Shown here: piece after piece, positions 1 to 64,000 of the stretch
Layout: every line of letters begins with the position of its first letter
How positions within the stretch are numbered: the first letter of the stretch is position 1
Source: Kribbella kalugense
GTDB lineage: Bacteria; Actinomycetota; Actinomycetes; Propionibacteriales; Kribbellaceae
Direction: 5' to 3'
Assembly: GCF_004365875.1 (NCBI RefSeq)
Contig: NZ_SODF01000002.1
Span: 186,001-250,000 of the forward strand
DNA: 64,000 bases
Made by a program: the position numbers and the translations under genes
The notes under the pieces: generated by a model
The model's input: only the letters and a program-made list of their open reading frames with translations
Database searches by the model: none
What the model was told of the DNA's origin: nothing

Positions 1-783
1 CAGTACGTCGCTAGCCCGGCCGGCGAAGAACTCAGTCCAGGTCGACCCGTTCGGCGTACCGGTGTCAAAGGTGACGTCGGCCAGCCGGCCTATCGGTGAG
101 TCGGCCACGCCGGTGATGACGACGGTGAGCGCACCTTCCTCGGCGGCCCGCTTGACGTAGTCGAGCGTGGTCGGATCGTTCCCCGACCGCGCCACCGTCA
201 ACGCGACATCGCCCGCGCCGAGCAGGCCGGCGCCGATCTGCGAAGACTGCGGTCCGTCGAAGAACCACACCGGAATCCCGATCCGCAGCAGCCGGATGTA
301 CAGCTCGCGCGCCGGGACCGCGTCCCCCCACTCCCCATAGATATGGGTACGGCGAGCGCCCGCGATCGCGTCCGCGACCCGGGTCGCAGCCGGCAGGTCG
401 ATCGCCGCCAACGCGTTGCGCAGTGCGTTCGCCTGGGTCGACGCCAGCACGTTGAGCACCTGCTCAGGCGGGTCCGCCGGGCCGATCGCCATACCGATGT
501 CGCTCGCCCACCCGGCCTCCAGACCGCGGCCGACCTCCATGGCCAGCGCCGCCCGCAAGGCCGGGTACCCGGCGAACCCGAGATGCGTGGACAACCGCGT
601 CACGGTCGCGGCCGAGGTCTGCGCAACCCCGGCCAGCTTGGTGATCGACCCGCGCGCGACCTCGTCCGGGTTCGCCAGGATGTGCTCGGCGACCCGCTGC
701 ATCGCGCCGTTCAGCTCGGGCAGGGCTCGCTTGACCAGCTGCAACGGACTCGGACTGCCGGCTCGCTCCATCAGGGATTCCAT
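1..783 (-). CDS. MurR/RpiR-family transcriptional regulator (3' end beyond window)
   Basis: The minus strand reads open from ATG at 783 to the window edge, giving 261 residues. The N-terminal ~80 residues are an RpiR-type helix-turn-helix, with NPDEVARGSITKLAGVAQ and TVTRLSTHLGFAGYPALR. Residues ~110-261 are a SIS sugar-phosphate-binding domain, with THIYGEWGDAVPAR and VALTVARSGNDPTT. Family members are usually ~280-300 residues, so only the tail is missing. It starts 11 bp after the permease stop at 795, so it is probably the last gene of the sugar importer operon and may control it in response to a phosphosugar. An in-frame ATG at 771 is an alternative start. The ligand is unknown. Confidence 0.85.
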   Translation of the reverse strand, partial: MESLMERAGSPSPLQLVKRALPELNGAMQRVAEHILANPDEVARGSITKLAGVAQTSAATVTRLSTHLGFAGYPALRAALAMEVGRGLEAGWASDIGMAIGPADPPEQVLNVLASTQANALRNALAAIDLPAATRVADAIAGARRTHIYGEWGDAVPARELYIRLLRIGIPVWFFDGPQSSQIGAGLLGAGDVALTVARSGNDPTTLDYVKRAAEEGALTVVITGVADSPIGRLADVTFDTGTPNGSTWTEFFAGRASDVL

Positions 784-794
784 TCCGTGATCAA

Positions 795-1613
795 CTATTT
801 GATCCCAGTGTGAGTCATCGCCGCGATGAACCGGCGCTGCAGAACGACGAAGACGATCAGCACCGGAACGATCGAGATCACCGACGCGGCCATGGTCAGA
901 CCGGGTGCGATCTGGCCTTGTTCGTCGACGAAGTTGGTCAGGCTCAGCGGCAGCGTGTACCGATCCGGATTGCTGATCAGCACCAGCGGGGTCTCGTAGT
1001 CGTTCCACGACCAGACGAACGCCAGGATGCCGAGCGCACTCATCACCGGTGTTGCCAACGGCAAGTAGATCCGGGTGAACACCCGCCACTCGTTCGCCCC
1101 GTCCATCCGGGCCGCCTCGGCGAACTCGGCCGGCTGACTGATGAAGAACTGCCGCATCAGGAACGTCCCGAGCACGGTGAACATCCCGGGCAGGATCAAC
1201 GCCCACAACGTGTCGTACAGCCCGAGCTTCTGGAAGTAAATGAACCGCGGCACCAGCAACAACTGCGCCGGGATGATCGCAGTCGCCAGATACAGGAGGA
1301 ACAGTTTGTCCCGCCCCTTGAACGACATCCGCGCGAAGGCATACCCGGCCATCGTCGCGGTGATCAGCTCGCCCGCAACCCGCAGTACGGCAACGAACAC
1401 CGAGCGGCCGAACGCCGGGAGTACCGAGGTCGCCCCGGTCAGCACCGTGCTGAAGTTGTCCCACTGGAACGGGTTCGGGATCCACTGCATCGGGATCTTG
1501 TACGCGTCCACGTCCGGCTTCAGCGCGGTCGAGATCATCCACGCGAACGGCGCGAGGAACGCGATCGCGAGGATCCACAGCGGGATTCCCCACAGCCACT
1601 TCGACTTAGTCAT
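795..1613 (-). CDS. Carbohydrate ABC transporter permease (MalG/CUT1 type)
   Basis: This 272-residue membrane protein has about six hydrophobic segments. The first is the N-terminal WGIPLWILAIAFLAPFAWMI. The cytoplasmic EAA loop reads EAARMDGANEWRVF followed by IYLPLATPV, which contacts the ATPase in CUT1 importers. Its start overlaps the upstream permease gene by 8 bp, indicating translational coupling. No ATP-binding subunit is encoded in this cluster, which is common in actinobacteria where a shared MsiK-like ATPase serves many CUT1 systems. The sugar substrate cannot be read from the sequence. Confidence 0.9.
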   Translation of the reverse strand: MTKSKWLWGIPLWILAIAFLAPFAWMISTALKPDVDAYKIPMQWIPNPFQWDNFSTVLTGATSVLPAFGRSVFVAVLRVAGELITATMAGYAFARMSFKGRDKLFLLYLATAIIPAQLLLVPRFIYFQKLGLYDTLWALILPGMFTVLGTFLMRQFFISQPAEFAEAARMDGANEWRVFTRIYLPLATPVMSALGILAFVWSWNDYETPLVLISNPDRYTLPLSLTNFVDEQGQIAPGLTMAASVISIVPVLIVFVVLQRRFIAAMTHTGIK

Positions 1614-2535
1614 TGAGGGCCCTCCCTCGCTGCGCCCGCCAGGTGAGCAGAGTCAGGACGAGTACGCCGACGAACGTCACCAGGCCGATCGCCGAGGCAT
1701 AGCCGAATCGGTAGAACTGGAAGCCTGTTTGGTACATGTAGTAGGAGATCGTCGTGGTCGCGTCGCCCGGACCACCCGCGGTGATCAGCGCGATCAGGCC
1801 GAAGCCCTGTGACGCACCGATGATCAGCGTGACCATCAGGAAGATCGTTGTCGGCAGCAACGACGGCCAGGTGATCACCCGGAACTTCGCCCAGGCCGAG
1901 GCGCCATCGATGTCGGCTGCTTCGTACAGCTGCGCCGGAGCATCCTGCAGCGCCGACAGGTAGATCAGCGAGCAGTACCCGACCCCGCCCCAGATCGCCA
2001 TCACAATCAACGCCGGCAGCGCCCAGTGCGACGACGCGAACCAGCCCGGCTGGATGCCGAAGGCGTCGAGCACCTGGTTGACCAGGCCGGCCTTCGGGTT
2101 CATCAGCATCAGCCAGGTCATGCCGATCGCGACCACGTTGACGATGTACGGCAGGAAGAAGATCGCCCGCAGTACGGCGCGACCCGGGAGCGGGCGGTTG
2201 AGCGCGATGCCGAGGGCGAGTCCGAGTACGACGGTCAGTGGGACGGACACGACGACGTACACGAGGGTGAGGCCGATGGCGTGCCAGAAGCCGGGATCGC
2301 GGGCGATCGCGACGAAGTTGTCAATGCCGTTGAACGTGATGCCGCCGAGGCCGGAGACCAGGTTCCAGTCGGTGAAGGCGAGCACGACCACACTGATCAA
2401 CGGGATCAGGGTGAACGCGATCACGCCGAGCAGGTTGGGCGCGATGAACAGGAACCCGATCCACCCGCTGGGCTTGATCCCCGGCGCCTTCTCGGTCCGG
2501 ACCCTTGAGGCGGTGGCGATTGTGGCAGTGGCCAT
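1606..2535 (-). CDS. Carbohydrate ABC transporter permease (MalF/CUT1 type)
   Basis: This 309-residue inner-membrane permease has a polar N-terminal extension of ~25 residues, then roughly six transmembrane helices. The EAA loop reads EAADIDGASAWAKF followed by ITWPSLLP. It pairs with the MalG-type permease immediately downstream, overlapping it by 8 bp. Its ATG shares one base with the stop codon of the upstream binding-protein gene. The order binding protein, MalF, MalG is canonical for CUT1 sugar or oligosaccharide importers. Confidence 0.9.
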   Translation of the reverse strand: MATATIATASRVRTEKAPGIKPSGWIGFLFIAPNLLGVIAFTLIPLISVVVLAFTDWNLVSGLGGITFNGIDNFVAIARDPGFWHAIGLTLVYVVVSVPLTVVLGLALGIALNRPLPGRAVLRAIFFLPYIVNVVAIGMTWLMLMNPKAGLVNQVLDAFGIQPGWFASSHWALPALIVMAIWGGVGYCSLIYLSALQDAPAQLYEAADIDGASAWAKFRVITWPSLLPTTIFLMVTLIIGASQGFGLIALITAGGPGDATTTISYYMYQTGFQFYRFGYASAIGLVTFVGVLVLTLLTWRAQRGRALND

Positions 2536-3836
2536 CAGGGCCTCCTCTCGTTACGGGCGATCGCTGCATCGGCAAGCCGCCGTACCTCACGGATCGCGAC
2601 CCCCGGATCCTTCTCGCCCAGCCAGCACAGGTCGCGCTGCTGCTTCACGGCGAGGGTGATCTCCGGGAACCCGGTCAGCCGGGTGTCGGTGGCGAGCTTG
2701 GGGTCCGCCTCCAGTACGACGCGGCGGAACGAGTCCATGTCGAAGTACTTGTCCGGCTCCTTGCCGAGCATGCCGGTGATCACCTGGTCGTCGGTGACGC
2801 CGCCGAGCGCAGGCAGCTTGCCGCCCTTGAGCATCGGCGTCGCACCCTCGGTCAGCCAGAACTTCACGAACGCCCAGGCCGCCTCGAACTTCGGCGACTT
2901 CGGGTTGATCATGATGAAGTTGCTGAACGAGCCGCCGTTCCAGTCCTTGCCGTCGACGGTCGGCGACGGGGCGAACGCGACCTTGAAGTCGTGCGGGTAC
3001 TTCTTCGCGTCGTACAGGTAGCGCAGGTTGAACGGCGCCGTCGACCAGAGGTGGAACTCCTCGGTCAGGAACGAGTTCTGCTGGTAGGCGTCGAGATGAC
3101 GGGCGAGTACTTCGGTCCACGGGAACGCCGTACCGTCGGCGATCATCTCGCGGCCGAGCCGGAAGCCTTGCTCGAAGTGCGGGTCGCCGAAGTTCGACCG
3201 GTTGCCGTCGTACCAATAGTTGGGGCCGAGGGCGATCCGGGCGACGTCGGGGACCGTGTAGGCGCCGACGGTCTTGCCAGTCGTCAGTTGCTTGGCCGTA
3301 CTGCGGAACTCGTCGATCGTCCAGTCGTGCGGGAGCTCGACGCCGGCCTGTTGCCGGAGCTTCTCGTTGAACAGCACGAAGAACGGCTCGCGGGCGGTGG
3401 CGAGAGCCTTGACCTTGCCGTTGTCGATGTACGACCGCGGCTGCACGGTGTCGAGGAACACCTTCAGCTCCGGGTCTGCGGTGACCCGATCGGTCAGGTC
3501 CGCCGCCAGTCCGGACCCGGCCCGCAGCGCGAGCGCGCCCTGCGAGTACGTGAAGTACACATCGATGTCGACGCCGCCCTGGAGGGCCGTGTCGAGCTTG
3601 AGGTTGCCGCGGTCGTCGTTCACGAACCGCGTGTAGTTCACCTTGTACTGCGGAAACTTCTCCTGGAACGCCTTCACCACATCACCCGGCCCCGAGGCCG
3701 CCGGCACCCCACCCCACACCTGCAGAGCCCCAGACCGCCCGCCATCACCACCGGAACACCCCGGCACCACAGCAGCCGCCAGCCCTGCCCCCACCCCGGC
3801 CAACACCTCCCGCCGAGAAAATCTTTTGCGCCTCAC
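2535..3836 (-). CDS. Extracellular sugar-binding lipoprotein of the ABC importer
   Basis: This 433-residue solute-binding protein of the family 1 type begins with GTG at 3836, preceded by a GGGAGGTGGAG ribosome site. The N-terminus combines a twin-arginine-like SRREVLAG with a lipobox ending VVPGC (Cys ~27), so it is probably a Tat-exported lipoprotein. The mature part has the usual cluster-B features, including GKVKALATAREPFFVLFNEKL, VWGG near the N-terminus and AWAFVKFWL near the C-terminus. It is the first gene of the operon. Part of an 11-bp inverted repeat lies inside codons 3-6. Confidence 0.88.
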   Translation of the reverse strand: MRRKRFSRREVLAGVGAGLAAAVVPGCSGGDGGRSGALQVWGGVPAASGPGDVVKAFQEKFPQYKVNYTRFVNDDRGNLKLDTALQGGVDIDVYFTYSQGALALRAGSGLAADLTDRVTADPELKVFLDTVQPRSYIDNGKVKALATAREPFFVLFNEKLRQQAGVELPHDWTIDEFRSTAKQLTTGKTVGAYTVPDVARIALGPNYWYDGNRSNFGDPHFEQGFRLGREMIADGTAFPWTEVLARHLDAYQQNSFLTEEFHLWSTAPFNLRYLYDAKKYPHDFKVAFAPSPTVDGKDWNGGSFSNFIMINPKSPKFEAAWAFVKFWLTEGATPMLKGGKLPALGGVTDDQVITGMLGKEPDKYFDMDSFRRVVLEADPKLATDTRLTGFPEITLAVKQQRDLCWLGEKDPGVAIREVRRLADAAIARNERRP

Positions 3837-3868
3837 ACTCCACCTCCCACCAGATCTCGCAAAAGATT
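3820..3868 (-). promoter_or_regulatory. Inverted repeat at the sugar-operon start, candidate RpiR operator
   Basis: AATCTTTTGCG (3820-3830) and CGCAAAAGATT (3858-3868) form a perfect 11-bp inverted repeat with a 27-nt spacer. The gene-proximal half lies inside the first codons of the binding-protein gene. A related AAATCTTTTT lies at about 3903-3912. AT-rich palindromes of this sort are typical RpiR targets, and an RpiR gene ends the operon. The assignment is inference. The repeat could instead form an mRNA leader hairpin sequestering the start. Confidence 0.45.
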
Positions 3869-3921
3869 AGCCAATCAACCCCCAATTGCCTACCCCCACT
3901 GCAAATCTTTTTCAGAGATTC

Positions 3922-4013
3922 CTAACGACAGGAGGTAGTGCATCAGTAGGACCGTCAGAGCCGTTCAGCCACCGTGAGCCCACGCCGGATACTGGACTAC
4001 CTCCTGTCGTTAG
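3922..4013. repeat. Long palindromic element, family 1, copy 1
   Basis: CTAACGACAGGAGGTAGT (3922-3939) is perfectly complementary to 3996-4013, giving 18-bp arms around a 56-nt interior. The TAA stop of the minus-strand gene ending at 4010 lies inside the right arm. The arm carries AGGAGGT, a full Shine-Dalgarno core. Three related copies occur at 4913-5010, 37780-37875 and 52271-52372. Interiors are unrelated in sequence but similar in length. It could be a terminator, a mobile REP/MITE-like element, or an RNA structure. Confidence 0.85.
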
Positions 4014-4861
4014 CGGCTCCGAACCGCGCTCCGGATGCTCTCGACCACCCAGGCTGGATCGCCGATCACCTGCTGATAGGTGAACCGGAGTACGAGCCAA
4101 CCGGCGGTGACCAGATCGTCGTACCGCCGGCAATCCGCAGCGAAAGCCGCCGGGGAACCGTGGAACTCGTACCCCTCTGCCTCCAGAGCGATCCGGGCCG
4201 GTCGATGACCGAGGTCCACCCGAGCCCAGGTCCCGGCGGTGCGGACAACGACCTGCGGCTCGAACCCGTCAATCCCCGCGCAGATCAACAGACTTCGGAG
4301 CATGGACTCGAGGAAGCTCTCCGACAGCCTGGTGGCCTCGGCCGCAACCCGCACCGCGTTCGGACGGCCCGGTCCGCGCATTGCGGTGGCTGCGGCCTCC
4401 AGTTCATCCTTCGTCAACTTGCCGGTGCCGAGCGCCGCGTCGGCGACCGCAAGGGCCTCGCCGAACGGCAGGATCCGGGCGCAGTCGAGCACCGTTCGTT
4501 GCAGGGAGGTCAGCCGAGCCGCTCGCTCAGCAGACGAGACCGCAGCCCAGTGCAGCTCGGCCGGGCGGCCCGGCCGAGGTCTGCGCTGTGCAGGAACGAT
4601 GATGTGCGGCTTCTCCGGCTTGGTGAGCACCGGCAATCCCCAGCCGACCGCCGCGCTGGTGTGCGAGACAACCCCGTCGTAGGCCACTGCAGCGAGTTGC
4701 TCCGGCCCCAGAGCCGTCAGCCCATAGACCCCACGAGCGAGCCGCTCGACCTCGCCTCGCTGCACTGCCGCCTTCAGGGCGCCAGACGACGCCAGCCCGG
4801 TCAGTTCAGCGGTCGTCGCACAGCCTCCGAGCCGGGCGAGGATCTCGACGACAGAGGTCAC
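4010..4861 (-). CDS. AbiEi-like N-terminal / DUF559 (Vsr-fold) protein
   Basis: This 283-residue protein starts at GTG 4861. Residues ~1-60 resemble the AbiEi antitoxin-type winged helix, with CATTAELTGLASSGALKAAV and ERLARGVYGL. Residues ~190-280 resemble the DUF559/Vsr-like nuclease fold, with RVDLGHRPARIALEAEGYEFH and RYDDLVTAGWLVLRFTYQQV. Such proteins are common in actinobacteria and their role is unproven; they are sometimes discussed as orphan defence or toxin-antitoxin-like genes. It is flanked on both sides by family 1 palindromes, and its stop codon lies inside one arm. Catalytic activity is not established. Confidence 0.7.
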   Translation of the reverse strand: MTSVVEILARLGGCATTAELTGLASSGALKAAVQRGEVERLARGVYGLTALGPEQLAAVAYDGVVSHTSAAVGWGLPVLTKPEKPHIIVPAQRRPRPGRPAELHWAAVSSAERAARLTSLQRTVLDCARILPFGEALAVADAALGTGKLTKDELEAAATAMRGPGRPNAVRVAAEATRLSESFLESMLRSLLICAGIDGFEPQVVVRTAGTWARVDLGHRPARIALEAEGYEFHGSPAAFAADCRRYDDLVTAGWLVLRFTYQQVIGDPAWVVESIRSAVRSR

Positions 4862-4912
4862 CCAATGATCCTGCGGGATTCGGCAGGATCGCGGCTGGCG
4901 TTATCCACAGGG

Positions 4913-5010
4913 CCGCTAACGACAGGAGGTTGTCAGGTCGGCGAGCCGTCTGCAGACTCGGCTGGCCGCCGGGAGCGCCCGTTTCGGGCACTACCTCCTG
5001 TCCTTACGGC
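4913..5010. repeat. Long palindromic element, family 1, copy 2 (imperfect)
   Basis: The left arm, GCCGCTAACGACAGGAGGTT (from 4913), pairs imperfectly with the right arm 4989-5010, whose reverse complement begins GCCGTAAGGACAGGAGGT. A one-base bulge and a few mismatches have accumulated. It sits between the end of murB (stop at 5011) and the start of the AbiEi/DUF559 gene, so with copy 1 it brackets that gene. The interior is ~55 nt. The core GACAGGAGGT is intact in both arms. Confidence 0.75.
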
Positions 5011-6036
5011 TCAGAGGGTGCAGTTCACTAGGACTGGTTCGTTGGTGAGGGTGATGTTGAAGGAGTGGTGGACCTGGGTGCGGACGTGGGTGGCGAGGGT
5101 TAGGAGTTCTTTGGCCGTCGCGGTGCCGCGGTTGGTGAGGGCGAGGGTGTGTTTGGTGGAGACGGCGGCGGCGCCGATGGTGAAGCCTTTGGAGACGCCG
5201 GCGTGCTCGATCAGCCAGGCGGCGCTGGTTTTGACTCGGCCGTCCGGTTGGGGCCATTGGGGGGCGCCGGCCGGGACCTCGGCGGGGGTGTCGAGGATCG
5301 GGTTGGTGAAGAAGGAGCCGGCGCTCCAGGTGTCGTGGTCGGCTGGGTCGAGGACCATGCCTTTGCTGCGGCGGAGGCCGAGGACGGCTTCACGTACGTC
5401 GGTCATCGGGGCGCGGGAGCCTGGTTCGACGTCGAGTACGCGGGCCAGTTCGGCGTACCCGACCGGCGCGGACAGATCGCCGATCGTCAACTGGAAGGTG
5501 ACCTCGAGTACGACGTACCGCGATGGGTCGGCCTTGAAGCGGGAGTTGCGATAGCTGAATCCACACTCCGCCGCGAAGATCGTCTCGAGCCTCCCAGCAA
5601 CCCGGTCCCATACCCGGACGGAAGCGATCGTCTCGGCGACCTCGTGTCCATAGGCCCCGACGTTCTGCACCGGCGTCGATCCGGCCAGCCCGGGGATCCC
5701 GGACATCGACTCGAGTCCGCTCCACTCCTCCGCGATCGCACGCTGTACGACGCCGTCCCAGTCCTCGCCGGCCGCAACGTGCACCATCGCCCCGGAGCAC
5801 AGGTCAGACTCGACCCGGATGCCGGAAGTCGCGATCTTGACGACGGTCCCGCGGAATCCGTCGTCCCCGATCACCACGTTGCTGCCGCCCGACAGCAGCA
5901 GCACCGGCTCCCCGGCGGCATCCGCGTCGCGGACCGCGGTGATCAGGTCGTCCTCGGTGGTGACCTCGATGAACTTGTCGGCCGACCCGCCGATCCGCAG
6001 CGTGGTGTAGTCGGCCAGCGACACGTGCGTTCTCAC
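5011..6036 (-). CDS. murB: UDP-N-acetylmuramate dehydrogenase
   Basis: MurB reduces UDP-N-acetylglucosamine enolpyruvate to UDP-N-acetylmuramate with NADPH and FAD in the cytoplasmic phase of peptidoglycan synthesis. The 341-residue length fits the type I enzyme. The FAD-binding N-terminus has TTLRIGG and LSGGSNVVIGDDGFRG (~48-63). Type I residues appear in CGFSYRNSRFK (~158-168), and GSFFTNP supplies the catalytic serine loop. The C-terminal substrate domain ends NEPVLV. The start overlaps the upstream MaoC gene by 4 bp. Coupling of murB to paired MaoC genes and rpmG is a known actinobacterial arrangement. Confidence 0.95.
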   Translation of the reverse strand: MRTHVSLADYTTLRIGGSADKFIEVTTEDDLITAVRDADAAGEPVLLLSGGSNVVIGDDGFRGTVVKIATSGIRVESDLCSGAMVHVAAGEDWDGVVQRAIAEEWSGLESMSGIPGLAGSTPVQNVGAYGHEVAETIASVRVWDRVAGRLETIFAAECGFSYRNSRFKADPSRYVVLEVTFQLTIGDLSAPVGYAELARVLDVEPGSRAPMTDVREAVLGLRRSKGMVLDPADHDTWSAGSFFTNPILDTPAEVPAGAPQWPQPDGRVKTSAAWLIEHAGVSKGFTIGAAAVSTKHTLALTNRGTATAKELLTLATHVRTQVHHSFNITLTNEPVLVNCTL

Positions 6037-6434
6037 CGGACCCGCACGACCGCCCTGGCCCGGCCGAGCACCTTCTCCTCGCCCGCCACCGCGGTGATGT
6101 CGATCTCGGCGCGTCCGTCCGCGACCTTGTCGACCTTCGCCGAGAACGTCACGCTCGCACCCTTGTCGTCATCCGGTACGACGACCGGCTTGGTGAACCG
6201 TACGCCGTACTCCAGCAAGTCAGCCGGGTCGGAGATCCAGTCCGTGACGACCCGCACCGCGGACGCCATCGTGAGCATCCCGTGCGCGATCACGCCGGGC
6301 AGCCCGAGCGCGGCCGCCATCCGGTCGCTCCAGTGGATCGGGTTGAAGTCGCCGCTCGCACCGGCGTACCGGACCAGGTCCTCGCGCCGGAGGGTGACGG
6401 TCAGCGGGGGAAGCTCGGTGCCTACCTCGATCAT
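6033..6434 (-). CDS. MaoC-like dehydratase, catalytic subunit (HadB type)
   Basis: This 133-residue hot-dog-fold protein carries the hydratase motif GASGDFNPIHW, with the catalytic Asp ~29 and His ~34. It would dehydrate (R)-3-hydroxyacyl thioesters, probably as a heterodimer with the adjacent subunit. In mycobacteria the homologous pair acts in FAS-II; in an organism without mycolates the substrate is uncertain. Its ends overlap both the upstream HadA-like gene (6431-6434) and downstream murB (6033-6036) by 4 bp, so the three are translationally coupled. Confidence 0.88.
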   Translation of the reverse strand: MIEVGTELPPLTVTLRREDLVRYAGASGDFNPIHWSDRMAAALGLPGVIAHGMLTMASAVRVVTDWISDPADLLEYGVRFTKPVVVPDDDKGASVTFSAKVDKVADGRAEIDITAVAGEEKVLGRARAVVRVR

Positions 6435-6853
6435 GCGTCCGCCCGGTTGTGCGAGATCGTGGAGGTCGACGTCGCGATCGGGTCGCCGTCGACGGTGGTC
6501 AGGGCGGTCTCGTACATGATCACCTCGACGTCACCGGCCTTGCGCACGGTGGTGATGGTCGCGGTCGCGGCGATGTCGTCGCCGGCCTTGATCGGGCGGG
6601 TGTAGCTGAACTTCTGCGCGCCGTGGACGATCCGGTCCAGCCGCAGGCCGAGCTCCTCGTCGTTCAGCAGCTGCTCCAGCGCACGGCTGCCGAGCATGAA
6701 CGCGAACGTCGGTGGTGCGACCGCGTCAGCACCCCGGTACGCCGGGTTGGGATCGCCGATCGCGTCGGCGAACTCCCGGATCTTCTCCCGGCCGACCTGA
6801 TAGGACTCGGCGGCCGCATAGCTCCGGCCGACCATCGTGGCGTCGATCGTCAT
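6431..6853 (-). CDS. MaoC-like dehydratase, non-catalytic subunit (HadA type, FAS1-like)
   Basis: This ~140-residue hot-dog protein starts MTIDATMVGRSY at ATG 6853. It shows the HadA signature AIGDPNPAYRG but lacks the catalytic Asp-His pair of its partner, as expected of the substrate-binding subunit of a HadAB heterodimer. The open frame extends far upstream, but that region is the antisense of the FhuF-like gene, so the ATG at 6853 is preferred. It is the first gene of the HadA-HadB-murB unit, and its promoter must lie in the 69-bp gap before the opposing gene. Confidence 0.85.
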   Translation of the reverse strand: MTIDATMVGRSYAAAESYQVGREKIREFADAIGDPNPAYRGADAVAPPTFAFMLGSRALEQLLNDEELGLRLDRIVHGAQKFSYTRPIKAGDDIAATATITTVRKAGDVEVIMYETALTTVDGDPIATSTSTISHNRADA

Positions 6854-6922
6854 ATCCCGGAAGCCTACTGGCAGACTGTTCCAAGGGTTTCCGCCGCCCA
6901 TGAAGCCAGGAAGGTTTGATCG

Positions 6923-7663
6923 GTGACGGCAGTGGCGGCGCTGGGGAAATACGCCCCGAGGTACAGGCTGGAGATCGGTGCGCCGGAGGGCGACGACTGG
7001 TTGCGAGTGGACCGGATCCTGGAGCCGGGTAGTCCTGAGCTGACCGAGCTGCTCAAACGCGACGATGAGGCCAGCAACCACCGGTCCGCCCACGCGAACG
7101 CGCTCAGCATGCTGTCGTTCTACGCCGGTCGCGCACCGGCCGCCGCACTGCTGTTCTGGGCGCTGGAAGGCCGCGTCCTCGACATCCGCCCGCAGAACCT
7201 CTGGGTCCGGCCGCACGACGGTCACGGCATCGCGGCAGTCGCCGTACGCTCCGCCGACTTCCTCCCCGGCGGGCTCGACACCCTGTACGACGTGGTGCTG
7301 CGGCAGCACTTGCTCCCGCTGTCCGAGGAGCTGCACCAGCGGACCCGGGCCGGGATCCGTCAACTCCACGGCGGGGTCGCGGCTGGGTGCGCGATGGGGT
7401 TCTGCGCGGCGACCCGGGAGGAGGTCACCGTGGAACCGGCGTACCTGCTCGAGCGGTGGCGGACCTTCGTGGCCAAGGCCGGACTGGCCAGGCTCGGCGA
7501 CGTCGAGGTCGCCGCTGGGAAGCTCGTCTACCTGCGCAACACGTGCTGTCTCTATTACACGAGCGAGGTCGGCAAGGGCACGCTGTGCGGCTCGTGCTGC
7601 CTCACTCCGCGTGACGAGCGTCTCACCGCGTACGAGCGCGGCCGCCCGATCCTGACCGTCTGA
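6923..7663 (+). CDS. FhuF-like ferric iron reductase, (2Fe-2S)-binding
   Basis: This 246-residue protein starts at GTG 6923. The C-terminal NTCCLYYTS ... TLCGSCCLTPRDER supplies the paired cysteines and CxxC that bind the unusual [2Fe-2S] cluster of FhuF-type siderophore reductases. These reduce ferric siderophores in the cytoplasm to release Fe(II). The N-terminal ~190 residues are the weakly conserved substrate-binding part. It runs opposite to its neighbours and sits between rpmG and the HadA gene, which are usually adjacent and co-oriented. A strong hairpin at 7675-7704 separates it from convergent rpmG. No siderophore uptake gene is nearby. Confidence 0.8.
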   Translation: MTAVAALGKYAPRYRLEIGAPEGDDWLRVDRILEPGSPELTELLKRDDEASNHRSAHANALSMLSFYAGRAPAAALLFWALEGRVLDIRPQNLWVRPHDGHGIAAVAVRSADFLPGGLDTLYDVVLRQHLLPLSEELHQRTRAGIRQLHGGVAAGCAMGFCAATREEVTVEPAYLLERWRTFVAKAGLARLGDVEVAAGKLVYLRNTCCLYYTSEVGKGTLCGSCCLTPRDERLTAYERGRPILTV

Positions 7664-7674
7664 CAACACGACGA

Positions 7675-7704
7675 AGGGCCGCTTCGGCAATCCGAAGCGG
7701 CCCT
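7675..7704. terminator. Bidirectional terminator hairpin between the FhuF-like gene and rpmG
   Basis: AGGGCCGCTTCGG (7675-7687) and CCGAAGCGGCCCT (7692-7704) form a perfect 13-bp stem with a CAAT loop. It lies between two convergent genes, 12 bp after the FhuF-like stop and 17 bp after the rpmG stop. There is no clear T tract, which is normal for high-GC actinobacterial terminators. Confidence 0.85.
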
Positions 7705-7720
7705 CGCGGAGAAGCTGAGG

Positions 7721-7888
7721 TCAGCGGGTCTCGCGGTGGTCCGTGTGGTCGTTGCACCGGTGGCAGTACTTCTTCAGCTCAAGACGATCCGGGTCGTTCC
7801 GCCGGTTCTTCTTGGTGATGTAGTTCCGCTCCTTGCAGACCGTGCACGCCAGGGTGATCTTCGGGCGAATGTCGGTTGACTTGGCCAC
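7721..7888 (-). CDS. rpmG: 50S ribosomal protein L33
   Basis: This 55-residue protein, too short for most ORF cut-offs, starts at GTG 7888 ([18 protein letters not shown]). It carries [18 protein letters not shown] and KYCHRCNDH, so both CxxC pairs of the zinc-ribbon (C+) form of L33 are present. It binds the 50S subunit near the E site. It follows tRNA-Thr and tRNA-Met on the same strand, a classical actinobacterial order. Its usual downstream neighbours, the HadAB-like pair, are displaced by an opposing gene. Confidence 0.95.
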
Positions 7889-7954
7889 TGCTGCCTCTTC
7901 TGTTCAGGAGTGCGCAACTGAGGTGATCGCACTCTCGAGATACTGCGTTGGTGG

Positions 7955-8028
7955 TAGCGGGGGCGGGAGTCGAACCCGCGACACCACGATTATGAGCCGT
8001 GTGCTCTAACCACCTGAGCTACCCCGCC
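7955..8028 (-). tRNA. tRNA-Met (CAT), elongator
   Basis: On the minus strand the 74-nt gene begins GGCGGGGTAGCTCAG. The anticodon loop is CTCATAA with anticodon CAT, and the T arm GCGGGTTCGACTCCCGC is intact. The acceptor stem GGCGGGG pairs with CCCCGCT (first pair G-U). CCA is encoded next (7952-7954). The sequence lacks initiator features, so I call it elongator Met. Confidence 0.93.
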
Positions 8029-8040
8029 GGGAGAGTTCGC

Positions 8041-8062
8041 CATCCCACCCGGAGGTGGGATG
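8041..8062 (-). other. Hairpin between two tRNA genes
   Basis: CATCCCACC (8041-8049) and GGTGGGATG (8054-8062) form a perfect 9-bp stem with a CGGA loop, between tRNA-Thr and tRNA-Met. It may be an RNase processing hairpin in a tRNA-Thr/tRNA-Met/rpmG transcript, or a weak terminator. Confidence 0.6.
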
Positions 8063-8072
8063 CCGTGCTCAG

Positions 8073-8145
8073 AGCCCCTTTACGGAATCGAACCGTAGAC
8101 CTTCTCCTTACCATGGAGACGCTCTGCCGACTGAGCTAAAGGGGC
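8073..8145 (-). tRNA. tRNA-Thr (GGT)
   Basis: The minus strand reads GCCCCTTTAGCTCAG at the 5' end. The anticodon stem is TCTCC/GGAGA around the loop ATGGTAA, giving anticodon GGT. The T arm TACGGTTCGATTCCGTA is intact and the acceptor closes with AAGGGGC. The discriminator is T and CCA is not encoded. It is the first gene of the tRNA-Thr/tRNA-Met/rpmG group. Confidence 0.93.
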
Positions 8146-8280
8146 CGGCCGAGGAGAGAGATTACACGGTCCGCCACCCCGATGTGAAATCGAGCTGGCC
8201 ACACCCTGCAGGCCCCTCAGTCCGTCCCGGAAATCATACCGGGTCCGCGGCAGTGCTCCTGACCATTTTCAGCCCAGAAT

Positions 8281-9222
8281 TCAGCCCAGTACGGCGTCGT
8301 CCGCGGAGAAATCGTCCGAAGCGTCCGCCGGCGGATTCGCCAGGTGCCACCGAACGGAGGTCCGCAGCGTCGCAGCCGGATCCGTCGGCGTCCACCCGAG
8401 CACCGTCCGCGCCTTCGACGAGTCCACCTGCAGATGCTGGGTCGGCGCTCCGGTCAGGGACAGATCCTCCGGCAGCAGGTCGTCCCGCACCTTCACCAGT
8501 TCCACGTCTGCAGCGTCCGCCGCAGCCAGGATCTGCTCGGCGAACAGCCGGTACGGCGCAGTCGACGGCTCGACCACGTTGAACACCCCTGGGAACTCAC
8601 CGCCCAGCGCCAACGACACAGCCGCCGCGACATCACCGACGTACACCCGGCTGAAGAGGAACTGACCCGATCCGACCGGGATCCGTCGCCGCCCGGCCCG
8701 GACCCGACGCAGGATGAACTCGAACCGCGCCTGGTAGTCGTGCTCGCCGTACACCGCTCCCAGCCGCAGGACGGTCGCCCCACGCGGCAGGTACCGCTCC
8801 TCCACCTCCAGGTTCTCGTACTGCGGCCCGTCGACGAACCGGCGTTCGCGCAGCGGTGACTCCTCCGTCAGCGGCAGCGCGTCCGTCGTACGGTCCGAAT
8901 GCACACCGTCGTACGCACGGTACGCATCGACGCTGGAGAGGGCGATCAGCTTCACCGACTCCCCGACCGCGCCGAGGGCGGCATCGGCGGCGGCCGCGTT
9001 CATGCCGGAGATGTCGACCAGGGCCTCGGGATCGAACGGCTTCAGCGCCGCAGCCAGCGCAGCGCCGTCATGACGGTCCACATGGGCGTGCTCGACCTCC
9101 ACCAACCCCTCAGGCTCGTGGTCGCCGCGGTGTACTACCAGCAGCGAGTGCCCTTCCGCGGCCAGCCGCTCGACCACTGCTCGTCCGATGAACCGAGTAC
9201 CGCCCAAGATCGCAATCCGCAT
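8281..9222 (-). CDS. NAD-dependent epimerase/dehydratase family protein (extended SDR)
   Basis: This 313-residue protein starts at ATG 9222 with the Rossmann motif ILGGTRFIGRAVVERLA (residues 4-20). The fold and ALSSVDAY segment fit an extended or atypical SDR acting on a nucleotide sugar or similar substrate. Where active members usually have YxxxK (for example YGxLK), this protein reads QYENLEVEE, so the lysine appears to be glutamate. It may be a binding protein or use altered chemistry. It stands alone upstream of the tRNA cluster, with no partner gene suggesting a substrate. Confidence 0.72.
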   Translation of the reverse strand: MRIAILGGTRFIGRAVVERLAAEGHSLLVVHRGDHEPEGLVEVEHAHVDRHDGAALAAALKPFDPEALVDISGMNAAAADAALGAVGESVKLIALSSVDAYRAYDGVHSDRTTDALPLTEESPLRERRFVDGPQYENLEVEERYLPRGATVLRLGAVYGEHDYQARFEFILRRVRAGRRRIPVGSGQFLFSRVYVGDVAAAVSLALGGEFPGVFNVVEPSTAPYRLFAEQILAAADAADVELVKVRDDLLPEDLSLTGAPTQHLQVDSSKARTVLGWTPTDPAATLRTSVRWHLANPPADASDDFSADDAVLG

Positions 9223-9344
9223 GCCCCAGTCCTACCGGCCGACCCGGTCTGGGCACAGAGTGGTCTGCGGGCAGCAGAAATCCGGTGTCGAGAACCCGCG
9301 ACCGGCTTCGTCATACAGATAAAGACCACCTGAAAGGACACACC

Positions 9345-9977
9345 ATGTCTGACCAGAAAGCCCTCCCGCCGGTTGTATCGGCCGAGGAGTGGGAGAAGGC
9401 GCGGGCCGAGCTGCTGACCGCCGAGAAGGCCGCCACCCGCGCGGAGGACCGGTTGGCTGCGCAGCGCCGGCGGCTGCCGATGGTTCAGTTCGGCGAGTAC
9501 ACCTTCGCGTCGACGGACGGGCCGGTGACGCTGCTCGACCTGTTCGGGGACCAGCAACAGCTCGCGCTCTACCAGTTCATGCACTCCGGCCCGGACCATT
9601 TCTGCCCGGGCTGCACGTTCTTCACCAAGCAGGTCACCGACCTCGACGGACTGAGCAGCAACGGCGTCGCCTGGGCCACGGTGTCGGACATGCCGCTCGA
9701 CCAGATGGCCGGCTACTGGAAGCGGATGGGCTGGACGGTGCCGTTCGCCTCATCCGCGGGTACGACGTTCTCCGCCGACTGCGGTGCGGGTGGCGGCTTC
9801 CTGCTGAACCTGTTCCTCCGCGACGGCGACACCGTCTACCGCACCTACTCCACCGGCCAGCGCGGGGTCGACCGGCTGTTGTTCGGCAACACCATCCTCG
9901 ACCTCGCGCCGTACGGCCGGCAGGAGGACTGGGAGGACTCACCGGCCGGCTGGCCGCAACACCCGACGTACGGCTAG
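9345..9977 (+). CDS. DUF899 family thioredoxin-like protein
   Basis: This 210-residue protein starts at ATG 9345, with GAAAGGA nine bases upstream; a longer open frame from 9285 lacks such a site. It shows the DUF899 pattern: an N-terminal helix (VSAEEWEKARAELLTAEK), then a thioredoxin-like domain with HSGPDHFCPGC (a CxxC near residue 90) and SDMPLDQMAGYWKRMGW. Members are thought to be AhpC/TSA-like redox proteins without a defined substrate. The stop overlaps that of the convergent monooxygenase by 4 bp (CTAG shared). Confidence 0.78.
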   Translation: MSDQKALPPVVSAEEWEKARAELLTAEKAATRAEDRLAAQRRRLPMVQFGEYTFASTDGPVTLLDLFGDQQQLALYQFMHSGPDHFCPGCTFFTKQVTDLDGLSSNGVAWATVSDMPLDQMAGYWKRMGWTVPFASSAGTTFSADCGAGGGFLLNLFLRDGDTVYRTYSTGQRGVDRLLFGNTILDLAPYGRQEDWEDSPAGWPQHPTYG

Positions 9978-11020
9978 GTCGACCACACGCGGCTCGGGTA
10001 CGACGAACGTAGTACCGGCATCACCTCGGTGACGAAGGTCTCCACCGAGGTGCGGTTCTCGTCGTCGGGGAGTCCGGCGACCTCCAGCGAGACGCCGGAC
10101 AGCTCGTGCCCGAACGCTTCCTGGTATCGGCCGAACTTGTCGATCACCTGCTCCGGCGACCCGACCAGCACCGATCCGCTCTCGAGAAACTCCTCCAGCG
10201 TGCGGAACGGCAGCTGGTTGTGCCGAGCCCCTGGTGAGTCCATAAAGGCGTCGAAGATCGGCCGGTACCCCTCGACTGCCTCCTGTGAGCTCTTACGAAC
10301 GTAGAGCCCGTTGAACCCTGCTCCGACCACAGCAGCCGCCGGATCGCGCCCGTACGCCTCCCAGCGCTCCCGGTAGTGCCGGATCAGCCCGGCGTACTTC
10401 TCCAGCGGGTGGAATCCGTTCGCCGAGAACAACGGGTCGCCCCAGCGCGCCGCCAGCTCGGTGGACTCCGTTGACGAGGCAGAGCCATGCCACAACGGGA
10501 TGCCGTCGGCTCGGTAGGGACGTGGCTGCGTGGTCGCGTCCACCAACGCCGGACGGTACGAACCCGACCAGGAGACCTCGGTCTCCCGCAGCAGCCGCCG
10601 GAGCAGCTCGTACTTCTCCCGGTTCCGATCCCACTGCCCGTCGAGCTCGTACCCGAACAGCGCGTTCTGGTCCGGGTCGTTGCCCTTCCCGATGATGATG
10701 TCGAGCCGCCCACCAGACAGCTGGTCCAGCGTCGCGTAGTCCTCCGCAACCCGCACCGGGTCCAGCAGCGACAAAACAGTCACCGTGGTCAGCAGCCGGA
10801 TCCGCGACGTCACCGCGGCTATATAAGACAGCACGACCGGCGGCGACGACGAGATGAACCGCTGTGCGTGCCGCTCCCCCACGCCGTACCCGTCGAAGCC
10901 CAGCTCCTCAGCCCACTGCGCCTGCCGCACGACGTGCTGGAACCGCTCGGCCGGCGTCAACTGCACCCCACTGATCGGATCGGGCGAGTTGTCGATCAGC
11001 GTGTAGGTACAGAACTTCAT
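9974..11020 (-). CDS. LLM-class flavin-dependent monooxygenase (last gene of sulfur operon)
   Basis: This 348-residue TIM-barrel protein belongs to the bacterial luciferase-like superfamily: FDGYGVGERHAQRF in the N-terminal part, LDPVRVAEDYATLDQLSGGR, and GSPEQVIDKFGRYQEAFG near the end. It would use FMNH2 or a related reduced flavin and O2. It overlaps the DUF1684 gene by 4 bp and is the distal gene of the ten-gene operon starting at 20680. The reductase domain encoded at 17032-18087 could supply FMNH2. The substrate is probably an organosulfur compound, inferred from the operon only. Confidence 0.82.
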   Translation of the reverse strand: MKFCTYTLIDNSPDPISGVQLTPAERFQHVVRQAQWAEELGFDGYGVGERHAQRFISSSPPVVLSYIAAVTSRIRLLTTVTVLSLLDPVRVAEDYATLDQLSGGRLDIIIGKGNDPDQNALFGYELDGQWDRNREKYELLRRLLRETEVSWSGSYRPALVDATTQPRPYRADGIPLWHGSASSTESTELAARWGDPLFSANGFHPLEKYAGLIRHYRERWEAYGRDPAAAVVGAGFNGLYVRKSSQEAVEGYRPIFDAFMDSPGARHNQLPFRTLEEFLESGSVLVGSPEQVIDKFGRYQEAFGHELSGVSLEVAGLPDDENRTSVETFVTEVMPVLRSSYPSRVWST

Positions 11021-11796
11021 CGGACCTTCTTCTCGCCCGCGGTCACCGGCAGACCGAGCCGATTGCCGGCCACCGGCGCCGGGCAGGTCCCGTACGCCGT
11101 GAACGCGAACGGCAGGTTGATCGTCCGGTTGAAGTCGATCCGCACCGACCCGTCCCGCCCGACCGGCCCAGTCGTCACCGTCCGCCAGGGCGCAGTCTCC
11201 TCACCATTCGTCTTGTCGTGGAAGGACAGGTTCAGTCGCCCGTCCCCTGCTGCGGTGGCGACCAGTTCGTACGCCGTCCCACCCAGCGCCACATGTACCG
11301 CGCCGACCACAGTCACGTACTGCCGCAGGTCCTCCCGCGCGGTGGACACCTCCACTCGCTCCGGCGTCGCCCGCGGCGTGAAGTACCCAGTCACGACCCA
11401 GCCGTCATCCAGCGGGTACGTCGGAACTCCGGTGAAGTCACGTCGCGTCGCGGCGTTCGGGTCTCGCTGCCGAACGGCGTACCGCCCGCCGCGGAGGACC
11501 AGCTCGACCAAACGGTCGCCGTACAACAGCCAGCTGAGCGAACCGGCTTCGGGGACGCTGGCGGACACTGTGCCGTTCACGGGCTCACCGCTGAGTGTCA
11601 GCTGCCCATCGGCCGTCACGTGTGCGCGCTCGTCGTCGGCCCACCAGATGCCCGGCAGTCCGGCCAGAGCGACCGGCGTCGTGGGTAGCCAGTCGAATCC
11701 GACGATGGACAGCCAGCCGTAGTCCGTGTCCAGGTCGCGTTCCCGCGCCGCATGCCAGGTGGCCCAGTCCTGCTCCAAGTCAGAGATAACAGTCAT
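11017..11796 (-). CDS. DUF1684 family protein
   Basis: This 259-residue protein has the DUF1684 pattern: EQDWATWHAARERDLDTDYGWLSIVGFDWL at the N-terminus (here cited in part), TGVPTYPLDDGWVVTGYF centrally and FNRTINLPFAFTAYGTCPAP near the C-terminus. The NLPFAFTAYGTCP segment is the family hallmark. No enzymatic function is established. It has no signal peptide or membrane helix. It lies between two LLM monooxygenase genes and overlaps both by 4 bp, so it is presumably part of the same pathway, perhaps as a hydrolase or binding protein. Confidence 0.75.
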   Translation of the reverse strand: MTVISDLEQDWATWHAARERDLDTDYGWLSIVGFDWLPTTPVALAGLPGIWWADDERAHVTADGQLTLSGEPVNGTVSASVPEAGSLSWLLYGDRLVELVLRGGRYAVRQRDPNAATRRDFTGVPTYPLDDGWVVTGYFTPRATPERVEVSTAREDLRQYVTVVGAVHVALGGTAYELVATAAGDGRLNLSFHDKTNGEETAPWRTVTTGPVGRDGSVRIDFNRTINLPFAFTAYGTCPAPVAGNRLGLPVTAGEKKVR

Positions 11797-12878
11797 GACG
11801 CCTTCCTCTGTTCGCGGTGGGCTACCTCGGAGCGGACCAGCGGGATGACGTAGCGACCGAAGTCAATCGCGTCGTCGTAGATGTCGTACCCGCGGGCGGA
11901 GAAGATCCGGATGCCGAGGTCGTAGTAGTCGAGGAGCGCGGCCGCGATGGTGTCCGGCGTACCGACCAGTGCTGTTGAGTTCCCGCCACCGCCGGTGACG
12001 CCGGTCGGCGCGGTCCATAGCGCGCGGTCGTGGCGCTCGCCTTCTGCGACGGCCTTCAGCAGTCGCTGCGAGCCCGAGTTCTCAGGCGTTTTCGAACGGA
12101 GACGCGTCGGAGCCGGACCGTTCTTGATCCGGCCGAGGATGCTCTCCGCCTTCTCCCAGGCCAGTTCCTCGGTCGGCGCGATGATCGGCCGGAACGCGAT
12201 CTGGATGGTCGGCCGGTCCGCACGGCCGGCGCGCGAAGCTTCGGCGTCGATGGTCGCGAGCTGCTCCCGAGTCCCGGCCAGCGGTTCACCCCACAGCGCG
12301 AAGATGTCCGCCTCGGCCGCACCGACGGCGTACGCCGCGGCCGACGAGCCACCGAACGAGATCCGCGGCCTTGGCTGCTGCAGCGGCTTGATGTCGGCTA
12401 CGAAGTTCTCGAACCGGTAGTGCTTGCCGTCGAAGTCGAAGCGCTGATCCGAGGTCCAGGCCTGCTTGAGGATCTGGATGAACTCGTGCGTCCGTGCGTA
12501 CCGCTCGTCCTTGGTCAGGAAGTCGCCCTCGGCGGCCTGGTCCGCGGTCGACCCGCCGGTGATCACGTGCACCTCGAACCGGCCGCAGCTGATGTGGTCC
12601 AGTGTCGCGAACGTCTTCGCGGTCAGCGTCGGGTAGGCGACGTTCGGCCGGTGCGCGACCACCAGGTTGATCCGCTCGGTCCGGCCGGCGACGTACGCCG
12701 CGACCTGGGACGGATCGGGCGAGCCCGAGTGGTAGGCGAACAGGATCCGGTCCCACCCATTGTCCTCGTGGGCGCGGGCGAGCTTGCTCGTGTACTCCAG
12801 GTCCAGCGGGCCGCCGGTTCGCGGCGTGACCTCGCTGGCCGGGTTGGTCCCGGCGATGCCCAGGAACTCAACTGGCAT
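11793..12878 (-). CDS. SsuD-like LLM-class alkanesulfonate-type monooxygenase
   Basis: This 361-residue protein resembles FMNH2-dependent alkanesulfonate monooxygenase SsuD, with AHRPNVAYPTLTAKTFATLD, HVITGGSTADQAAEGDFL and RYARTHEFIQILKQAW. SsuD releases sulfite from alkanesulfonates. The matching of these segments is good, but the C-terminal half carries insertions, so the substrate may differ. It overlaps the upstream FAD/NAD(P)-binding gene by 11 bp. The operon's importer is of amino-acid type rather than SsuABC, which argues against simple alkanesulfonates. Confidence 0.83.
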   Translation of the reverse strand: MPVEFLGIAGTNPASEVTPRTGGPLDLEYTSKLARAHEDNGWDRILFAYHSGSPDPSQVAAYVAGRTERINLVVAHRPNVAYPTLTAKTFATLDHISCGRFEVHVITGGSTADQAAEGDFLTKDERYARTHEFIQILKQAWTSDQRFDFDGKHYRFENFVADIKPLQQPRPRISFGGSSAAAYAVGAAEADIFALWGEPLAGTREQLATIDAEASRAGRADRPTIQIAFRPIIAPTEELAWEKAESILGRIKNGPAPTRLRSKTPENSGSQRLLKAVAEGERHDRALWTAPTGVTGGGGNSTALVGTPDTIAAALLDYYDLGIRIFSARGYDIYDDAIDFGRYVIPLVRSEVAHREQRKAS

Positions 12879-14742
12879 GACGTTCTTCCTTCCGTACGGT
12901 GGGTGCGAGCAGATTGAGCAGGTCCCTGGCTACGGCGTCGTTCTGCCGGAAGCCGGGACCGTTGAAGTGCGGCCGGGAGAACCCGGACGATCCGGCGGAT
13001 CCCGAGACGGACGGCCCGAGCAGGAACAATGCGTCGTGCGTGGACCCGTCGGACCGGATCGCCCGGCTGTGCGAGTCGGCCTTGAGCTGACCGCCGCCAA
13101 GACTCGTCCCGTCACCGGCAAACAGCTCGTCCGCCGCGAGCGCCCCGGAGTCCAGCAGACCACGCAGCAACGGATCGGTTGTCGCGAGTACGTCGGGACG
13201 CGGCAACCGCGCTTCAACGAAAGCCCGTGCGTGGATCTCGCCCGCCACTCCGGGGCTGCGGGCAACGAAGTGATCGTTGTCGATGGCAACGTCCAGGTCA
13301 GGACCTGCGAACCGAACGATGCCGGCCCGGTGCAGCGCGAGCAGCTCCTCCAGCCGTCGCGGCGGCGGACCACTCGCGACGAACGAGAAGAACCCGTGCC
13401 ACTCGGTCTCGACCCGCCGGACCCGGTCCTCGTCAGACAGTTGCCCTTCGGTGATTGCCCTGGACAACACGCTGTAGATACTCAGCAACGCGTTGAACAC
13501 GGCGAGATCCGGCGAGTACGACGGATCCGCTCGGCGCAGCAGATCGTTCTCGATAAGCCTGGTCAAGAACCCCTCGAAGCCCTCGCGATCCTCGAAGAAC
13601 CGATCCGCCAACGGCCGGTCGACCTCGTGACGAACGAACCGGTCGGCCTGATCCGGCACCGCGGCGGCAACCGCAGTCTCGAAGGCAGGTGACCAACTGT
13701 CGAGGACCTCGGCGAAGCGCTCCCACGACCAGCGGGTCCGCTCGGGGTGCGCCGTGAACAGCTGCCGATAGTGCGCGAACGCCAACTCCTTCTCGATCAA
13801 CGGCTGTACGTCGCGATCGAAGTCCAGTACGCCGTTGCCGAGAGCATCCTTGGTCAGATAACGGGTGGGGACCGGCTTCGTACCGGCCACGGTGTAGCCG
13901 AGCTTCGCGTGGTACGGGACGCCTCGGCGCGAGCCGACGTACAGGATCGGCTCGTCGCCCGACGGGTGGTACTTGAGCAGCCCGTCGCATTCGTCGTACC
14001 AGCCGCCGCGGCCCTCGGTGAGCAGGACCATCAGGTCGATGAATGCTTGCCCGAAGCCCCGGACGATCACCGAGGACTTAGGCCACAGTCCGTCGAGATC
14101 CACGTCCGCGGTGTAACCGGGCGGGATGTAGGTCAGGCCGGCGTCCGTGGCCTGCGCGGCCCACGCCGCTTCCGATGCCGTGGGCAACCGATCGAGGTAG
14201 CCGAGGGCAAGGACTGCCGCGTCGGCCGCGATCTCCTGGCCGGACTCGAGAATCACCCGCTGGTCCGCGGTGAGCTCGACGGCCCGCTCGCGATGGGTGG
14301 TCACGGTCGCGGGGAGATCGCGGACGACGCGCTCCCAGACCCACGCCAGGTACTCCGCCTGTACCAGACGCGGCGGGAAGTCCATCGGGCCCGGTTGCTC
14401 GAGCCCTGCCTTCTCCAGGATCACCGCACCCTCACCGGCGACCCAGGTGGCGAGATCCGGACCCGGCACGATCGGCCCGTCGCACTCGACCGATTCGTCG
14501 GTGAAGATCGTGACGTCCGAGGTCATCGAGTTCATCCACAGCAGCCGGGACTGCTCCCGCCGCCAGATCCGCCCACCGCCGGCCGGGTACGGATCCACCA
14601 CGTGGATGTGTACGTCGCGTCCATCGAGCAACTCCGACGCGTTGGCGGCGAACCGCTCGAGCAGCCCGACCGTCCGAGGCCCACCGCCGACGAACACGAC
14701 CGTCGCGGCCGACTTCCACGGATGCAGGTCAGCCACAGTCAT
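12868..14742 (-). CDS. Large FAD/NAD(P)-binding protein of the sulfur operon
   Basis: This 624-residue protein starts VVFVGGGPRTVGLLERF (residues ~14-30), a dinucleotide-binding motif typical of the FAD-NAD(P)-binding (NAD_binding_9-like) family. Residues ~45-85 read HVVDPYPAGGGRIWR and LLWMNSMTSDVTIFTD. A second motif area includes AAVLALGYLDRLP. The C-terminal half has SSGFSRPHFNGPGFRQND. Relatives are large monooxygenase-like proteins of unknown substrate. Its ATG overlaps the upstream LLM gene by 4 bp. I infer oxidative attack on, or electron transfer to, an imported sulfur compound. Confidence 0.72.
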   Translation of the reverse strand: MTVADLHPWKSAATVVFVGGGPRTVGLLERFAANASELLDGRDVHIHVVDPYPAGGGRIWRREQSRLLWMNSMTSDVTIFTDESVECDGPIVPGPDLATWVAGEGAVILEKAGLEQPGPMDFPPRLVQAEYLAWVWERVVRDLPATVTTHRERAVELTADQRVILESGQEIAADAAVLALGYLDRLPTASEAAWAAQATDAGLTYIPPGYTADVDLDGLWPKSSVIVRGFGQAFIDLMVLLTEGRGGWYDECDGLLKYHPSGDEPILYVGSRRGVPYHAKLGYTVAGTKPVPTRYLTKDALGNGVLDFDRDVQPLIEKELAFAHYRQLFTAHPERTRWSWERFAEVLDSWSPAFETAVAAAVPDQADRFVRHEVDRPLADRFFEDREGFEGFLTRLIENDLLRRADPSYSPDLAVFNALLSIYSVLSRAITEGQLSDEDRVRRVETEWHGFFSFVASGPPPRRLEELLALHRAGIVRFAGPDLDVAIDNDHFVARSPGVAGEIHARAFVEARLPRPDVLATTDPLLRGLLDSGALAADELFAGDGTSLGGGQLKADSHSRAIRSDGSTHDALFLLGPSVSGSAGSSGFSRPHFNGPGFRQNDAVARDLLNLLAPTVRKEERHAS

Positions 14743-16055
14743 GCCTGAATCCCGAGGTGATGACGAAGGGTCGTGCCCGAGTACTCACTGCGGAAGACCC
14801 CGCGATCACGCAGCAGCGGGACGACCCGGTCGACGAAGTCGTCGAGTCCACTGGGCGTGAGGTGCGGGACCAGGACGAAGCCGTCCGCCGCGTCCTCCTG
14901 AACGTGGCGGTTGATCGCGTCCGCGACCGTGCTGGCCGACCCGACGAACGTCTGCCGGTTCTGCTGATTGATGACGGTCTGGCGCAACGACCAACCATGA
15001 GCCTCGGCCTGCGCACGCCACTCCGCGACGATCGGGAACGGGTCGTTGTACCCGACCCGCCCCTGCGTCACTGACGAACCCACCACCGGATCCTCGGCAG
15101 GCAACGGCCCATCCGGGTCGTACGCCGAAAGGTCGCGGCCCCACAGCAGCTCGGCCAGCACGAGTGCGGTCGGACCGGAGACCTGCTGCTCCCGGATGTA
15201 CGCCGCCTTCTCGATCGCCTCGTCGTCCGTGTCGGCGACCACGACCGTCACCGCTGGCATGATCTTCAGCGACTCCTCGGTCCGTCCGTACTTCGTCAGC
15301 CGCGACTTCACGTCCTTGTAGAAGGTCTGCCCGGCCTCGAACGTCCCGTGCCGACTGAAGATCACGTCCGCACTCGACGCGGCGAACTCCCGTCCTTGGT
15401 CGCTGTCGCCGGCCTGGATGATGACCGGCCGACCCTGTGGCGACGGTGGCAAACCGAACCGTCCGCGAATATCGAAGTGATCGCCTTCGTCCGCGAAGAT
15501 CCCAGCGCCCTCGCGGGCGAACACGCCTGCCGCCTGGTCGAGGACCAACTGGTCCGCGTCCCAGGAGTCCCAGAGCTTTCGCACGATCCGCAACGACTCC
15601 TGCGCGCGGACGTAGCGATCGGATTTGTCGAGGTACCCGCCGCGGCGGAAGTTCTCGCCGGTGAACGCGTCCCAGGACGTCACGACGTTCCAGGCCGCGC
15701 GACCGCCGGAGAGGTGATCGAGCGTCGACAGCCGCTTCGCCAATTCGTACGGCTCGTTGAACGTCGAGTTCACCGTCGCCGCCAGACCGAGGTGCGTGGT
15801 CACCGCCGCAAGCGCACTCAGCACAGTCAGCGATTCCGGTCGGCCGACGACATCGAGGTCGTGGATCCTTCCCTTCACCTCGCGCAGCCGCAGCCCCTCG
15901 GCCAGGAAGAAGAAGTCGAACGTCCCGCGCTCGGCCGTCTCCGCCAGCTTCCGAAACGACGTGAACTCGATCTGTGAGCCCGCCGCCGAGTCGGACCAAA
16001 CGGTCGTGTTGTTCACACCCGGGAAGTGCGCAGCCAGATGGATCTGCTTCGTCAT
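14739..16055 (-). CDS. NtaA/SnaA/DszA-type LLM monooxygenase
   Basis: This 438-residue protein matches the long-form LLM monooxygenases (nitrilotriacetate, DszA and CmoJ/YtnJ types): FFFLAEGLRLRE, TVNSTFNEPYELAKRLSTLD, LSGGRAAWNVVTSWD and NFRRGGYLDKSDRYVRAQE. These use FMNH2 to oxygenate C-N, C-S or S-containing substrates. In Bacillus, CmoJ of this type acts on N-acetyl-S-(2-succino)cysteine. Overlaps of 4 bp on both sides place it firmly in the operon. Confidence 0.87.
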   Translation of the reverse strand: MTKQIHLAAHFPGVNNTTVWSDSAAGSQIEFTSFRKLAETAERGTFDFFFLAEGLRLREVKGRIHDLDVVGRPESLTVLSALAAVTTHLGLAATVNSTFNEPYELAKRLSTLDHLSGGRAAWNVVTSWDAFTGENFRRGGYLDKSDRYVRAQESLRIVRKLWDSWDADQLVLDQAAGVFAREGAGIFADEGDHFDIRGRFGLPPSPQGRPVIIQAGDSDQGREFAASSADVIFSRHGTFEAGQTFYKDVKSRLTKYGRTEESLKIMPAVTVVVADTDDEAIEKAAYIREQQVSGPTALVLAELLWGRDLSAYDPDGPLPAEDPVVGSSVTQGRVGYNDPFPIVAEWRAQAEAHGWSLRQTVINQQNRQTFVGSASTVADAINRHVQEDAADGFVLVPHLTPSGLDDFVDRVVPLLRDRGVFRSEYSGTTLRHHLGIQA

Positions 16056-17035
16056 CGTCCACTCCCCGCATATCTGTTGCCTGGTCGCTGCAACCCGAGC
16101 CGCCCGCGCAAACTCCCACCGCGGTCAGCCGGCCCAACCAGTCCGCGTTCCCGCAGCAAAGGCAGCAACTCGTCGGCGATCACCGGAACGTCCAGCTCGA
16201 GCGACGCCGGCCGGAGGTGTACGCCGTCAACGCCCGCCGCGGCCCAACCCTCGATCCGCTCGACAAGTCGTTCAACACCCTCGTCGTGCGGCCGAACCCG
16301 CACCGAAACAAGCTGTAGTGCGTTCACCTGGGCGGGGAGGTCGTCGGAGTCCGGGAGGAAGACCAAGTCGGCGTCGACTTCCAGCGCCTCGGGGCTGTTC
16401 ACCCGGACCGCCGTGATCGGGTAGCCCTGTGGTGGCCGCGGGACGATCGACGGGCCTTTGATGCTGAACGACGGCGACTCGAAGTCGACGTAATGCAGCT
16501 TTTCGCGATCGACGTACCGCCCGGTGGCTGCGTCGCGGATGATCGCGTCGTCCTCCCACGAGTCCCACAACCGTCGGCTCACATCGACGACGTACCGCGC
16601 CTCCCGCCACGTCTCGGCAGCGGGCGCCGGCGGGCGCCGACCGATCACCGCAGCGGCCTCGGCCGAGCTGGAAACGTCCGCGATCCACCCACCCCGACCG
16701 CCCGAGATGTGGTCGAGCGTGGCGACCGATGCCTGGACGTGGAACGGCTCGGTGTGCGTGACCGTGATCGTCGGCAACAACCCGATCCGCTGCGTCACCG
16801 GCGCGATCCGCGCAGCCAGCCCAAGCGCGTCGAGCCGAACACTCACCTGATCGGGTACGTCGTCCGGCGCCTCGAGCGCATCCGCAAAGGTCGCCAGATC
16901 GATCCCGGCCGCCTCGGCTCGCTGGACTGCGCGCAGAGCGAGCTCACCAGTGAGGATCGCCCGCGGATCAACCTCCGACCCACGCCAAGCCGCCGGGTCG
17001 CCGCCTGCTCCATCGATCTCGATCGCGGTGATCAT
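16052..17035 (-). CDS. LLM-class flavin-dependent oxidoreductase, short divergent form
   Basis: This 327-residue protein starts at ATG 17035 (MITAIEIDGAGGDPAAW), overlapping the upstream fusion gene by 4 bp; a longer open frame upstream lies inside that gene and is rejected. The LLM core is visible: THTEPFHVQASVATLDHISG, GRGGWIADVSSSAEAA, RRLWDSWEDDA and SFSIKGPSIVPRPPQG. It is shorter than the neighbouring NtaA-type enzyme and lacks part of the barrel insertions. It may form a complex with that enzyme or have its own substrate. Confidence 0.78.
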   Translation of the reverse strand: MITAIEIDGAGGDPAAWRGSEVDPRAILTGELALRAVQRAEAAGIDLATFADALEAPDDVPDQVSVRLDALGLAARIAPVTQRIGLLPTITVTHTEPFHVQASVATLDHISGGRGGWIADVSSSAEAAAVIGRRPPAPAAETWREARYVVDVSRRLWDSWEDDAIIRDAATGRYVDREKLHYVDFESPSFSIKGPSIVPRPPQGYPITAVRVNSPEALEVDADLVFLPDSDDLPAQVNALQLVSVRVRPHDEGVERLVERIEGWAAAGVDGVHLRPASLELDVPVIADELLPLLRERGLVGPADRGGSLRGRLGLQRPGNRYAGSGR

Positions 17036-18087
17036 GATGCTTCCTTCAAAGCAAGCGAGATCTCTTTGAAGAAAGGCAACGGACCGATCGACTCCGGATC
17101 TGCCTCGGTATCGAACTGCGGTTGGAAACCAGCCGCCAGATACAACGACGCCGCCTCGGGCTGACGCGGTCCCGTCGTCAGATAGAGCCGCCGATACCCG
17201 AGATCGAGAGCAGCCGCCTCCAGTTCCGCCAGCACGCGGCGGCCGAGTCCTTGCCGTCGATGCAGGTGCGACGTCCACATCCGCTTCACCTCGGCGGTCT
17301 CGTCGTCATACCGACGGATAGCGCCCCCGGCAACCGTCAGACCGCCGTACCGCAGGAGGACGAACGCGCCACCGCGCTCGAGGTGGAAATCGGACGGCGG
17401 TACTTCGGTGAGCTGCGTGTGCGGGTTGGTCCGCCCGTAACGGGTGCTGTACTCGACAACCAGATCCGCGAGCAACGGCGCCGCCTCGGGATCCTCCGGG
17501 CGAGCGCGGACCGCCTCGATGGCCGCCGCCTGCACCGGCGTACTCTCCACCGGCTGACCGCCCTCGACCGTCGCGAGGAACGCCTCCGTCACCTGATACA
17601 GCGGCACGGACGCAGCCGGATCGAGCAGCAGCCCACCGCCGTCGTACAACCGGATGTGGGAGGACAACACGAACCAGCCCTGGCCGATCGCGCCCGCCCC
17701 GAGACTGGTGAGCACCGGGCGGAGCGCGTAGTCGATCACCAGCACGTGCGCCGGCGTACCGCCTGTTGCCAATGGCAACACTGTCTTGCCTTTCAACGCG
17801 TACTGCGGAAGAAGGTCGAGGAAGACCTTCAACAGACCGGAGTACGCCGCCTTGTAGACCGGCGTCGTGACCACGACCGCGTCAGCAGCCTCCAAAACTG
17901 CGGCCGCGGCGGCGATCGCCGGATGATCGGCCCGACCTCGCACCAACGGCTCGGCCGGAAGGTCGCGGAGCACGATCGGGGTGACGGTGTGGCCGTGGCT
18001 GATCAGGCGTTTGGTGACATATTCGAGGACCGCGTCGGTGCGGGACGGGATCGACGGACTGCTGGAGATCGTTGCAATGGTCGCCAT
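17032..18087 (-). CDS. SsuE-like FMN reductase fused to a GNAT acetyltransferase
   Basis: Residues ~1-180 are an NADPH-dependent FMN reductase of the SsuE type (ATISSSPSIPSRTDAVLEYV, DAVVVTTPVYKAAYSGLLK, PLATGGTPAHVL), which would supply FMNH2 to the operon's LLM enzymes. Residues ~230-351 are a GNAT domain, with VKRMWTSHLHRRQGLGRRVL containing the acetyl-CoA loop and YLTTGPRQPEAASLYLAAGF. Both halves look intact. The two activities are usually separate genes. In the Bacillus ytm pathway, N-acetylation precedes monooxygenation, so a fused pair fits the same logic. Confidence 0.85.
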   Translation of the reverse strand: MATIATISSSPSIPSRTDAVLEYVTKRLISHGHTVTPIVLRDLPAEPLVRGRADHPAIAAAAAVLEAADAVVVTTPVYKAAYSGLLKVFLDLLPQYALKGKTVLPLATGGTPAHVLVIDYALRPVLTSLGAGAIGQGWFVLSSHIRLYDGGGLLLDPAASVPLYQVTEAFLATVEGGQPVESTPVQAAAIEAVRARPEDPEAAPLLADLVVEYSTRYGRTNPHTQLTEVPPSDFHLERGGAFVLLRYGGLTVAGGAIRRYDDETAEVKRMWTSHLHRRQGLGRRVLAELEAAALDLGYRRLYLTTGPRQPEAASLYLAAGFQPQFDTEADPESIGPLPFFKEISLALKEAS

Positions 18088-18096
18088 TGAGTTCTC

Positions 18097-19038
18097 CTAT
18101 TTCTTCGGCAGACCGGGCGGGTTGATCAAGGACTTCGGGACGGCCTCGGCCTGCAGGCCCCACTTGGCCAGGACCTTCGCGTAGCTGCCGTCGGCGATGG
18201 CTGCATTGAGTGCATCGGCGAGCGGCTTGACCAGGCCGTCGCCCTTCTTGGTGGTGATGCCGACCAGACCCTGCACGGGGTAGCTGGACGAGACGGTGCC
18301 GACGATCTCGGTCTTGCCCTGGGTGGCGACGTGGTACGACGCGTTCGGGTTCGGGCCGAGGTAGAGATCGATCCGGCCGGACTGCAAGGCGAGATAAGTG
18401 TCCGCAGCTTGCTGGTAGTACTTGAGGTTCGCGGGTTTGCGACCGGCCGCGACGTTCTGTTTGTTCCAGTCGAGCAGGATCGCTTCCTGCAAGGTGCCGG
18501 AGCTGACCGCGACGGTCTTCCCGGAGATGTCGGCCGGGCCGGCGACCTTCAGCCCGGACCCCTTCTTCGCCTCGAAGGCGTGCAGTCCGAGCCGGTACGT
18601 CGCGAAGTCGTACTTCTCCTTACGCAGCTCGGAGACGCCGATGTTGGAGATCCCGACCTGGTACTTGCCCGAGTCGAGCCCGAGGAACAGGTTCTCCCAG
18701 CTGGTGGTGTCGATCTCCGCCTGCAACCCGAGCACGCTCGCGACCAGGTAGGCGATGTCGATCTCGACCCCGATCGGCGTCTTGTTGTCATCCGCCGTGA
18801 ACCCGAGCGGCGGTAACCCGCCACCAGCCGACCCGTTTCCAACGACCAGCTTCCCGCTTTCGCGAACAGCTGCAGGCAGCTCGGCGGCGATGCTGTCGAC
18901 CTTCGCCGACGTGACGTGCTCCTGCTTCGCGGACGTGTCGAAAGCAACCTCGGAAGCTTTCGAGGAAGTATTCGTCTGCGGGTCTGCGCACGCTGCCAGG
19001 GTGAACAGGGCGAGGGAAAGGACAAGGAGTCGTTTCAT
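18097..19038 (-). CDS. Amino-acid-type ABC transporter substrate-binding lipoprotein
   Basis: This 313-residue protein starts at ATG 19038 with a lipoprotein signal peptide (LLVLSLALFTLAAC, lipobox LAAC). The mature part is a family 3 periplasmic-binding fold of the cystine/polar amino acid type, with PLGFTADDNKTPIGVEIDIA, VGISNIGVSELRKEKYDFA and GKTVAVSSGTLQEAI. It delivers substrate to the permease and ATPase encoded just upstream. With sulfur oxygenases downstream, the ligand is probably cystine or an S-substituted cysteine. The 9-bp gap before the fusion gene is the largest in the operon. Confidence 0.88.
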   Translation of the reverse strand: MKRLLVLSLALFTLAACADPQTNTSSKASEVAFDTSAKQEHVTSAKVDSIAAELPAAVRESGKLVVGNGSAGGGLPPLGFTADDNKTPIGVEIDIAYLVASVLGLQAEIDTTSWENLFLGLDSGKYQVGISNIGVSELRKEKYDFATYRLGLHAFEAKKGSGLKVAGPADISGKTVAVSSGTLQEAILLDWNKQNVAAGRKPANLKYYQQAADTYLALQSGRIDLYLGPNPNASYHVATQGKTEIVGTVSSSYPVQGLVGITTKKGDGLVKPLADALNAAIADGSYAKVLAKWGLQAEAVPKSLINPPGLPKK

Positions 19039-19790
19039 CAGAGAACCTTTGAGATGAAGGCGCGGGTGCGCTCGTGGACGGGGTTGTCGAGCACCTCGCG
19101 CGGTGGGCCGGACTCGACGATCCGACCGTCGTCGATGAAGACCACCGTGTCGGCGATCTCCCGGGCGAAGCCGATCTCATGCGTGACGACGACCATCGTG
19201 GCGCCGTCGCGAGCGAGCTCCTTGATCACGTCGAGGACCTCACCGACCAGCTCGGGGTCGAGCGCGCTGGTGGGTTCGTCGAACAGCAGGACCTTCGGTT
19301 TCAGCGCCAGCGCACGGGCGATCGCGACCCGTTGTTGCTGCCCGCCGGACAGTTGGCGCGGATAGACGTCGGCCTTGTCACCGACTCCGACTCGCTCCAG
19401 CAACTCCCGCGCGTACGGCTCGACCTCGCTGCGCTTGCGGCGCTGCGCGGAGACCGGCGCCTCGACGACGTTCTCCAGCACGGTCAGATGCCCGAACAGG
19501 TTGAAGGTCTGGAACACGAACCCGACCTGCGACCGCTGCCGGAGGATCTCCCGTTCACGCAACTCGTGCAGCTTGTTCCCGCGCCGCCGGTAGCCGATCA
19601 GCTCACCGTCGATCCGGATCAGCCCGCGATCCACCTTCTCCAGATGGTTGATCGACCGCAGCAACGTCGACTTGCCCGACCCGGACGGCCCGAGGATCAC
19701 CGTGACCGCTCCGGCCGGCACCTCGAGGTCGATCCCCTTCAGTACTTCGAGATCGCCGAAGCTCTTGTGCACACCCTTGACGTCGATCAT
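19038..19790 (-). CDS. Amino-acid-type ABC transporter ATP-binding protein
   Basis: This 250-residue ATPase starts at ATG 19790 (MIDVKGVHKSFGDLEVL). It has Walker A GPSGSGKST, Q-loop FVFQTFNLFGHLTVLENV, signature LSGGQQQRVAIARAL, Walker B VLLFDEPTSALDP and the switch His in VVVTHEIGFA. It is of the GlnQ/TcyN subfamily that energises amino acid importers. It overlaps the permease gene by 4 bp and the binding-protein gene by 1 bp. A longer open frame upstream is antisense-frame noise across the permease. Confidence 0.95.
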   Translation of the reverse strand: MIDVKGVHKSFGDLEVLKGIDLEVPAGAVTVILGPSGSGKSTLLRSINHLEKVDRGLIRIDGELIGYRRRGNKLHELREREILRQRSQVGFVFQTFNLFGHLTVLENVVEAPVSAQRRKRSEVEPYARELLERVGVGDKADVYPRQLSGGQQQRVAIARALALKPKVLLFDEPTSALDPELVGEVLDVIKELARDGATMVVVTHEIGFAREIADTVVFIDDGRIVESGPPREVLDNPVHERTRAFISKVL

Positions 19791-20680
19791 CGCGCCGTAC
19801 CCCGGGCGAAGCGGCGTTCCACGTAGTACTGCACGATCGACAGCAGCGTGGTCAGCACGATGTACCAGACCGTCGCGACCATCAGCAGCGGTACGACGCG
19901 ACCGCTCCGGCCGTAGATCACCTGGACCTGGTAGAAGAGCTCGGGGATCGCCATCACCGAGACGATCGACGTGCCCTTGAACAGGCTGATCACCTCGTTC
20001 GCGCCGTTCGGCAGGATCGACCGCATCGCCTGTGGCAGCACGATCCGGAAGAACTGCCGCGGCTTCGGGATCCCCAGCGCGGCCGCGGCCTCGGTCTGCC
20101 CGGCGTCGACCGAGATGATCCCGCCTCGAATGATTTCCGCGGCGTACGCCGCCTGATGCAAGGCGAGCCCGAGTACGGCGGCGCCGAGCGGGCCGAACAG
20201 GTTGTTCGTACTGAAGTGCACGAACTCCGGTCCGAACGGGATGCCGATGCTCAACTGCTGGTACAGGTAGGCGATGTTGAACCAGAACAGCAGCTGCACG
20301 ATCAACGGGATCGAGCGGAACGCCCAGATGTAGCCCCAGGCAACTACTTGCAGGAAAGGGCTGCTGGACAGGCGCATCGATGCGAGTACGGCGCCGAGCA
20401 CGAACCCGAGCACCGTGCCGTACACGGTCAACTGCACCGTTACCCAGAGCGCGGAGAAGATCGTCCTGGTGGCGAAGAACTGGAAGAACGTCGGCCAGTC
20501 CCAGCCCGGGTTCGTGGCCAGACCGTGCACGAACATCGCGAGCAGGACAAGCACAACCCCCACGCCGACCCAGCGCCACGGATGCCGTCGGGCGACGATC
20601 GGCAGGTCGGTTTCGAGCGGTACTGCGGACGTCGGCGGTCCGGACGTACCGGACACAGACGTGACTGAAGTGGTGGACAC
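19787..20680 (-). CDS. Amino-acid-type ABC transporter permease
   Basis: This 297-residue membrane protein starts at GTG 20680, with GGGAG about 8 nt upstream. After a polar N-terminal ~35 residues it has about five transmembrane helices typical of the HisMQ family, with GYIWAFRSIPLIVQLLFWF and the EAA-like QTEAAAALGIPKPRQFFRIVLP. As a single permease gene it would act as a homodimer, as in TcyB-like systems. It is the first structural gene of the operon, 97 bp after the leader-peptide stop. Confidence 0.92.
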   Translation of the reverse strand: MSTTSVTSVSGTSGPPTSAVPLETDLPIVARRHPWRWVGVGVVLVLLAMFVHGLATNPGWDWPTFFQFFATRTIFSALWVTVQLTVYGTVLGFVLGAVLASMRLSSSPFLQVVAWGYIWAFRSIPLIVQLLFWFNIAYLYQQLSIGIPFGPEFVHFSTNNLFGPLGAAVLGLALHQAAYAAEIIRGGIISVDAGQTEAAAALGIPKPRQFFRIVLPQAMRSILPNGANEVISLFKGTSIVSVMAIPELFYQVQVIYGRSGRVVPLLMVATVWYIVLTTLLSIVQYYVERRFARGTAR

Positions 20681-20716
20681 GATGACACTCCCTGGCGGTG
20701 GGCACGGCGCGGCAGA

Positions 20717-20731
20717 CGTCCGGAACGGACG
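20717..20731 (-). terminator. Small GC hairpin between leader peptide and permease, possible attenuator stem
   Basis: CGTCCG (20717-20722) and CGGACG (20726-20731) form a perfect 6-bp stem with a GAA loop in the 97-bp leader region downstream of the peptide. It could be the terminator or a pairing partner of an attenuator, but there is no T tract and longer alternative pairings have not been computed. Confidence 0.25.
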
Positions 20732-20777
20732 CCGTCAGCGGGAGGCGAGATAGCTCAGGTCAGCTCGGTCAGCACAG

Positions 20778-20852
20778 TCAGCGCAGACAGAGTGCGCTGG
20801 AGACCCGGAGAAGGTCGATGTGGAGGCGGTAGTACGGCGGCTTGCGCGTCAT
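20778..20852 (-). CDS. Leader peptide upstream of the sulfur operon (24 residues)
   Basis: A 24-codon frame on the minus strand runs from ATG 20852 to TGA 20778. AGAGGAG lies about 8 nt before the ATG. The peptide begins MTRKPPYYRLH, continues IDLLRVSSALC and ends LR; its only cysteine is the antepenultimate residue. Short peptides with a (H)xDLxRxxSALC-type ending occur before sulfur-assimilation operons in Streptomyces and relatives, where they are thought to couple cysteine supply to downstream expression. Position before a transporter and monooxygenase operon fits. Regulation itself is inferred. Confidence 0.8.
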   Translation of the reverse strand: MTRKPPYYRLHIDLLRVSSALCLR

Positions 20853-21192
20853 CCCCGTCTCCTCTCGTAGGTCGTGTCATTTCAGTATGGGACGAGGTTG
20901 AAAGATTAGTAACTTGGTCGACAAAGCTCTCAAAATATGGACGCCTTATACCGGTCCGGAAGGGCCGCTCGACGCCAATCGGCGGGTGATCCGCGTCACC
21001 CCGATCGCAGGCCGGACCGGCGGGCCGTTCACGCCTGAACACACACACGGCGGCAGGACCCCCTCACCGAGCGTGTTGAAAAACGTTCATCTTTTCGCAA
21101 TCCGTGTTTGAGACACTCGTGATGGCGTCGTTATGGTCGTTCGAGTCGCCGTTCCCCCTCCCCGGCGATTACCCAGCCCTGGAAGGTTTCTC
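20853..21192. other. Intergenic region between divergent sulfur operon and M23 peptidase gene
   Basis: This 340-bp gap separates two divergent genes. It holds the candidate sulfur-operon promoter near 20906-20933. The stretch 21070-21130 is AT-rich, with TTGAAAAACG near 21077, and probably holds the peptidase promoter. I looked for a riboswitch-like fold before the peptidase, such as the c-di-AMP class known before some actinobacterial cell-wall hydrolases, and could not identify the conserved core by eye. I see no convincing gene here. Confidence 0.5.
20906..20933 (-). promoter_or_regulatory. Candidate sigma-70-type promoter of the sulfur operon
   Basis: On the minus strand TTGAGA (20928-20933) and TACTAA (20906-20911) are separated by 16 nt, about 55 nt before the leader-peptide start. 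The hexamers match the consensus only in part. The surrounding DNA is unusually AT-rich for this genome, which supports a promoter here. Confidence 0.35.
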
Positions 21193-22110
21193 GTGCCCAC
21201 ACACCACCAAGACGTGCCGGATGTAGATCGGCCGGCGTCGCGTCGACCGGATGCACCGCGCCGGGTGGCCAAGCACCGCTCTTCCCGTCGTGCGACCCGC
21301 CGTACCCAGCTGATCGGCCTGACCGCCGCGTTGGCGGCCGCGGCCGGGACCACCACGGTCGGACTCAGCTCCTCCGCGACCGGCCCGGCCACCGCGAACG
21401 CGGGCACCGGCCTGAGCGCGGCGCAGGCCGACGCTGTCACCTCGGCCCGGATCGACCGGCGCGACCTCGGTTCCCGGGACGCGTCCCGGATCGACCTGTC
21501 GCTGGCATCCGCCCGCAAGGCGGCGGCCGACAAGGTCGCCCAGCAGCGCGCGGCGAAACTGGCAGCGAACGCGACGCTGACCCAGCGCCGGGCGCTCGCG
21601 CTGTCGGCGGCGAAGGCGGCCGCGGCGAAGAAGGCCGCTGACTCGGCCAAGGCTCTGGCCGTGGCGAAGCAGGCGGCGATCGCGAAGGCGGCCGCCATCG
21701 CGAAGGCCGCGCCGAAGATCGTCCTCCCGACCACCGGCTACCACCTGACCGCTCGCTTCAACCAGGCCGGCGGTCGCTGGGCCCACAACCACACCGGCCT
21801 CGACTTCGCGGCCCCGATGGGTACGCCGGTCCGTTCGGTAATGGCCGGCGAGGTCATCCAGGCCGACTTCGAAGGCGCCTACGGCCGTCAGGTCAAGGTC
21901 CGGCATGCCGACGGCACAGTCACGTCGTACAGCCACATGGAAGAGTTCGACGTCTCCGTCGGCGACTCCGTCGAAGCAGGCTCCATGGTCGGCCGCATCG
22001 GCATGACCGGCAACACCACCGGCCCCCACGTCCACTTCGAGGTCCTCCCCCACGGCGGCGACCCGATCGACCCCGAGCCCTGGCTCCGCGACCACGGCCT
22101 AAATCCGTAA
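21193..22110 (+). CDS. M23 family peptidase (LytM-like endopeptidase), secreted or membrane-anchored
   Basis: This ~305-residue protein starts at GTG 21193, with GGAAGG seven nt upstream; an ATG at 21133 in the same frame lacks such a site. A basic N-terminus precedes a hydrophobic segment (LIGLTAALAAAAGTTTVGL). Residues ~90-180 are an Ala/Lys-rich helical region (AAKAAAAKKAADSAKALAVA). The C-terminal LytM domain has HNHTGLDFAAPMGTPV and GPHVHFEVLPHGGDPIDP, so the zinc ligands His, Asp and the HxH motif are present. It would cleave peptidoglycan cross-bridge peptides during growth or division. Confidence 0.85.
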   Translation: MPTHHQDVPDVDRPASRRPDAPRRVAKHRSSRRATRRTQLIGLTAALAAAAGTTTVGLSSSATGPATANAGTGLSAAQADAVTSARIDRRDLGSRDASRIDLSLASARKAAADKVAQQRAAKLAANATLTQRRALALSAAKAAAAKKAADSAKALAVAKQAAIAKAAAIAKAAPKIVLPTTGYHLTARFNQAGGRWAHNHTGLDFAAPMGTPVRSVMAGEVIQADFEGAYGRQVKVRHADGTVTSYSHMEEFDVSVGDSVEAGSMVGRIGMTGNTTGPHVHFEVLPHGGDPIDPEPWLRDHGLNP

Positions 22111-22169
22111 CCCTCCGCTGCAACCAAGGCGCGCTACGGTTCCCCCATCACTTCGAAGAGGGGGAACTC

Positions 22170-22862
22170 TTGAAGCTCTACAAGTCCGCCCTGGCCCTCG
22201 CCCTCCTGGCATCCGTCCTGGTCGCGACCCAGCCCGCCCACGCTGCCCCGCAACAGGCCACCGTGACATGCGCACTCTCGGTGCCTTCCCGGATCAGCGT
22301 CGGCGGGACCTACAACAACTTCCTCGCAAGGTTCGGCTCTGGCTGCCCGGACACCATTTACACGGCGGTGTGGAAGAGCACCCCGGCAGCCACCTCGAAC
22401 CCGCAGGGCAGGCTCGAGTTCACGTTCGGAAATCGCGTGGCGCAGTTCGGATTCTCCGGCGCGGTTCCGCCCATCGGGACCATTACATGGAAGCCGGCCG
22501 GCGGCGCGACCAACATCAACGGCACCAAGGTCGCCGACCTGGCTTCCGCGACCTCGGTCTCGAGGCGCGCTTCAGCCGTCGCGCTCACCGGTGGCCGCAA
22601 GGGCAGCCGTACGGCGCTGCTCACGACGGTCTCGTATTGGCGCCCGAGCAGCGACCGCTACGTCCGCTGGGCCGGCAAGCAGGTCCTGATCCAGTACCAG
22701 GACATCGGTACGACGACCTGGAAGGGCTTGGCGTACGTCACGACCAACAGCGTCGGCCAGGTGACGTACAACTACTACCCGAACAGGACCAGGCGCTACC
22801 GCGTCTACGTACCGGGAACCAGCAGCATCTGGAACATCTTCTCTCCAGTCATCAGCCGCTAG
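22170..22862 (+). CDS. Secreted protein of unknown function
   Basis: This 230-residue protein begins at TTG 22170, behind a GAGGGGG ribosome site. Residues 1-27 are a signal peptide (ALALALLASVLVA, cleavage after AHA). The mature part has two Cys (VTCAL, GSGCPD) likely to form a disulfide. The C-terminal ~100 residues (SRRASAVALTGGRKGS, SYWRPSSDRYVRWAGKQVLI, GLAYVTTNSVGQVTYNYYPN) look like an immunoglobulin-like beta domain often seen in actinobacterial cell-surface proteins, where such repeats bind carbohydrate or wall polymers. It is probably monocistronic, followed by a palindrome at 22915. Confidence 0.65.
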   Translation: MKLYKSALALALLASVLVATQPAHAAPQQATVTCALSVPSRISVGGTYNNFLARFGSGCPDTIYTAVWKSTPAATSNPQGRLEFTFGNRVAQFGFSGAVPPIGTITWKPAGGATNINGTKVADLASATSVSRRASAVALTGGRKGSRTALLTTVSYWRPSSDRYVRWAGKQVLIQYQDIGTTTWKGLAYVTTNSVGQVTYNYYPNRTRRYRVYVPGTSSIWNIFSPVISR

Positions 22863-22914
22863 CGCACCGTCAAGCAACGTTGGGCGCGCAACCCCGCTTC
22901 TCAGCGCGGGTGGT

Positions 22915-22958
22915 TTGGGGAGGATCTTCTCCCCGATCTGGGCAGAGATCCTCCCCAA
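22915..22958. repeat. Palindromic element, family 2, copy 1
   Basis: TTGGGGAGGATCT (22915-22927) pairs perfectly with AGATCCTCCCCAA (22946-22958) across an 18-nt loop. The 40-nt segment 22917-22956 matches 51214-51253 in length and outer sequence. Both copies lie just past the 3' end of a plus-strand gene (stops at 22862 and 51207). It may act as a terminator, but the shared sequence suggests a dispersed repeat. The rest of 22863-23142 shows nothing else I can support. Confidence 0.8.
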
Positions 22959-23142
22959 GTCCCGATCACCCTCCGGCTGCCGATCACGGCTGACGCGTGA
23001 CGTGTTGGCAGCTGCCGGGTGCGGGGTTGACCCTCAAGCTTTCGCGGAGCAGGGCGAGGCGAGCCTGGAGGGAAATGCGCTCCCACAGCGCAAAACCCTC
23101 CGAAGTCCACTCACCCGACGCGTAACCGTCCGCCACGACCTG

Positions 23143-23652
23143 CTAGAGCATCTTGGCCATGTCTAGGGCGGATATGTAGGTGCCGTCGATGAGGAATTCG
23201 TTGGGGTGGGTGCCTTCTAGGACGTAGCCGTGGCGTTCGTAGAGGGTGCGGGCGGGGGTGTTGGTGCTGTGGACGTGCAGGCTGATCTTGCGGGCGCCGC
23301 GGCGGTGGCCCTCGGCGGTGGCGGCGTCCAGGAGGGCTGAGGCGACGCCCAGCCGGCGGGCCTCCTGGGCGACCGCGAGGCCGTTGATCGTCAGTACGCC
23401 GGCGCCCTCGGGGAACGGGTACTTGTCCTGCAACCGCAGGTACCCGACCAGCGCACCGTCGTACTCCGCGACCAGATGCGCCTCCGGCCCGCTCCGCTCG
23501 AAGAACGAATCCTTCAGCGTGTCCTGGTACGACGGGAACCCGGACGCGGCATCCCACGCACTCCGCTCGATAGCGAGCAGAGCCGCGTCGTCCCCCTCGA
23601 CAGCGATTCGAACAGTCACGTGGCGGTCACTCGGCAGTCGTTCATCACTCAC
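23143..23652 (-). CDS. GNAT family N-acetyltransferase
   Basis: The protein is about 169 residues from GTG 23652 (VSDERLPSDRHVTVRIAVEG); a frame open to 23763 has no clear start context. The GNAT fold shows LVGYLRLQDKYPF, LTINGLAVAQEARRLGVASALLDAA (cited in part; RRLGVAS is the acetyl-CoA loop) and LHVHSTNTPARTLYERHGYVLEG. The substrate is unknown. It is convergent with nothing close; the divergent VanY-like gene starts 103 bp away, so they may share a promoter region. Confidence 0.8.
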   Translation of the reverse strand: MSDERLPSDRHVTVRIAVEGDDAALLAIERSAWDAASGFPSYQDTLKDSFFERSGPEAHLVAEYDGALVGYLRLQDKYPFPEGAGVLTINGLAVAQEARRLGVASALLDAATAEGHRRGARKISLHVHSTNTPARTLYERHGYVLEGTHPNEFLIDGTYISALDMAKML

Positions 23653-23755
23653 GGCGCCATCTTCTCCCACCGGACAGGTCGCCCGCCCAGGGTTATCGAA
23701 AATGTATCGAGAAGCGCAGACGCTCCGGCAACATCCGCCCCGATGAACTGGTCGC

Positions 23756-24334
23756 ATGCTCACCGATCAGCTCACCCGAAGCGGCGAGCGCCGGAACCGC
23801 GTCGGTCTGGCGATCGTTGCCGCAGTCATCAGTCTCGCCCTGACCTCGTGTACGGCGGTCTCCGCCAACCAGTCGGCGTCCACCTCGGGCAATTCGAAGC
23901 CCGACACCGCGGACGGCGTCATGCCCGACCACACGTCGGCGTACGACACCAGCTACCCCGGCATCGCCAAGCTCGACCCGGACCTTCGCAAGGCGGTCCA
24001 GCGCGCGGAGAGCGCGATGAAGGACGACGGCATCAAGATGCAGGTCACGACCGGATGGCGGAGCAAGAAGTACCAGGAAGAGCTGCTGACCAAGGCGATC
24101 CGGCAGTACGGCAGCCGCAAGAAGGCCCTCGAGTACGTTGCCGACCCCAACGAGTCGCACCACGTCACCGGCAACGCCGTCGACCTCGGCCCGCGGGACG
24201 CGGACGACTGGCTGAGCCGCCACGGCAACCGTTACGGCCTCTGCCAGACCCTCTCCAACGAGGCCTGGCACTTCGAGCTCGTGACGAAACCCGGCGACGA
24301 CTGCCCGCCGATGACCGACCCGACGAAGGGCTAA
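23756..24334 (+). CDS. D-Ala-D-Ala carboxypeptidase, VanY type (lipoprotein)
   Basis: This 192-residue protein has a lipoprotein signal (VAAVISLALTSC, lipobox LTSC). The peptidase M15B/VanY domain includes ESHHVTGNAVDLGP, matching SxHxxGxAxD, and EAWHFE, the third zinc-ligand motif. It would trim the terminal D-Ala from peptidoglycan stem peptides outside the membrane. The M23 gene at 21193 is another wall hydrolase nearby but they are not one operon. Its end overlaps the convergent acetyltransferase by 4 bp. Confidence 0.86.
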   Translation: MLTDQLTRSGERRNRVGLAIVAAVISLALTSCTAVSANQSASTSGNSKPDTADGVMPDHTSAYDTSYPGIAKLDPDLRKAVQRAESAMKDDGIKMQVTTGWRSKKYQEELLTKAIRQYGSRKKALEYVADPNESHHVTGNAVDLGPRDADDWLSRHGNRYGLCQTLSNEAWHFELVTKPGDDCPPMTDPTKG

Positions 24335-24852
24335 CGCGGTTCCGTCGGCGGATCCGGCAGTACGGCGAGGGGACGCTGGACCCAGTGAACGTCGTGCCAC
24401 TGGTCGAGCTTCCAACCGATGTTCTCGTACGTCCCGATCGGGTTGAAACCAAGGGACTTGTGCAGCCCTTCGCTGGCCGGGTTGGGCAACGTCATCCCGG
24501 CGACGGCGGTGCGGTAGCCGCGCTCGGTGAGTCGCGCGAACAGGGCCTCGTAGAGCGCTCGGCCGGCGCCGGTACGTCGGCGACCCTGCTCCAGATAGAC
24601 GCTGACCTCACAGGACCAGCGGTACGCCGCTCGCGGTTTCATCGGACCGCCGTACGCGTACCCGACCACGCGGTCGTTGTCCTCCGCAACCAACCAGGCG
24701 TGCGTCGACTGCGCCTTCGCGATCCGCCCGGCCATTTCAGCAGCGTTCGGTGGGTCGATCTCGAAGGTGATCGCGGTGCCGGTGACATAAGGGGCGTAAA
24801 TCGCCGCGCAAGCCTCGGCATCGGCCTCCGAGGCGTCTCTGACCTGAACCAT
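24331..24852 (-). CDS. Phosphinothricin N-acetyltransferase-like GNAT protein
   Basis: This 173-residue protein starts at ATG 24852 (MVQVRDASEADAEACAAIY). It has features of the PAT/bar-like GNAT group: YAPYVTGTAITFEIDPP, EVSVYLEQGRRRTGAGRALYEAL (acetyl-CoA loop RRRTGAG) and a NPIGTYENIGWKLDQWHDVHW C-terminus. The group acetylates phosphinothricin, methionine sulfoximine or similar amino acids. It is divergent from the cupin regulator at 24892 across 39 bp, so that regulator is a likely controller. Confidence 0.85.
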   Translation of the reverse strand: MVQVRDASEADAEACAAIYAPYVTGTAITFEIDPPNAAEMAGRIAKAQSTHAWLVAEDNDRVVGYAYGGPMKPRAAYRWSCEVSVYLEQGRRRTGAGRALYEALFARLTERGYRTAVAGMTLPNPASEGLHKSLGFNPIGTYENIGWKLDQWHDVHWVQRPLAVLPDPPTEPR

Positions 24853-24891
24853 GACACGATAGTAGACACAACTGCCGCTATAGTGGCAAGC
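24853..24891. promoter_or_regulatory. Compact divergent promoter region with possible leaderless starts
   Basis: The 39-bp gap holds TATAGT (24879-24884) reading rightward and TACTAT (24859-24864 on the minus strand) reading leftward. Each -10-like box lies only ~7 nt from its start codon, so both mRNAs could be leaderless, a frequent state in actinobacteria. Neither ATG has a clear Shine-Dalgarno sequence. Confidence 0.45.
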
Positions 24892-25455
24892 ATGTCCGAC
24901 GATTTGTCTCGATCCTTGGCGGCGACCGTGCAGCAGGCGCGGACAGCACTGGATCTGTCCGTGAACGCATTGGCGGAGCGATCCGGGGTGTCCCGCGCGA
25001 TGATCGGCAAGATCGAGCGGGGTGAGGCGCAGCCCACCGCCGTACTGCTGGGAAAGCTTTCAGGTGCGCTCGGTATGACGTTGTCCGAGCTGGTCGCCCG
25101 CGCCGAGAACACGGGCGAGCTGCTCCGCAGAGCGGACGACCAGCCGGTCTGGACGGACCCCGTCACCGGCTATCACCGGCGGGCCGTGTCACCGGTGACG
25201 GACAGCCCGCTCGAGTTGGTCGAGGTGGAGCTGCCCGCGGGCGCGTCGGTCTCGTACCCGGCCGACGCGTACATCTTCAAGTATCAGCAGCTGTGGATCC
25301 TCGACGGACAGCTTCGCTTCCACGAAGGCCCGCAGATCCACGAGCTGCACACCGGCGACTGCCTGCAACTTGGACCGCCCTCGGCGACGACCTTCCACAA
25401 TCCGGGGACGGTCCCCTGCCGCTATCTCGTGGCGCTGGTCAAGGGCCGCGGCTGA
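24892..25455 (+). CDS. XRE family regulator with C-terminal cupin domain
   Basis: This 187-residue protein starts at ATG 24892 (MSDDLSRSLAATVQQAR). Residues ~10-65 are an XRE helix-turn-helix (LSVNALAERSGVSRAMIGKIE). Residues ~105-185 are a cupin sensor domain (ELPAGASVSYP, HTGDCLQLGPPSATTFHNPG). Such HTH-cupin regulators often control metabolism of amino acid-like compounds. It is divergent from the PAT-like acetyltransferase and probably regulates it and itself. Its last 34 bp overlap the 3' end of the convergent monooxygenase. Confidence 0.87.
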   Translation: MSDDLSRSLAATVQQARTALDLSVNALAERSGVSRAMIGKIERGEAQPTAVLLGKLSGALGMTLSELVARAENTGELLRRADDQPVWTDPVTGYHRRAVSPVTDSPLELVEVELPAGASVSYPADAYIFKYQQLWILDGQLRFHEGPQIHELHTGDCLQLGPPSATTFHNPGTVPCRYLVALVKGRG

Positions 25456-26936
25456 AACCATTGCGCGAGCGCGTCCCGCAGACCCTCCTGCTCGGCGACC
25501 CCATCCCGCTCCGCGGCCCAAGCGACGTACCCGTCCGGCCTGATCAGCAACGCGAGTGGAGCCTCACCCTGCGCAGTGACCACCTCAACCCCATCCGGTA
25601 CGACGGCATTGGCGAACGACGAGTCCGGCGTCAGGTCGATCAGCAACGGCCGCGCCGTCCGCATCAGCTCGGCCAATCGCACCGACCCGACCATCAGATC
25701 GGGCGCCCACCGTCCGACGAGCGGATGCTGACCTTCGTAGTACTGGATGTCGGCACCGGAGATCAGGTCCGCGATCCGCTGCACGTTCCGCGGATCATTC
25801 AAGAACTCGCCGAACAGTTGCCGCATCGCGGTGACCTCGTTGCCTGGTGCAATCAACGCGGACTGGGCCTGCGTCTGCATCACTACCCGCTCCCCCACCG
25901 GCCGCCGCTCGGCCTCGTACGTGTCGAGCAGACCCGCCGGCGCCGTACCCTGCACCTCGGCCGCCAGCTTCCACCCGAGGTTGACCGCATCCTGCAGCCC
26001 GAGGTTCAGCCCCGGCCCACCAATCGCGGAATGCACATGCGCAGCATCGCCGACCAGCAACACCCGGCCCGACCGGAAGGTCGAAGCCAACCGACTGTTG
26101 CCGCCGACAAGCCGCCGCATCTGCCGCGCACCCTCACCCGTTGGCTCGACCAACGGTAGGTGTACGCCGAGCACTCGATCGGTGCTCGCCTGCAACTCGG
26201 CGAACGTCATCTCCTCGTCCGGCGGCGTGTCCCACTCGCCGGTGCTGATCGCGGGAAGCCGATCCTTGAACGCCGCCCAGACGAACAGGCCACGCTCCGT
26301 CCGCTGATGCATGAACGGCGGCACCACGCCGTACCCCGGGATCTTGAGCAGGCCGTCCTCGACGTACTCCGGGGACACCGCAGCGCTGCCAGTCCGCGAC
26401 ACCATCTTGTCGTTGGTGACGCCAGGGAAGTCGATCCCGGCCAGCTTGCGGGTGACGCTCTTGCCGCCGTCGGCGCCGACCAGGTACGCGGCTCGTAGCT
26501 CGTACTCCCCGTCCGGCCCGGACAGCGAGACCGTGACCCCGTCCGCGTCCTGGGTGAACCCGATCAGCTCGTGACCGCGCCGGATCTCCACCCCGAGTTC
26601 GAGCGCCCGCTCCTGCAGGACCTCCTCGATGCGGACCTGCGGCACCTGCAGCAGATAGACCGGGTTGTCCTCGAGTAGGTCGAGCCGCAACGGCATCGCG
26701 CCGAAGACGAATCCGGGAGTGGGTTGCGGCGCACCCGTCGTACCGCTCAATCGCTCGAAGAGGCCGCGTCGGTCGAGCATCCGCACGACCTGTCCAACCA
26801 GGCCGTTGGCGCGTGGCACCGTACTGCGTTCCGGCAGTTTCTCGAGCACGATCGGCCGGACTCCGGCCAACCGCAGTTCGCTGGCGAGCATGAGACCGTT
26901 CGGTCCGGCTCCGGCGATGATGACTTCTGCGTCCAT
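25422..26936 (-). CDS. FAD-dependent monooxygenase, aromatic hydroxylase type
   Basis: This ~504-residue protein starts at ATG 26936 (MDAEVIIAGAGPNGLMLA), with GGAGGG eight nt upstream; the upstream extension to 26969 is less likely. It has the GxGxxG ADP-binding motif at the N-terminus, YLVGADGGKSVTRK (DG motif) and VLLVGDAAHVHSAIGGPGLNLGLQD (cited in part; GD motif). These place it among PF01494 polyketide/phenol hydroxylases (RdmE/MhpA-like), using NAD(P)H and O2. It lies 67 bp after a TetR gene on the same strand, so it may belong to a drug-inactivation or aromatic-degradation pair. Confidence 0.88.
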   Translation of the reverse strand: MDAEVIIAGAGPNGLMLASELRLAGVRPIVLEKLPERSTVPRANGLVGQVVRMLDRRGLFERLSGTTGAPQPTPGFVFGAMPLRLDLLEDNPVYLLQVPQVRIEEVLQERALELGVEIRRGHELIGFTQDADGVTVSLSGPDGEYELRAAYLVGADGGKSVTRKLAGIDFPGVTNDKMVSRTGSAAVSPEYVEDGLLKIPGYGVVPPFMHQRTERGLFVWAAFKDRLPAISTGEWDTPPDEEMTFAELQASTDRVLGVHLPLVEPTGEGARQMRRLVGGNSRLASTFRSGRVLLVGDAAHVHSAIGGPGLNLGLQDAVNLGWKLAAEVQGTAPAGLLDTYEAERRPVGERVVMQTQAQSALIAPGNEVTAMRQLFGEFLNDPRNVQRIADLISGADIQYYEGQHPLVGRWAPDLMVGSVRLAELMRTARPLLIDLTPDSSFANAVVPDGVEVVTAQGEAPLALLIRPDGYVAWAAERDGVAEQEGLRDALAQWFQPRPLTSATR

Positions 26937-27003
26937 GACGTTTCCCTCCACTTGGGCATGACTGACCACCCCGGCGACTGACCGGGGATCAAGAAGTTGT
27001 GTG

Positions 27004-27612
27004 CTATTCCGGAACTGGCAGGCCGGCTTCGACCTGGTCGAGCGCCTCCGTCAGCAGGTCGGCGATCGACCGCGGCGGATCGGCCCGCAGCCACTCGGCC
27101 ATCACGACCCCGCGGGCCGCGCCGATGACCTCTGCGACGAGCCGCGGATACAACCCCGACGCGCCGGTCCGGTCGGCGATCGCGGCCGCCAGCTCCTCGC
27201 CGACGCGGGCGTACGCTCGCGCGATCGCACCCTGCAGCGCGGGCTCGGTCATCATCAACCGGATGCCGTTGAGCCACTGCTCGTCCGGTGGCCGCCGCCC
27301 GCCGTGACCCTCCTCGCCGAGCGCGAAGTGGGCCTCGATCGCGGCCCGGATCGCCACCCACAACGGCTCGTCGGCCGGCCGCGCGCGGAGCTCCTCGGCG
27401 ATCTTCAGACTGCGATCGACCTCGCGGGCGGCGATCGCATCGGCCTTGCTGTCGAAGTAGTTGCGGAATGTCCGCAGCGAGACCCCGGCCTCGGCGGCGA
27501 TGTCCTCGATCCGCACCGCGCCGTACCCGCGCTCGACGGCGAGCCGGACCGCCGCCCAGCTCAGCGCGATCCGGGTCTCCTGCTTCTTCCGCTCCCGCAA
27601 TCCTTCGGCCAT
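27004..27612 (-). CDS. TetR family transcriptional regulator
   Basis: This ~202-residue protein starts at ATG 27612 (MAEGLRERKKQETR). The N-terminal helix-turn-helix reads VRIEDIAAEAGVSLRTFRNYFDSK. The C-terminal ligand domain resembles the AcrR-like MftR/TetR_C group, with WLRADPPRSIADLLTEAL. It precedes the FAD monooxygenase on the same strand and is divergent from the TerC-like gene. An imperfect palindrome at 27632-27663 is a likely operator, so autoregulation and control of the monooxygenase are plausible. Confidence 0.9.
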   Translation of the reverse strand: MAEGLRERKKQETRIALSWAAVRLAVERGYGAVRIEDIAAEAGVSLRTFRNYFDSKADAIAAREVDRSLKIAEELRARPADEPLWVAIRAAIEAHFALGEEGHGGRRPPDEQWLNGIRLMMTEPALQGAIARAYARVGEELAAAIADRTGASGLYPRLVAEVIGAARGVVMAEWLRADPPRSIADLLTEALDQVEAGLPVPE

Positions 27613-27631
27613 GACTCGACCGTAACAGAAC

Positions 27632-27663
27632 TTGCCCAAAGAGCAAAGATGCCTTTTAGGCAA
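27632..27663. promoter_or_regulatory. Imperfect palindrome, candidate TetR operator
   Basis: TTGCCCAAAGAG (27632-27643) and CCTTTTAGGCAA (27652-27663) form a 12-bp inverted repeat with 9 matches, around an 8-nt spacer. It lies 20 bp before the TetR start and ~50 bp before the divergent TerC-like gene. Confidence 0.45.
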
Positions 27664-27713
27664 ATTTATCCGAACCCGGGAATCCTTCAGGCCAGGCGTG
27701 GTTGGGTTACGAC

Positions 27714-28922
27714 ATGACGGTGTCCCCGCTGGTCTGGGTGCTGACGTTGCTGGCGATCGTCGGCCTGCTGCTGTTCGACTACTTCTTCCACGTCCGGTCG
27801 GCCCATGTCCCGACGCTCCGCGAGGCCGCGATCTGGTCCGCCCTGTACGTCGGGATCGCGATCATCTTCGGACTCGGCACGCTCGTCATCGGCGGCACCG
27901 AGATGGGTTCGGAGTACTTCGCCGGGTACGTCACGGAGAAGGCGCTGTCGGTCGACAACCTGTTCGTGTTCCTGATCATCATGACCGGCTTCCGGGTGCC
28001 GCGGGAGAACCAGCAGAAGGTGCTGCTGGTCGGGATCGTGGTCAGCCTGATCGCCCGGGCCGCGTTCATCTTCGCCGGCTCCGCACTGCTGCACACCTTC
28101 TCCTGGGTGTTCTACCTGTTCGGGATCGCGCTGCTGCTGACCGCCGGCAACATGCTCAAGCCGGAGACCGAGGAGTCGCACCAGGCGCAGAACATCGTCG
28201 TACGGCTGGCCCGAAGACTCTTCCGGACGAGCGAGGAGTACGACGACGACCGGCTGACCACTGTGGTCAACGGGCGCCGGATGCTGACGCCGATGCTGCT
28301 GGTGATGGTCGCGATCGGCGCCACCGACCTGATGTTCGCGCTCGACTCGATCCCGGCGATCTTCGGCCTGACCCAGAACGTGTACGTCGTGTTCACCGCG
28401 ACCGCGTTCAGCCTGCTCGGCCTGCGGCAACTGTTCTTCCTGCTCGACGGGCTGCTGGACCGGCTGATCTACCTGTCGTTCGGACTGGCCGCGATCCTGA
28501 TGTTCATCGGCGCCAAGCTGATCCTGCACGCACTGCACGAGAACAACCTGCCGTTCGTCAACGGCGGCGACCACGTCGACGTGATGGAGATCAGCACCGG
28601 CCTGTCCCTGGCCGTCATCCTCGTGGTCCTGCTGATCACGATCTTCGCGTCCCTGTTCAGCACCCGCGGCCGAACGGTCACCGCGATGGCCCACATCCGC
28701 CGCGACGCGAACGCCTACCTCGACCCGGAGTACACCGACGACCCGGGCGAGCGCGAGCGCGTCTTCCAGCGACTCCTCCGCGCCCGCGACCACATCACCG
28801 ACCTAGGCCCAAAGGCCAAACAACACGTCCTCAACGAAGCCGACCTCATGGCCCTCTGCCGCCAAGTAGGCGAAGCCCACGCCGAAGCCCACGCAGACCA
28901 CGAAATCCGCCCCTCCCTCTAA
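27714..28922 (+). CDS. TerC/Alx family integral membrane protein
   Basis: This ~402-residue protein starts at ATG 27714 (MTVSPLVWVLTLLAIV) and has about nine transmembrane helices. TerC hallmarks are present: EKALSVDNLFVFLIIM in the first half and ATDLMFALDSIPAIFGLTQN in the second, which supply acidic residues thought to handle metal ions. The cytoplasmic tail of ~80 residues is charged. TerC/Alx proteins export Mn2+ or assist metalation of secreted enzymes; a tellurite role is historical. No ter gene cluster is nearby. A TTG at 27702 is an alternative start. Confidence 0.88.
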   Translation: MTVSPLVWVLTLLAIVGLLLFDYFFHVRSAHVPTLREAAIWSALYVGIAIIFGLGTLVIGGTEMGSEYFAGYVTEKALSVDNLFVFLIIMTGFRVPRENQQKVLLVGIVVSLIARAAFIFAGSALLHTFSWVFYLFGIALLLTAGNMLKPETEESHQAQNIVVRLARRLFRTSEEYDDDRLTTVVNGRRMLTPMLLVMVAIGATDLMFALDSIPAIFGLTQNVYVVFTATAFSLLGLRQLFFLLDGLLDRLIYLSFGLAAILMFIGAKLILHALHENNLPFVNGGDHVDVMEISTGLSLAVILVVLLITIFASLFSTRGRTVTAMAHIRRDANAYLDPEYTDDPGERERVFQRLLRARDHITDLGPKAKQHVLNEADLMALCRQVGEAHAEAHADHEIRPSL

Positions 28923-28932
28923 CCCGCCACGA

Positions 28933-30759
28933 TCAGGCCCTGGGCAGCCAGACGCGCATGGCACCGATCTCTCGGTTCGCCCACGCGTAGTACGGGATGG
29001 CGACCACGTCGACCTCGTCGCCGGTGGAGTCCTGCACGTCCGGCTCGAACGACCAACCGGGTCGATGCCCGGTCCCCGCTTTCCCGCGAGCCTTCAGCAC
29101 AGTCAACCCGCCCAGCAGCTCCGACGCCTCGGCAGTGGGTGCCTCTGGCAACAAGTGCAGGTCGTCGACATTCGCCTGGTTGTCGGCCTGCTCGACCGCA
29201 TAGACGAGCGGCCCACACTCCAGAGCAACACACCCACGGACGGCATCGATGCGTGGATCTGCACCTACTACTCGCGGTGTGAGCGGCAGAACCAGCTCGA
29301 TCTCGGAAGCCTCCACCCGGGCATACCCACCCGCAGCAACCTGGTCACCGTTCACCGTGGCTCCCTCCGCCCAGCTGGGAATGCGGAGCTCGACAACAGT
29401 TGGTTTCGGAGCCGTGATCCGGACCGTGCCGTCCCAGGGGTAGGCGGTTTCCACCTGTAGATCGCCTATCACACCGGTCGCGTACTGGTGGATCTGCACC
29501 GCGTCGTCGGTCGTCGTCGCGAGGTAGCCGTCGAGGCTGGACAGGGTGCGCATGATGTTCGGCGGGCAGCATGCGCAGTCGAACCACCCGCGCCGCCCGA
29601 GCGCCGGACTCCGCCCGTTGTCCGGATACGCCGCCCCGCGCAGCTGGAGCGGGTTGACGTAGAAGTACTCCGTCCCGCTCAACGACACGCCCGCGAGGAA
29701 CCCGTTGTAGAGCATCCGCTCGAGAGCATCGGCGTACGACGCCTCGCCCGTCGCGAGCAGCATCCGCCAGGCCCACTGGATCCCGCCGATCGCCGCACAG
29801 GTCTCGGCGTACGCGCGGTCCGGCGGCAGCTCGTACTCGTCGCCGAACGCCTCACCCTCCCAGCGCGCACCCAGACCGCCGGTGACGTACGTCTTCGTCG
29901 ACCACATGTGGTCGAACTGCCGCTTCAGAGCGTCGAGCAACTCCGCGTCGCCGGTCTCCAGCGCGACATCGGTGGCACCAGCGGCCAGGTAGACCGCGCG
30001 GACCGAGTGCCCCTCGACCGACGTCGCCTCGCGGACCGGGACGCGGTCGGAGAAGTACGCCGGTGCGTGGCCGTGGTTCTCGATGATCCCGTGACCGCGG
30101 GCGTCCACGAACCACTTGGCCAGCTCGAGGTACGCCGCCGTACCGGTTTCTCGATAAAGCTCGACCAGGGCCATCTCGATCACCGGGTGGCCGTCGACGT
30201 CCACGGTCTTGCCGTCGCCGAAGGTCGCGACCAGATGATCGGCGAGCTTGGTCGCCACGTCGAGCAGCGCGCGGTCGCCGGTGCAGCGGACCTGCGCGAC
30301 CGCGGCCTGGATCAGATGGCCGGCGCAGTAGTGCTCATGGCTCCAGACGAGTTGCTGGTAACGGCCCTCGTCGCCGTACCGGAGCTGGACGACCGAGTCG
30401 AGGTAGCCGTCCTCGCGCTGCGCGGCCGAGACGATCGCGGTCAGGTCGCGGATCCGCTTGAGCAGGTCCTCGTCGGGGTTGCGTCCGTACTCCCAGGCGG
30501 CGGCCTCGAGCCATTTGTAGACGTCGGAGTCGGCGAAGACCGGGCCGATCGCCTCGCCTTCGCCGATGCCGGCGGCGAGCCGGAGGTTCTGCAGATTGCC
30601 GGCCTTCTCGAGCTGGTCCTGGCCGCTGGGGATCGCGTCGGCGCCGTTGCGGGCCTGTCGCGGCGACCAGAAGCCGCCGGTGATCGTGGCCTGTCCGAGG
30701 CCGAGCGGGCGTCGGCGGCCCTTCGTCGTGGCGGCGGGGCTGCGAGGGGCTGTGCTCAT
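28933..30759 (-). CDS. GH127 beta-L-arabinofuranosidase-like glycoside hydrolase
   Basis: This 608-residue protein starts at ATG 30759, with CAGGAG upstream. It matches GH127 (former DUF1680): ITGGFWSPRQARNG, FADSDVYKWLEAAAWEYG, REDGYLDSVVQ, and GWFDCACCPPNIMRTLSSL, whose cysteines bind zinc and include the catalytic nucleophile. GH127 enzymes release beta-L-arabinofuranose from plant glycans or related substrates. No signal peptide is present, so it acts on imported oligosaccharides. A LacI-family regulator is divergent, with an operator-like palindrome between. Confidence 0.9.
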   Translation of the reverse strand: MSTAPRSPAATTKGRRRPLGLGQATITGGFWSPRQARNGADAIPSGQDQLEKAGNLQNLRLAAGIGEGEAIGPVFADSDVYKWLEAAAWEYGRNPDEDLLKRIRDLTAIVSAAQREDGYLDSVVQLRYGDEGRYQQLVWSHEHYCAGHLIQAAVAQVRCTGDRALLDVATKLADHLVATFGDGKTVDVDGHPVIEMALVELYRETGTAAYLELAKWFVDARGHGIIENHGHAPAYFSDRVPVREATSVEGHSVRAVYLAAGATDVALETGDAELLDALKRQFDHMWSTKTYVTGGLGARWEGEAFGDEYELPPDRAYAETCAAIGGIQWAWRMLLATGEASYADALERMLYNGFLAGVSLSGTEYFYVNPLQLRGAAYPDNGRSPALGRRGWFDCACCPPNIMRTLSSLDGYLATTTDDAVQIHQYATGVIGDLQVETAYPWDGTVRITAPKPTVVELRIPSWAEGATVNGDQVAAGGYARVEASEIELVLPLTPRVVGADPRIDAVRGCVALECGPLVYAVEQADNQANVDDLHLLPEAPTAEASELLGGLTVLKARGKAGTGHRPGWSFEPDVQDSTGDEVDVVAIPYYAWANREIGAMRVWLPRA

Positions 30760-30776
30760 CGCGCGGCTCCTGAGTT

Positions 30777-30801
30777 AGGAAAATCCGGAACACGTTTTCC
30801 T
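30777..30801. promoter_or_regulatory. Operator-like inverted repeat for the LacI regulator
   Basis: AGGAAAA (30777-30783) and TTTTCCT (30795-30801) are perfect 7-bp arms around an 11-nt centre. It lies 18 bp before the GH127 start. A related motif CTTCCGGAAACTTCGG lies at 30861-30876, just before the LacI gene. Two sites in a divergent region suggest repression of both genes. Confidence 0.5.
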
Positions 30802-30890
30802 GCACGAAGGTAGAGAGCCAAGCGCTGAAGGTCAAGCCCTCACGGCACAGTTCGGCTAGGCTTCCGGAAACTTCGGAAAGGAGTTGCCGG

Positions 30891-31877
30891 ATGCGCTCGC
30901 AACCGCGGATCACGGATGTTGCCGCGTTGGCGGGCGTCGCCACGAGCACGGCGTCCAAGGCGCTCAACGACACCGGTCAGCTCCGCGAAGAGACCCGCGA
31001 GCGGGTACGCCGGGCCGCCGAGCAGCTCGGGTTCACACCGGACAGCCGCGGCCGGGCGCTGTCGTCCGGGCGCAGCTTCACGGTCGGGCTGATCACCACC
31101 GACAGCTCCGGGCGGTTCAGCATCCCGATCATGCTCGGTGCCGAGGACGCACTCAGCGCCGGTGAGATGGCGCTCGTCCTGTGCGACACCCGCGACGACC
31201 CGCTGCGCGAACAGCACTACCTGAAGTCGCTGGTGTCCCGGCGGGTGGACGGCATCATCGTGACCGGCCGCCGGACCGAGCCGCGGGCGCCGATCGACGT
31301 ACCCATCCCGGTCGTCTACGCCTTCAGCCCGTCGACCGATCCGGACGACACCTCGGTGATCGTCGACGATCACGGCGGTTGCGGCTCGACCGTTCGGCAC
31401 CTGCTGTCGCTGGGACGGCAGCGGATCGCACACGTCACCGGGCCGGACTCCCACCACAGCGCCCGGGTCCGCGCCGCGGCCACGGTCGAGGCAGCGGGCG
31501 ACGCGCTGGCCGGCGAGCCGTTGCACGGCGAGTGGAGTGAGCGGTGGGGCCGGCATGCGGTCGACGTACTGCTCCGGACGCAGCCGAGCGTCGACGCGAT
31601 CTCCTGCGGCAGCGACCAGATCGCCCGCGGCGTCTGCGACCGGCTGCGCGAGCTCGGGCGCTCGGTGCCGGACGACATCGCGGTCTCCGGCTACGACAAC
31701 TGGTCGGTGATGGCGCTGGCGAGCCGTCCGCCGCTCACCACGGTCGACATGCAACTCGAGGAACTCGGCCGCCGGACCGCCAACCTGCTCCTCGACGCCA
31801 TCGCCGGCTCGACCCACAGCGGTCCGCTGGAGCTACCGACCCGCCTGATCACCCGGGAATCGACGTTGGGCACCTGA
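30891..31877 (+). CDS. LacI family transcriptional regulator
   Basis: This 328-residue protein starts at ATG 30891 behind AAAGGAG. The N-terminal HTH reads RITDVAALAGVATSTASKAL, followed by the hinge RVRRAAEQLGFTP. The effector domain has the periplasmic-binding-like fold (VDGIIVTGRRTEP, VAVSGYDNWSV-like segment, TTVDMQLEELGRRTANLL). It is divergent from GH127 and is presumably its arabinoside-responsive repressor. The effector is unknown. Confidence 0.92.
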   Translation: MRSQPRITDVAALAGVATSTASKALNDTGQLREETRERVRRAAEQLGFTPDSRGRALSSGRSFTVGLITTDSSGRFSIPIMLGAEDALSAGEMALVLCDTRDDPLREQHYLKSLVSRRVDGIIVTGRRTEPRAPIDVPIPVVYAFSPSTDPDDTSVIVDDHGGCGSTVRHLLSLGRQRIAHVTGPDSHHSARVRAAATVEAAGDALAGEPLHGEWSERWGRHAVDVLLRTQPSVDAISCGSDQIARGVCDRLRELGRSVPDDIAVSGYDNWSVMALASRPPLTTVDMQLEELGRRTANLLLDAIAGSTHSGPLELPTRLITRESTLGT

Positions 31878-31931
31878 AACGTCACCCGTTCGACCGCTGC
31901 TGGTTGCCGAAGCCCGTCTAGATTGAGTCAG

Positions 31932-33110
31932 GTGCTGCGCAAGCTCCTGATTGGCGTAGCGGTGATCGCCACACTCGTGGCGGGGGTGGGCACCGCACGT
32001 CTGGTTCTTGATCCCACCGGTGGCGTCGTGAAGCAGCTGACGTATCTGCGGACCGAGATCGAGGGCGGGGCTGATCGGGCCGCGCAGAAGCAGTTCCCGG
32101 AGGGGTACTTCTTCCTCAACGTGCTCTACGGGCTCAGCTGGGTCCAGGTCGGGCTCGACGACCCGGCGCGGTCCGTCGACGCGACCGCGGAGGTCCGCTG
32201 GGCGCTCGACCGGCTCGCCGCGACGGACGGGACCGCTCCCTTCGACGAGTCGCTGCAACCGCAGTACGGCGTCTTTTACGCGGGGTGGACGAACTGGCTG
32301 CGCGGCGGCCTGATCGCGCTCGGTCACTCCGACGCCGCCGATCTCGACACGTTCACCAGCGAGTCGGTCGAGATCGCGACCGCGTTCCGGACCGCGAGTA
32401 CGCCGTACCTGCCGTCGTACCCAGGTCAGGCCTGGCCGGTCGACTCGGTCGTCGCGATCGCCTCGCTCCGGCAGTACGACGCACTGGTCGCGCCGCGGTT
32501 CGGGCAGATCGCGCGGAACTGGGTCACGGCGGCGAAGACCAAGCTGGACCCGGCGACCGGTCTGCTGCCGCACCAGGTCGCGCCGCAGGTGTCGGGGGCG
32601 CGCGGTTCGTCGCAGGCGATGATCCAGCGGTTCCTGGTGGACATCGATCCGACCTTCGCGCGAACGCAGTACGAGATCTTCAAGGACAAGTTCGTCACCG
32701 GGGTCGGCGTTCGGGAGTACCCGAAGGGGACCGGCGGTAAGGGCGACTCCGACTCGGGGCCGCTGATCCTCGGGATGAGTCTGTCCGCGACCGTGGTCAC
32801 CGTCGGCGCCGCGCGGGTGCACCACGATCCGCTCGCCGGCCGGCTGGCCCGTGAAGGCGAGCTGCTTGGGCTGCCGCTCACCGGGCTCAAGACGAAGCGG
32901 TACCTGTTCGGGGCGGTGCCGATCGGGGACGCGTTCCTCGCCTGGTCCACCTCCGCCCGGCCGCTGGTCGCCCCCGAACAGGCGAAGCTCGACGGCGGCT
33001 CGGGCTGGTGGAGATTGCCCTGGCTGGTGGTGCTGTGGTTGCCGGCCCTGATTCTCTGGGGCGCTCTCCGGCTCAGGCACCGCGGTCGAAGACGGAGGCG
33101 TGCGCATTAG
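31932..33110 (+). CDS. Membrane-anchored protein of unknown function
   Basis: I do not recognise this ~392-residue protein. An N-terminal helix (LLIGVAVIATLVAGVGTA) and a C-terminal helix (LPWLVVLWLPALILWGAL) bracket a ~300-residue region that is probably extracytoplasmic, ending in a basic tail RLRHRGRRRRRAH. The central region has Trp- and Tyr-rich segments (YGVFYAGWTNWLRGG, SYPGQAWPVDSVVAIASL) that recall alpha/alpha-toroid proteins, but this is weak. GTG at 31932 is used; TTG at 31923 is in frame. It is followed after 9 bp by the SpoU methyltransferase gene and is probably co-transcribed with it. Confidence 0.55.
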   Translation: MLRKLLIGVAVIATLVAGVGTARLVLDPTGGVVKQLTYLRTEIEGGADRAAQKQFPEGYFFLNVLYGLSWVQVGLDDPARSVDATAEVRWALDRLAATDGTAPFDESLQPQYGVFYAGWTNWLRGGLIALGHSDAADLDTFTSESVEIATAFRTASTPYLPSYPGQAWPVDSVVAIASLRQYDALVAPRFGQIARNWVTAAKTKLDPATGLLPHQVAPQVSGARGSSQAMIQRFLVDIDPTFARTQYEIFKDKFVTGVGVREYPKGTGGKGDSDSGPLILGMSLSATVVTVGAARVHHDPLAGRLAREGELLGLPLTGLKTKRYLFGAVPIGDAFLAWSTSARPLVAPEQAKLDGGSGWWRLPWLVVLWLPALILWGALRLRHRGRRRRRAH

Positions 33111-33119
33111 GGTGGTCGG

Positions 33120-33926
33120 GTGCAACGGATCTCGTCGCGGAACGCCCGGTTCCAGGTATGGCAGGCGTCGCTGACCAATCGGACCAAGCGGCAGCGGGCC
33201 GGTGAGTTCCTGGTCCAGGGGGTGCGGCCGATTTCTGTTGCCGTCGACAACGGATGGCCGGTGCGGACGGTGATCACCGACGCGTCCCGGCCGTCGTCAC
33301 GGTGGGCGTCGGAGTTGCTGCAGCGGCTGCCGGGGGTCGAGCAGGTCGCGATGGCGCCGGAGTTGCTGGCGGAGCTCGGCGAGAAGGACGATCCCGAGCT
33401 GATCGCCGTACTCGAACTGCCGGCTGATGATCTCGATCGGATCCCGGTCGGGCCCGAGTTCCTCGGGGTCGTCTTCGACCGGCCGACCGGGCCGGGGAAC
33501 ATCGGCTCGATCATCCGGTCCGCGGACGCGTTCGGCGCCGACGGGGTGATCGTCACCGGACACGCGGCCGACATCTACGACCCGAAGGCGGTCCGCGCGA
33601 CGACGGGATCGCTGTTCGCAATTCCCGCCGTACGCGCGGCCTCCCATCGTGAGGTGCTCGACTGGGCCGGCCGATCCGAGGTCCCGATCGTTGTCGTCGG
33701 CACCGACGAGCACGGTTCGGCCAACGTTTACGACTTCGACTTCACCCAGCCGGTGCTGCTGCTGATCGGCAACGAGACCGCCGGTCTGAGCACCGCCTGG
33801 AAGGAAGCCGCCGACCAGCTGGTCCGCATCCCGATCACCGGCTCAGCCAGCTCCCTCAACGCAGCCAACGCCGCAACCGCAGTCCTGTACGAAATCTCCC
33901 GCCAGCGCTCAGGCGGTGCAGAGTAG
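33120..33926 (+). CDS. SpoU/TrmH family RNA 2'-O-methyltransferase
   Basis: This 268-residue protein starts at GTG 33120. The C-terminal SpoU domain carries all three motifs: PTGPGNIGSIIRSADAFGAD, LLIGNETAGLS and IPITGSASSLNAANAATAV. These form the trefoil-knot S-adenosylmethionine site of TrmH/RlmB enzymes. The N-terminal ~100 residues are an L30e-like substrate-binding domain (TKRQRAGEFLVQGVRPI). It methylates a ribose in rRNA or tRNA. Its end overlaps a convergent methyltransferase gene by 18 bp. Confidence 0.9.
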   Translation: MQRISSRNARFQVWQASLTNRTKRQRAGEFLVQGVRPISVAVDNGWPVRTVITDASRPSSRWASELLQRLPGVEQVAMAPELLAELGEKDDPELIAVLELPADDLDRIPVGPEFLGVVFDRPTGPGNIGSIIRSADAFGADGVIVTGHAADIYDPKAVRATTGSLFAIPAVRAASHREVLDWAGRSEVPIVVVGTDEHGSANVYDFDFTQPVLLLIGNETAGLSTAWKEAADQLVRIPITGSASSLNAANAATAVLYEISRQRSGGAE

Positions 33927-34703
33927 TTCGCTGTGGAGGATGGAGACCCAGCCGTCGGGGGTGGTGGTCCAGGTCTTCCAGGCCTGTGAGATCGCTTCGA
34001 GCTTCTCCTCCGGTACGCCGGATGCGCGGGCCTGGTCGGCGAGGGCGGACTTCAGGATGCGGTCCGCCCACATGCCGCCCCAGAAGGCACGGTCCTCCGG
34101 GTTGGTGAACGCCCAGGTGGACGTGGTCGCGTCCACCTGCTCGAAGCCCGCCGCCAAAGCCCAGGACAGTAGGCGCCGACCGGCGTCCGGTTCGCCGCCG
34201 TTGGCGCGCGCCATTCGCTGGTAGAGCGCCATCCATTCGTCCAGCTCGGGCAGCGCCGGGTACCAGACGAAACCGTGGTAGTCCGAGTCGCGGACCGCGA
34301 CGATCCCGCCGGGCTTGCAGACGCGACGCATCTCGCGCAACGCCTGCACCGGATCCGCGACGTGCTGCAGGACTTGGTGCGCGTGTACGACGTCGTACGT
34401 GTCGTCGGGCAGGTCCAGCGCGTGTACGTCGCCGGCGACAAACTCGATGTCGATGTCCAGGTTGGCGAAGGTCGCCCTAGTGATGTCGAGCGCCGCCTCG
34501 TTCGCCTCGAGCGCGGTCGTCGGCCCGGGCTCGACCAGCCGGGCCAGGTCGGCGGTGATGGTGCCGGGACCGGCGCCGACGTCGAGCAACGACATTCCGG
34601 GCCGCAGGTGCGGAAGCAGATAACCGGCCGAGTTCTCGGCGGTCCGCCAGCTGTGCGACCGCAGTACCGACTCGTGATGTCCGTGCGTGTACACGTTGTT
34701 CAT
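33909..34703 (-). CDS. Class I SAM-dependent methyltransferase
   Basis: This 264-residue protein starts at ATG 34703 (MNNVYTHGHHESVLRSHSWR). Motif I is LLDVGAGPGTITADLA and post-motif segments are DVVHAHQVLQHVADPVQALREM and VCKPGGIVAVRDSDY. This pattern fits the UbiE/Coq5-like small-molecule methyltransferases. The C-terminal ~100 residues are helical and carry no recognisable motif. The substrate is unknown. It is divergent from the ABM/PEP-mutase-like pair across a region with 22-bp-spaced repeats. Confidence 0.85.
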   Translation of the reverse strand: MNNVYTHGHHESVLRSHSWRTAENSAGYLLPHLRPGMSLLDVGAGPGTITADLARLVEPGPTTALEANEAALDITRATFANLDIDIEFVAGDVHALDLPDDTYDVVHAHQVLQHVADPVQALREMRRVCKPGGIVAVRDSDYHGFVWYPALPELDEWMALYQRMARANGGEPDAGRRLLSWALAAGFEQVDATTSTWAFTNPEDRAFWGGMWADRILKSALADQARASGVPEEKLEAISQAWKTWTTTPDGWVSILHSELLCTA

Positions 34704-34750
34704 CCCAGGCTCCTTTGCCCTCTTGACCCTCCCCACGCTAACTCAGAGTC

Positions 34751-34786
34751 TTGATAAATGAGACATATCATCTTGATATACGAGAC
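34751..34786. promoter_or_regulatory. Two direct repeats 22 bp apart, candidate operator
   Basis: TTGATAAATGAGAC (34751-34764) and TTGATATACGAGAC (34773-34786) match at 12 of 14 positions and lie exactly 22 bp apart, two helical turns. The centre also forms ATATCA-TCT-TGATAT (34765-34779). The stretch is AT-rich and lies between divergent genes, so it probably binds a regulator that is encoded elsewhere. Confidence 0.5.
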
Positions 34787-34873
34787 GATGTTCATGACCG
34801 AATATGGCCAGACCCGGGGCCGGTGCGCGGGCGAACCTTGAGGTACTTCGAACCACACCTCAGGAGGAAACAG

Positions 34874-35170
34874 ATGTTGGCAAAGGTCTTTCCGATCAAG
34901 CTGAAGGACGGCAACCAGGCCGCCGCCGAGGCGATCGTGCAGGAGTTCGCGCCGAGGGGGCCGGGCGCGGAGGAGGGCACGCTGTCGTTCCGCGTGTACC
35001 GCGATCCGGCGAAGCCGGACTACCTGTTGTTCGTCGAGCACTTCGCGGACCAGGCGGCGTACGACGCACACACCGGATCGTCGGCGTACAAGGAACTCAT
35101 CGCGGGCGGGTTCGCCGACCTGATCGTCGAGTTCGTCGAGATCGACCACGAACTGCTGGTCAGCCTGTGA
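34874..35170 (+). CDS. Putative quinol monooxygenase (ABM domain)
   Basis: This 98-residue protein starts at ATG 34874 with AGGAGG seven nt upstream; an open frame from 34751 crosses the operator region and is rejected. It is a single antibiotic-biosynthesis-monooxygenase (dimeric alpha+beta barrel) domain, with LSFRVYRDPAKPDYLLFVEHF and AYDAHTGSSAYKELI. Relatives such as YgiN act on quinols. Its stop codon overlaps the next gene's GTG, so the pair is coupled. Confidence 0.82.
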   Translation: MLAKVFPIKLKDGNQAAAEAIVQEFAPRGPGAEEGTLSFRVYRDPAKPDYLLFVEHFADQAAYDAHTGSSAYKELIAGGFADLIVEFVEIDHELLVSL

Positions 35171-35919
35171 GCACTCAGAACGAGTTGGCGCGGCGGCTGC
35201 GTGAGCTGCACGGGCAGCCGCCGCTCGTGCTGCCGAACGCGTGGGACGCCGGTTCGGCCCGCGCGATCGAGGCCGCGGGTGCGACCGCGATCGCGACGAC
35301 GAGCGCTGGCGTCGCGTGGGCCGCCGGGGTGGACGACGCCGGCGGTCTCAACCGGGAGTCTGCGGTCGTAGTACTCCGGGCTATCTGCAAGGCGGTCGCG
35401 GTGCCAGTCACGGCCGACATCGAGGCCGGGTACGGCGATGTCGCGGGAACGGTCACCGATGTCATCGAGGCAGGCGTCGTCGGCATCAACCTGGAGGACA
35501 GCACGGGTCGGGTCCTCGACGAACCCACTGTGCATGCCGAACGAATCAAGGCGGCCCGGGCCGCGGCAGTTGCCGCCGGCATCGAGCTGGTGATCAACGC
35601 GCGAACCGACACCTACCTGTTCGGCGACAAGACCGGGACACTCGAGCGCGCGAAGCTGTACGCCGACGCAGGCGCGGACGTGCTGTTCGTGCCCGGTGTG
35701 GTCGATGCGGCAACGATCACCGAGCTCGTTGCGGGATCACCGCTGCCGCTCAACGTGATGGTGGGCCCAGGCGCGCCGAGCGTTGGCGAGCTCGCGGAAC
35801 TCGGGGTGGCTCGAATCAGCGTCGGCCCGGCGATCACAAGCGCGGCGTACGCGCTGGCGACCGCTGCGGCGAAGGAGATGCTGACCAGCGGCACCTACGA
35901 GACGCTGGTCAGTCGATAG
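35167..35919 (+). CDS. Isocitrate lyase/PEP mutase superfamily protein
   Basis: This 250-residue protein starts at GTG 35167, overlapping the preceding stop by 4 bp. The TIM-barrel superfamily signature is present: PLVLPNAWDAGSARAIEAAG, VPVTADIEAGYGDVAGTV (the Asp binds Mg2+), GINLEDSTGR and INARTDTYLF. The KKCGH motif of true isocitrate lyases is absent. Relatives include phosphonomutase-like and carboxyvinyl-carboxyphosphonate-type enzymes. The substrate is unknown. It forms a two-gene unit with the ABM gene. Confidence 0.83.
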   Translation: MSTQNELARRLRELHGQPPLVLPNAWDAGSARAIEAAGATAIATTSAGVAWAAGVDDAGGLNRESAVVVLRAICKAVAVPVTADIEAGYGDVAGTVTDVIEAGVVGINLEDSTGRVLDEPTVHAERIKAARAAAVAAGIELVINARTDTYLFGDKTGTLERAKLYADAGADVLFVPGVVDAATITELVAGSPLPLNVMVGPGAPSVGELAELGVARISVGPAITSAAYALATAAAKEMLTSGTYETLVSR

Positions 35920-37163
35920 ACGGCGGCGAGCGAGCGCCACGGCCGCAGGCGCTCGCTCTCGCCGGCCAGCGGCCACGCGTCACGGGCACCGAGCCGCAGC
36001 GCGATCTCTTGTGCAGCACGGGTGCTCGTGACGGTCTCCAACGAGCGGACCAAACCCTCGAGATCAGCCTCGAGCACAATGTTGCCGTCAGCAACTTCAC
36101 GTGCGAGCGGCCCGACCAGCTCGGCGCCGGTCAACGCCTCCGGCCCTGGGAACGCGTGGGTCAGCCCGTGACCGAGCCCCGCGACAGGTACGCCGTACAC
36201 CTGGACGAGCTTCTGCAGCGCCTCGGTCGCATCGTCCGTAGGCAGTTGATCGCGGACGACCGCTTGGACAGCGACCTCGAACGGACCCCAGGCGCCGGGC
36301 ACGCGGACACCAGGACGAGCCGCAACCAACGGGCCGAGGTCCGGGTCAGCGGAGAGATGGGCACGAGCTCGGATCGGCTCGCAGTCCAGACCGGCCAGGC
36401 ACGCGGCGCGGTCGACGACATGCATGACGCCCTCCCAGAACGGAAGGTGCGCGCGGAGAAGCAGGTAGTCGTCGCCGCCCGCGCCGAGCTCTAGCACGCC
36501 CGGCTCGCCATCGAGCGAGATCGTCCGCCGGTACACCCCGTCCTCGACCGACTCGACACCCGGGATCGCGTGCGCTGCAAGGAAAGCGGCCGTCGCTTCC
36601 CAGTCGTACGGCGGGGTGAACGGCAATCGCAGTACCAGACCGCCGTCGGCCACCAAGCGATCGCCGCGACGCCGGCGATCGCGGAGCTCGCGGGGCGATG
36701 CACGGAAGATCTCCTGGATCGCCCGGTTGAACTGCCGCAGGCTGCCGAAACCGGAGGCGAACGCGATCTCCGCGATGCCCAGATCGGTGTCGTCCAGCAA
36801 CCGCCGCGCGAAGTGCGCCCGCCGCGACCGGGCGAACTGATCCGGAGTCACGCCGAGGTGATCGTGGAACATCCGGCGCAGATGCCGCGCCGACACCCCG
36901 AGCCGCGTGCCCAGTGCCTCTTCGCCGGACTGGTCCAGCAGGCCGGCGATGATCAACTGCACCGCCCGGCAGACCAGCTCGGGCGCCTCGTCCGCGACCG
37001 TCCCGGCGACCCTATAGGGCCTGCAGCGCAGGCAGGCGCGATACCCGGCCGCTTCCGCCGCGGCCGGCAGCTCGAACGTGCTCACGTTCTCCGCGAGCGG
37101 CTTGGCGCCACAACCGGGCCGGCAGTAGATGCCCGTCGTACGGACCGCCGAATACGTCGTCAC
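35895..37163 (-). CDS. Ada-AlkA type protein with eroded glycosylase active site
   Basis: This 422-residue protein starts at GTG 37163. Residues ~1-70 are the Ada zinc-binding domain with all cysteines (GIYCRPGCGAKP, CLRCRP), which includes the methyl-accepting Cys. Residues ~80-165 are an AraC-type HTH (LGTRLGVSARHLRRMFHDHL, SLRQFNRAIQEIF). Residues ~185 onward are AlkA-like (LRLPFTPPYDWEATAAFL). The usual helix-hairpin-helix LPGxGPWTA is replaced by LETVTSTRAAQEIAL, and the segment that carries the catalytic Asp is missing between DAWPLAGES and RLRPWRSLAAVYRL. It may act only as a methylation-responsive regulator. Confidence 0.85.
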   Translation of the reverse strand: MTTYSAVRTTGIYCRPGCGAKPLAENVSTFELPAAAEAAGYRACLRCRPYRVAGTVADEAPELVCRAVQLIIAGLLDQSGEEALGTRLGVSARHLRRMFHDHLGVTPDQFARSRRAHFARRLLDDTDLGIAEIAFASGFGSLRQFNRAIQEIFRASPRELRDRRRRGDRLVADGGLVLRLPFTPPYDWEATAAFLAAHAIPGVESVEDGVYRRTISLDGEPGVLELGAGGDDYLLLRAHLPFWEGVMHVVDRAACLAGLDCEPIRARAHLSADPDLGPLVAARPGVRVPGAWGPFEVAVQAVVRDQLPTDDATEALQKLVQVYGVPVAGLGHGLTHAFPGPEALTGAELVGPLAREVADGNIVLEADLEGLVRSLETVTSTRAAQEIALRLGARDAWPLAGESERLRPWRSLAAVYRLTSVS

Positions 37164-37245
37164 ATCAGCACGGTAGCTGCGGCCACCGACAGTTCTGACG
37201 CGCTCCTTACACCGAGCGCTCTCAGTCAACGCTAAGGTACGGCGA

Positions 37246-37785
37246 GTGCATTCGAAACCGATGCTTGTTGTGGTGAGTGGTCCGCCCGGAACCGGAAAGA
37301 CCACCCTCGCGCACCGGATCGCCACCGCGATCGGCTGCCCCGCCATCTGCCGCGACGAGATCAAAGAGGGCATGGCGCACGCGACCCCAGGTTTCGTGCC
37401 CGGCCCCGGCGACCCGCTCACGATGCGGACGCTGTCGACGTTCTTCGACGTGATCGGCCTGCTGATCGGCCGCGGTACGTCGGTGGTCGCAGAGGCAGCC
37501 TTCCAGGACCGCTTGTGGAACCCAGGCCTCAGCCCCCTCCTGGCCCGCGCCGACATCCGGATCGTCCACTGCACAGTGCCCGCCGAGGTCGCGCTCGCTC
37601 GGATCACCGCACGGTCCAGCTCGGATCCGCGCCGCTCCGCCCACGAGGACGCCCAGATCAGCCCCGACGCCCGGCTCCGAACCCACAACGCCTTCCAGCC
37701 GGTCGATCTGCCCGTCCCGTCCCTCACCTTGGACACCACTGGCGAACCGCCGCTGGATGAGGTCCTCGCGTTCTTGTCACGCTAA
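37246..37785 (+). CDS. P-loop kinase-like ATPase (AAA_33)
   Basis: This 179-residue protein starts at GTG 37246. Walker A is VVSGPPGTGKTTLAHRIA (residues ~9-26), with CRDEIKEGMAH following and a later SVVAEAAF Walker B-like strand. It belongs to the zeta-toxin/chloramphenicol-phosphotransferase-like AAA_33 kinases, whose substrates range from small metabolites to antibiotics. Its TAA stop lies inside the left arm of a family 1 palindrome. A related small kinase is encoded at 49927-50493. Confidence 0.78.
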   Translation: MHSKPMLVVVSGPPGTGKTTLAHRIATAIGCPAICRDEIKEGMAHATPGFVPGPGDPLTMRTLSTFFDVIGLLIGRGTSVVAEAAFQDRLWNPGLSPLLARADIRIVHCTVPAEVALARITARSSSDPRRSAHEDAQISPDARLRTHNAFQPVDLPVPSLTLDTTGEPPLDEVLAFLSR

Positions 37786-37875
37786 CGACAGGAGGTAGTC
37801 GCCTCGCGGCGGCTGCGCACGAGGCGCTCAGGCGGGAGTTGGACGAGCGTGGTGGACTACCTCCTGTCGTTAGCG
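37780..37875. repeat. Long palindromic element, family 1, copy 3
   Basis: This is the best-conserved copy: CGCTAACGACAGGAGGTAGT (from 37780) and its complement ending at 37875 form a perfect 21-bp stem around a 54-nt interior. The stop codon TAA of the preceding kinase gene is within the left arm. The next gene, on the same strand, begins 19 bp beyond the right arm. Confidence 0.88.
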
Positions 37876-37894
37876 CTTCGCCGAGAGGATTCAC

Positions 37895-38779
37895 ATGACT
37901 ACAGCAGCTGCGGCCGGGACCTGGAAGCTGGGCGACGTCACGGTCAACCGGATGGGCTTCGGCGCCATGCGGATCACTGCGAACCCGGATCGCTCGGTCG
38001 CGATCGCCGTACTGCGTCGTGCTCTTGAGCTCGGCGTGGATCACATCGACACGGCTGCGTTCTACGCGTCGCCGGGTGGGACGCTGCAAGTGGGCGAGGG
38101 CGAGAAGCGGTACGCGAGCGAGTTGATCCGCGAGGCGTTGGCGCCGTACCCCGATGGTTTGACGATCACCACGAAGGTCGGGCCGGGTGAGGATCCGGAG
38201 CGCGGGTTCTACAACGCCACGACGGCCGGGGAGTTGCGGGAGCAGGTGGAGACGAACCTGCGGCAGCTCGGCGTCGACAGCCTCGACGTGGTGAACCTGC
38301 GGATCATGAAGAAGCCCGGCGAGGACTCGATCACCGAACGCTTCGGCTGGCTCGCGGAGTTGCGTGACGAGGGCCTGATCCGGCAGCTCGGCGTCTCGAA
38401 CGTGCGGATCGACCACATCGAGGAGGCGCTCGCGATCGCGCCGGTGGTCTGCGTACAGAACAGCTACGCCGTCGACCAGCGCCGCGACGAGGACGCGTTG
38501 ATCAGCTTCTGCGCGGACCACGGGATCGCGTACGTCCCGTTCTTCGCGATCGCCGGCTCGTCCCGCGAGGGTGGCGCAACCACCGATCATTCAGCAGCCG
38601 TCGAGGCGATCGCCACCGCCCACTCGCTCACCCCACAACAGGTCCGCCTCGCCTGGACCCTCAACCACTCCCCCAACATCCTCGCCATCCCCGGCACCGG
38701 CAACCCAACCCACCTAGAACAAAACATCACCGCCGCAGCCCTGACCCTCACCCCCGAAGAACTCGCCACCCTGGACTGA
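37895..38779 (+). CDS. Aldo/keto reductase
   Basis: This 294-residue TIM-barrel NADPH reductase starts at ATG 37895. It has VNRMGFGAMRIT, HIDTAAFYASPGG (catalytic Asp and Tyr), TITTKVGPGED (Lys) and GVSNVRIDHIEEAL. At the position of the catalytic His (usually IDLYxxH) it reads LDVVNLRIMK, so the His is not conserved; this variant is common in some actinobacterial members. NADPH-binding AIPGTGNPTHLEQN is intact. A GAGAGGA site precedes the start. The substrate is unknown. Confidence 0.88.
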   Translation: MTTAAAAGTWKLGDVTVNRMGFGAMRITANPDRSVAIAVLRRALELGVDHIDTAAFYASPGGTLQVGEGEKRYASELIREALAPYPDGLTITTKVGPGEDPERGFYNATTAGELREQVETNLRQLGVDSLDVVNLRIMKKPGEDSITERFGWLAELRDEGLIRQLGVSNVRIDHIEEALAIAPVVCVQNSYAVDQRRDEDALISFCADHGIAYVPFFAIAGSSREGGATTDHSAAVEAIATAHSLTPQQVRLAWTLNHSPNILAIPGTGNPTHLEQNITAAALTLTPEELATLD

Positions 38780-38784
38780 TCAGG

Positions 38785-39669
38785 TCAGCTGATTGCGGCT
38801 TGGATGGCTGGGACGATTTCTTCGGACCAGCGGATTACTTGGGTTTCGTAGGGTTCGGCGCCGCGGGGGAAGAGGGTGAAGCCGGCGGCGTTGTGGGTGA
38901 GGACGGCGTCGGTGAGTTCTTCGATCCATTGGGCTGGGGAGCCGCCGATCCAGCGGCCGTCTTCGTCGCGGGTACGGCGAAGTGGTGTGGCGGTGATCGA
39001 TCCCGGGAAGTTGTAGATGGTCGCGATGTCGGAAGGCTTGCGGCCGACCGCGAGCGCGGCGTCGTCGATGATCGGGCGGGATCGGCGGTAGCGGTCGCTC
39101 AGCCAGTCGGCGGCGCGGCCGGGGATCCAGCCGTCGGCTTGCCGGCCGGTCGCGGCGAGCGACTTCGGGCCGTTCGAACCCGTCCAGATCAACGGCGCGG
39201 GTACGGCGGCAGGCCGGAGCTCGCCGATCGGATAGTGCTTGGTCGGAGCCGGGCGGCCGCCGTCGGACATCGAGTGGACCAGCTGCATCGCTTCCTCGAA
39301 GGCCTCGACCTGCTCGGCCGGACGCTGCTCCGGAACGCCCATCGTGGTGATCCGATCCATCGCTCCCCCGGCGCCGAGTCCGAGGATGAACCGCCCACCG
39401 GACAACGCGGACAGCGAGGATGTGGTCCGGGCCAGCAAAGGGGCCGGGCGCAACGGCAGGTTGGTCACGTTGACGAACGCGGACAGTCGCTCGGTCCGGC
39501 CGAGAAGGAACCCAACCCCGGCGTACCCCTCGAGCAGGTCGGCGACGTACGGGTGATCGGACAGGCTGACGTGGTCGAGCCCGGCCTCGTCGGCCCGTTG
39601 GGCCAGCCGCAGGATCGTGGGTACGTCGCGGATCTGGTCCGGTGAGCCGTAGCCGAATTTCACCGTCAT
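38785..39669 (-). CDS. LLM-class F420-dependent-type oxidoreductase
   Basis: This 294-residue protein starts at ATG 39669. The luciferase-like core shows EAGLDHVSLSDHPYV, TNLPLRPAPLLARTTSSLSA, SGGRFILGLGAGG and PLIWTGSNGPKSLAATG. The GGRFILGLG glycine loop is typical of the F420-utilising branch. It probably reduces or oxidises a small molecule with F420H2 or F420. It is divergent from a MarR gene with an operator-like repeat between and is likely its target. Confidence 0.84.
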   Translation of the reverse strand: MTVKFGYGSPDQIRDVPTILRLAQRADEAGLDHVSLSDHPYVADLLEGYAGVGFLLGRTERLSAFVNVTNLPLRPAPLLARTTSSLSALSGGRFILGLGAGGAMDRITTMGVPEQRPAEQVEAFEEAMQLVHSMSDGGRPAPTKHYPIGELRPAAVPAPLIWTGSNGPKSLAATGRQADGWIPGRAADWLSDRYRRSRPIIDDAALAVGRKPSDIATIYNFPGSITATPLRRTRDEDGRWIGGSPAQWIEELTDAVLTHNAAGFTLFPRGAEPYETQVIRWSEEIVPAIQAAIS

Positions 39670-39683
39670 CGGAGCCTCCTCAA

Positions 39684-39729
39684 GTAGTTCGATGTCCTAA
39701 CTAGTAGTACCACGAACTGTTAGAACTAC
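39684..39729. promoter_or_regulatory. Inverted repeat between the LLM oxidoreductase and MarR, candidate MarR operator
   Basis: GTAGTTC (39684-39690) and GAACTAC (39723-39729) are perfect 7-bp arms. Several more TAGT/ACTA half-sites lie between and beside them. The 93-bp intergenic region is the most AT-rich part of this neighbourhood. Confidence 0.45.
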
Positions 39730-39762
39730 AAACTATTCGGCTACCGGACTACTATGTGAGAC

Positions 39763-40188
39763 ATGGCGACGACGACCGCACAGGATGAGGAGCTGGCCAG
39801 CGCCCTGGTCCAGACGATGCACCGGCTGCAGGACCTGCACGCCGAGAGCAGCCGGCCGCTCGGGCTCACCCCGCAACAGGCCCACCTGCTGTGCGTTCTC
39901 CTCGGCGGACCACTCGGGATGACCGAGCTCAGCCGGGTCCTGAGCATCGAGCGCTCCAGCCTGACCAGCATGGTCGATCGCCTCGAACGTCGCGACCTGG
40001 TCGCCCGCACCGCCAACCCCACTGACCGCCGCGCCTGCCACATCGAGCTCACCACAGACGGCAAGTCCCTGGCCCACGACGTCCACAACGCCGTCGTCGC
40101 CCGCATCGAAACCCTCACCGCGGACCTCTCGGCCAGCACCCGCAAGACCCTCATGACCGCCCTGCAGTCGATCCTCGCCCAGGCCTGA
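39763..40188 (+). CDS. MarR family transcriptional regulator
   Basis: This 141-residue protein starts at ATG 39763. The winged helix shows LTPQQAHLLCVLLGG, MTELSRVLSIERSSLTSMVD and the wing RLERRDLVARTANPTDRRA, with the conserved DxR. It is a dimeric repressor of the MarR type that responds to small phenolic or oxidant ligands. Divergent orientation makes the LLM oxidoreductase its likely target. Confidence 0.92.
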   Translation: MATTTAQDEELASALVQTMHRLQDLHAESSRPLGLTPQQAHLLCVLLGGPLGMTELSRVLSIERSSLTSMVDRLERRDLVARTANPTDRRACHIELTTDGKSLAHDVHNAVVARIETLTADLSASTRKTLMTALQSILAQA

Positions 40189-40221
40189 GGTACGCCGACC
40201 TGGGCGACGTGGATCGGCTGG

Positions 40222-41814
40222 TCAGTCGCGGCGCGGGCGCCGCAGAGTAAACGCCTCGAACTCGCGGAGGTCGCCGCCGGGGCCGAGTACGTCGTAATAG
40301 GTGACGGCGATCGAAGTCTGACCGCCGGGGTGACCGGGGTCGACGGTGAACCTCGCGAAGCCGTACGGGTAGGCGGCGTTGCGCGAGGCGGACCAGGGCG
40401 CAGGCTCCGTCACGTAGACGGGCGGGCGCTTGCCGGTCGTGGGATCGGGCGTGCCGACCGACGTGATCACACGGCAGGCCGGCGGATTGAACAGGACTCC
40501 GTTCGAGCCCACCGACGTACCGCCGCCGCCGATGACCATGTGGACCGTGCCCTTCGTCGTGTCCACGACATCGGTCCGGGTGGCGGTCGGGATCGGGGTC
40601 AGCGTCTGATTGGGCTGCTGGCCGCGGATCGGGTGCGAGCGCTCGTAGTGGTGCTCGTGTCCACAGACCACGAGGTCGACGCCGTACTTGTCGAACAACG
40701 GGACCCACTCCTGCCGGATGCCGAGGTCGGCGCCGTTGGCCTGGTCGGCGCTGCTGACCACGACCTGGTGCATGCAGACCACGATCCAGTCGATGTCGTG
40801 GTTGGTACGCGTCGCCTTGAGTTCCTTCTCCAGCCAGGCTTTCTGCGCACCTTCGGAGTACCCGCGGACGTAGCTGTTGCCGCCGTCCTGGTAGCAGATG
40901 TCGTCGTTCGCCAGGCTGATCACGCGCACCGAGCCGACCGTGAACGCGTACCAGAGTCCGCGCGTCACGTCGGTCTGACCGGCTTGGCGGGGCAGGGCGA
41001 AGTACGTCTGGTACGCCTCGTAGCCGATCGGGCCGTTGCCGAGTTCGTTCTCGTGGTTGCCTGCGGACGGCATCCACGGGCGGTTGCGGGCGCTGCGGGT
41101 GTTGTTCTCCCAGAAGTCGTTCCAGGTCCGAACCCGGTCGTCGGCCAGGTTGGCGTAGCAGAGGTCTCCGTTGAACAGGTGGAACAACGGGCGGACCCGC
41201 TCCACCCCGGCGGTGACGTCGCCCGCGGCCGGCGAGCCGAGGTTGTCGTTCACGAACGGCGGGTTCGGGATCGTCACGCCGGCCGGCGGCACGTACCGCT
41301 TGCCCAGGGTCGGCGTGCCCTGGTCGCCGAAGCTGGTGAAGGTGAACTTCGCGCGGCCCTTCGGAGCGGTGTGGAAGGTGCCGAACTCGGCCTCAGCCCC
41401 ATCGTGTACGGCGCCGTACACGTAGTCGGTGTTGGGACGCAGCCGACCGGCGCGAGCGTGGTAGACGTACACGATCTGCCCGGACTTGGCGTCGGTGTAG
41501 TTCGTGCCGACCGCGGTCACGGTCCGCTCGAAGTCCCCGTCCGGTCCACCGAGCAGTACGCGCGGCCGTCGTACCGGCTGGCGAGTGTGCCAAGAGACGA
41601 TCACCTCCGTCGCCGGGTCGACGCCGAACTGCAGATGCAGCCCGCCGACCCGAGGCGTCGTGACCGGATCGGCGGCAGCTGCCGTCTGCAGGACCGGAGC
41701 GGCCTGAGCGGGCGCCGCTGTCGTCAGCAGCGACCCGCCGGCAACCACCGTGGCAGACGCGAGAAATCCACGCCTTGAGAAGTGCGACTCGAACAATTCT
41801 TCGTCATCGATCAC
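40222..41814 (-). CDS. Purple acid phosphatase-type metallophosphoesterase, Tat-secreted
   Basis: This 530-residue protein starts at GTG 41814. The twin-arginine signal is SRRGFLASATVVAGG, cleaved near AQA. An N-terminal fibronectin-like PAP domain (HLQFGVDPATEVIVSWHT) precedes the catalytic domain. All five metal motifs are visible: SFGDQG, GDLCYAN, GNHENE, VVCMHQ and CGHEHHYER. It would hydrolyse phosphate esters outside the cell with a Fe/Zn-type dinuclear centre. No phosphate-regulon site was identified upstream. Confidence 0.92.
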   Translation of the reverse strand: MIDDEELFESHFSRRGFLASATVVAGGSLLTTAAPAQAAPVLQTAAAADPVTTPRVGGLHLQFGVDPATEVIVSWHTRQPVRRPRVLLGGPDGDFERTVTAVGTNYTDAKSGQIVYVYHARAGRLRPNTDYVYGAVHDGAEAEFGTFHTAPKGRAKFTFTSFGDQGTPTLGKRYVPPAGVTIPNPPFVNDNLGSPAAGDVTAGVERVRPLFHLFNGDLCYANLADDRVRTWNDFWENNTRSARNRPWMPSAGNHENELGNGPIGYEAYQTYFALPRQAGQTDVTRGLWYAFTVGSVRVISLANDDICYQDGGNSYVRGYSEGAQKAWLEKELKATRTNHDIDWIVVCMHQVVVSSADQANGADLGIRQEWVPLFDKYGVDLVVCGHEHHYERSHPIRGQQPNQTLTPIPTATRTDVVDTTKGTVHMVIGGGGTSVGSNGVLFNPPACRVITSVGTPDPTTGKRPPVYVTEPAPWSASRNAAYPYGFARFTVDPGHPGGQTSIAVTYYDVLGPGGDLREFEAFTLRRPRRD

Positions 41815-41856
41815 ACCCTCACGCTGAGCGCCCCAGATGAATCCGGGGCCAATTCA

Positions 41857-42375
41857 CTACCGCCTGCCGCCAAACTCCCAGGGATGCACCTCGGCATCCG
41901 CAACCTCGATCAGCTTCGCGGCTGCCGCTGCATCAGGAGCCTCGACCAAGGCGGCGCGGCCGATGTGCGTGTCTCCGTCGAGCAGGTCGCCGTACACGAT
42001 GAGGTGGTCGGAGCTGAGTGGCCGCGAGGCGTCCTTAGTGAGGACGAGGTAGCGGCCGTAGCCCTCGACCGTGGTGGTGAACTCCCACATCGTGCGGCCG
42101 GTGTGGTTGTCGAAGCGGTACAGCTCGATCGTCTCGAACGCGCCGCCGAGGTAGTACGGCTCCTTATAGACAAAGGCGTTCAACGCCTCCGAGTCCGGGA
42201 GGTCGACGATGTGCAGGCTGCCGGTCGACTCCTCCCGGTCCTCGGTGAGCGTCGGACCGCGGGCGATCAGCTCCTCGGCGTACCGGTCCATGAAGGCCCA
42301 GTGCTCCTCGGTCAGCTCGCCCTTCAGCTCGCCGATGCCGGCCCGATCCCGGCCGTAGACGAAGTACTGCGTCAC
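41857..42375 (-). CDS. YCII-related protein, apparently two tandem domains
   Basis: This 172-residue protein starts at GTG 42375, overlapping the preceding gene's stop by 4 bp. The first ~90 residues look like a YCII domain (FVYGRDRAGIGELKGELTEEHWAFMDRY, cited in part; SLHIVDLPDSEALNAFVYKEPYY). The second half (HLIVYGDLLDGDTHIGRA, AEVHPWEFGGRR) appears to be a divergent second copy. Single YCII domains dimerise into an alpha+beta barrel, so this chain could form one barrel by itself. It is coupled to the upstream gene and may act with it; its function is unknown. Confidence 0.6.
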   Translation of the reverse strand: MTQYFVYGRDRAGIGELKGELTEEHWAFMDRYAEELIARGPTLTEDREESTGSLHIVDLPDSEALNAFVYKEPYYLGGAFETIELYRFDNHTGRTMWEFTTTVEGYGRYLVLTKDASRPLSSDHLIVYGDLLDGDTHIGRAALVEAPDAAAAAKLIEVADAEVHPWEFGGRR

Positions 42376-43460
42376 TTGGCGGCGAGGTGCAGACGGAGGA
42401 TGGTGTCGTAGTCGACGACCTCCACGCCGGCGGCGGGCACGACGGTCTCCTGGGACGGGACGATCAGCAGCTTGCGCGGCTCGTTCACGTCGACGTCGTA
42501 CTTCGTCTTGACCTGGGACCGGTTCTCCTCGGTGGCGAAGTACTCGGCGTACTGCGTGAGGTCGGCCGCGCTCTCGCTGACCGGGATCCGGAAGACGCGA
42601 CGGCGCTTCTTGCCGTTGACCACGTCGACGACCGGGAGCTCGAGCCGGCCGATGATGTGGCTGCCGTCCGCGCGCTCCAGGATGAAGTCAGGGTGCAGCT
42701 CGTCGAGCGAGGGCTGCCGGATCAGCCGGGTCGCGCCGAACGCGGACAGCAGGATGGTCTCGTTCGCGTCCAGGAACTGATCGACGGTCGCGTCCTGCAG
42801 ACCGTGCGCGAGGTACGTGCTCTCGAACGCCTCGGCCTTCAGCTCGGCCGCATCGATCGGCAGGCTGAGCGTGCCGACCGGGTCGAGGTGCGGGCGGGAG
42901 TTGATGTAGTTCCGCAGGAAGTCGAGGTACTTGTCGGCCGGCTCCGAGCGGTGGATCGCCAGCGCGAAGAACACCCAGTGCGGCCGCAGCGAGTCGCCGG
43001 CCGTCTGCACGAGCAGCGTCCGGTCGAAGGTCGAGTAGTTGCCGGGCGCGAACCGGAGCAGCTCGTCTGCCGGGCCGACCACCTCGTTCCCCAGCATCTT
43101 CACGGCGCTCGGGAACCGCTCGTCCAGCGCCCGCCGACCGGCCTGGGTCGCGATCGTCGCGTCGCTGAACCAGTTCTGTCCTTCGAGGTTCGCCACCACG
43201 GTGCCGCCGTCGCCGAGTCCGAAGTACTCCTCGACGCTGCCCAGCTTCTGCCGGCGTACTTCGAGGCTCCGGTACTCACGGCTCAGTCCGACGAGCTCGA
43301 GGATGTTCCAGTCCGGGGTCTCGGTCAGCACCATCATCCGCGGGAACAGCATCGGCCCCGGCAGCTCGGTCCGGTGGCTCACCGGCAGGTGCTCGCTCAC
43401 ACCCTTGAGGTGCTCGCCCCAGAACTGCCCGTTCACCTTCACGAACTCAGTCGGTTTCAT
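42372..43460 (-). CDS. Unrecognised protein with possible DUF4263 (Shedu-like) nuclease-fold C-terminus
   Basis: This 362-residue protein starts at ATG 43460 with GAGGAGA upstream. I do not recognise the first ~230 residues. The C-terminal ~110 residues read LHPDFILERADGSHIIGRLELP, then SAADLTQYAEYF and PRKLLIVPSQE. The order of PD, a beta-strand with E, and QxxxY resembles the PD-(D/E)xK-like DUF4263 domain of Shedu defence proteins. Where ExK is expected it reads ELP, so the lysine is missing and activity is doubtful. It is translationally coupled to the YCII-like gene. The link to Shedu is inference from a short pattern. Confidence 0.4.
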   Translation of the reverse strand: MKPTEFVKVNGQFWGEHLKGVSEHLPVSHRTELPGPMLFPRMMVLTETPDWNILELVGLSREYRSLEVRRQKLGSVEEYFGLGDGGTVVANLEGQNWFSDATIATQAGRRALDERFPSAVKMLGNEVVGPADELLRFAPGNYSTFDRTLLVQTAGDSLRPHWVFFALAIHRSEPADKYLDFLRNYINSRPHLDPVGTLSLPIDAAELKAEAFESTYLAHGLQDATVDQFLDANETILLSAFGATRLIRQPSLDELHPDFILERADGSHIIGRLELPVVDVVNGKKRRRVFRIPVSESAADLTQYAEYFATEENRSQVKTKYDVDVNEPRKLLIVPSQETVVPAAGVEVVDYDTILRLHLAAK

Positions 43461-43525
43461 CGTTCTCCTCGCTCAGACACGCCAACACAACCAACAACCC
43501 CTGCCTGAGCTGACCCTATTCCCCG

Positions 43526-45673
43526 CTAGCGGAGAGCGATCAGCGCGTCCGTGCTTCTGATCAGGACCAGGTTGCCGGCGACAGTCGCGCCGAAGCCGCA
43601 GTTGATCGAGCTGTCCAGCTGACGGTAGACGACGGGGCCGTCGCCGACAGCGGCCAGCCGGCAGCCACGCGGGCCGTTCCCCATCAGAATCACCCGGCCG
43701 TCCGACGTCACGGCGTCCTCCCGCTGGTACGGCATCTCGACCGAGGTCGTCTCCACCGTCTGACCGGTGCCGGCGTCAACCGCGCGTACGACGGTGTGCG
43801 ACTGGGACTGCGCCTGACTCGGGCAACTGATCAGCGCGACCCGGTTGCCGGCCGGCTCGACCCGGACCGGGCAGCCCCACTCGGCCGGAATCTCCGAGCG
43901 CCACTTCTCCTCACCGGAGTGCGGATCGATGCCGACGAGCCGCCCCGACTGGATTGCGACGAACAGGCCGCCGGCCGCGACCTCTTCGGTCATCACGGCA
44001 TCCTTGGTCCAGAGCTTCTTCCCGTTCTCCAGATTGAGGCCGACAAGTTGACTGGGCTCGTTACCGCAGCTGTGGCCGAGCTCGACGACGGCAACGTCCG
44101 CGGTGCCGGTCGCACTGATGCCGGTGCAGCGACCAGGCTCGTACTTCCAGCGATTGGAGCCGTCGGTGTTCGTCCCGTACAGCTTGTCGGACCCTTTGCT
44201 GACCGTCTTGCCGGTGACGAGCGGGTCGTTGTCCTGGATGTCGTAGTCCCGGGTGCCGCTCGGCCAGGCGGCCGTGCGCTTCCCGGTGTCGGCGTCGAGG
44301 ACGAGGTAGCCGAGATCGTCGTACGACAGGAGCACCTGCCGGCCGCCGTTCAGCGGGTAGAGATGCGGCGAGTCGTCGGTGTCGGAGCGCAGGTAACGCC
44401 AGCGGGACTTGCCGGTCGCGGGGTCGAGCATCTCGACCGCGCCGCGTCCGCGGGCGACCGCGATCCCGTCGGCGGTCATCACGACCTGCTGCACGCTGAG
44501 CCCGCCCGGGTTGCTCCACAGCGGCTCGCCGGTCAGCTCCGACCGTACGTCGAGATTGGCCGGCTGATGCTGGTCTTCCAGGTACTCGTTCGCGCCGACC
44601 AGGTAGGCGCGCTCGGCGGGGTCGATGACGAGGAAGAGCGCGAGGACGACCACGACGAACGCTCCGAGACCAGCGAGCCGCTGGCCGCGGTTCCGGCTGC
44701 CGTTCGGGGTGAACCTGGTGGCCGCGAAGGCCGCCGTACCGGCCACGATGAGCAGGATGGACAGGATCATCAGCAGCGGGACGCGCCGGCCGACTCCGGA
44801 GGCGCCGTTGGTGTCCGGGGTGCTCAGCCAGACGAACAGCACCCCGATGACGCCGACCGCGACCGGGATGGCCGCCACTATCCGGGCGTTGCGACGGACG
44901 GCCCAAGACACACCGATGACCGAGGCGAGCGCGGCGAGCATCAGCAGGACGGCGGGCCAAACCGAGTCTCCGCTGTACTCCGGAACGCGCCACGGCTGAC
45001 GGATCGCGCTGACCCCCGCCACGAACGCGACCAACGCAGTCAGCACCGCGGTGACCGCGAGCCCCGCCCGCTGCCAGCCGCGCCACGGGTGCGGCGTCAT
45101 ACCGTCGAGAGTGGCCAGCTCATCTGTCAGATGTGCGCGCGCTGTCTCCTCGTACCGGTCGTGGGCGAGCTGCGTGCGATAGATCCGGTCCGATGCCAGC
45201 AACGCCTCGACCTGCTGACGCCGACCCCGTACGTCGTACTGCGAGTCCCGCCGTACCTCGGACGCGTGGGTCACGTACCGCGGATCCGCGTAGACCGAGT
45301 TGAGCGCATCCAGCAGAACCTCGCCGTTGGCGTCCTCCGGATCGGTCAGCCGGACGAGTCGCGCGACCTCGGCGGTCTGCACCGGGTTCACGCCGTACTT
45401 CGGCAGCAGCTCCTCCGCCAGCCGCGCCGACGCCTCGGCATCCTCCGCCGCCGTACTCCCCTTGTCGTGCGCGGCCCGATGGAACCAGGCAGCCAACCGC
45501 ACGGCCTCCGGGTCCGTGCACAGCTGCTCCAACGAGTCGAGGGCCGTCAGCACACCGATGAGATACCGATCCCGATACGCGACCCGCTTCCCGCCGTACC
45601 GCCGGACGAGCTCATCAGCCAGCTCGCCTGCATCCGGTACGACGTCGTCCCACAACTCCCGTAGTCCAGCCAC
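43526..45673 (-). CDS. HD-like domain / five-helix membrane / PQQ-type propeller fusion protein
   Basis: This 715-residue protein starts at GTG 45673. Residues ~1-190 resemble an HD-superfamily hydrolase of the short type (AAWFHRAAHDKGSTAAEDAEA), but the usual YHxxxH segment reads AYRDRYLIGVL, so metal ligands seem lost. Residues ~195-365 contain about five transmembrane helices (AGLAVTAVLTALVAFVAG, AVLLMLAALASVIGVSW, LLMILSILLIVAGTAAF). Residues ~380-715 form a PQQ-like beta-propeller (VSKGSDKLYGTNTDGSNRWK, GSGEEKWRS-like strands, GLNLENGKKLWTKD). It may be a surface sensor whose propeller is extracellular. The combination is unusual. Confidence 0.65.
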   Translation of the reverse strand: MAGLRELWDDVVPDAGELADELVRRYGGKRVAYRDRYLIGVLTALDSLEQLCTDPEAVRLAAWFHRAAHDKGSTAAEDAEASARLAEELLPKYGVNPVQTAEVARLVRLTDPEDANGEVLLDALNSVYADPRYVTHASEVRRDSQYDVRGRRQQVEALLASDRIYRTQLAHDRYEETARAHLTDELATLDGMTPHPWRGWQRAGLAVTAVLTALVAFVAGVSAIRQPWRVPEYSGDSVWPAVLLMLAALASVIGVSWAVRRNARIVAAIPVAVGVIGVLFVWLSTPDTNGASGVGRRVPLLMILSILLIVAGTAAFAATRFTPNGSRNRGQRLAGLGAFVVVVLALFLVIDPAERAYLVGANEYLEDQHQPANLDVRSELTGEPLWSNPGGLSVQQVVMTADGIAVARGRGAVEMLDPATGKSRWRYLRSDTDDSPHLYPLNGGRQVLLSYDDLGYLVLDADTGKRTAAWPSGTRDYDIQDNDPLVTGKTVSKGSDKLYGTNTDGSNRWKYEPGRCTGISATGTADVAVVELGHSCGNEPSQLVGLNLENGKKLWTKDAVMTEEVAAGGLFVAIQSGRLVGIDPHSGEEKWRSEIPAEWGCPVRVEPAGNRVALISCPSQAQSQSHTVVRAVDAGTGQTVETTSVEMPYQREDAVTSDGRVILMGNGPRGCRLAAVGDGPVVYRQLDSSINCGFGATVAGNLVLIRSTDALIALR

Positions 45674-45704
45674 CCGCAGATCCTGACAGACCCTCGGGCC
45701 GTCG

Positions 45705-45767
45705 CCGGTTACTTTGGGGTGATCACCGGTTGCTTTGGCGTGATCACCGTTTGCTTTGGCGTGAGCG
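45705..45767. repeat. Three tandem 21-bp repeats across a stop codon
   Basis: CCGGTTACTTTGGGGTGATC (45705 on), CCGGTTGCTTTGGCGTGATC (45726 on) and CCGTTTGCTTTGGCGTGAGC (45747 on) are successive 21-bp units with few differences. The third unit encodes the last seven codons of the TetR gene on the minus strand, and its stop TGA is at 45744-45746, in the second unit. The other two lie just downstream. Confidence 0.8.
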
Positions 45768-46325
45768 GTAGCCGTCGCGGATGAGGTCCAGCATGGCGTC
45801 GAGGCCGGCCGGGGTACGACCGGTCAGCGCGATCCCGTTGGCCAGTGCGAGCAGCTCCGTCACGGTCAGCTCAGGCCGGACAGCACCGGCCTCCTGGGCG
45901 CGGTCGAGCAGGCGTTCGGCCGCGGTCCGCATGGTGCTGTGCCACTCGTCGAAGCGGCTGCCGCGGGCTTCGTCGGGGATGGCCAGCGCGAGGTCGGTTT
46001 TGGTGGCGACGTGGTGCACGAACGCGCGAAGCCAATCGGTGAACGCCTGGCCAGGCTCGGTGTGATCCATCAACCGACGGCTGAGCTCGTCCAGCTCGAC
46101 GACCTCCTCGGCGTACACGGCGACGAGCAGATCGGCCCGCGTCGCGAAGTGCCGGTACAAGGTGGCGTTGGCGATCTCAGCGGTCTTGGCGACCTCGTCC
46201 AGGGGCACGTCGGTACCGCGCTCGTCGAACAGTCGCCTGGCGGCACCGAGGATCGCGCCACGGTTGCGCTCGGCATCGACGCGGCGCGATCGCGTGCGGC
46301 TGACTGGCTGGCTTTCCGGGGACAT
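45744..46325 (-). CDS. TetR family transcriptional regulator
   Basis: This 193-residue protein starts at ATG 46325 (MSPESQPVSRTRSRRVDAER). The HTH reads VPLDEVAKTAEIANATLYRHF. The C-terminal domain (DWLRAFVHHVATKTDLALAI, LTVTELLALANGIALTG) matches the common actinobacterial TetR_C group that pairs with SnoaL-like or oxidoreductase genes. It is divergent from a SnoaL-like gene, and a nested palindrome covers both starts, so it most likely represses both. Its C-terminal codons belong to a tandem repeat. Confidence 0.92.
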   Translation of the reverse strand: MSPESQPVSRTRSRRVDAERNRGAILGAARRLFDERGTDVPLDEVAKTAEIANATLYRHFATRADLLVAVYAEEVVELDELSRRLMDHTEPGQAFTDWLRAFVHHVATKTDLALAIPDEARGSRFDEWHSTMRTAAERLLDRAQEAGAVRPELTVTELLALANGIALTGRTPAGLDAMLDLIRDGYRSRQSKR

Positions 46326-46368
46326 CCCCGTTATCGTAGCAAGCCTAAACGGGGATCTCCCCGGAAAG
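46312..46368. promoter_or_regulatory. Nested palindromic TetR operator
   Basis: The arms 46312-46332 and 46348-46368 are 21-bp inverted repeats with 20 matches, around a 15-bp spacer. Each arm is itself a palindrome: CGGGGACATCCCCG on the left and CGGGGATCTCCCCG on the right. The two centres are 36 bp apart. The left arm contains the TetR start codon at 46325; the right arm ends 11 bp before the SnoaL-like GTG. Two TetR dimers could bind and shut both genes. Confidence 0.75.
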
Positions 46369-46379
46369 GATCGATAGTC

Positions 46380-46802
46380 GTGCTCACAGCTGAAGACCGC
46401 TGGGCGATCGGCGAGACGATCTCCCTGCACGGACACCTGTTCGACGAAGGACAACTCGACAAACTGGACACCCTGTTCACCGCCGACGTCGTCTACGACG
46501 TCAGCGATCTGGGGTACGACGTTCTGGTCGGGATCGATGCGGTTCGCGATGCCGCGCTGGCACTCGGTGCCAACAATCCGCTCGCGCACATCGTCACCAA
46601 CATCGTCATTACCGATGCCGAGGGCAACGACACCGCCGTCGTACGGTCCAAGGGCCTTGCCATCAAGACCGATCACACCTGCGGCACGGCGACGTACGTC
46701 GACACCGTCCGCCGGCAGCCGGACGGCTGGCGGATCAGTCACCGCAGGATCCTCGCCCGCCGCGAACCACTCGGCGGCCTCCCGGCCAGTCGTGGTCAGT
46801 AG
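46380..46802 (+). CDS. SnoaL-like (NTF2-fold) protein
   Basis: This 140-residue protein starts at GTG 46380 (VLTAEDRWAIGETISLHGHL). The cone-shaped NTF2-fold pattern is seen in FDEGQLDKLDTLFTADVVYD, GIDAVRDAALAL and DTVRRQPDGWRISHRRI. The group includes dehydratases, isomerases and ketosteroid-isomerase-like enzymes. It is divergent from and probably controlled by the TetR gene. The ligand or substrate is unknown. Confidence 0.85.
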   Translation: MLTAEDRWAIGETISLHGHLFDEGQLDKLDTLFTADVVYDVSDLGYDVLVGIDAVRDAALALGANNPLAHIVTNIVITDAEGNDTAVVRSKGLAIKTDHTCGTATYVDTVRRQPDGWRISHRRILARREPLGGLPASRGQ

Positions 46803-46874
46803 GTCAGATCGTGGACGTTTACGCGGACCGTCTAGGTTAGGGTCGGCTAACTTGTCGATCGTTGCGGAGGCTGC

Positions 46875-49800
46875 GTGCAGAGGTTCCTTGCCGGCTGGGT
46901 GATGGTGAGCACGGAGTCCGGCCGCCTGCTGGATCACCCGGACGAGTTGGCCGTCGACCTGGCCGAGGTACGGCACGACGGCAACGGCGTCTACACGATC
47001 ACCACCAGCACCAACGAACAACTCCGCCTGATCAAACGCGTCGGCCCGCTGCGCCCCGGCGTCACACTCGAGTACTCCGTCAGTCCGGCAGACAACGCAG
47101 TCGGTCCGGACGACCTTCCGGCCGCCGGCCCCGCGTACGACCGTGTCCCGACCGTCGAGCTGACGCTCTCGGAGCGGCTGGCGGACGACGAGATCGGCCC
47201 GGCGCTCGCTCGGGTCCTGGCCGAGTCGACCGCCGCCCGCGCACCGGACGGCGACCGGGTTTTCAGCCCCGGCGGTACGCCGGACCTCGACGTCGTACAG
47301 CGGCCCGCGGATGCGGGTCTTCGCGCCGAACTCCGCCAACGCGGCCGGCTCCCCGGCCAGGCGGCGCGGATCCGGGCCCTCGCTCTCACCATGGGTGTCG
47401 CCGACGGACAGCCGAACGCCGAACTGCTCCGCACGCTACTCACCGAGGAGGAGCGTCAGATCCTCGACCGCGCCGCCAACGGCGAGCGCCCGCTGGAGGA
47501 CCGCGTCGACCGAGCCGGATACCTCGCGAAGGCCCTCGGCGGCTCCGGCGTCTCCTCGGTCGTGATCGGCACAGCCGCGGCGGCCTTCACCGGCAATCCA
47601 CTCGTCGGCATCGGCATCGCCGTACCGACGATTGTGAACGCGACCGTCGGCTCGGCCGCCGAGCGGCAGTTGGACGGGCAGAAGGCGTCCGGCCGGAAAC
47701 CGGCGTACAACGCCGAGCGCAAGCAGCGCGAGTACGACCATCCGGGTCTGCTCGGGCTTCTCGACGGCGCTGAGCGGACCCGTCCGCAGGCGGTGAAGAT
47801 GCCGCGGGCAACGGCTTGGCGCAACTATCTGGTCCGGTACATCAAGCCGACGCTGGCCACGGCCGCCGTCGCGGGCGCGCTCACGCCGTTCGGCGTACCG
47901 GCGTTGTCGTCGGCCATGGTGATCGCGTCGTCTGCGCTGGCCAAGTCCCTCGCGGAACGACTGGTCGACACGAAGAAGCTGGAGTTCCGGCTGCGCCGGA
48001 TCGACGCCACCGAGCGGCTGCGGCTGTCCGATCCCGAGCTGTACGTCAACCAACTGGCGACCGAGTTCTCCGAGCTGCGGGCGCGGCTCGACCGCGTGGT
48101 TGCCAGCCTCGATCCGGGGGCGCGACCAGCTGTGCCGGCGGTTCCTGCGGACGTCCCGGGGTCGCCGCCGTACCAGGTCGGACTCGCCGCGCAGCTGATC
48201 GAGAACGTCTCGGGCTCCGCGCGCCGCGCGCTCCTCGGCGGCAAGTCCGCATCCGCAGACCCGACAGCGTTGCAGAGCCTCCTGAGTGCGGCTGGTCCGG
48301 GCGTGCTCGGCGCCGTGACGGGCGCGATGGGCGACAAGTACTTCCTGAACCGCGACGAGGTCGCCCGGGATGCCTCCAAGCAGTGGTCGCGCCGCCACCA
48401 GGAGGCCGCCCAGGCAGCCGCGCTCGACGGGATCCTGGGGCCGCGACTACGCGGTTTCCGCGACCTCGTCGACCGGCTGGAGGAACTGACCGGCGTACCT
48501 CCGGACCTGTCCACCCGCGCCGCCGACCGCGGTCTGCCCGTGGTCACCAGCCCACCCGACCAGTCCGCCCGCGCTGCCGACCGAGGTCTGCCGGTCGTAA
48601 CCAGCCCGCCGGCCGTGCCGCGTCCGCCGGCACGAGCACGGTGGTCGGCGTACGCCGTTCAGGCCGCGGCGGGCTCGCTCGGCGGAGTGGCCGCCGCGGT
48701 CGGGCTCGACCAGGTCTTCGACATCCCCGATCTGTCGATCGTCCTGACCGCTGCGGGTGCGGCGGGGTCGATGACCGCGACACCGGTCGCGCGCTACACG
48801 TTCCGCAGTCGCGAACTCCGGGTCCACGAGGGCCTGGAGACGAACAAGGCGGTCCGGGCAGTCAACCAGTCCGAACTGATCGAGCAACGGGCAATCATCC
48901 GCTACTTGATGACGCAGCTGTCGATGCGGGCCGACGCGATCATCCGCGACGCCTCGCCGCGCCCGGTGGTGGAGCTGCCGTCATCGGCCTACACCGACCA
49001 CGTCCGAGCCGCCGTACGCCGGGCCGAACTCGACAACGTGCCGACGCGTCAGCCGGAGACCTCCGCCGACACGGACGCCCGGTTCGTTCGAGTGCAGGCA
49101 CTCGAACAAGTCGACCACTGCGCGGCCGAGATCGATCGCCTGACCGCACTGGACGGCCCCAGCACGTCGTCGCCCGCGACCGCGCCGGACGGCTCACGCA
49201 CCTCGTCGCCCACGACCGCACCGGACGGCTCACGCACCTCGTCGCCCGCGACCGCACTAGACGGCTCCAGCACGTCGTCGCCCGCGACCGCGCCGCACGG
49301 CTCGCGCACCTCGTCGCTCACGACTGCACGCGACAAGGTGCGGTTCGCGATCGAGCGCTACGAATCGATTGCCGACAGCAACGGTCTGCGACGGGCGTTC
49401 CCGGACCTCGGCGCGGTCGACCCGGCCGACGGGCGGCCTGTCGTCGGCGGGACGACGGATCAGGTCCGCGCCGGCGTCGACCAGGCGGTACGCCGATTGG
49501 TCGCGGAACCAAGCGGGAAGCCTCTCCTCGCCGAACGACTGATCACACTTGAGCAGCTGTCACGCGCCGCGGACGCCGTCGACCACCATGCGATCCACGG
49601 AACGGACGAGTCGCGGGCGTACGTGCAGAACCAGTTCGACCAGACCTTGGCCGAGGCGGCCCGCCTGTGGCAAGAGGCCGGCGTACCGAACGGCCTCGTC
49701 CTCCCCGCCGTCGGTGTCGCTCCTTCGGCCGAGCCCGCCGTCAACGAAGACGAGAAGCTCCGCCAGATGGTCGACCGGCTACTGGGCAGTGCCCCTCGCC

Positions 49801-49907
49801 CGGAAGGTGGCCCCGGCGTCCGCCGTACGGAAGGTTGCTCGACTGCCCGTCGTACCGAAGGCGGCCCCGCTGCCCGCCGTACCGAAGACGGCAGCCGCGG
49901 CCGGTGA
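46875..49907 (+). CDS. Large unrecognised protein with repeated hydrophobic/charged modules and amino-acid repeats
   Basis: I do not recognise this 1010-residue protein, which starts at GTG 46875 behind GCGGAGG. After a soluble N-terminal ~210 residues it has several Gly/Ala-rich hydrophobic stretches, each followed by a charged helical region: VVIGTAAAAFTGNPLVGIGI (~225), LATAAVAGALTPFGVPALSS (~325), LLSAAGPGVLGAVTGAMGD (~480) and AVQAAAGSLGGVAAAVGLDQ (~595). A 17-residue repeat with RAADRGLPVVTSPP occurs twice near 540-575. Five 12-residue repeats such as PDGSRTSSPATA occur at ~760-815. The C-terminus has three RRTEGGPAA-like units. It may be a membrane-interacting or pore-like protein. No catalytic motif is visible. 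Confidence 0.6.
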   Translation: MQRFLAGWVMVSTESGRLLDHPDELAVDLAEVRHDGNGVYTITTSTNEQLRLIKRVGPLRPGVTLEYSVSPADNAVGPDDLPAAGPAYDRVPTVELTLSERLADDEIGPALARVLAESTAARAPDGDRVFSPGGTPDLDVVQRPADAGLRAELRQRGRLPGQAARIRALALTMGVADGQPNAELLRTLLTEEERQILDRAANGERPLEDRVDRAGYLAKALGGSGVSSVVIGTAAAAFTGNPLVGIGIAVPTIVNATVGSAAERQLDGQKASGRKPAYNAERKQREYDHPGLLGLLDGAERTRPQAVKMPRATAWRNYLVRYIKPTLATAAVAGALTPFGVPALSSAMVIASSALAKSLAERLVDTKKLEFRLRRIDATERLRLSDPELYVNQLATEFSELRARLDRVVASLDPGARPAVPAVPADVPGSPPYQVGLAAQLIENVSGSARRALLGGKSASADPTALQSLLSAAGPGVLGAVTGAMGDKYFLNRDEVARDASKQWSRRHQEAAQAAALDGILGPRLRGFRDLVDRLEELTGVPPDLSTRAADRGLPVVTSPPDQSARAADRGLPVVTSPPAVPRPPARARWSAYAVQAAAGSLGGVAAAVGLDQVFDIPDLSIVLTAAGAAGSMTATPVARYTFRSRELRVHEGLETNKAVRAVNQSELIEQRAIIRYLMTQLSMRADAIIRDASPRPVVELPSSAYTDHVRAAVRRAELDNVPTRQPETSADTDARFVRVQALEQVDHCAAEIDRLTALDGPSTSSPATAPDGSRTSSPTTAPDGSRTSSPATALDGSSTSSPATAPHGSRTSSLTTARDKVRFAIERYESIADSNGLRRAFPDLGAVDPADGRPVVGGTTDQVRAGVDQAVRRLVAEPSGKPLLAERLITLEQLSRAADAVDHHAIHGTDESRAYVQNQFDQTLAEAARLWQEAGVPNGLVLPAVGVAPSAEPAVNEDEKLRQMVDRLLGSAPRPEGGPGVRRTEGCSTARRTEGGPAARRTEDGSRGR
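49149..49328 (+). repeat. Five tandem 36-bp repeats inside the large gene
   Basis: Five in-frame 36-bp units run from 49149 to 49328, encoding LDGPSTSSPATA, PDGSRTSSPTTA, PDGSRTSSPATA, LDGSSTSSPATA and PHGSRTSSLTTA. The low-complexity Ser/Thr/Pro-rich sequence is likely a flexible linker. Its high DNA identity implies recent expansion and probable length variation between strains. Confidence 0.88.
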
Positions 49908-49926
49908 GCGCGTTAGGTTTCTCCGC

Positions 49927-50493
49927 ATGAATGACGTCGTCGTAGTCCAGATGTCAGGACCGCCGGGAGCCGGCAAGACAACCATCGCCCGCGAACTCGT
50001 CCGCCACCGCCGCCTGGTCGCGATCGACCGCGACGTCGTACTAAGCGCAATGCTGGACAGCGACCCAGAACCCGACGGCACCCTGACCTTCGCCCGCATC
50101 GCCAGCTACAACGTGGTCAAGGCAATGGCCGACGGCGTCCTGACACAAGGCCTAGGCGTCATCATCGACAGCCCCTGCTTCTACGACGAACTACTGACAG
50201 CCGGCCAGGCACTAGCAGCCAAACACGGCGTCCCGTACCGCTACATCGAGTGCGTCACCGAGGACATCAGCCTCCTCGACACCCGCCTCCGCTCCCGCCC
50301 CACCCTCCGCAGCCAACGCCCCTCCGTCGAGGCACCCCCAGTCGACCTAACCCCCGACCCCGAAAACTCCGGCACCGCCCTCTTCACCGACTGGATCGCC
50401 AAGTCAAAGCGCCCACCCACCTACCTCCCCCTAGACACCACCAAGCCCGTAGCCGACTGCGTAACCGAGGCCCTGGCATTCCTCGACGCATAG
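49927..50493 (+). CDS. P-loop kinase-like ATPase (AAA_33)
   Basis: This 188-residue protein starts at ATG 49927, 19 bp after the large repeat-bearing gene. Walker A is VQMSGPPGAGKTTIARELV (residues ~7-25); the catalytic segment AIDRDVVLSAML and LGVIIDSPCFYDELL follow. It is a small AAA_33/zeta-toxin-like kinase. Same strand and short spacing suggest co-transcription with the large gene. It is followed by a strong terminator. The substrate is unknown. Confidence 0.8.
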   Translation: MNDVVVVQMSGPPGAGKTTIARELVRHRRLVAIDRDVVLSAMLDSDPEPDGTLTFARIASYNVVKAMADGVLTQGLGVIIDSPCFYDELLTAGQALAAKHGVPYRYIECVTEDISLLDTRLRSRPTLRSQRPSVEAPPVDLTPDPENSGTALFTDWIAKSKRPPTYLPLDTTKPVADCVTEALAFLDA

Positions 50494-50500
50494 ACAACAG

Positions 50501-50540
50501 AAGAGCCTCTGGTCTGCGTTTCCGCAGGTCAGAGGCTCTT
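50501..50540 (+). terminator. Rho-independent terminator after the kinase gene
   Basis: AAGAGCCTCTG (50501-50511) and CAGAGGCTCTT (50530-50540) form an 11-bp stem, extended by an inner CTGCG/CGCAG stem, then TTCTT. It lies 8 bp after the kinase stop at 50493. The opposing tRNA-Tyr gene ends 11 bp beyond, so it may serve both directions. Confidence 0.9.
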
Positions 50541-50550
50541 TTCTTGCGTG

Positions 50551-50633
50551 TGGCGGGTGCAGGGTTCGAACCTGCGTAGGCATACGCCGACAGATTTACA
50601 GTCTGCTCCCTTTGGCCGCTCGGGCAACCCGCC
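50551..50633 (-). tRNA. tRNA-Tyr (GTA)
   Basis: On the minus strand the 83-nt class II tRNA begins GGCGGGTTGCCCGAGCGGCC. The anticodon loop is CTGTAAA with anticodon GTA. A long variable arm and the T arm CAGGTTCGAACCCTG follow. The acceptor closes with ACCCGCC and discriminator A; CCA is not encoded. Confidence 0.93.
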
Positions 50634-50715
50634 AGGGTGCTGCTGGTTCGTGAACCGGCGTGGGAGACGATACAACAGAGGGTGCCCCTGACAGCAAATC
50701 GGAAAGGAACTGCCC

Positions 50716-51207
50716 ATGGCTTCGGAGTCCTCCTTCGACATCGTGAACAAGGTCGATCACCAGGAGGTGGACAACGCCGTGAACCAGGCGGCGAAGGAGA
50801 TCAGCCAGCGGTTCGACTTCAAGAACGTCGACGCCGGGATCAAGTGGTCCGGTGAGGCGGTCGACATGCAGGCGAACACCGAGGAGCGGGTGAACGCCGT
50901 CCTCGACGTGTTCAAGGACAAGCTGGTCAAGCGGCAGATCTCGCTCAAGGGACTCGACGCGGACGAGCCGAAGCTGTCCGGGAAGATCTACAAGATCACC
51001 GCGACGATCGACGCCGGCATCACCCAGGAGAACGCGAAGAAGCTGTCCAAGCTGATCCGCGACGAAGGCCCGAAGGGTGTCAAGGCGCAGATCCAGGGCG
51101 AGGAGCTCCGCGTCTCCAGCAAGAGCCGTGACGACCTGCAGTCCGTCCAGGCGCTGATCAAGGGCCAGGACCTCGACTTCGCCGTCCAGTTCGTCAACTA
51201 CCGCTGA
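50716..51207 (+). CDS. yajQ: YajQ family nucleotide-binding protein
   Basis: This 163-residue protein starts at ATG 50716 with GGAAAGGA upstream. It has the YajQ pattern throughout: [52 protein letters not shown] and [21 protein letters not shown] (cited in part). YajQ folds as two RNP-like domains and binds nucleotides, including cyclic-di-GMP in some bacteria. It is divergent from tRNA-Tyr. A family 2 palindrome lies just after its stop. Confidence 0.94.
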
Positions 51208-51212
51208 CGCGG

Positions 51213-51254
51213 TGGGGAGGATTTCGGCCCGATTCGGGTGGGAGATCCTCCCCA
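51213..51254. repeat. Palindromic element, family 2, copy 2
   Basis: TGGGGAGGAT (51213-51222) pairs perfectly with ATCCTCCCCA (51245-51254), with an inner CCCGA/TCGGG pairing. The 40-nt segment 51214-51253 has the same length and outer sequence as copy 1 at 22917-22956. It begins 6 bp after the YajQ stop, consistent with a terminator role. Confidence 0.8.
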
Positions 51255-51296
51255 GCCCGGGTAATCGGGTCGCTTGGCGCGGGATCGGCGGGCAAG

Positions 51297-52235
51297 GTGG
51301 GGCGCGTGGGTGACACGTTGTTGCGGAAGTGGTTGCTGGCGGACTTCGGGCTCGAGGTGGTGGAGCTCACACCGGTGGCGTACGGCGCTGACGTCGCGGC
51401 GCAGGTGTGGAGAGCCAGTACGACGACCAACACGTACGCGATCAAGTGGAGCGGTGCCGGGACGAACACGGGTCATCAGGTGGCGGCGTTCCTGGCGGAC
51501 AGCGGGCTGCCCGGCGTACCGGAGCTGATCCGAACCACCGAGGGCGGGCTGTGGAGCTTCCACGCGAAGAAGCGGCTGACGATCACGCCGTGGATCGACG
51601 GAGTGCGAGCGGCCCAGACCGGGCTGACGGACGAGCAGTGGTGGGAGTACGGCGTACTGCTGAGGCGGGTGCATGACTCGGAGCCGCCGCAGCGGTTGCG
51701 GGACGCGTTGCCGAAGCACAGTCATATCGACGCGCGTACGCCGGCGTTGGCCGAGGAGGTACGGACGCGACTCGAGAGGCCGGGCGGGGAGGTCGAGGAC
51801 GAACTGGCGGCGGTGTGGAAGCAGTACGACCACATCATCACCGACCTGCTCAGAGCCCGTCCGCCGGCGCCGACCGGGCCGCGCGTCGTCTGTCACGGCG
51901 ATCCCCATCTGGGCAACGTCCTCGTCGACGACCGGCTCCACCTGATCGACTGGGACGACGTGATCTACGCGCCGCGCGAGCAGGACCTGATGTTCATGCT
52001 CGGCGGCATGGGCGACCTCGGTCCCACCACGTCCGCCCAGCTGGAGGCATTCCTCGAGGGCTACGGCCCGCACCCCATCGACCAGGACGCCATTCACTAC
52101 TACCGCCACGTCAGAGCGTTCGAAGACGTCATCGGCTGGTCCCACCAAGCCATCACCGGCCCCGAAGAGCCCTACGCCCTCCAAGTAACCAAAGGCATCC
52201 TCACCAAGGGCCTCGCTGCCCTGGCTGTCCAGTAG
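51297..52235 (+). CDS. Phosphotransferase family protein (APH-like)
   Basis: This 312-residue protein starts at GTG 51297; a GTG at 51306 in the same frame is equally likely. The aminoglycoside-phosphotransferase-like kinase fold has the catalytic VVCHGDPHLGNVLVDD (HGDxHxxN) and LIDWDDVIYAP (Mg-binding DxD). Relatives phosphorylate aminoglycosides, homoserine or choline-like compounds; sequence alone does not show which. Its downstream region carries a family 1 palindrome shared with a convergent gene. Confidence 0.84.
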   Translation: MGRVGDTLLRKWLLADFGLEVVELTPVAYGADVAAQVWRASTTTNTYAIKWSGAGTNTGHQVAAFLADSGLPGVPELIRTTEGGLWSFHAKKRLTITPWIDGVRAAQTGLTDEQWWEYGVLLRRVHDSEPPQRLRDALPKHSHIDARTPALAEEVRTRLERPGGEVEDELAAVWKQYDHIITDLLRARPPAPTGPRVVCHGDPHLGNVLVDDRLHLIDWDDVIYAPREQDLMFMLGGMGDLGPTTSAQLEAFLEGYGPHPIDQDAIHYYRHVRAFEDVIGWSHQAITGPEEPYALQVTKGILTKGLAALAVQ

Positions 52236-52270
52236 GTCAACAACTCTGATTGGTCGGCGCGGGCGGAGGT

Positions 52271-52372
52271 TCTGCAGCTCGACAGGAGGTATCGGCCAAA
52301 CTGACCTGATCGGACGTGCCGCTGAGCGTGGACCTGGCCGTGATGGACGGACACCTCCTGTCGAGCTGCAGA
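52271..52372. repeat. Long palindromic element, family 1, copy 4 (divergent arms)
   Basis: TCTGCAGCTCGACAGGAGGT (52271-52290) is perfectly complementary to 52353-52372, a 20-bp stem around a 62-nt interior. The core CGACAGGAGGT matches copies 1-3, but the outer TAA segment is replaced by CAGCT, still complementary on both sides. It lies between convergent genes ending at 52235 and 52395. Compensatory change in both arms argues for selection on the hairpin. Confidence 0.85.
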
Positions 52373-52394
52373 TCCGGTGGCGGAGACCGGGCGA

Positions 52395-53129
52395 CTAGGC
52401 GTGGCGCAGCCAGATGTTGGGTTCGCGATAGATGCCGGTGTCGGCTGCGCGGTCGATCTCGAGTGTGGTCAGCCCGTCCGGGATTGTGTACGTACCCGTT
52501 GAGGGGAAGGACATCTTGGTCCACTTCTCCCAGTCCTCGACGGTGCCGGTCATGGTCTGAGACGCCGGAGCCGGCGCGAGAAGAGTGGCGCCTAGCCGGA
52601 CGTGGGTCCGCAGCCACGGGTCGAGCGGAAGGCCGTCGGGCCGGGTCCAGGTCATAAAGGTCTCGATGGGAGTCAGCGGGTAGCTCGACTTCAGGGTCGG
52701 CCGGACGGGAGCGATCACCTGACCGAGCCCACCGGCTACCGCCCGATCGCGGACGGCAGTGATGACTCGACTCGCGTGCCCCTGGCCCTGCTCGTCGGAG
52801 CGTACGGCGGCAGCCATCAGCACGAAGGTGTTCGGTACGACGCCCTTCTCGTACGACGTCACCGACCGCGCCAACGTGTCCGTGAACCCACCGGGCAGAT
52901 CAGCCACCGTCCCGTCCCACGCGATCGGCACACCCCAGCACCCGCCGATCAGCCGTTCGTCCGACGTGACGAGGTAGAACTCCCAGTCCGCGAAGTACTC
53001 CACCCGCCGCTCCCGGTACGGCGTGACGCCCTCGTCGTGGAAGATGAACTCCGGCCACTCCTCGACGAATCGCCGCTCGGCCTCTTCGTCGTACTGCGGA
53101 CCGCTGGCCGCCGGAATCAGTTCATACAT
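52395..53129 (-). CDS. GNAT-like acetyltransferase domain protein, substrate unknown
   Basis: This 244-residue protein starts at ATG 53129 (MYELIPAASGPQYDEEAE). A central GNAT-like core is suggested by FYLVTSDERLIGGCWGV, FVLMAAAVRSDEQGQGHASRVITAV (cited in part; QGQGHAS is the acetyl-CoA loop) and AVAGGLGQVIAPVRPTLKSSYP. The C-terminal ~80 residues (WLRTHVRLGATLLAPAPASQ) match the long-form GNAT proteins that precede long-chain products. An upstream open frame to 53195 has no support. It is close behind an AraC gene on the same strand. Confidence 0.65.
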   Translation of the reverse strand: MYELIPAASGPQYDEEAERRFVEEWPEFIFHDEGVTPYRERRVEYFADWEFYLVTSDERLIGGCWGVPIAWDGTVADLPGGFTDTLARSVTSYEKGVVPNTFVLMAAAVRSDEQGQGHASRVITAVRDRAVAGGLGQVIAPVRPTLKSSYPLTPIETFMTWTRPDGLPLDPWLRTHVRLGATLLAPAPASQTMTGTVEDWEKWTKMSFPSTGTYTIPDGLTTLEIDRAADTGIYREPNIWLRHA

Positions 53130-53139
53130 GCCGACGACG

Positions 53140-53922
53140 CTAGCCCGCCGACCCGACCCCGGCCACCGCATTACGAACGGCGCGCGGCGAGGCACCCAAC
53201 TCGCGCCGACAGGTCTTGTTGAACGCCTGCAGATCGGGGATGCCCACCGAGGCCGCGACCGCTGGGATGGACAAGGTCGACGCCACGAGGAGGTGGCGGG
53301 CCCGATTCATCCGGCGGGTCCGGATGTAGGCGATGACCGTCTGCCCGGTCTCGGTCTGGAAGAGCCGAGTCAGGTGATTGTGGGAGACGTTGGCCAGGCG
53401 AGCCAGCGCCGGGATGGTCAGCGGCTGGGCGAGGTTCGCCTCGATGTAGGCGATGGCGGTGGCGACCGCGGGATGGCCGGAGTCGCCCTCCGTGGTCTCG
53501 GAGAGGTCGGCGATCCGCCACAGCGCGGTCCACACCTCCGAGGTCGTCCGCGACGAACCCGACGGCGACGCCTCGAGGGCCGACCGGAGCAGCGCCGACA
53601 CCAGCGGCGCGGCCGCCCCGGCGTCCTGTACGACGGGCAGGTACGTCGGCTCGCCCGTCGCGACGGGCCGGAAGTGGGCATAGAGGTGCTCGGAGCGACC
53701 ACGGTAGTCGAACTGGACCTGCGTCCCGGCCGGCGTCAACGAGACGTAGCCGGGGGCGACGGAGTACGTCGTACCCAGCAAGGTGAGCTCGGCCGAGTAG
53801 TTGTACAGGTGCAACTGCCACAGGTCCGGCAACCGGAAGACATCGCGCAGTCTGCGGACCCCGTGGATGCCGGCGCCGACGTTCACCACCTCCGGCGGTT
53901 GCGTCAGGTGCAATTCGAGCAT
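53140..53922 (-). CDS. AraC family transcriptional regulator
   Basis: This 260-residue protein starts at ATG 53922. An N-terminal cupin-like effector domain (WQLHLYNYSAELTLLGTTYS, LTPAGTQVQFDYRGRSEHLYAHF, cited in part) is followed by two HTH motifs at ~180-245 (LTIPALARLANVSHNHLTRLFQ, cited in part; SIPAVAASVGIPDLQAFNK). It is divergent from a PhyH-type dioxygenase gene and is likely its activator. Palindromes in the gap are candidate sites. It ends 11 bp before the GNAT-like gene on the same strand. Confidence 0.9.
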   Translation of the reverse strand: MLELHLTQPPEVVNVGAGIHGVRRLRDVFRLPDLWQLHLYNYSAELTLLGTTYSVAPGYVSLTPAGTQVQFDYRGRSEHLYAHFRPVATGEPTYLPVVQDAGAAAPLVSALLRSALEASPSGSSRTTSEVWTALWRIADLSETTEGDSGHPAVATAIAYIEANLAQPLTIPALARLANVSHNHLTRLFQTETGQTVIAYIRTRRMNRARHLLVASTLSIPAVAASVGIPDLQAFNKTCRRELGASPRAVRNAVAGVGSAG

Positions 53923-53935
53923 GGTGAGAAATTAC

Positions 53936-54006
53936 CACCAGTGGTGATCACATCCCACGCGAACCAACGGCAATCGTCCTTAGCCTGGAGGAGTAGTGAC
54001 CACTAC
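53936..54006. promoter_or_regulatory. Two short palindromes between AraC and dioxygenase genes, candidate AraC sites
   Basis: CACCA-G-TGGTG lies at 53936-53946 and GTAGTG-AC-CACTAC at 53993-54006. Both sit in the ~100-bp gap between divergent genes. Short palindromes arise by chance, so this is tentative. The second overlaps the position expected for the start of the dioxygenase transcript. Confidence 0.35.
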
Positions 54007-54024
54007 CCCACCATGGGAGTCTTC

Positions 54025-54894
54025 ATGCCCCATCCGCATCGCAAGCACCTGCTCACCTCGGTACAGATGGCGCATTTCGTCGCCACCGGCGCGCTCCGGA
54101 TGGACGCCGTCGTACCGGACGAGATGAACCAGCAGGCGATCGAGGTCCTGAACGCCGGCATTCCGGCCGTCCCGTACGGCACCCCGCTGTCGGAGGCGTT
54201 CGTGGACAGCGAGTTCGTCCAGCGGCTGGTGCAGTTGCCGGAGGTCGCCGGCGCGATCCACAGCCTGGTCGGTCCCGAGCCGACCGTCGACCACCACGCG
54301 GTCCACATCCGCAGGGCGCACGAGGGCGAGGCGCAGAACCTGCACGGTGACGCGATCATCGACGTCCGCACCGACGCGTTCGACGTACAACTCATGTACT
54401 ACCCGCAGGACGTGACGCTCGAGATGGGCGGCACGCTCAGCGTTCCCGGTAGCCACCTGCGCCGGACCAACGAGTCCGACACCGGCCGCTACCAGAACCT
54501 GCTCGGCCAGACCCGCCTGGTCTGCCCGGCCGGCACCGTCCAACTGCTCCACCACGGCATCTGGCACGGCGGCCGGAAGAACGACAGCGACCTCGATCGC
54601 TACATGTTCAAGATCCGGTTCAACCCGACCGTCCGCCAGGTCCGGCTCTGGAACACCGACGATCTGTACGACGAGCAGGTCGCGGCCGAGCTCGAGCAGA
54701 ACTTCCCCTGGTACGAGAACGCCACCGGCCGGCTCGAGCGGTACAACCGGATCATGATGTGGCGCGCCATCAGCGGTGACGACACCTACGACCCGAACTA
54801 CTGGGTCACCCGCGTCACGAACCGCCCGCAGCGCGTCGTGGCCGACCGCGCCAAGAACCCGCACGCCGGTGCCCAAAAGAAGGAGATGGCATGA
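54025..54894 (+). CDS. Phytanoyl-CoA dioxygenase (PhyH)-like oxygenase
   Basis: The start chosen is ATG 54025 (MPHPHRKHLLTSVQ), with GGGAG five nt upstream; ATG 54013 is an alternative. The ~289-residue protein has the double-stranded beta-helix Fe(II)/2-oxoglutarate pattern: QNLHGDAIIDV (HxD), GTLSVPGSHLRR and QLLHHGIWHGG (distal His), with a basic FKIRF strand end. It would hydroxylate a small molecule or lipid. It is coupled to a 98-residue gene (4-bp overlap). The substrate is unknown. Confidence 0.8.
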   Translation: MPHPHRKHLLTSVQMAHFVATGALRMDAVVPDEMNQQAIEVLNAGIPAVPYGTPLSEAFVDSEFVQRLVQLPEVAGAIHSLVGPEPTVDHHAVHIRRAHEGEAQNLHGDAIIDVRTDAFDVQLMYYPQDVTLEMGGTLSVPGSHLRRTNESDTGRYQNLLGQTRLVCPAGTVQLLHHGIWHGGRKNDSDLDRYMFKIRFNPTVRQVRLWNTDDLYDEQVAAELEQNFPWYENATGRLERYNRIMMWRAISGDDTYDPNYWVTRVTNRPQRVVADRAKNPHAGAQKKEMA

Positions 54895-55187
54895 CCGCCA
54901 CTGCAGAGACGAGCCAGGTGACGGGCCTTCGTCAGCAGGTGCTGGTGCTCTACCTGGCCTCTTCGGCGCTCGACGCCCGCGTGGTCGGCTGGTCGACGTA
55001 CGACGGGACCGGCGAGACGCATCCGACCACGGGTGACAGCGACGAGCCGCCGTACAAGACCGGGCTGGACGCGCTCAAGGACGGCTGGCGGCTGTTCCAG
55101 GCCGCCCAGCTGAACCCGCCGTACCCGGGGCACGAGTACGACGTGTCGTTCCTGAAGCACGAGTTCTTCTTCGAGAAGCTCGTCTGA
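54891..55187 (+). CDS. Small protein of unknown function coupled to the PhyH-like gene
   Basis: I do not recognise this 98-residue protein. It begins MTATAETSQVTGLRQQVLVL and contains Trp/Tyr-rich segments (VVGWSTYDGTGETHP, GWRLFQAAQLNPPYPGHEYD). There is no signal peptide, membrane helix or Cys cluster. Its ATG overlaps the dioxygenase stop by 4 bp, implying translational coupling and a joint role, perhaps as an accessory or substrate-binding subunit. A bidirectional terminator follows. Confidence 0.7.
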   Translation: MTATAETSQVTGLRQQVLVLYLASSALDARVVGWSTYDGTGETHPTTGDSDEPPYKTGLDALKDGWRLFQAAQLNPPYPGHEYDVSFLKHEFFFEKLV

Positions 55188-55192
55188 CGGTC

Positions 55193-55220
55193 GAGGGCCC
55201 CGGGGCGCACCGGGGCCCTC
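55193..55220. terminator. Bidirectional terminator hairpin
   Basis: GAGGGCCCCGG (55193-55203) and CCGGGGCCCTC (55210-55220) form an 11-bp GC stem with a 6-nt loop. It lies between convergent genes ending at 55187 and 55224 and starts 5 bp after the first stop. Confidence 0.85.
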
Positions 55221-55223
55221 ACC

Positions 55224-56237
55224 TCATACCGGGAGGATGCAGACCGGCTTCGGCCAGCTGACGGGGTCACCCTCCTGGGTGAGACGGCCGTCGTCGATGC
55301 TGAACGTCGCGATCTGGTCGGACTGCTCGTTGGCGGCGTACAGCCGGGTCCCATCGTTGCTGAAGGCAAGGTGTCGCGGCCAGACGCCACCGGACCCGAT
55401 GGTCTGCACCAGCTCGACGGACAGCCCGTCGGCCGCGGTCGCGAAGACCGCGATCGTGTTGTCGCCGCGGTTCGACCCGTACAGGAACCCTCCGTCGGCG
55501 GAGATCAGCAGCTCGGCCGGGAAGTTCTCCCCCGGCGAGTCGGCCGGCCGGGTCGAGACGGTCTGCACGACCTGCAGCTTCCCGTCGGCGTAGCTGCAGA
55601 CGGTCAGCGTCGAGTCGAGCTCGTTGATCACGTACGCCGCGCCCGCGGTCGGGTGGAACACGATGTGCCGCGGACCCGCACCCGGGTGGACGCTCAGCCG
55701 GTCGACCTCCTCCAGCTTTCCGTCCGCGGTCAACGTGGACGAGTAGACGGCGTCGGACCCGAGGTCGATGTCGAACACGTACGCACCGGCCGGGTCGAAC
55801 GCGATCTGGTGCGAGTGCGGCCCTTCCTGACGGTCCGCATTCGGACCCGTCCCGGCGCGCTGGAGGAAGTACGCCGACTCGCCGAGCGAACCGTTCTCGT
55901 TGATCGGGTGCACAGCGACCGACCCCGACGTGTAGTTGGCCGACAACAGAAACCGGCCGGACGGGTCGATGTCCAGGTGGCACGGGTGCATGCCGCCGGT
56001 CGACTGCTGGTTGAGCAGCTCGAGCCCGCCCTCCGGCTGGATCGCGAACGCCGCGACCTGGCCCTCGTCCTCCTCGTTGGTGGCGTAGAGGAACCGCCCG
56101 TCCGCAGACCTGACCAGGAACGACGGATCGGCGATCGTCGCCACCGTGGCAATCCCGTCCAGTGGCCCGAACGCGATCCCGTCCCCGCCACCGGCCTGAC
56201 TGGTGTAGCTCCCGACATAGATCCGCTCAGAAGTCAT
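55224..56237 (-). CDS. Lactonase family protein (6-phosphogluconolactonase-like beta-propeller)
   Basis: This 337-residue protein starts at ATG 56237. It has the seven-bladed PF10282 pattern: RIYVGSYTSQ, GRFLYATNEEDEG, HLDIDPSGRFLLSANYTSGSV (cited in part), GPHSHQIAFDPAG, RHIVFHPTAGAAYVINELDST (cited in part) and PRHLAFSNDGTRLYAANEQS. Members such as YbhE/Pgl hydrolyse 6-phosphogluconolactone; related ones act on other lactones. There is no signal peptide, consistent with a cytoplasmic role. Confidence 0.9.
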   Translation of the reverse strand: MTSERIYVGSYTSQAGGGDGIAFGPLDGIATVATIADPSFLVRSADGRFLYATNEEDEGQVAAFAIQPEGGLELLNQQSTGGMHPCHLDIDPSGRFLLSANYTSGSVAVHPINENGSLGESAYFLQRAGTGPNADRQEGPHSHQIAFDPAGAYVFDIDLGSDAVYSSTLTADGKLEEVDRLSVHPGAGPRHIVFHPTAGAAYVINELDSTLTVCSYADGKLQVVQTVSTRPADSPGENFPAELLISADGGFLYGSNRGDNTIAVFATAADGLSVELVQTIGSGGVWPRHLAFSNDGTRLYAANEQSDQIATFSIDDGRLTQEGDPVSWPKPVCILPV

Positions 56238-56255
56238 GACCCATACCCTGCCAGG

Positions 56256-56801
56256 TCAATGGCTTACAGGCATCCCACGGTCCAAACCGTAGAGCGCCGA
56301 CCCCCAGCCGAGGTCCGGGACCAGGACCTGCCATCCCAACCGACGGTACAGACGCGGTGCCGGACGGTCGTCGATCCAGGTCGTGAGTAGCGCCTTGCGG
56401 TTCGGGAGGTCGCGCATCAGCTCCTCCATCAGCGCAGTACCGAGGCCGTTGCCCTGTGCCTCCACCTGGACCGCCAGCTCGACGACCTCGAAGTGCCCAC
56501 CGATCCACTCCGCCGCCAGCTCCGGGCTGATCGCGTTCGCGACCCGGTCCGACCACCACTGCCCACGCTGCCCGGTGAACCCGTACGCGAACCCGACAAC
56601 GGTCCCCTCCGACCGAGCGGCGACCAGCTTGAAGCCATCGCGGTCGGCGTGAGTCGGGAGCTGTTCGGTGGCGAAACGGTCTCCGTCGGGCTCCTCGTCG
56701 TACCCGAAGGCCGAGACGAACACTTCGGCGAGCTCGGGTGCGATGGCGAGAGCCGCATTTCGGTCGAGGACGTCGATCACCTCGCCTAGCCTAAGACCCA
56801 T
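56256..56801 (-). CDS. GNAT family N-acetyltransferase
   Basis: This 181-residue protein is given from ATG 56801 (MGLRLGEVIDVLDRNAALAI); GTG 56780 is a possible alternative start. GNAT features are GTVVGFAYGFTGQRGQWW, FEVVELAVQVEAQGNGLGTALM (cited in part; AQGNGLG is the acetyl-CoA loop) and APRLYRRLGWQVLVPD. With the ATG at 56801 its start overlaps that of the divergent NAT gene in the sequence CATG. The substrate is unknown. Confidence 0.78.
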   Translation of the reverse strand: MGLRLGEVIDVLDRNAALAIAPELAEVFVSAFGYDEEPDGDRFATEQLPTHADRDGFKLVAARSEGTVVGFAYGFTGQRGQWWSDRVANAISPELAAEWIGGHFEVVELAVQVEAQGNGLGTALMEELMRDLPNRKALLTTWIDDRPAPRLYRRLGWQVLVPDLGWGSALYGLDRGMPVSH

Positions 56802-57648
56802 GGATACGACGGCGTTCCTGCAGCGGATCGGGTTTGACGGGTACGACGGTCCGCCGCGGCTGGAGGCGTTGACCCGGTTGCACGAGGCCTTCGTCGACCA
56901 GGTGCCGTACGAGACCGTGCAGTACCAGCTCACCCCGGGCGGACCGCTCGAGCCGGAGGACGCGGCGAAGCGGATCATCGCGCGAGAGGCCGGCGGGTAC
57001 TGCTTCCAGCTGAACGGGACCTTCGCGCTACTCCTGACCGAGCTCGGGTATCGCGTGGAGATGCACCGCGGCGGCGTACAGACGCTCAGCCGCCCCGGCG
57101 ACATCGACGGCAGCCACATGGTCCTCACGGTCAGCGGGCTGATCGAGGACCCGGACCGCGTCTGGCTGGTCGATGCCGGTCTCGGCGACGGCCTGCGTCA
57201 GCCGATGCCGCTCGAGGCTGGCGTGTCGGAGCAGTACCCGTTCACGCTGCGCCTGCGACCCTCCGAGAAGACTGACGGCTGGCGGCTCGACCACGATCCG
57301 CGCGCGAACCTGATCGGTATGGACTTCGAGTCAGCCGTAGTCGGCCTCGACGCCTTCGCCGCCCAGCACGCCTACCTGTCCGCCGATCCGACTTCGCCGT
57401 TCGTCCGTGTCGCCTCAGCGTTCCGCCGTACGCCGAAGTCGATCGTCGTACTGCGGTCCGTCGGCCTGAGTGAAACCTTCGCCGATCGGGTCGACAACAC
57501 CCTGCTCGAAAACCCGACCGACTACTTCACCGCGCTTGCCGACGTGTTCAGGCTTCCGCTCCCCCACTACACCCAGTCCGACCGCGACCAGCTTTGGCGC
57601 CGGGTCTGGTCGCAGTACGAGGACTTCTTGGCGCGGACTACTTCGTGA
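56800..57648 (+). CDS. Arylamine N-acetyltransferase
   Basis: This 282-residue enzyme starts at ATG 56800 (MDTTAFLQRIGFDGYDGPPR). The catalytic triad is intact: Cys68 in AGGYCFQLN, His106 in DGSHMVLT and Asp125 in LVDAGLGDG. NATs transfer acetyl or other acyl groups from CoA to arylamines and hydrazines. The length is typical. The last 11 bp overlap a convergent lipoprotein gene. The start codon overlaps the divergent GNAT start, so the promoter must lie within that gene. Confidence 0.93.
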   Translation: MDTTAFLQRIGFDGYDGPPRLEALTRLHEAFVDQVPYETVQYQLTPGGPLEPEDAAKRIIAREAGGYCFQLNGTFALLLTELGYRVEMHRGGVQTLSRPGDIDGSHMVLTVSGLIEDPDRVWLVDAGLGDGLRQPMPLEAGVSEQYPFTLRLRPSEKTDGWRLDHDPRANLIGMDFESAVVGLDAFAAQHAYLSADPTSPFVRVASAFRRTPKSIVVLRSVGLSETFADRVDNTLLENPTDYFTALADVFRLPLPHYTQSDRDQLWRRVWSQYEDFLARTTS

Positions 57649-58183
57649 AGCGGACGATGACTGTGTCGCCTTCGGCGTAGGTCAGGGTGGCGATGTGGAG
57701 TGGGCCGCCTTGGCTGCTCCAGCTGACCGCGGCGATGCCGCCAGCCACACCCCCGGCGCTGCCACCGCCGCTTCGGCTGACGTCGGTGCCGTTGCGGCTC
57801 AAGGCGATGTACCCGTGGGAGTCGGTGAGCTTGAGTTTGCCGGCCGCCACCGTCGCCGCGAACTTGTCCCCGCTGAGGTTGAGGGCGGCCTTGTTGCGGA
57901 TCAGCACCTCACAGATGCCGTCGACGCAGGCCTTGTAGTTCTGCCCGTCCTTCGCAGTAGGCGCCTGGGTCGAGGGCTGCAGCGGTGACGGCGGTTGGGG
58001 CGTGCCCAGCGTAGGAGACGGCGTGATCATCGGCGAGCCGACCGGGCTGCCGGTTGGGCTCGCGCCCTTCAGCGTGCCGGGGTTCCCGCCGGCGCTGTCG
58101 TCGGAATTGCCGCAGCCGACCAGGGTCACCAGGGCCGCAGCCACAACAAGTCCTCGTCCGATCACCCGACACACGCTAGCCAT
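57638..58183 (-). CDS. Secreted lipoprotein of unknown function
   Basis: This 181-residue protein starts at ATG 58183. A signal with lipobox LVGC (VAAALVTLVGC, Cys ~24) is followed by a Pro/Ser/Thr-rich linker (residues ~30-75). The mature domain contains the close Cys pair YKACVDGICEVLI, likely a disulfide, and Gly-rich SRSGGGSAGGVAGGIA. The C-terminal part GGPLHIATLTYAEGDTVIVRF looks like a small beta-domain. It probably sits on the outer face of the membrane. I cannot name a family. Confidence 0.7.
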   Translation of the reverse strand: MASVCRVIGRGLVVAAALVTLVGCGNSDDSAGGNPGTLKGASPTGSPVGSPMITPSPTLGTPQPPSPLQPSTQAPTAKDGQNYKACVDGICEVLIRNKAALNLSGDKFAATVAAGKLKLTDSHGYIALSRNGTDVSRSGGGSAGGVAGGIAAVSWSSQGGPLHIATLTYAEGDTVIVRFTK

Positions 58184-58220
58184 CAGCAGCAGACCTCCGC
58201 CTCGCGATGGCCGGAACCTG

Positions 58221-59672
58221 TCAGGTCCCCAGAGCGAACAGGACGCTCGGAAGGACCGAGAGAACAGCGGCGACCGCGGCGAAGAGCGAGATCATCGTGA
58301 CGGCCGGGGTCTCGATATCCACCGAGAACGGGTCGTCCGCGGGGAGACGGAAAAGCTCAGCCACCCAGCGCAGGTAGACGGCCAGGCCGATCATCACATT
58401 GAGCGCCATCACGATCGCCAGCCAACCCAGGTGCGCGTCGATGACGGCCTGGAACGCGGCGAACTTGGTGAACAGCCCCGCAAGCCCCGGTGGCAGTCCA
58501 GCCAAGACAACAAGGAAGAAGATCAGTGCCGCCGCGAGACCGGGCTCCGAGCGGACCATCCCGCGGTAGTCGGTCAGGAGACCGGCAGGCCGGTGACGTT
58601 GGACAACGGCGACCGCCCCGAAGGCTCCCAGCGTGACCACGACGTACGCCGCCAAGTACCCGACAACCGCCTGGGCATCGCCGACCGCCAACGGTGCGAG
58701 CAAGAACCCGACCTGGCCGATCGACGACCAGGCGAGCAGCCGGACCGCCTCGACCTGACGCAGCGCGGCCAGGTTGCCGACCGTCATGGTCACGGCCGCC
58801 AGGATCGCGACCACAATCCGCAGGTGCGAGCCGTCCGGCGCGATCCCAGTCGTCACCAGCACAAGCAGCCCGGCGACTCCCGCCGACTTCGACACCACTG
58901 CGAGGAACGTGGTGACCTCGACCGGCGCACCGACGTACGTATCCGGCAGCCATCCGTGGAACGGCACCGCCGCGATCTTGAACGCGAACCCGACGATCAC
59001 GAACAGCCCGGCCGCGAACGCCACTCGCGCGAGGTCAGGGTCGAGTCCGCTCAACCGGTTCGCGACCGTCGTCAGGTACAGCGAGCCAGTCACGCCGTAC
59101 AGGTACGAGATCCCGAACAGCATCACCGCGGTCGACAGCACCGACACCAGGAACGCCTTCATCGCGCCCTCGGACCCCCGCCGGTCCCGCCGCAGCCCGA
59201 CCATCGCGAAGCTCGGCAGCGACACCACCTCGAGCGCGATCACCAGCGTCGCAAGATCCCGGGCACCGGCCAGCACGGTCGCACCCGTCAACGCGCTCAG
59301 CAGCAGGAAGTGATACTCGCCGATCGGCACATCCGCCGCCAGCAAGCGGTACGACGACAAGCCGACGACCCCGAGCCCGCCGATCAGCAGGACCGCCCAC
59401 AACCCAGCCGTCAACGGCTCGAACACGAAACTGCACTCCGCCGGCCCTTCGACCGCCGGCCGGCAGAACGCGGGTTTGAAGCCACCCCGCTGAGCCCACA
59501 CGAACACGAGCCCGAACAAGATCACCGCACTGGTCAGCAACGTGACGACGGTATGCCGGAGCTCCGCCGACGCGCTCTTCCAGAAACTGTCGATCAGCAA
59601 CACCGCCACCGCGCCAATCGCCAGCACCAGCGGTACGGCAATCGCCTGCCAGTCAGTCCACGTGAGTGTCAT
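58221..59672 (-). CDS. nuoN: NADH-quinone oxidoreductase subunit N
   Basis: This 483-residue, ~14-helix antiporter-like subunit of complex I starts at ATG 59672, overlapping the nuoM stop. It contains the conserved VSLPSFAMVGLRRD region, VGFAFKIAAVPFHGWLPDTYVGAP (cited in part; Lys for proton translocation) and GLPPGLAGLFTKFAAFQAVI. It ends the nuo operon, with the divergent and unrelated lipoprotein gene following. Confidence 0.94.
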   Translation of the reverse strand: MTLTWTDWQAIAVPLVLAIGAVAVLLIDSFWKSASAELRHTVVTLLTSAVILFGLVFVWAQRGGFKPAFCRPAVEGPAECSFVFEPLTAGLWAVLLIGGLGVVGLSSYRLLAADVPIGEYHFLLLSALTGATVLAGARDLATLVIALEVVSLPSFAMVGLRRDRRGSEGAMKAFLVSVLSTAVMLFGISYLYGVTGSLYLTTVANRLSGLDPDLARVAFAAGLFVIVGFAFKIAAVPFHGWLPDTYVGAPVEVTTFLAVVSKSAGVAGLLVLVTTGIAPDGSHLRIVVAILAAVTMTVGNLAALRQVEAVRLLAWSSIGQVGFLLAPLAVGDAQAVVGYLAAYVVVTLGAFGAVAVVQRHRPAGLLTDYRGMVRSEPGLAAALIFFLVVLAGLPPGLAGLFTKFAAFQAVIDAHLGWLAIVMALNVMIGLAVYLRWVAELFRLPADDPFSVDIETPAVTMISLFAAVAAVLSVLPSVLFALGT

Positions 59673-61225
59673 CAGACCACCCACCACTCGTTCAGCAGCG
59701 TGAACGGCCAGAGACCAAGCACCACTGTGAGCAGCACCAACGGCGCGAAGGTGACCAGCTCGATCCGGCTCAGGTCGACTGCGAAGGCGGTCGCCGGATA
59801 CTCAGCCGGATCACCCTGGCAGAGGTCGCGGATCAGTCTGAGGAAGTACGCGGCCGTCAGTACGGCGCCAAGACCGGCGATCGCCATCAGCACGATGAAC
59901 GTTGACCGAGGCAACCAGTCGGCCGGGTGATAGGCACCGAGCAGGATCAGCATCTCGCCCCAGAACCCAGCCAACCCCGGCAGCCCGAGGGACGCGAGAC
60001 ACGCGTACGTCAGCAGCCCGCTGATCCGCGGCAGCCGGGCGTAGAGCGCGCGACCGATCGTCCGCAGGTCGCTGGTGTCGTGCCGGTCCTTGATCGCCCC
60101 GGCCAGGAAGAACAGCAGGCCGGTGATGATGCCGTGGGCAAGGTTCGCGTACAACGCGCCGTTCAGACCCTCCGGCGACATCGTTGCGATGCCGAGCCCG
60201 ATGAATCCCATGTGCCCGACGCTCGAGTAAGCGATCAGCCGTTTCACGTCGGTCTGCGCCAAACAGGCCAGCGATCCCGCGATGATCGCGACCACCGAGA
60301 AGCCGGCCAGGTACGGCGCGATAGTGGCCGTCGCGTCCGGCAGCACGGGCAGCAGGATGCGGATCATCCCGTAGCTACCGAGCTTCAGCAGCACTCCCGC
60401 CAGCAGCACCGAACCGACCGTCGGCGCCTTCGCATGCGCGTCGGGCAACCAGATGTGCAGCGGCCACAGCGGCATCTTCACCGCAAGCCCGACAGCGATC
60501 AGTACCGCAGCGGCCAGCGGAATCCCGTGCCCACCCTTGAGCGGATGCTGCCCCAGGAACGCCAGATCGAAGGTCCCGGTCTGCCGATGGATCAGCAGGA
60601 ATCCAAGCAGCATCAACGCCGACCCGAACACCGTCATCAGCACGAACGTGGTCGCCGCACGCCGCCGCCCGGCCCGGTCGTGGTCATCGCCCCAGATGTC
60701 GATCACGAGCCACATCGGGATCAGCACGACCTCGAAGAACACGAAGAACAACACCAGATCGGCGGCGGCGAAGGTGCCGATCACGCCGGTCTCGATCACC
60801 AGCAGCAAGGCGATCAGCGAGCGGACCCGGCCGATGCGCGGCGTGATCTTCAGCGAGTACACACAGCAGACGAAGACCAGCAGCGTCGTCAACGTGATCA
60901 GCGGCATCGAGATGCCGTCGATCGCCAAGTGGAAACGGACGTCCAGCGACGGAATCCAGGACACGTCGATGTCCACCAACGGCGACAGCTTGCCAGGCAG
61001 AGTCCGCGGAAGCGGACCGAAAGTGGACGTGCCCACGAAGGTGCACGGACAGTGCAACCGGCCCATGTCCCACCAAAGGACCACCGAGCCGACCAGCAAG
61101 AGCCCGGACACGATCGAACCAACGATCGCCGCCACCCGCTCCCCCGTGACCACGGGCAGCGCCCACAGGACCACGGCGGTCAGCGCCGGAATCGCCACCA
61201 AGGCGATCAGCAGCGATTGGCTCAC
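59672..61225 (-). CDS. nuoM: NADH-quinone oxidoreductase subunit M
   Basis: This 517-residue antiporter-like subunit starts at GTG 61225 and overlaps nuoL by 4 bp. It has the key FFEVVLIPMWLVIDIWG (Glu of the quinone-side channel) and AVKMPLWPLHIWLPDAHAKAP (Lys). GYFSRGLN-type loops are replaced by local variants but the fold is clear. It forms part of the membrane arm proton pump. The subunit order L-M-N is standard. Confidence 0.95.
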   Translation of the reverse strand: MSQSLLIALVAIPALTAVVLWALPVVTGERVAAIVGSIVSGLLLVGSVVLWWDMGRLHCPCTFVGTSTFGPLPRTLPGKLSPLVDIDVSWIPSLDVRFHLAIDGISMPLITLTTLLVFVCCVYSLKITPRIGRVRSLIALLLVIETGVIGTFAAADLVLFFVFFEVVLIPMWLVIDIWGDDHDRAGRRRAATTFVLMTVFGSALMLLGFLLIHRQTGTFDLAFLGQHPLKGGHGIPLAAAVLIAVGLAVKMPLWPLHIWLPDAHAKAPTVGSVLLAGVLLKLGSYGMIRILLPVLPDATATIAPYLAGFSVVAIIAGSLACLAQTDVKRLIAYSSVGHMGFIGLGIATMSPEGLNGALYANLAHGIITGLLFFLAGAIKDRHDTSDLRTIGRALYARLPRISGLLTYACLASLGLPGLAGFWGEMLILLGAYHPADWLPRSTFIVLMAIAGLGAVLTAAYFLRLIRDLCQGDPAEYPATAFAVDLSRIELVTFAPLVLLTVVLGLWPFTLLNEWWVV

Positions 61226-62988
61226 GAGCCGATCACCCCCGCCAGGATCGCGAGCGCGACCACACCGACCACAGCCGCGGTCAGGTACGTCTGCACGTTG
61301 CCCGTCTGCAGCTTCCGGAACCCGGCCGACGCCAGCACACCGGTCCGCCCAGCCGCGCGAACATACGCGCCGATCACGTCACGATCCCCGCCGACCACCA
61401 GCTTGGCCAGCCACCGGACCGGCACGACGAACAGTCGCTGGTACGCCGGATCCACGCCGTACTCATGCTCCAGCAGCGCGGGTCGTGGATCGGCGCCGCG
61501 GTGCCACAGCGAGTACGCCGGGAGCGCGCCGAGGATCGCGAGCACAGTCGTGATCAGCGCGATCGCCCAGTTGAGGTGCACGCCGTCGGTGTAGCCCAAC
61601 CCGGCGGCGCCGACCGTTAGCAGGATCATCGGCGCGAGCATCAGCCACGAACCCTCATGCAGCTTGCGGGCGTCGGGTTCCTCGAGATCGGCCATCGGGT
61701 CGTCGTCCTCAAAGGCGCCGACCGCGCCGGCCAACGCCGGCGTACGGAAGAAGATCCACAGCCACAGGCGAACGCAGTAGAACGCCGTCATCGATGCGGT
61801 CACGCAGACCGAGACGAGCACGATCCAGCCGACCGTCGAACCGTCCCGAGCTGTCTCCCAGGCCGCTTCGACCACCGAGTCCTTGGAGAAGAAGCCCGCA
61901 AAACCTGGCACTCCGGCCAGCGCGGCAAGGCCGATCGTCATCGTCACGAACGTCACCGGCATCCGCTTCCGCAACGCGCCGCGGCGGGTGTACCGACGCA
62001 GTACGACGAAGGCCGCGCTACCGACCTGGTGCAGGAGGACACCGGCGCAGAGGAAGAGCAGACCCTTGAATGCCGCGTGGGTCATCAGGTGGAAGAGCGC
62101 CGCATGACGACCGTCATGCGTCCCCAGCGAGAGCCCGGCGAACATGATCGCCAACTGGCTCACGGTCGACCAGGCGAGCACGCGCTTCACTTCCACCGCC
62201 GCCATCGCGCAGGACGCCGCGAACAGCATCGTCACGCAGGCGACCACGGCCAGCACGGTGAGAGTGGTGTGCGCCTCGACGAACAGGTCGTACAGCCGGG
62301 CGATCAGGAAGACGCCGGCGGCAACCATCGTGGCCGCGTGGATCAGCGCACTGACCGGGCTCGGGCCAGGCATGGCGTCCGGGAGCCAGGTCTGCAGCGG
62401 CACCTGCGCGGACTTGCCGACCACGCCGACCAGCAGCAGGAGCGTGCCCGCGGTCAGGGTGTGCGGCTCCATCGGGCCGCTGCCGAGGTCAGAGATCCGG
62501 AAGGTGTGGTACCCGACGCCGAGCACGAAGATCCCGAACAGGAAGGGGATATCGGCGAGCCTGGTCATCAGGAACGCCTTCATCGCGCCGGCCCGGGCAT
62601 CCCGGCGCTCCCAGTAATGACCGATCAGCAGGTACGAGCAGGCGCCCATCACCTCCCAGCCGATCAGCAGCAGGAACAGGTTGTCCGAGATGACCACGGT
62701 CACCATCGCCGCGGTGAACAGCGTCACGATCGCCGTGTACGACGCGATGCGCTCCCGGACGTACCCGATCGAGTAGACCTGGACGCACGTCGAGACGACA
62801 CCGACGACGGCGAGCATCAGCACGGTCAGACCGTCGGTGCGGAACTCGTAGGCGAACCAGAAGTCCTCGCCGATCATCGCCCCGGCGGACGAGGTCTGCT
62901 GCGGATCCACACCGTACAAGAGCGCGGCGGCGAGGACGACGAGCAGGGAGAAGCCGACGCCGACCACGCGCCAGGCGGTGGCGATCAT
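61222..62988 (-). CDS. nuoL: NADH-quinone oxidoreductase subunit L
   Basis: This 588-residue distal antiporter subunit starts at ATG 62988, overlapping nuoK by 4 bp. It shows [21 protein letters not shown] (cited in part; conserved Glu), [21 protein letters not shown] (cited in part; Lys) and [22 protein letters not shown] (cited in part). It lacks the usual first ~30 residues with transmembrane helix 1, beginning directly at what is normally helix 2 ([19 protein letters not shown]). Family length is usually ~610-650. The long lateral helix region and C-terminal helix are present. Confidence 0.93.
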
Positions 62989-63293
62989 GATTCCACCAGG
63001 TCGCGGGCGGCGTCGGCGTCGACGTGGCCGTGACCGCGGAAGAGCAGCAGGACGATCGCCAGCCCGAGGCCGATCTCGGCCGCGGCCAGGGTGATCACGA
63101 AGACCGCCAGCGTCTGACCGGTGGCGAGGCCGTCGGCATGCCAGGCGTCGAACGCGACGAGGTTGAGGTTCACCGCGTTCAGCATCAGCTCGAAGGACAT
63201 CAGCAGGGTGATCAGGTTGCGACGGGCAAGGACGCCGTACACACCGATGCAGAACAGCACGACCGCGAGTAGCAGCGGCAGGATCAACGGCAT
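62985..63293 (-). CDS. nuoK: NADH-quinone oxidoreductase subunit K
   Basis: This 102-residue protein has three transmembrane helices. The two conserved glutamates of NuoK are present in [17 protein letters not shown] (residue ~36) and [17 protein letters not shown] (residue ~72). It overlaps nuoL by 4 bp and follows nuoJ by 1 bp, as usual for the complex I membrane-arm operon. Confidence 0.95.
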
Positions 63294-63294
63294 C

Positions 63295-63849
63295 TCAGTC
63301 CTCCTTCCCCGAGGAGGACACCGTGTCAGACCCTTCCGACAGTTTCTGCGAAGGCAGTGTCTGCGAAGGCCTTTGGGACAAGGCGATCGCGCCGATCAGC
63401 GCGGCCAGCAGCAACACCGAGAGCACCTCGAAGGGAAGCACCCAGGTCTTGAAGACTTGGGTGCCCACAGCCTGCGCGGATCCGGCGGTCACGGGTCTGA
63501 TCTTCTCGTTGCCAAAGGCAAGCACAACGCCGGCACCGAGGATCAGCGCGAGCACCGCCGCGACGACGGCCGCGAACGGACTACGGCCGGTGGTCACGTT
63601 AGGCAGCGGGTTGGTCGGCGCCTTGGTGAGCATGAGCGCGAACAGCACGAGTACGACGATCGCGCCGACGTACACCAGGATCTGCACCAGCGCGACGAAC
63701 TCGGCGTGCAGCGCGCCGAAGCAGCCCGCGACCCCGCCGAGCGCGACGACCAGCCACAGGGCGGCATGCACGATCCGACGCGACGTCACGACAAAAACGG
63801 CGGCTACGACCGCGACAGCTCCTGCGATCGAGAACAGCGCAGTGGTCAC
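63295..63849 (-). CDS. nuoJ: NADH-quinone oxidoreductase subunit J
   Basis: This ~184-residue membrane protein starts at GTG 63849 ([18 protein letters not shown]), overlapping the nuoI stop by 4 bp; a longer frame to 63906 lies inside nuoI. The conserved NuoJ core is [24 protein letters not shown] (cited in part), with the flexible helix 3 region. The C-terminal tail is Ser/Gln-rich ([20 protein letters not shown]) and dispensable-looking. It forms part of the quinone-proton coupling region. Confidence 0.94.
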
Positions 63850-64000
63850 GCCTCGTCCCCCGACGCCGGACCTGGGTCGATGGGCTGGGGTGCCGGAACG
63901 GTCCACATCCAGTCGCGGAGGCGGTCCTTCTCGTGGGTCAGGTTGCGGATGTCGGTCTCGGCGTACTCGAACTCCGGCGACCAGAACAGCGCGTCGAACG
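63846..64000 (-). CDS. nuoI: NADH-quinone oxidoreductase subunit I, C-terminal fragment (5' end beyond window)
   Basis: The last 50 residues of the 8Fe-8S ferredoxin-like subunit are visible: [37 protein letters not shown], then stop TGA at 63846-63848. The [11 protein letters not shown] and DWMWTVP segments are characteristic of actinobacterial NuoI C-termini. The CxxCxxCxxxCP cluster ligands lie outside the window. It overlaps nuoJ by 4 bp. Confidence 0.9.

Follow-up and report, generated by a model that had tools for sequence, protein, structure and literature searches.

Could a peptide of 24 residues with a single cysteine serve as the cysteine sensor of a long sulfur operon in Kribbella kalugense and, if so, how would one codon do the sensing? 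A sequence-only reading of this DNA had proposed a leader peptide with an AGAGGAG ribosome site, an ATG and a lone cysteine near its end, lying 97 bp before the first structural gene. We analyzed this locus within a window of 64,000 nucleotides, the whole stretch of DNA presented. The frame is present as described, and its strand, which had not been given, is the minus strand: positions 20852-20778 translate as MTRKPPYYRLHIDLLRVSSALCLR, 24 residues from an ATG start to a TGA stop, with Cys22 as the sole cysteine. The plus strand of 20778-20852 begins SAQTECAGDPEK and holds an unrelated frame. Upstream of the leader ATG lie the AGAGGAG at 20865-20859 and, going by the DNA sequence alone, a likely -10 element at 20889-20884. 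The leader is real, stands far above chance and is encoded on the minus strand. The features at its 5' side are as follows.

20778..20852, minus strand: leader peptide ORF, 24 codons plus TGA
20859..20865, minus strand: ribosome-binding site of the leader, AGAGGAG, with the ATG 6 nt downstream; a purine-rich Shine-Dalgarno region in the locus alignment
20883..20934, minus strand: strongly conserved block upstream of the leader, from the alignment of 16 loci
20912-20907 and 20889-20884, minus strand: candidate promoter, TTACTA and CATACT separated by 17 nt, hexamers picked by eye

The conserved block, TTTGTCGACCAAGTTACTAATCTTTCAA..CATACT (20934-20883), probably includes the promoter and may also carry an operator for some regulator. 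The TTACTA and CATACT hexamers are absent from the output of a consensus promoter scan.

Does the peptide belong to a known kind of leader? Against the NCBIfam model NF042934, "putative leader peptide" (cis_reg_atten), it scored 30.7 bits (E = 1.6e-7), above the cut-off of 27 bits, which makes it a member of a leader kind that already has a name. Its arrangement, a short ORF of 24 codons located 97 nt ahead of an operon for an ABC transporter and monooxygenases, fits that name as well. The leader had been called "unlisted"; NCBI already has a family for such peptides. Against NF042936, the profile of the Ms4527A Cys-rich leader, the score was 18 bits, under the 45-bit cut-off, and when the window was scanned with Rfam 15, three tRNAs alone were above the gathering score, with no riboswitch or T-box.

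The Kribbella genome (8.3 Mb), searched with NF042934 at E values up to 10, gave 14 matches, five of which are leader-like (two over the cut-off and three at 20.9-26 bits). Next after the other four leaders come sulfur- or sulfonate-type genes, which encode an NMT1-type binding protein, a flavin reductase, a nitrite/sulfite reductase and a DUF4395-rhodanese pair. In wider samples, at least 192 of 296 genomes of the class had a match (E up to 5e-4), at least 177 of them over the cut-off, and matches were found in at least 94 of 196 genomes of the order and at least 10 of 149 genomes of the phylum-wide sample (E up to 1e-3). The sole match outside the class in this last sample (L103) is without a cysteine and is not a leader. 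These counts support the view that this kind of leader is spread through the Actinomycetes.

What does the leader precede? The spacer from the leader stop to the permease start, 20777-20681, is indeed 97 nt long, and at least 10 genes follow (traced to position 9974), all on the same strand and overlapping or nearly abutting.

19787..20680, minus strand: polar amino-acid-type ABC transporter permease, the first structural gene, GTG at 20680 (NCBIfam TIGR01726, 60.9 bits, cut-off 42.2)
19038..19790, minus strand: ABC transporter ATPase (Pfam ABC_tran, 2.5e-35)
18097..19038, minus strand: substrate-binding protein, family 3 (Pfam SBP_bac_3, 1.4e-21)
17032..18087, minus strand: SsuE-type NADPH-dependent FMN reductase fused to a GNAT acetyltransferase (TIGR03567, 192.6 bits, cut-off 164; Pfam Acetyltransf_1)
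16052..17035, minus strand: luciferase-like flavin monooxygenase (Pfam Bac_luciferase, 4.5e-18)
14739..16055, minus strand: NtaA/DmoA-family FMN-dependent monooxygenase (TIGR03860, 408 bits, cut-off 279.7)
12868..14742, minus strand: FAD/NAD(P)-binding protein (Pfam NAD_binding_9, 5e-35)
12878-11793, minus strand: SsuD-like monooxygenase (Pfam Bac_luciferase passed, the NCBIfam cut-off of that name missed)
11796-11017, minus strand: DUF1684 protein
11020-9974, minus strand: CE1758-like monooxygenase (Pfam Bac_luciferase passed, the NCBIfam cut-off of that name missed)

The permease also matches Pfam BPD_transp_1. Among models that match it over its full length, one for a cystine permease scores best, at 1.8e-41 and under the cut-off of that model (142 of 300 bits). 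Such a make-up likely fits the uptake of organosulfur compounds and their flavin-dependent oxidative breakdown, the substrates perhaps being S-substituted cysteine or sulfonates. The proposal of a leader before a sulfur operon is thus borne out to the extent that a member of NF042934 stands ahead of a likely sulfur-acquisition operon. The nearest relatives of the operon are those of Kribbella species. The fusion protein at 17032-18087 has near-full-length matches in Kribbella-type loci only; the other listed relatives match one half of it.

Is it the peptide that is kept? The sequence-only reading had named a lack of peptide conservation in orthologous loci as what would speak against it, and we made this comparison. 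The leader is retained in all 15 of the Kribbella-type orthologous operons, which were among 79 loci found via the FMN reductase-GNAT protein. In 16 Kribbella-type sequences, compared across their final 18 codons, pN was 0.032 and pS 0.282 (pN/pS 0.113), so that amino-acid changes are about ninefold rarer per site than silent changes. By this comparison of sequences, the leader peptide is under selection. Among all 79 loci, the leader pattern was present in 42 and lacking in 37, so that the more distant relatives of the operon are often without it. None of the loci fetched from Cryobacterium, Pseudoclavibacter, Aureimonas and Sphingomonas had it; consequently, the leader is not bound to these genes everywhere.

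Several individual loci deserve mention. In Kribbella antiqua (L019:8690-9010), the FMN reductase-GNAT gene is directly preceded by the leader and a remnant stub from the beginning of the permease gene; the transporter genes are gone from between leader and reductase gene, and the leader has therefore outlived the gene once next to it. The operon and leader of a record titled Streptomyces sp. SID13031 (L028) group with Kribbella at 85% identity, and its leader resembles that of K. catacumbae; the record may be mislabelled. In four Geodermatophilaceae loci (L050, L051, L075 and L088), two leaders lie near each other on opposite strands, both with TGT at the key cysteine, and each leader perhaps serves one of two divergent units.

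For comparison across the family, members were aligned on the conserved Asp (D), the key cysteine being D+9, nine residues after it. We collected 163 members, the strongest of a larger set (83 from automatic loci and 80 by region), and counted 161 of them, leaving out L256 (Ala at D+3) and L103 (no Cys); within-family duplicates were kept among the 161, which comprise 155 distinct sequences by family. Arg at D-4 was found in 161/161, the Asp in 160/161 and Leu at D+1 in 153/161, figures that are inflated because members were picked with a protein profile in descending order of score. The anchor rule, which demands R, K, H or Q at D+3, inflates conservation at that position. Both the profile choice and the anchor rule are independent of the codon.

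20787..20789, minus strand: Cys22 codon TGT with C as the next base, the putative regulatory codon, at D+9 in the family motif (codon comparison)

We observed that the codon at this position is nearly fixed. Across the family, the D+9 cysteine is encoded by TGT in 159 members and by TGC in 2, with TGT found in 28 of the 29 bacterial families sampled, in 16/16 Kribbella-type sequences and in all five leaders of the Kribbella genome. The other cysteine codons from the Asp onward are TGT in 60 and TGC in 189 of 249 cases (TGT 16/147 when the poly-Cys family f4 is excluded), and in the flanking genes 203 of 1199 cysteine codons (17%) are TGT. Compared with the flanking genes, the preference for TGT at D+9 has a Fisher p of 6e-102 in a test that ignores relatedness. 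The sharpest control lies within the same peptides, as the Cys-Arg dipeptide takes opposite codons at two positions: where a cysteine stands at D+2 ahead of an Arg, it is TGC in 69 of 72, whereas a D+9 cysteine that precedes Arg is TGT except in L224. On the other hand, Arg at D-4 is spread over five codons and Arg at D+3 over six, which indicates that it is the amino acid that is conserved at those positions and the codon that is conserved at D+9.

A second sample, the leaders of the 79 operon loci, which were found without the profile and may share genomes with the first, showed TGT in 49 of 50. A count with a greedy pattern gave 49 TGT and 3 TGC among 52, two of the three TGC being an extra cysteine beside a D+9 TGT. 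In leaders with RTCSALC (L048, L050, L075 and L088, minus strand), the first cysteine is TGC and the second TGT. The rare instances of TGC at D+9 are L102, L224 and L056.

The constraint extends one base further. A pyrimidine follows the D+9 codon in 153 of 161 leaders, compared with 560 of 1196 for the cysteine codons of the flanking genes. Where something other than Arg, Cys or a stop comes next, this base is C in 38, T in 3, A in 6 and G in 2. With UGU plus pyrimidine near-invariant, what is conserved is a motif of the peptide together with one RNA-level word. Among the 54 tRNA matches in the genome, the only tRNA-Cys carries the anticodon GCA (two copies), so UGU needs G-U wobble to be read; a special tRNA for UGU was considered and set aside on the same search. 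Decoding of a wobble-read codon is expected to be slow when a pyrimidine follows it.

What might lie downstream of a slow codon? The region between the leader and the permease contains the following features.

20681..20777, minus strand: 97-nt spacer, leader stop to permease start, C 0.42 and G 0.28 in its first 81 nt
20715..20733, minus strand: hairpin GGCGTCC-GTTCC-GGACGTC with no U-tract after it (minimum free energy fold; RNAalifold of 15 loci)
20688..20693, minus strand: permease Shine-Dalgarno AGGGAG, within CCGCC(A/C)GGGAG in 15/15 aligned loci

A downstream start was obtained for 157 of the 161 family loci by a heuristic of which at least a few calls are apparently wrong (low Shine-Dalgarno scores). 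On these starts, 102 spacers measure 60-220 nt, and C exceeds G in 101 of them; in a small control, the gaps that separate co-directional genes, this was so for 27 of 42. The mean of C minus G is 0.17 in the leader spacers (n = 102) and 0.04 upstream of other genes (n = 386). Rho loads on RNA that is rich in C and poor in G. The composition of the spacers may thus be taken as an indirect sign of Rho.

How, then, would the leader work? We lean towards a cysteine-sensing leader of the NF042934 kind in which a stall, assisted by the nascent chain at the wobble-read Cys codon, shields the operon from Rho. A ribosome would start at the AGAGGAG/ATG and make the short peptide, and the conserved R...DL.R..S would sit in the exit tunnel once the D+9 Cys codon enters the A site. 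There UGU, wobble-read by tRNA-Cys(GCA) and followed by a pyrimidine, would presumably be the slowest cysteine step. When Cys-tRNA is plentiful, the ribosome would pass this codon and release 0-12 codons on, after which Rho would load on the bare, C-rich and G-poor spacer and transcription would end before the operon. Under a shortage of Cys-tRNA, by contrast, it would stall near the end of the ORF and cover the first part of the spacer, which would allow transcription of the operon. E. coli tnaC offers a parallel, as it has conserved residues before its stall site and its stalled ribosome keeps Rho off the spacer. The comparison is one of working only: peptide, effector and codon differ, and we claim no homology.

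We infer the translation of the leader, the stalling, the response to cysteine and the role of Rho. Cysteine-limited stalling is plausible, with the codon choice at the key Cys lending support, and Rho is placed first among the downstream routes, though not firmly. Against this stalling model with Rho stands an earlier cysteine at D+2 in 72 of the 161 leaders. A sensor of supply alone would stall first at D+2, and the model must therefore assume that the UGC there is passed faster. The conserved spacer hairpin also has no role in it.

Is it the speed of decoding that keeps the U at the wobble position, or another constraint? The base could be held at the RNA level, by pairing, by an RNA-binding protein or by a programmed frameshift, and that four bases (UGU plus pyrimidine) are fixed across differing D+10 residues would agree with this. 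However, pairing of the codon does not exceed that of the bases around it (unpaired 0.44/0.28/0.41, surrounding mean 0.34), and a paired U should have yielded compensated TGC over 29 families, against only two TGC in 161. A frameshift at UGU receives a hint from the +1 frame, which is somewhat more open than in shuffles (mean 59 compared with 50 codons), and none from the -1 frame, which is like shuffles (46 compared with 45.5). We thus set aside base pairing and frameshifting as reasons for the UGU and regard the RNA-level reading as a whole as improbable; decoding is preferred as the cause of the fixed base because pairing is not raised, the -1 frame behaves as in shuffles and compensated exceptions are missing. 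The stall could also be of the TnaC type, that of a true arrest peptide: free cysteine or a related metabolite, bound by the nascent chain, would arrest the ribosome while its P site holds Cys-tRNA, and a shortage of Cys-tRNA would then not be the signal. The near-invariant residues in the 13 positions before the Cys (Arg at D-4, the Asp, Leu at D+1 and Arg at D+3) would be needless in a simple starvation attenuator, and the tolerance of the D+2 cysteine noted above would be odd for pure starvation sensing. On the other hand, the conservation of these residues is inflated, as described, by the profile selection and the D+3 anchor rule, and if cysteine induces the arrest and the arrest switches the genes on, the response would have the wrong sense for a scavenging operon. 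We know of no ligand or structure for arrest of this type by these leaders, and we give it a small probability.

Could the stalled ribosome act on RNA folding rather than on Rho? In translation attenuation, the Shine-Dalgarno of the permease gene would be hidden by the spacer or leader RNA until stalling at the Cys codon frees it, a mechanism that PMC13236596, in its available portion and citing Canestrari 2020, describes for Cys-regulated genes of M. smegmatis. The permease Shine-Dalgarno, kept in every aligned locus, is partly paired in the consensus fold, as this reading would have it. However, when the footprint of a ribosome was blocked at Cys22 in folding of the window, there was no gain in predicted accessibility of this site, and among the 105 loci that passed the filters for Shine-Dalgarno accessibility, the gain on stalling was 0.030 compared with 0.014 for shuffled spacers (p = 0.19), in a model that leaves ribosome coupling and tertiary structure outside. 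We consider translation attenuation unlikely, if still worth keeping in mind. Transcription attenuation of the trp type, with competing antiterminator and intrinsic terminator hairpins, would give a role to the short conserved spacer hairpin. In the consensus fold of 15 loci, this hairpin (7-8 bp) has seven pairs, of which one is changed on both sides, so that covariation is minimal. No U-tailed terminator was found on the minus strand between 20500 and 21250 by a scan that is blind to terminators without a U-tract, and the leader has one sensor codon rather than a run. This reading appears to us very improbable. Alternative secondary structures as the switch were therefore rejected, the footprint folding, the 105-locus test and the terminator scan all being unsupportive. 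Of the hairpin-forming DNA that the sequence-only reading saw in the gap, one hairpin stands, weakly supported, with a single doubly changed pair and no U-tract; of the two outcomes of stalling offered by that reading, altered folding did not find support in these tests, whereas altered access of Rho gained indirect support from the C-rich, G-poor spacers.

The stalling model may be extended to the leader family. Tentatively, and with less confidence than for the Kribbella leader, we suggest that actinomycete cysteine leaders could be codon-gated arrest peptides, in which the wobble-read UGU-pyrimidine at D+9 is the sensor, R...DL.R..S poises the ribosome there and an earlier cysteine is kept as UGC to avoid a premature halt.

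How does the Kribbella leader compare with described systems? With NF042934, it has in common the motif and a Cys near the C-terminus, together with the sulfur-type gene context seen in this genome; nothing was found that excludes it, and the UGU-pyrimidine is a nucleotide feature that lies beyond a protein model. The polycysteine leaderless short ORFs of mycobacteria (Canestrari et al. 2020, via PMC13236596 and PMC9094748) likewise end in Cys and lie before sulfur genes. As far as the available text of these two papers goes, they have a run of cysteines and are leaderless, whereas the Kribbella leader has one Cys in 24 residues and a putative Shine-Dalgarno, a feature missing from leaderless starts; this site and the likely -10 element at 20889-20884 would speak against a leaderless start. 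In the poly-Cys family of our sample (f4), TGT is found at D+9 in 19 of 20, as in the Kribbella leader. The available portion of PMC13236596 gives translation attenuation, and not Rho, for the Cys-regulated genes of mycobacteria. On the other hand, Rho was raised for Mycobacterium Cys leaders, as a weak prediction, by Seliverstov 2005 (PMC1262725), where, in the sections available, Cys leaders without terminators are reported and the mode of their regulation is left open. The leaders of Mycobacterium, Propionibacterium and Bifidobacterium in that paper likewise have Cys near the stop and no clear terminator; they carry, in the same sections, runs of Cys codons, as opposed to the single Cys in Kribbella, and neither Kribbella nor this type of operon figures there. 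Finally, uORFC-8-2 before cysS in Rhodobacterales (PMC8632094) is likewise an upstream ORF with regulatory Cys codons; according to the available part of that source, it has an intrinsic terminator and tandem Cys codons, mainly UGC, which is the opposite codon choice. Among the papers listed by our full-text searches, none pointed to a UGU preference in these leaders, although Canestrari 2020 or D'Halluin 2023 might mention one. On the sequences compared here, the new point is the near-universal UGU-pyrimidine; the leader kind is already known.

The working of these common actinomycete sulfur leaders is unsettled, and the UGU rule makes sensing by a single codon testable, as a near-invariant base at a normally free codon position separates models based on decoding from models based on structure. 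The leaders would give a clear case of an amino-acid sensor that is set by wobble decoding at one codon instead of by a series of codons. If codon gating is true, one synonymous change from U to C would be enough, throughout the class, to leave entire sulfur operons unable to sense cysteine. Furthermore, the leader may mark the operons that the cell treats as sulfur supply and may thereby help to assign flavin monooxygenases whose substrate is unknown.
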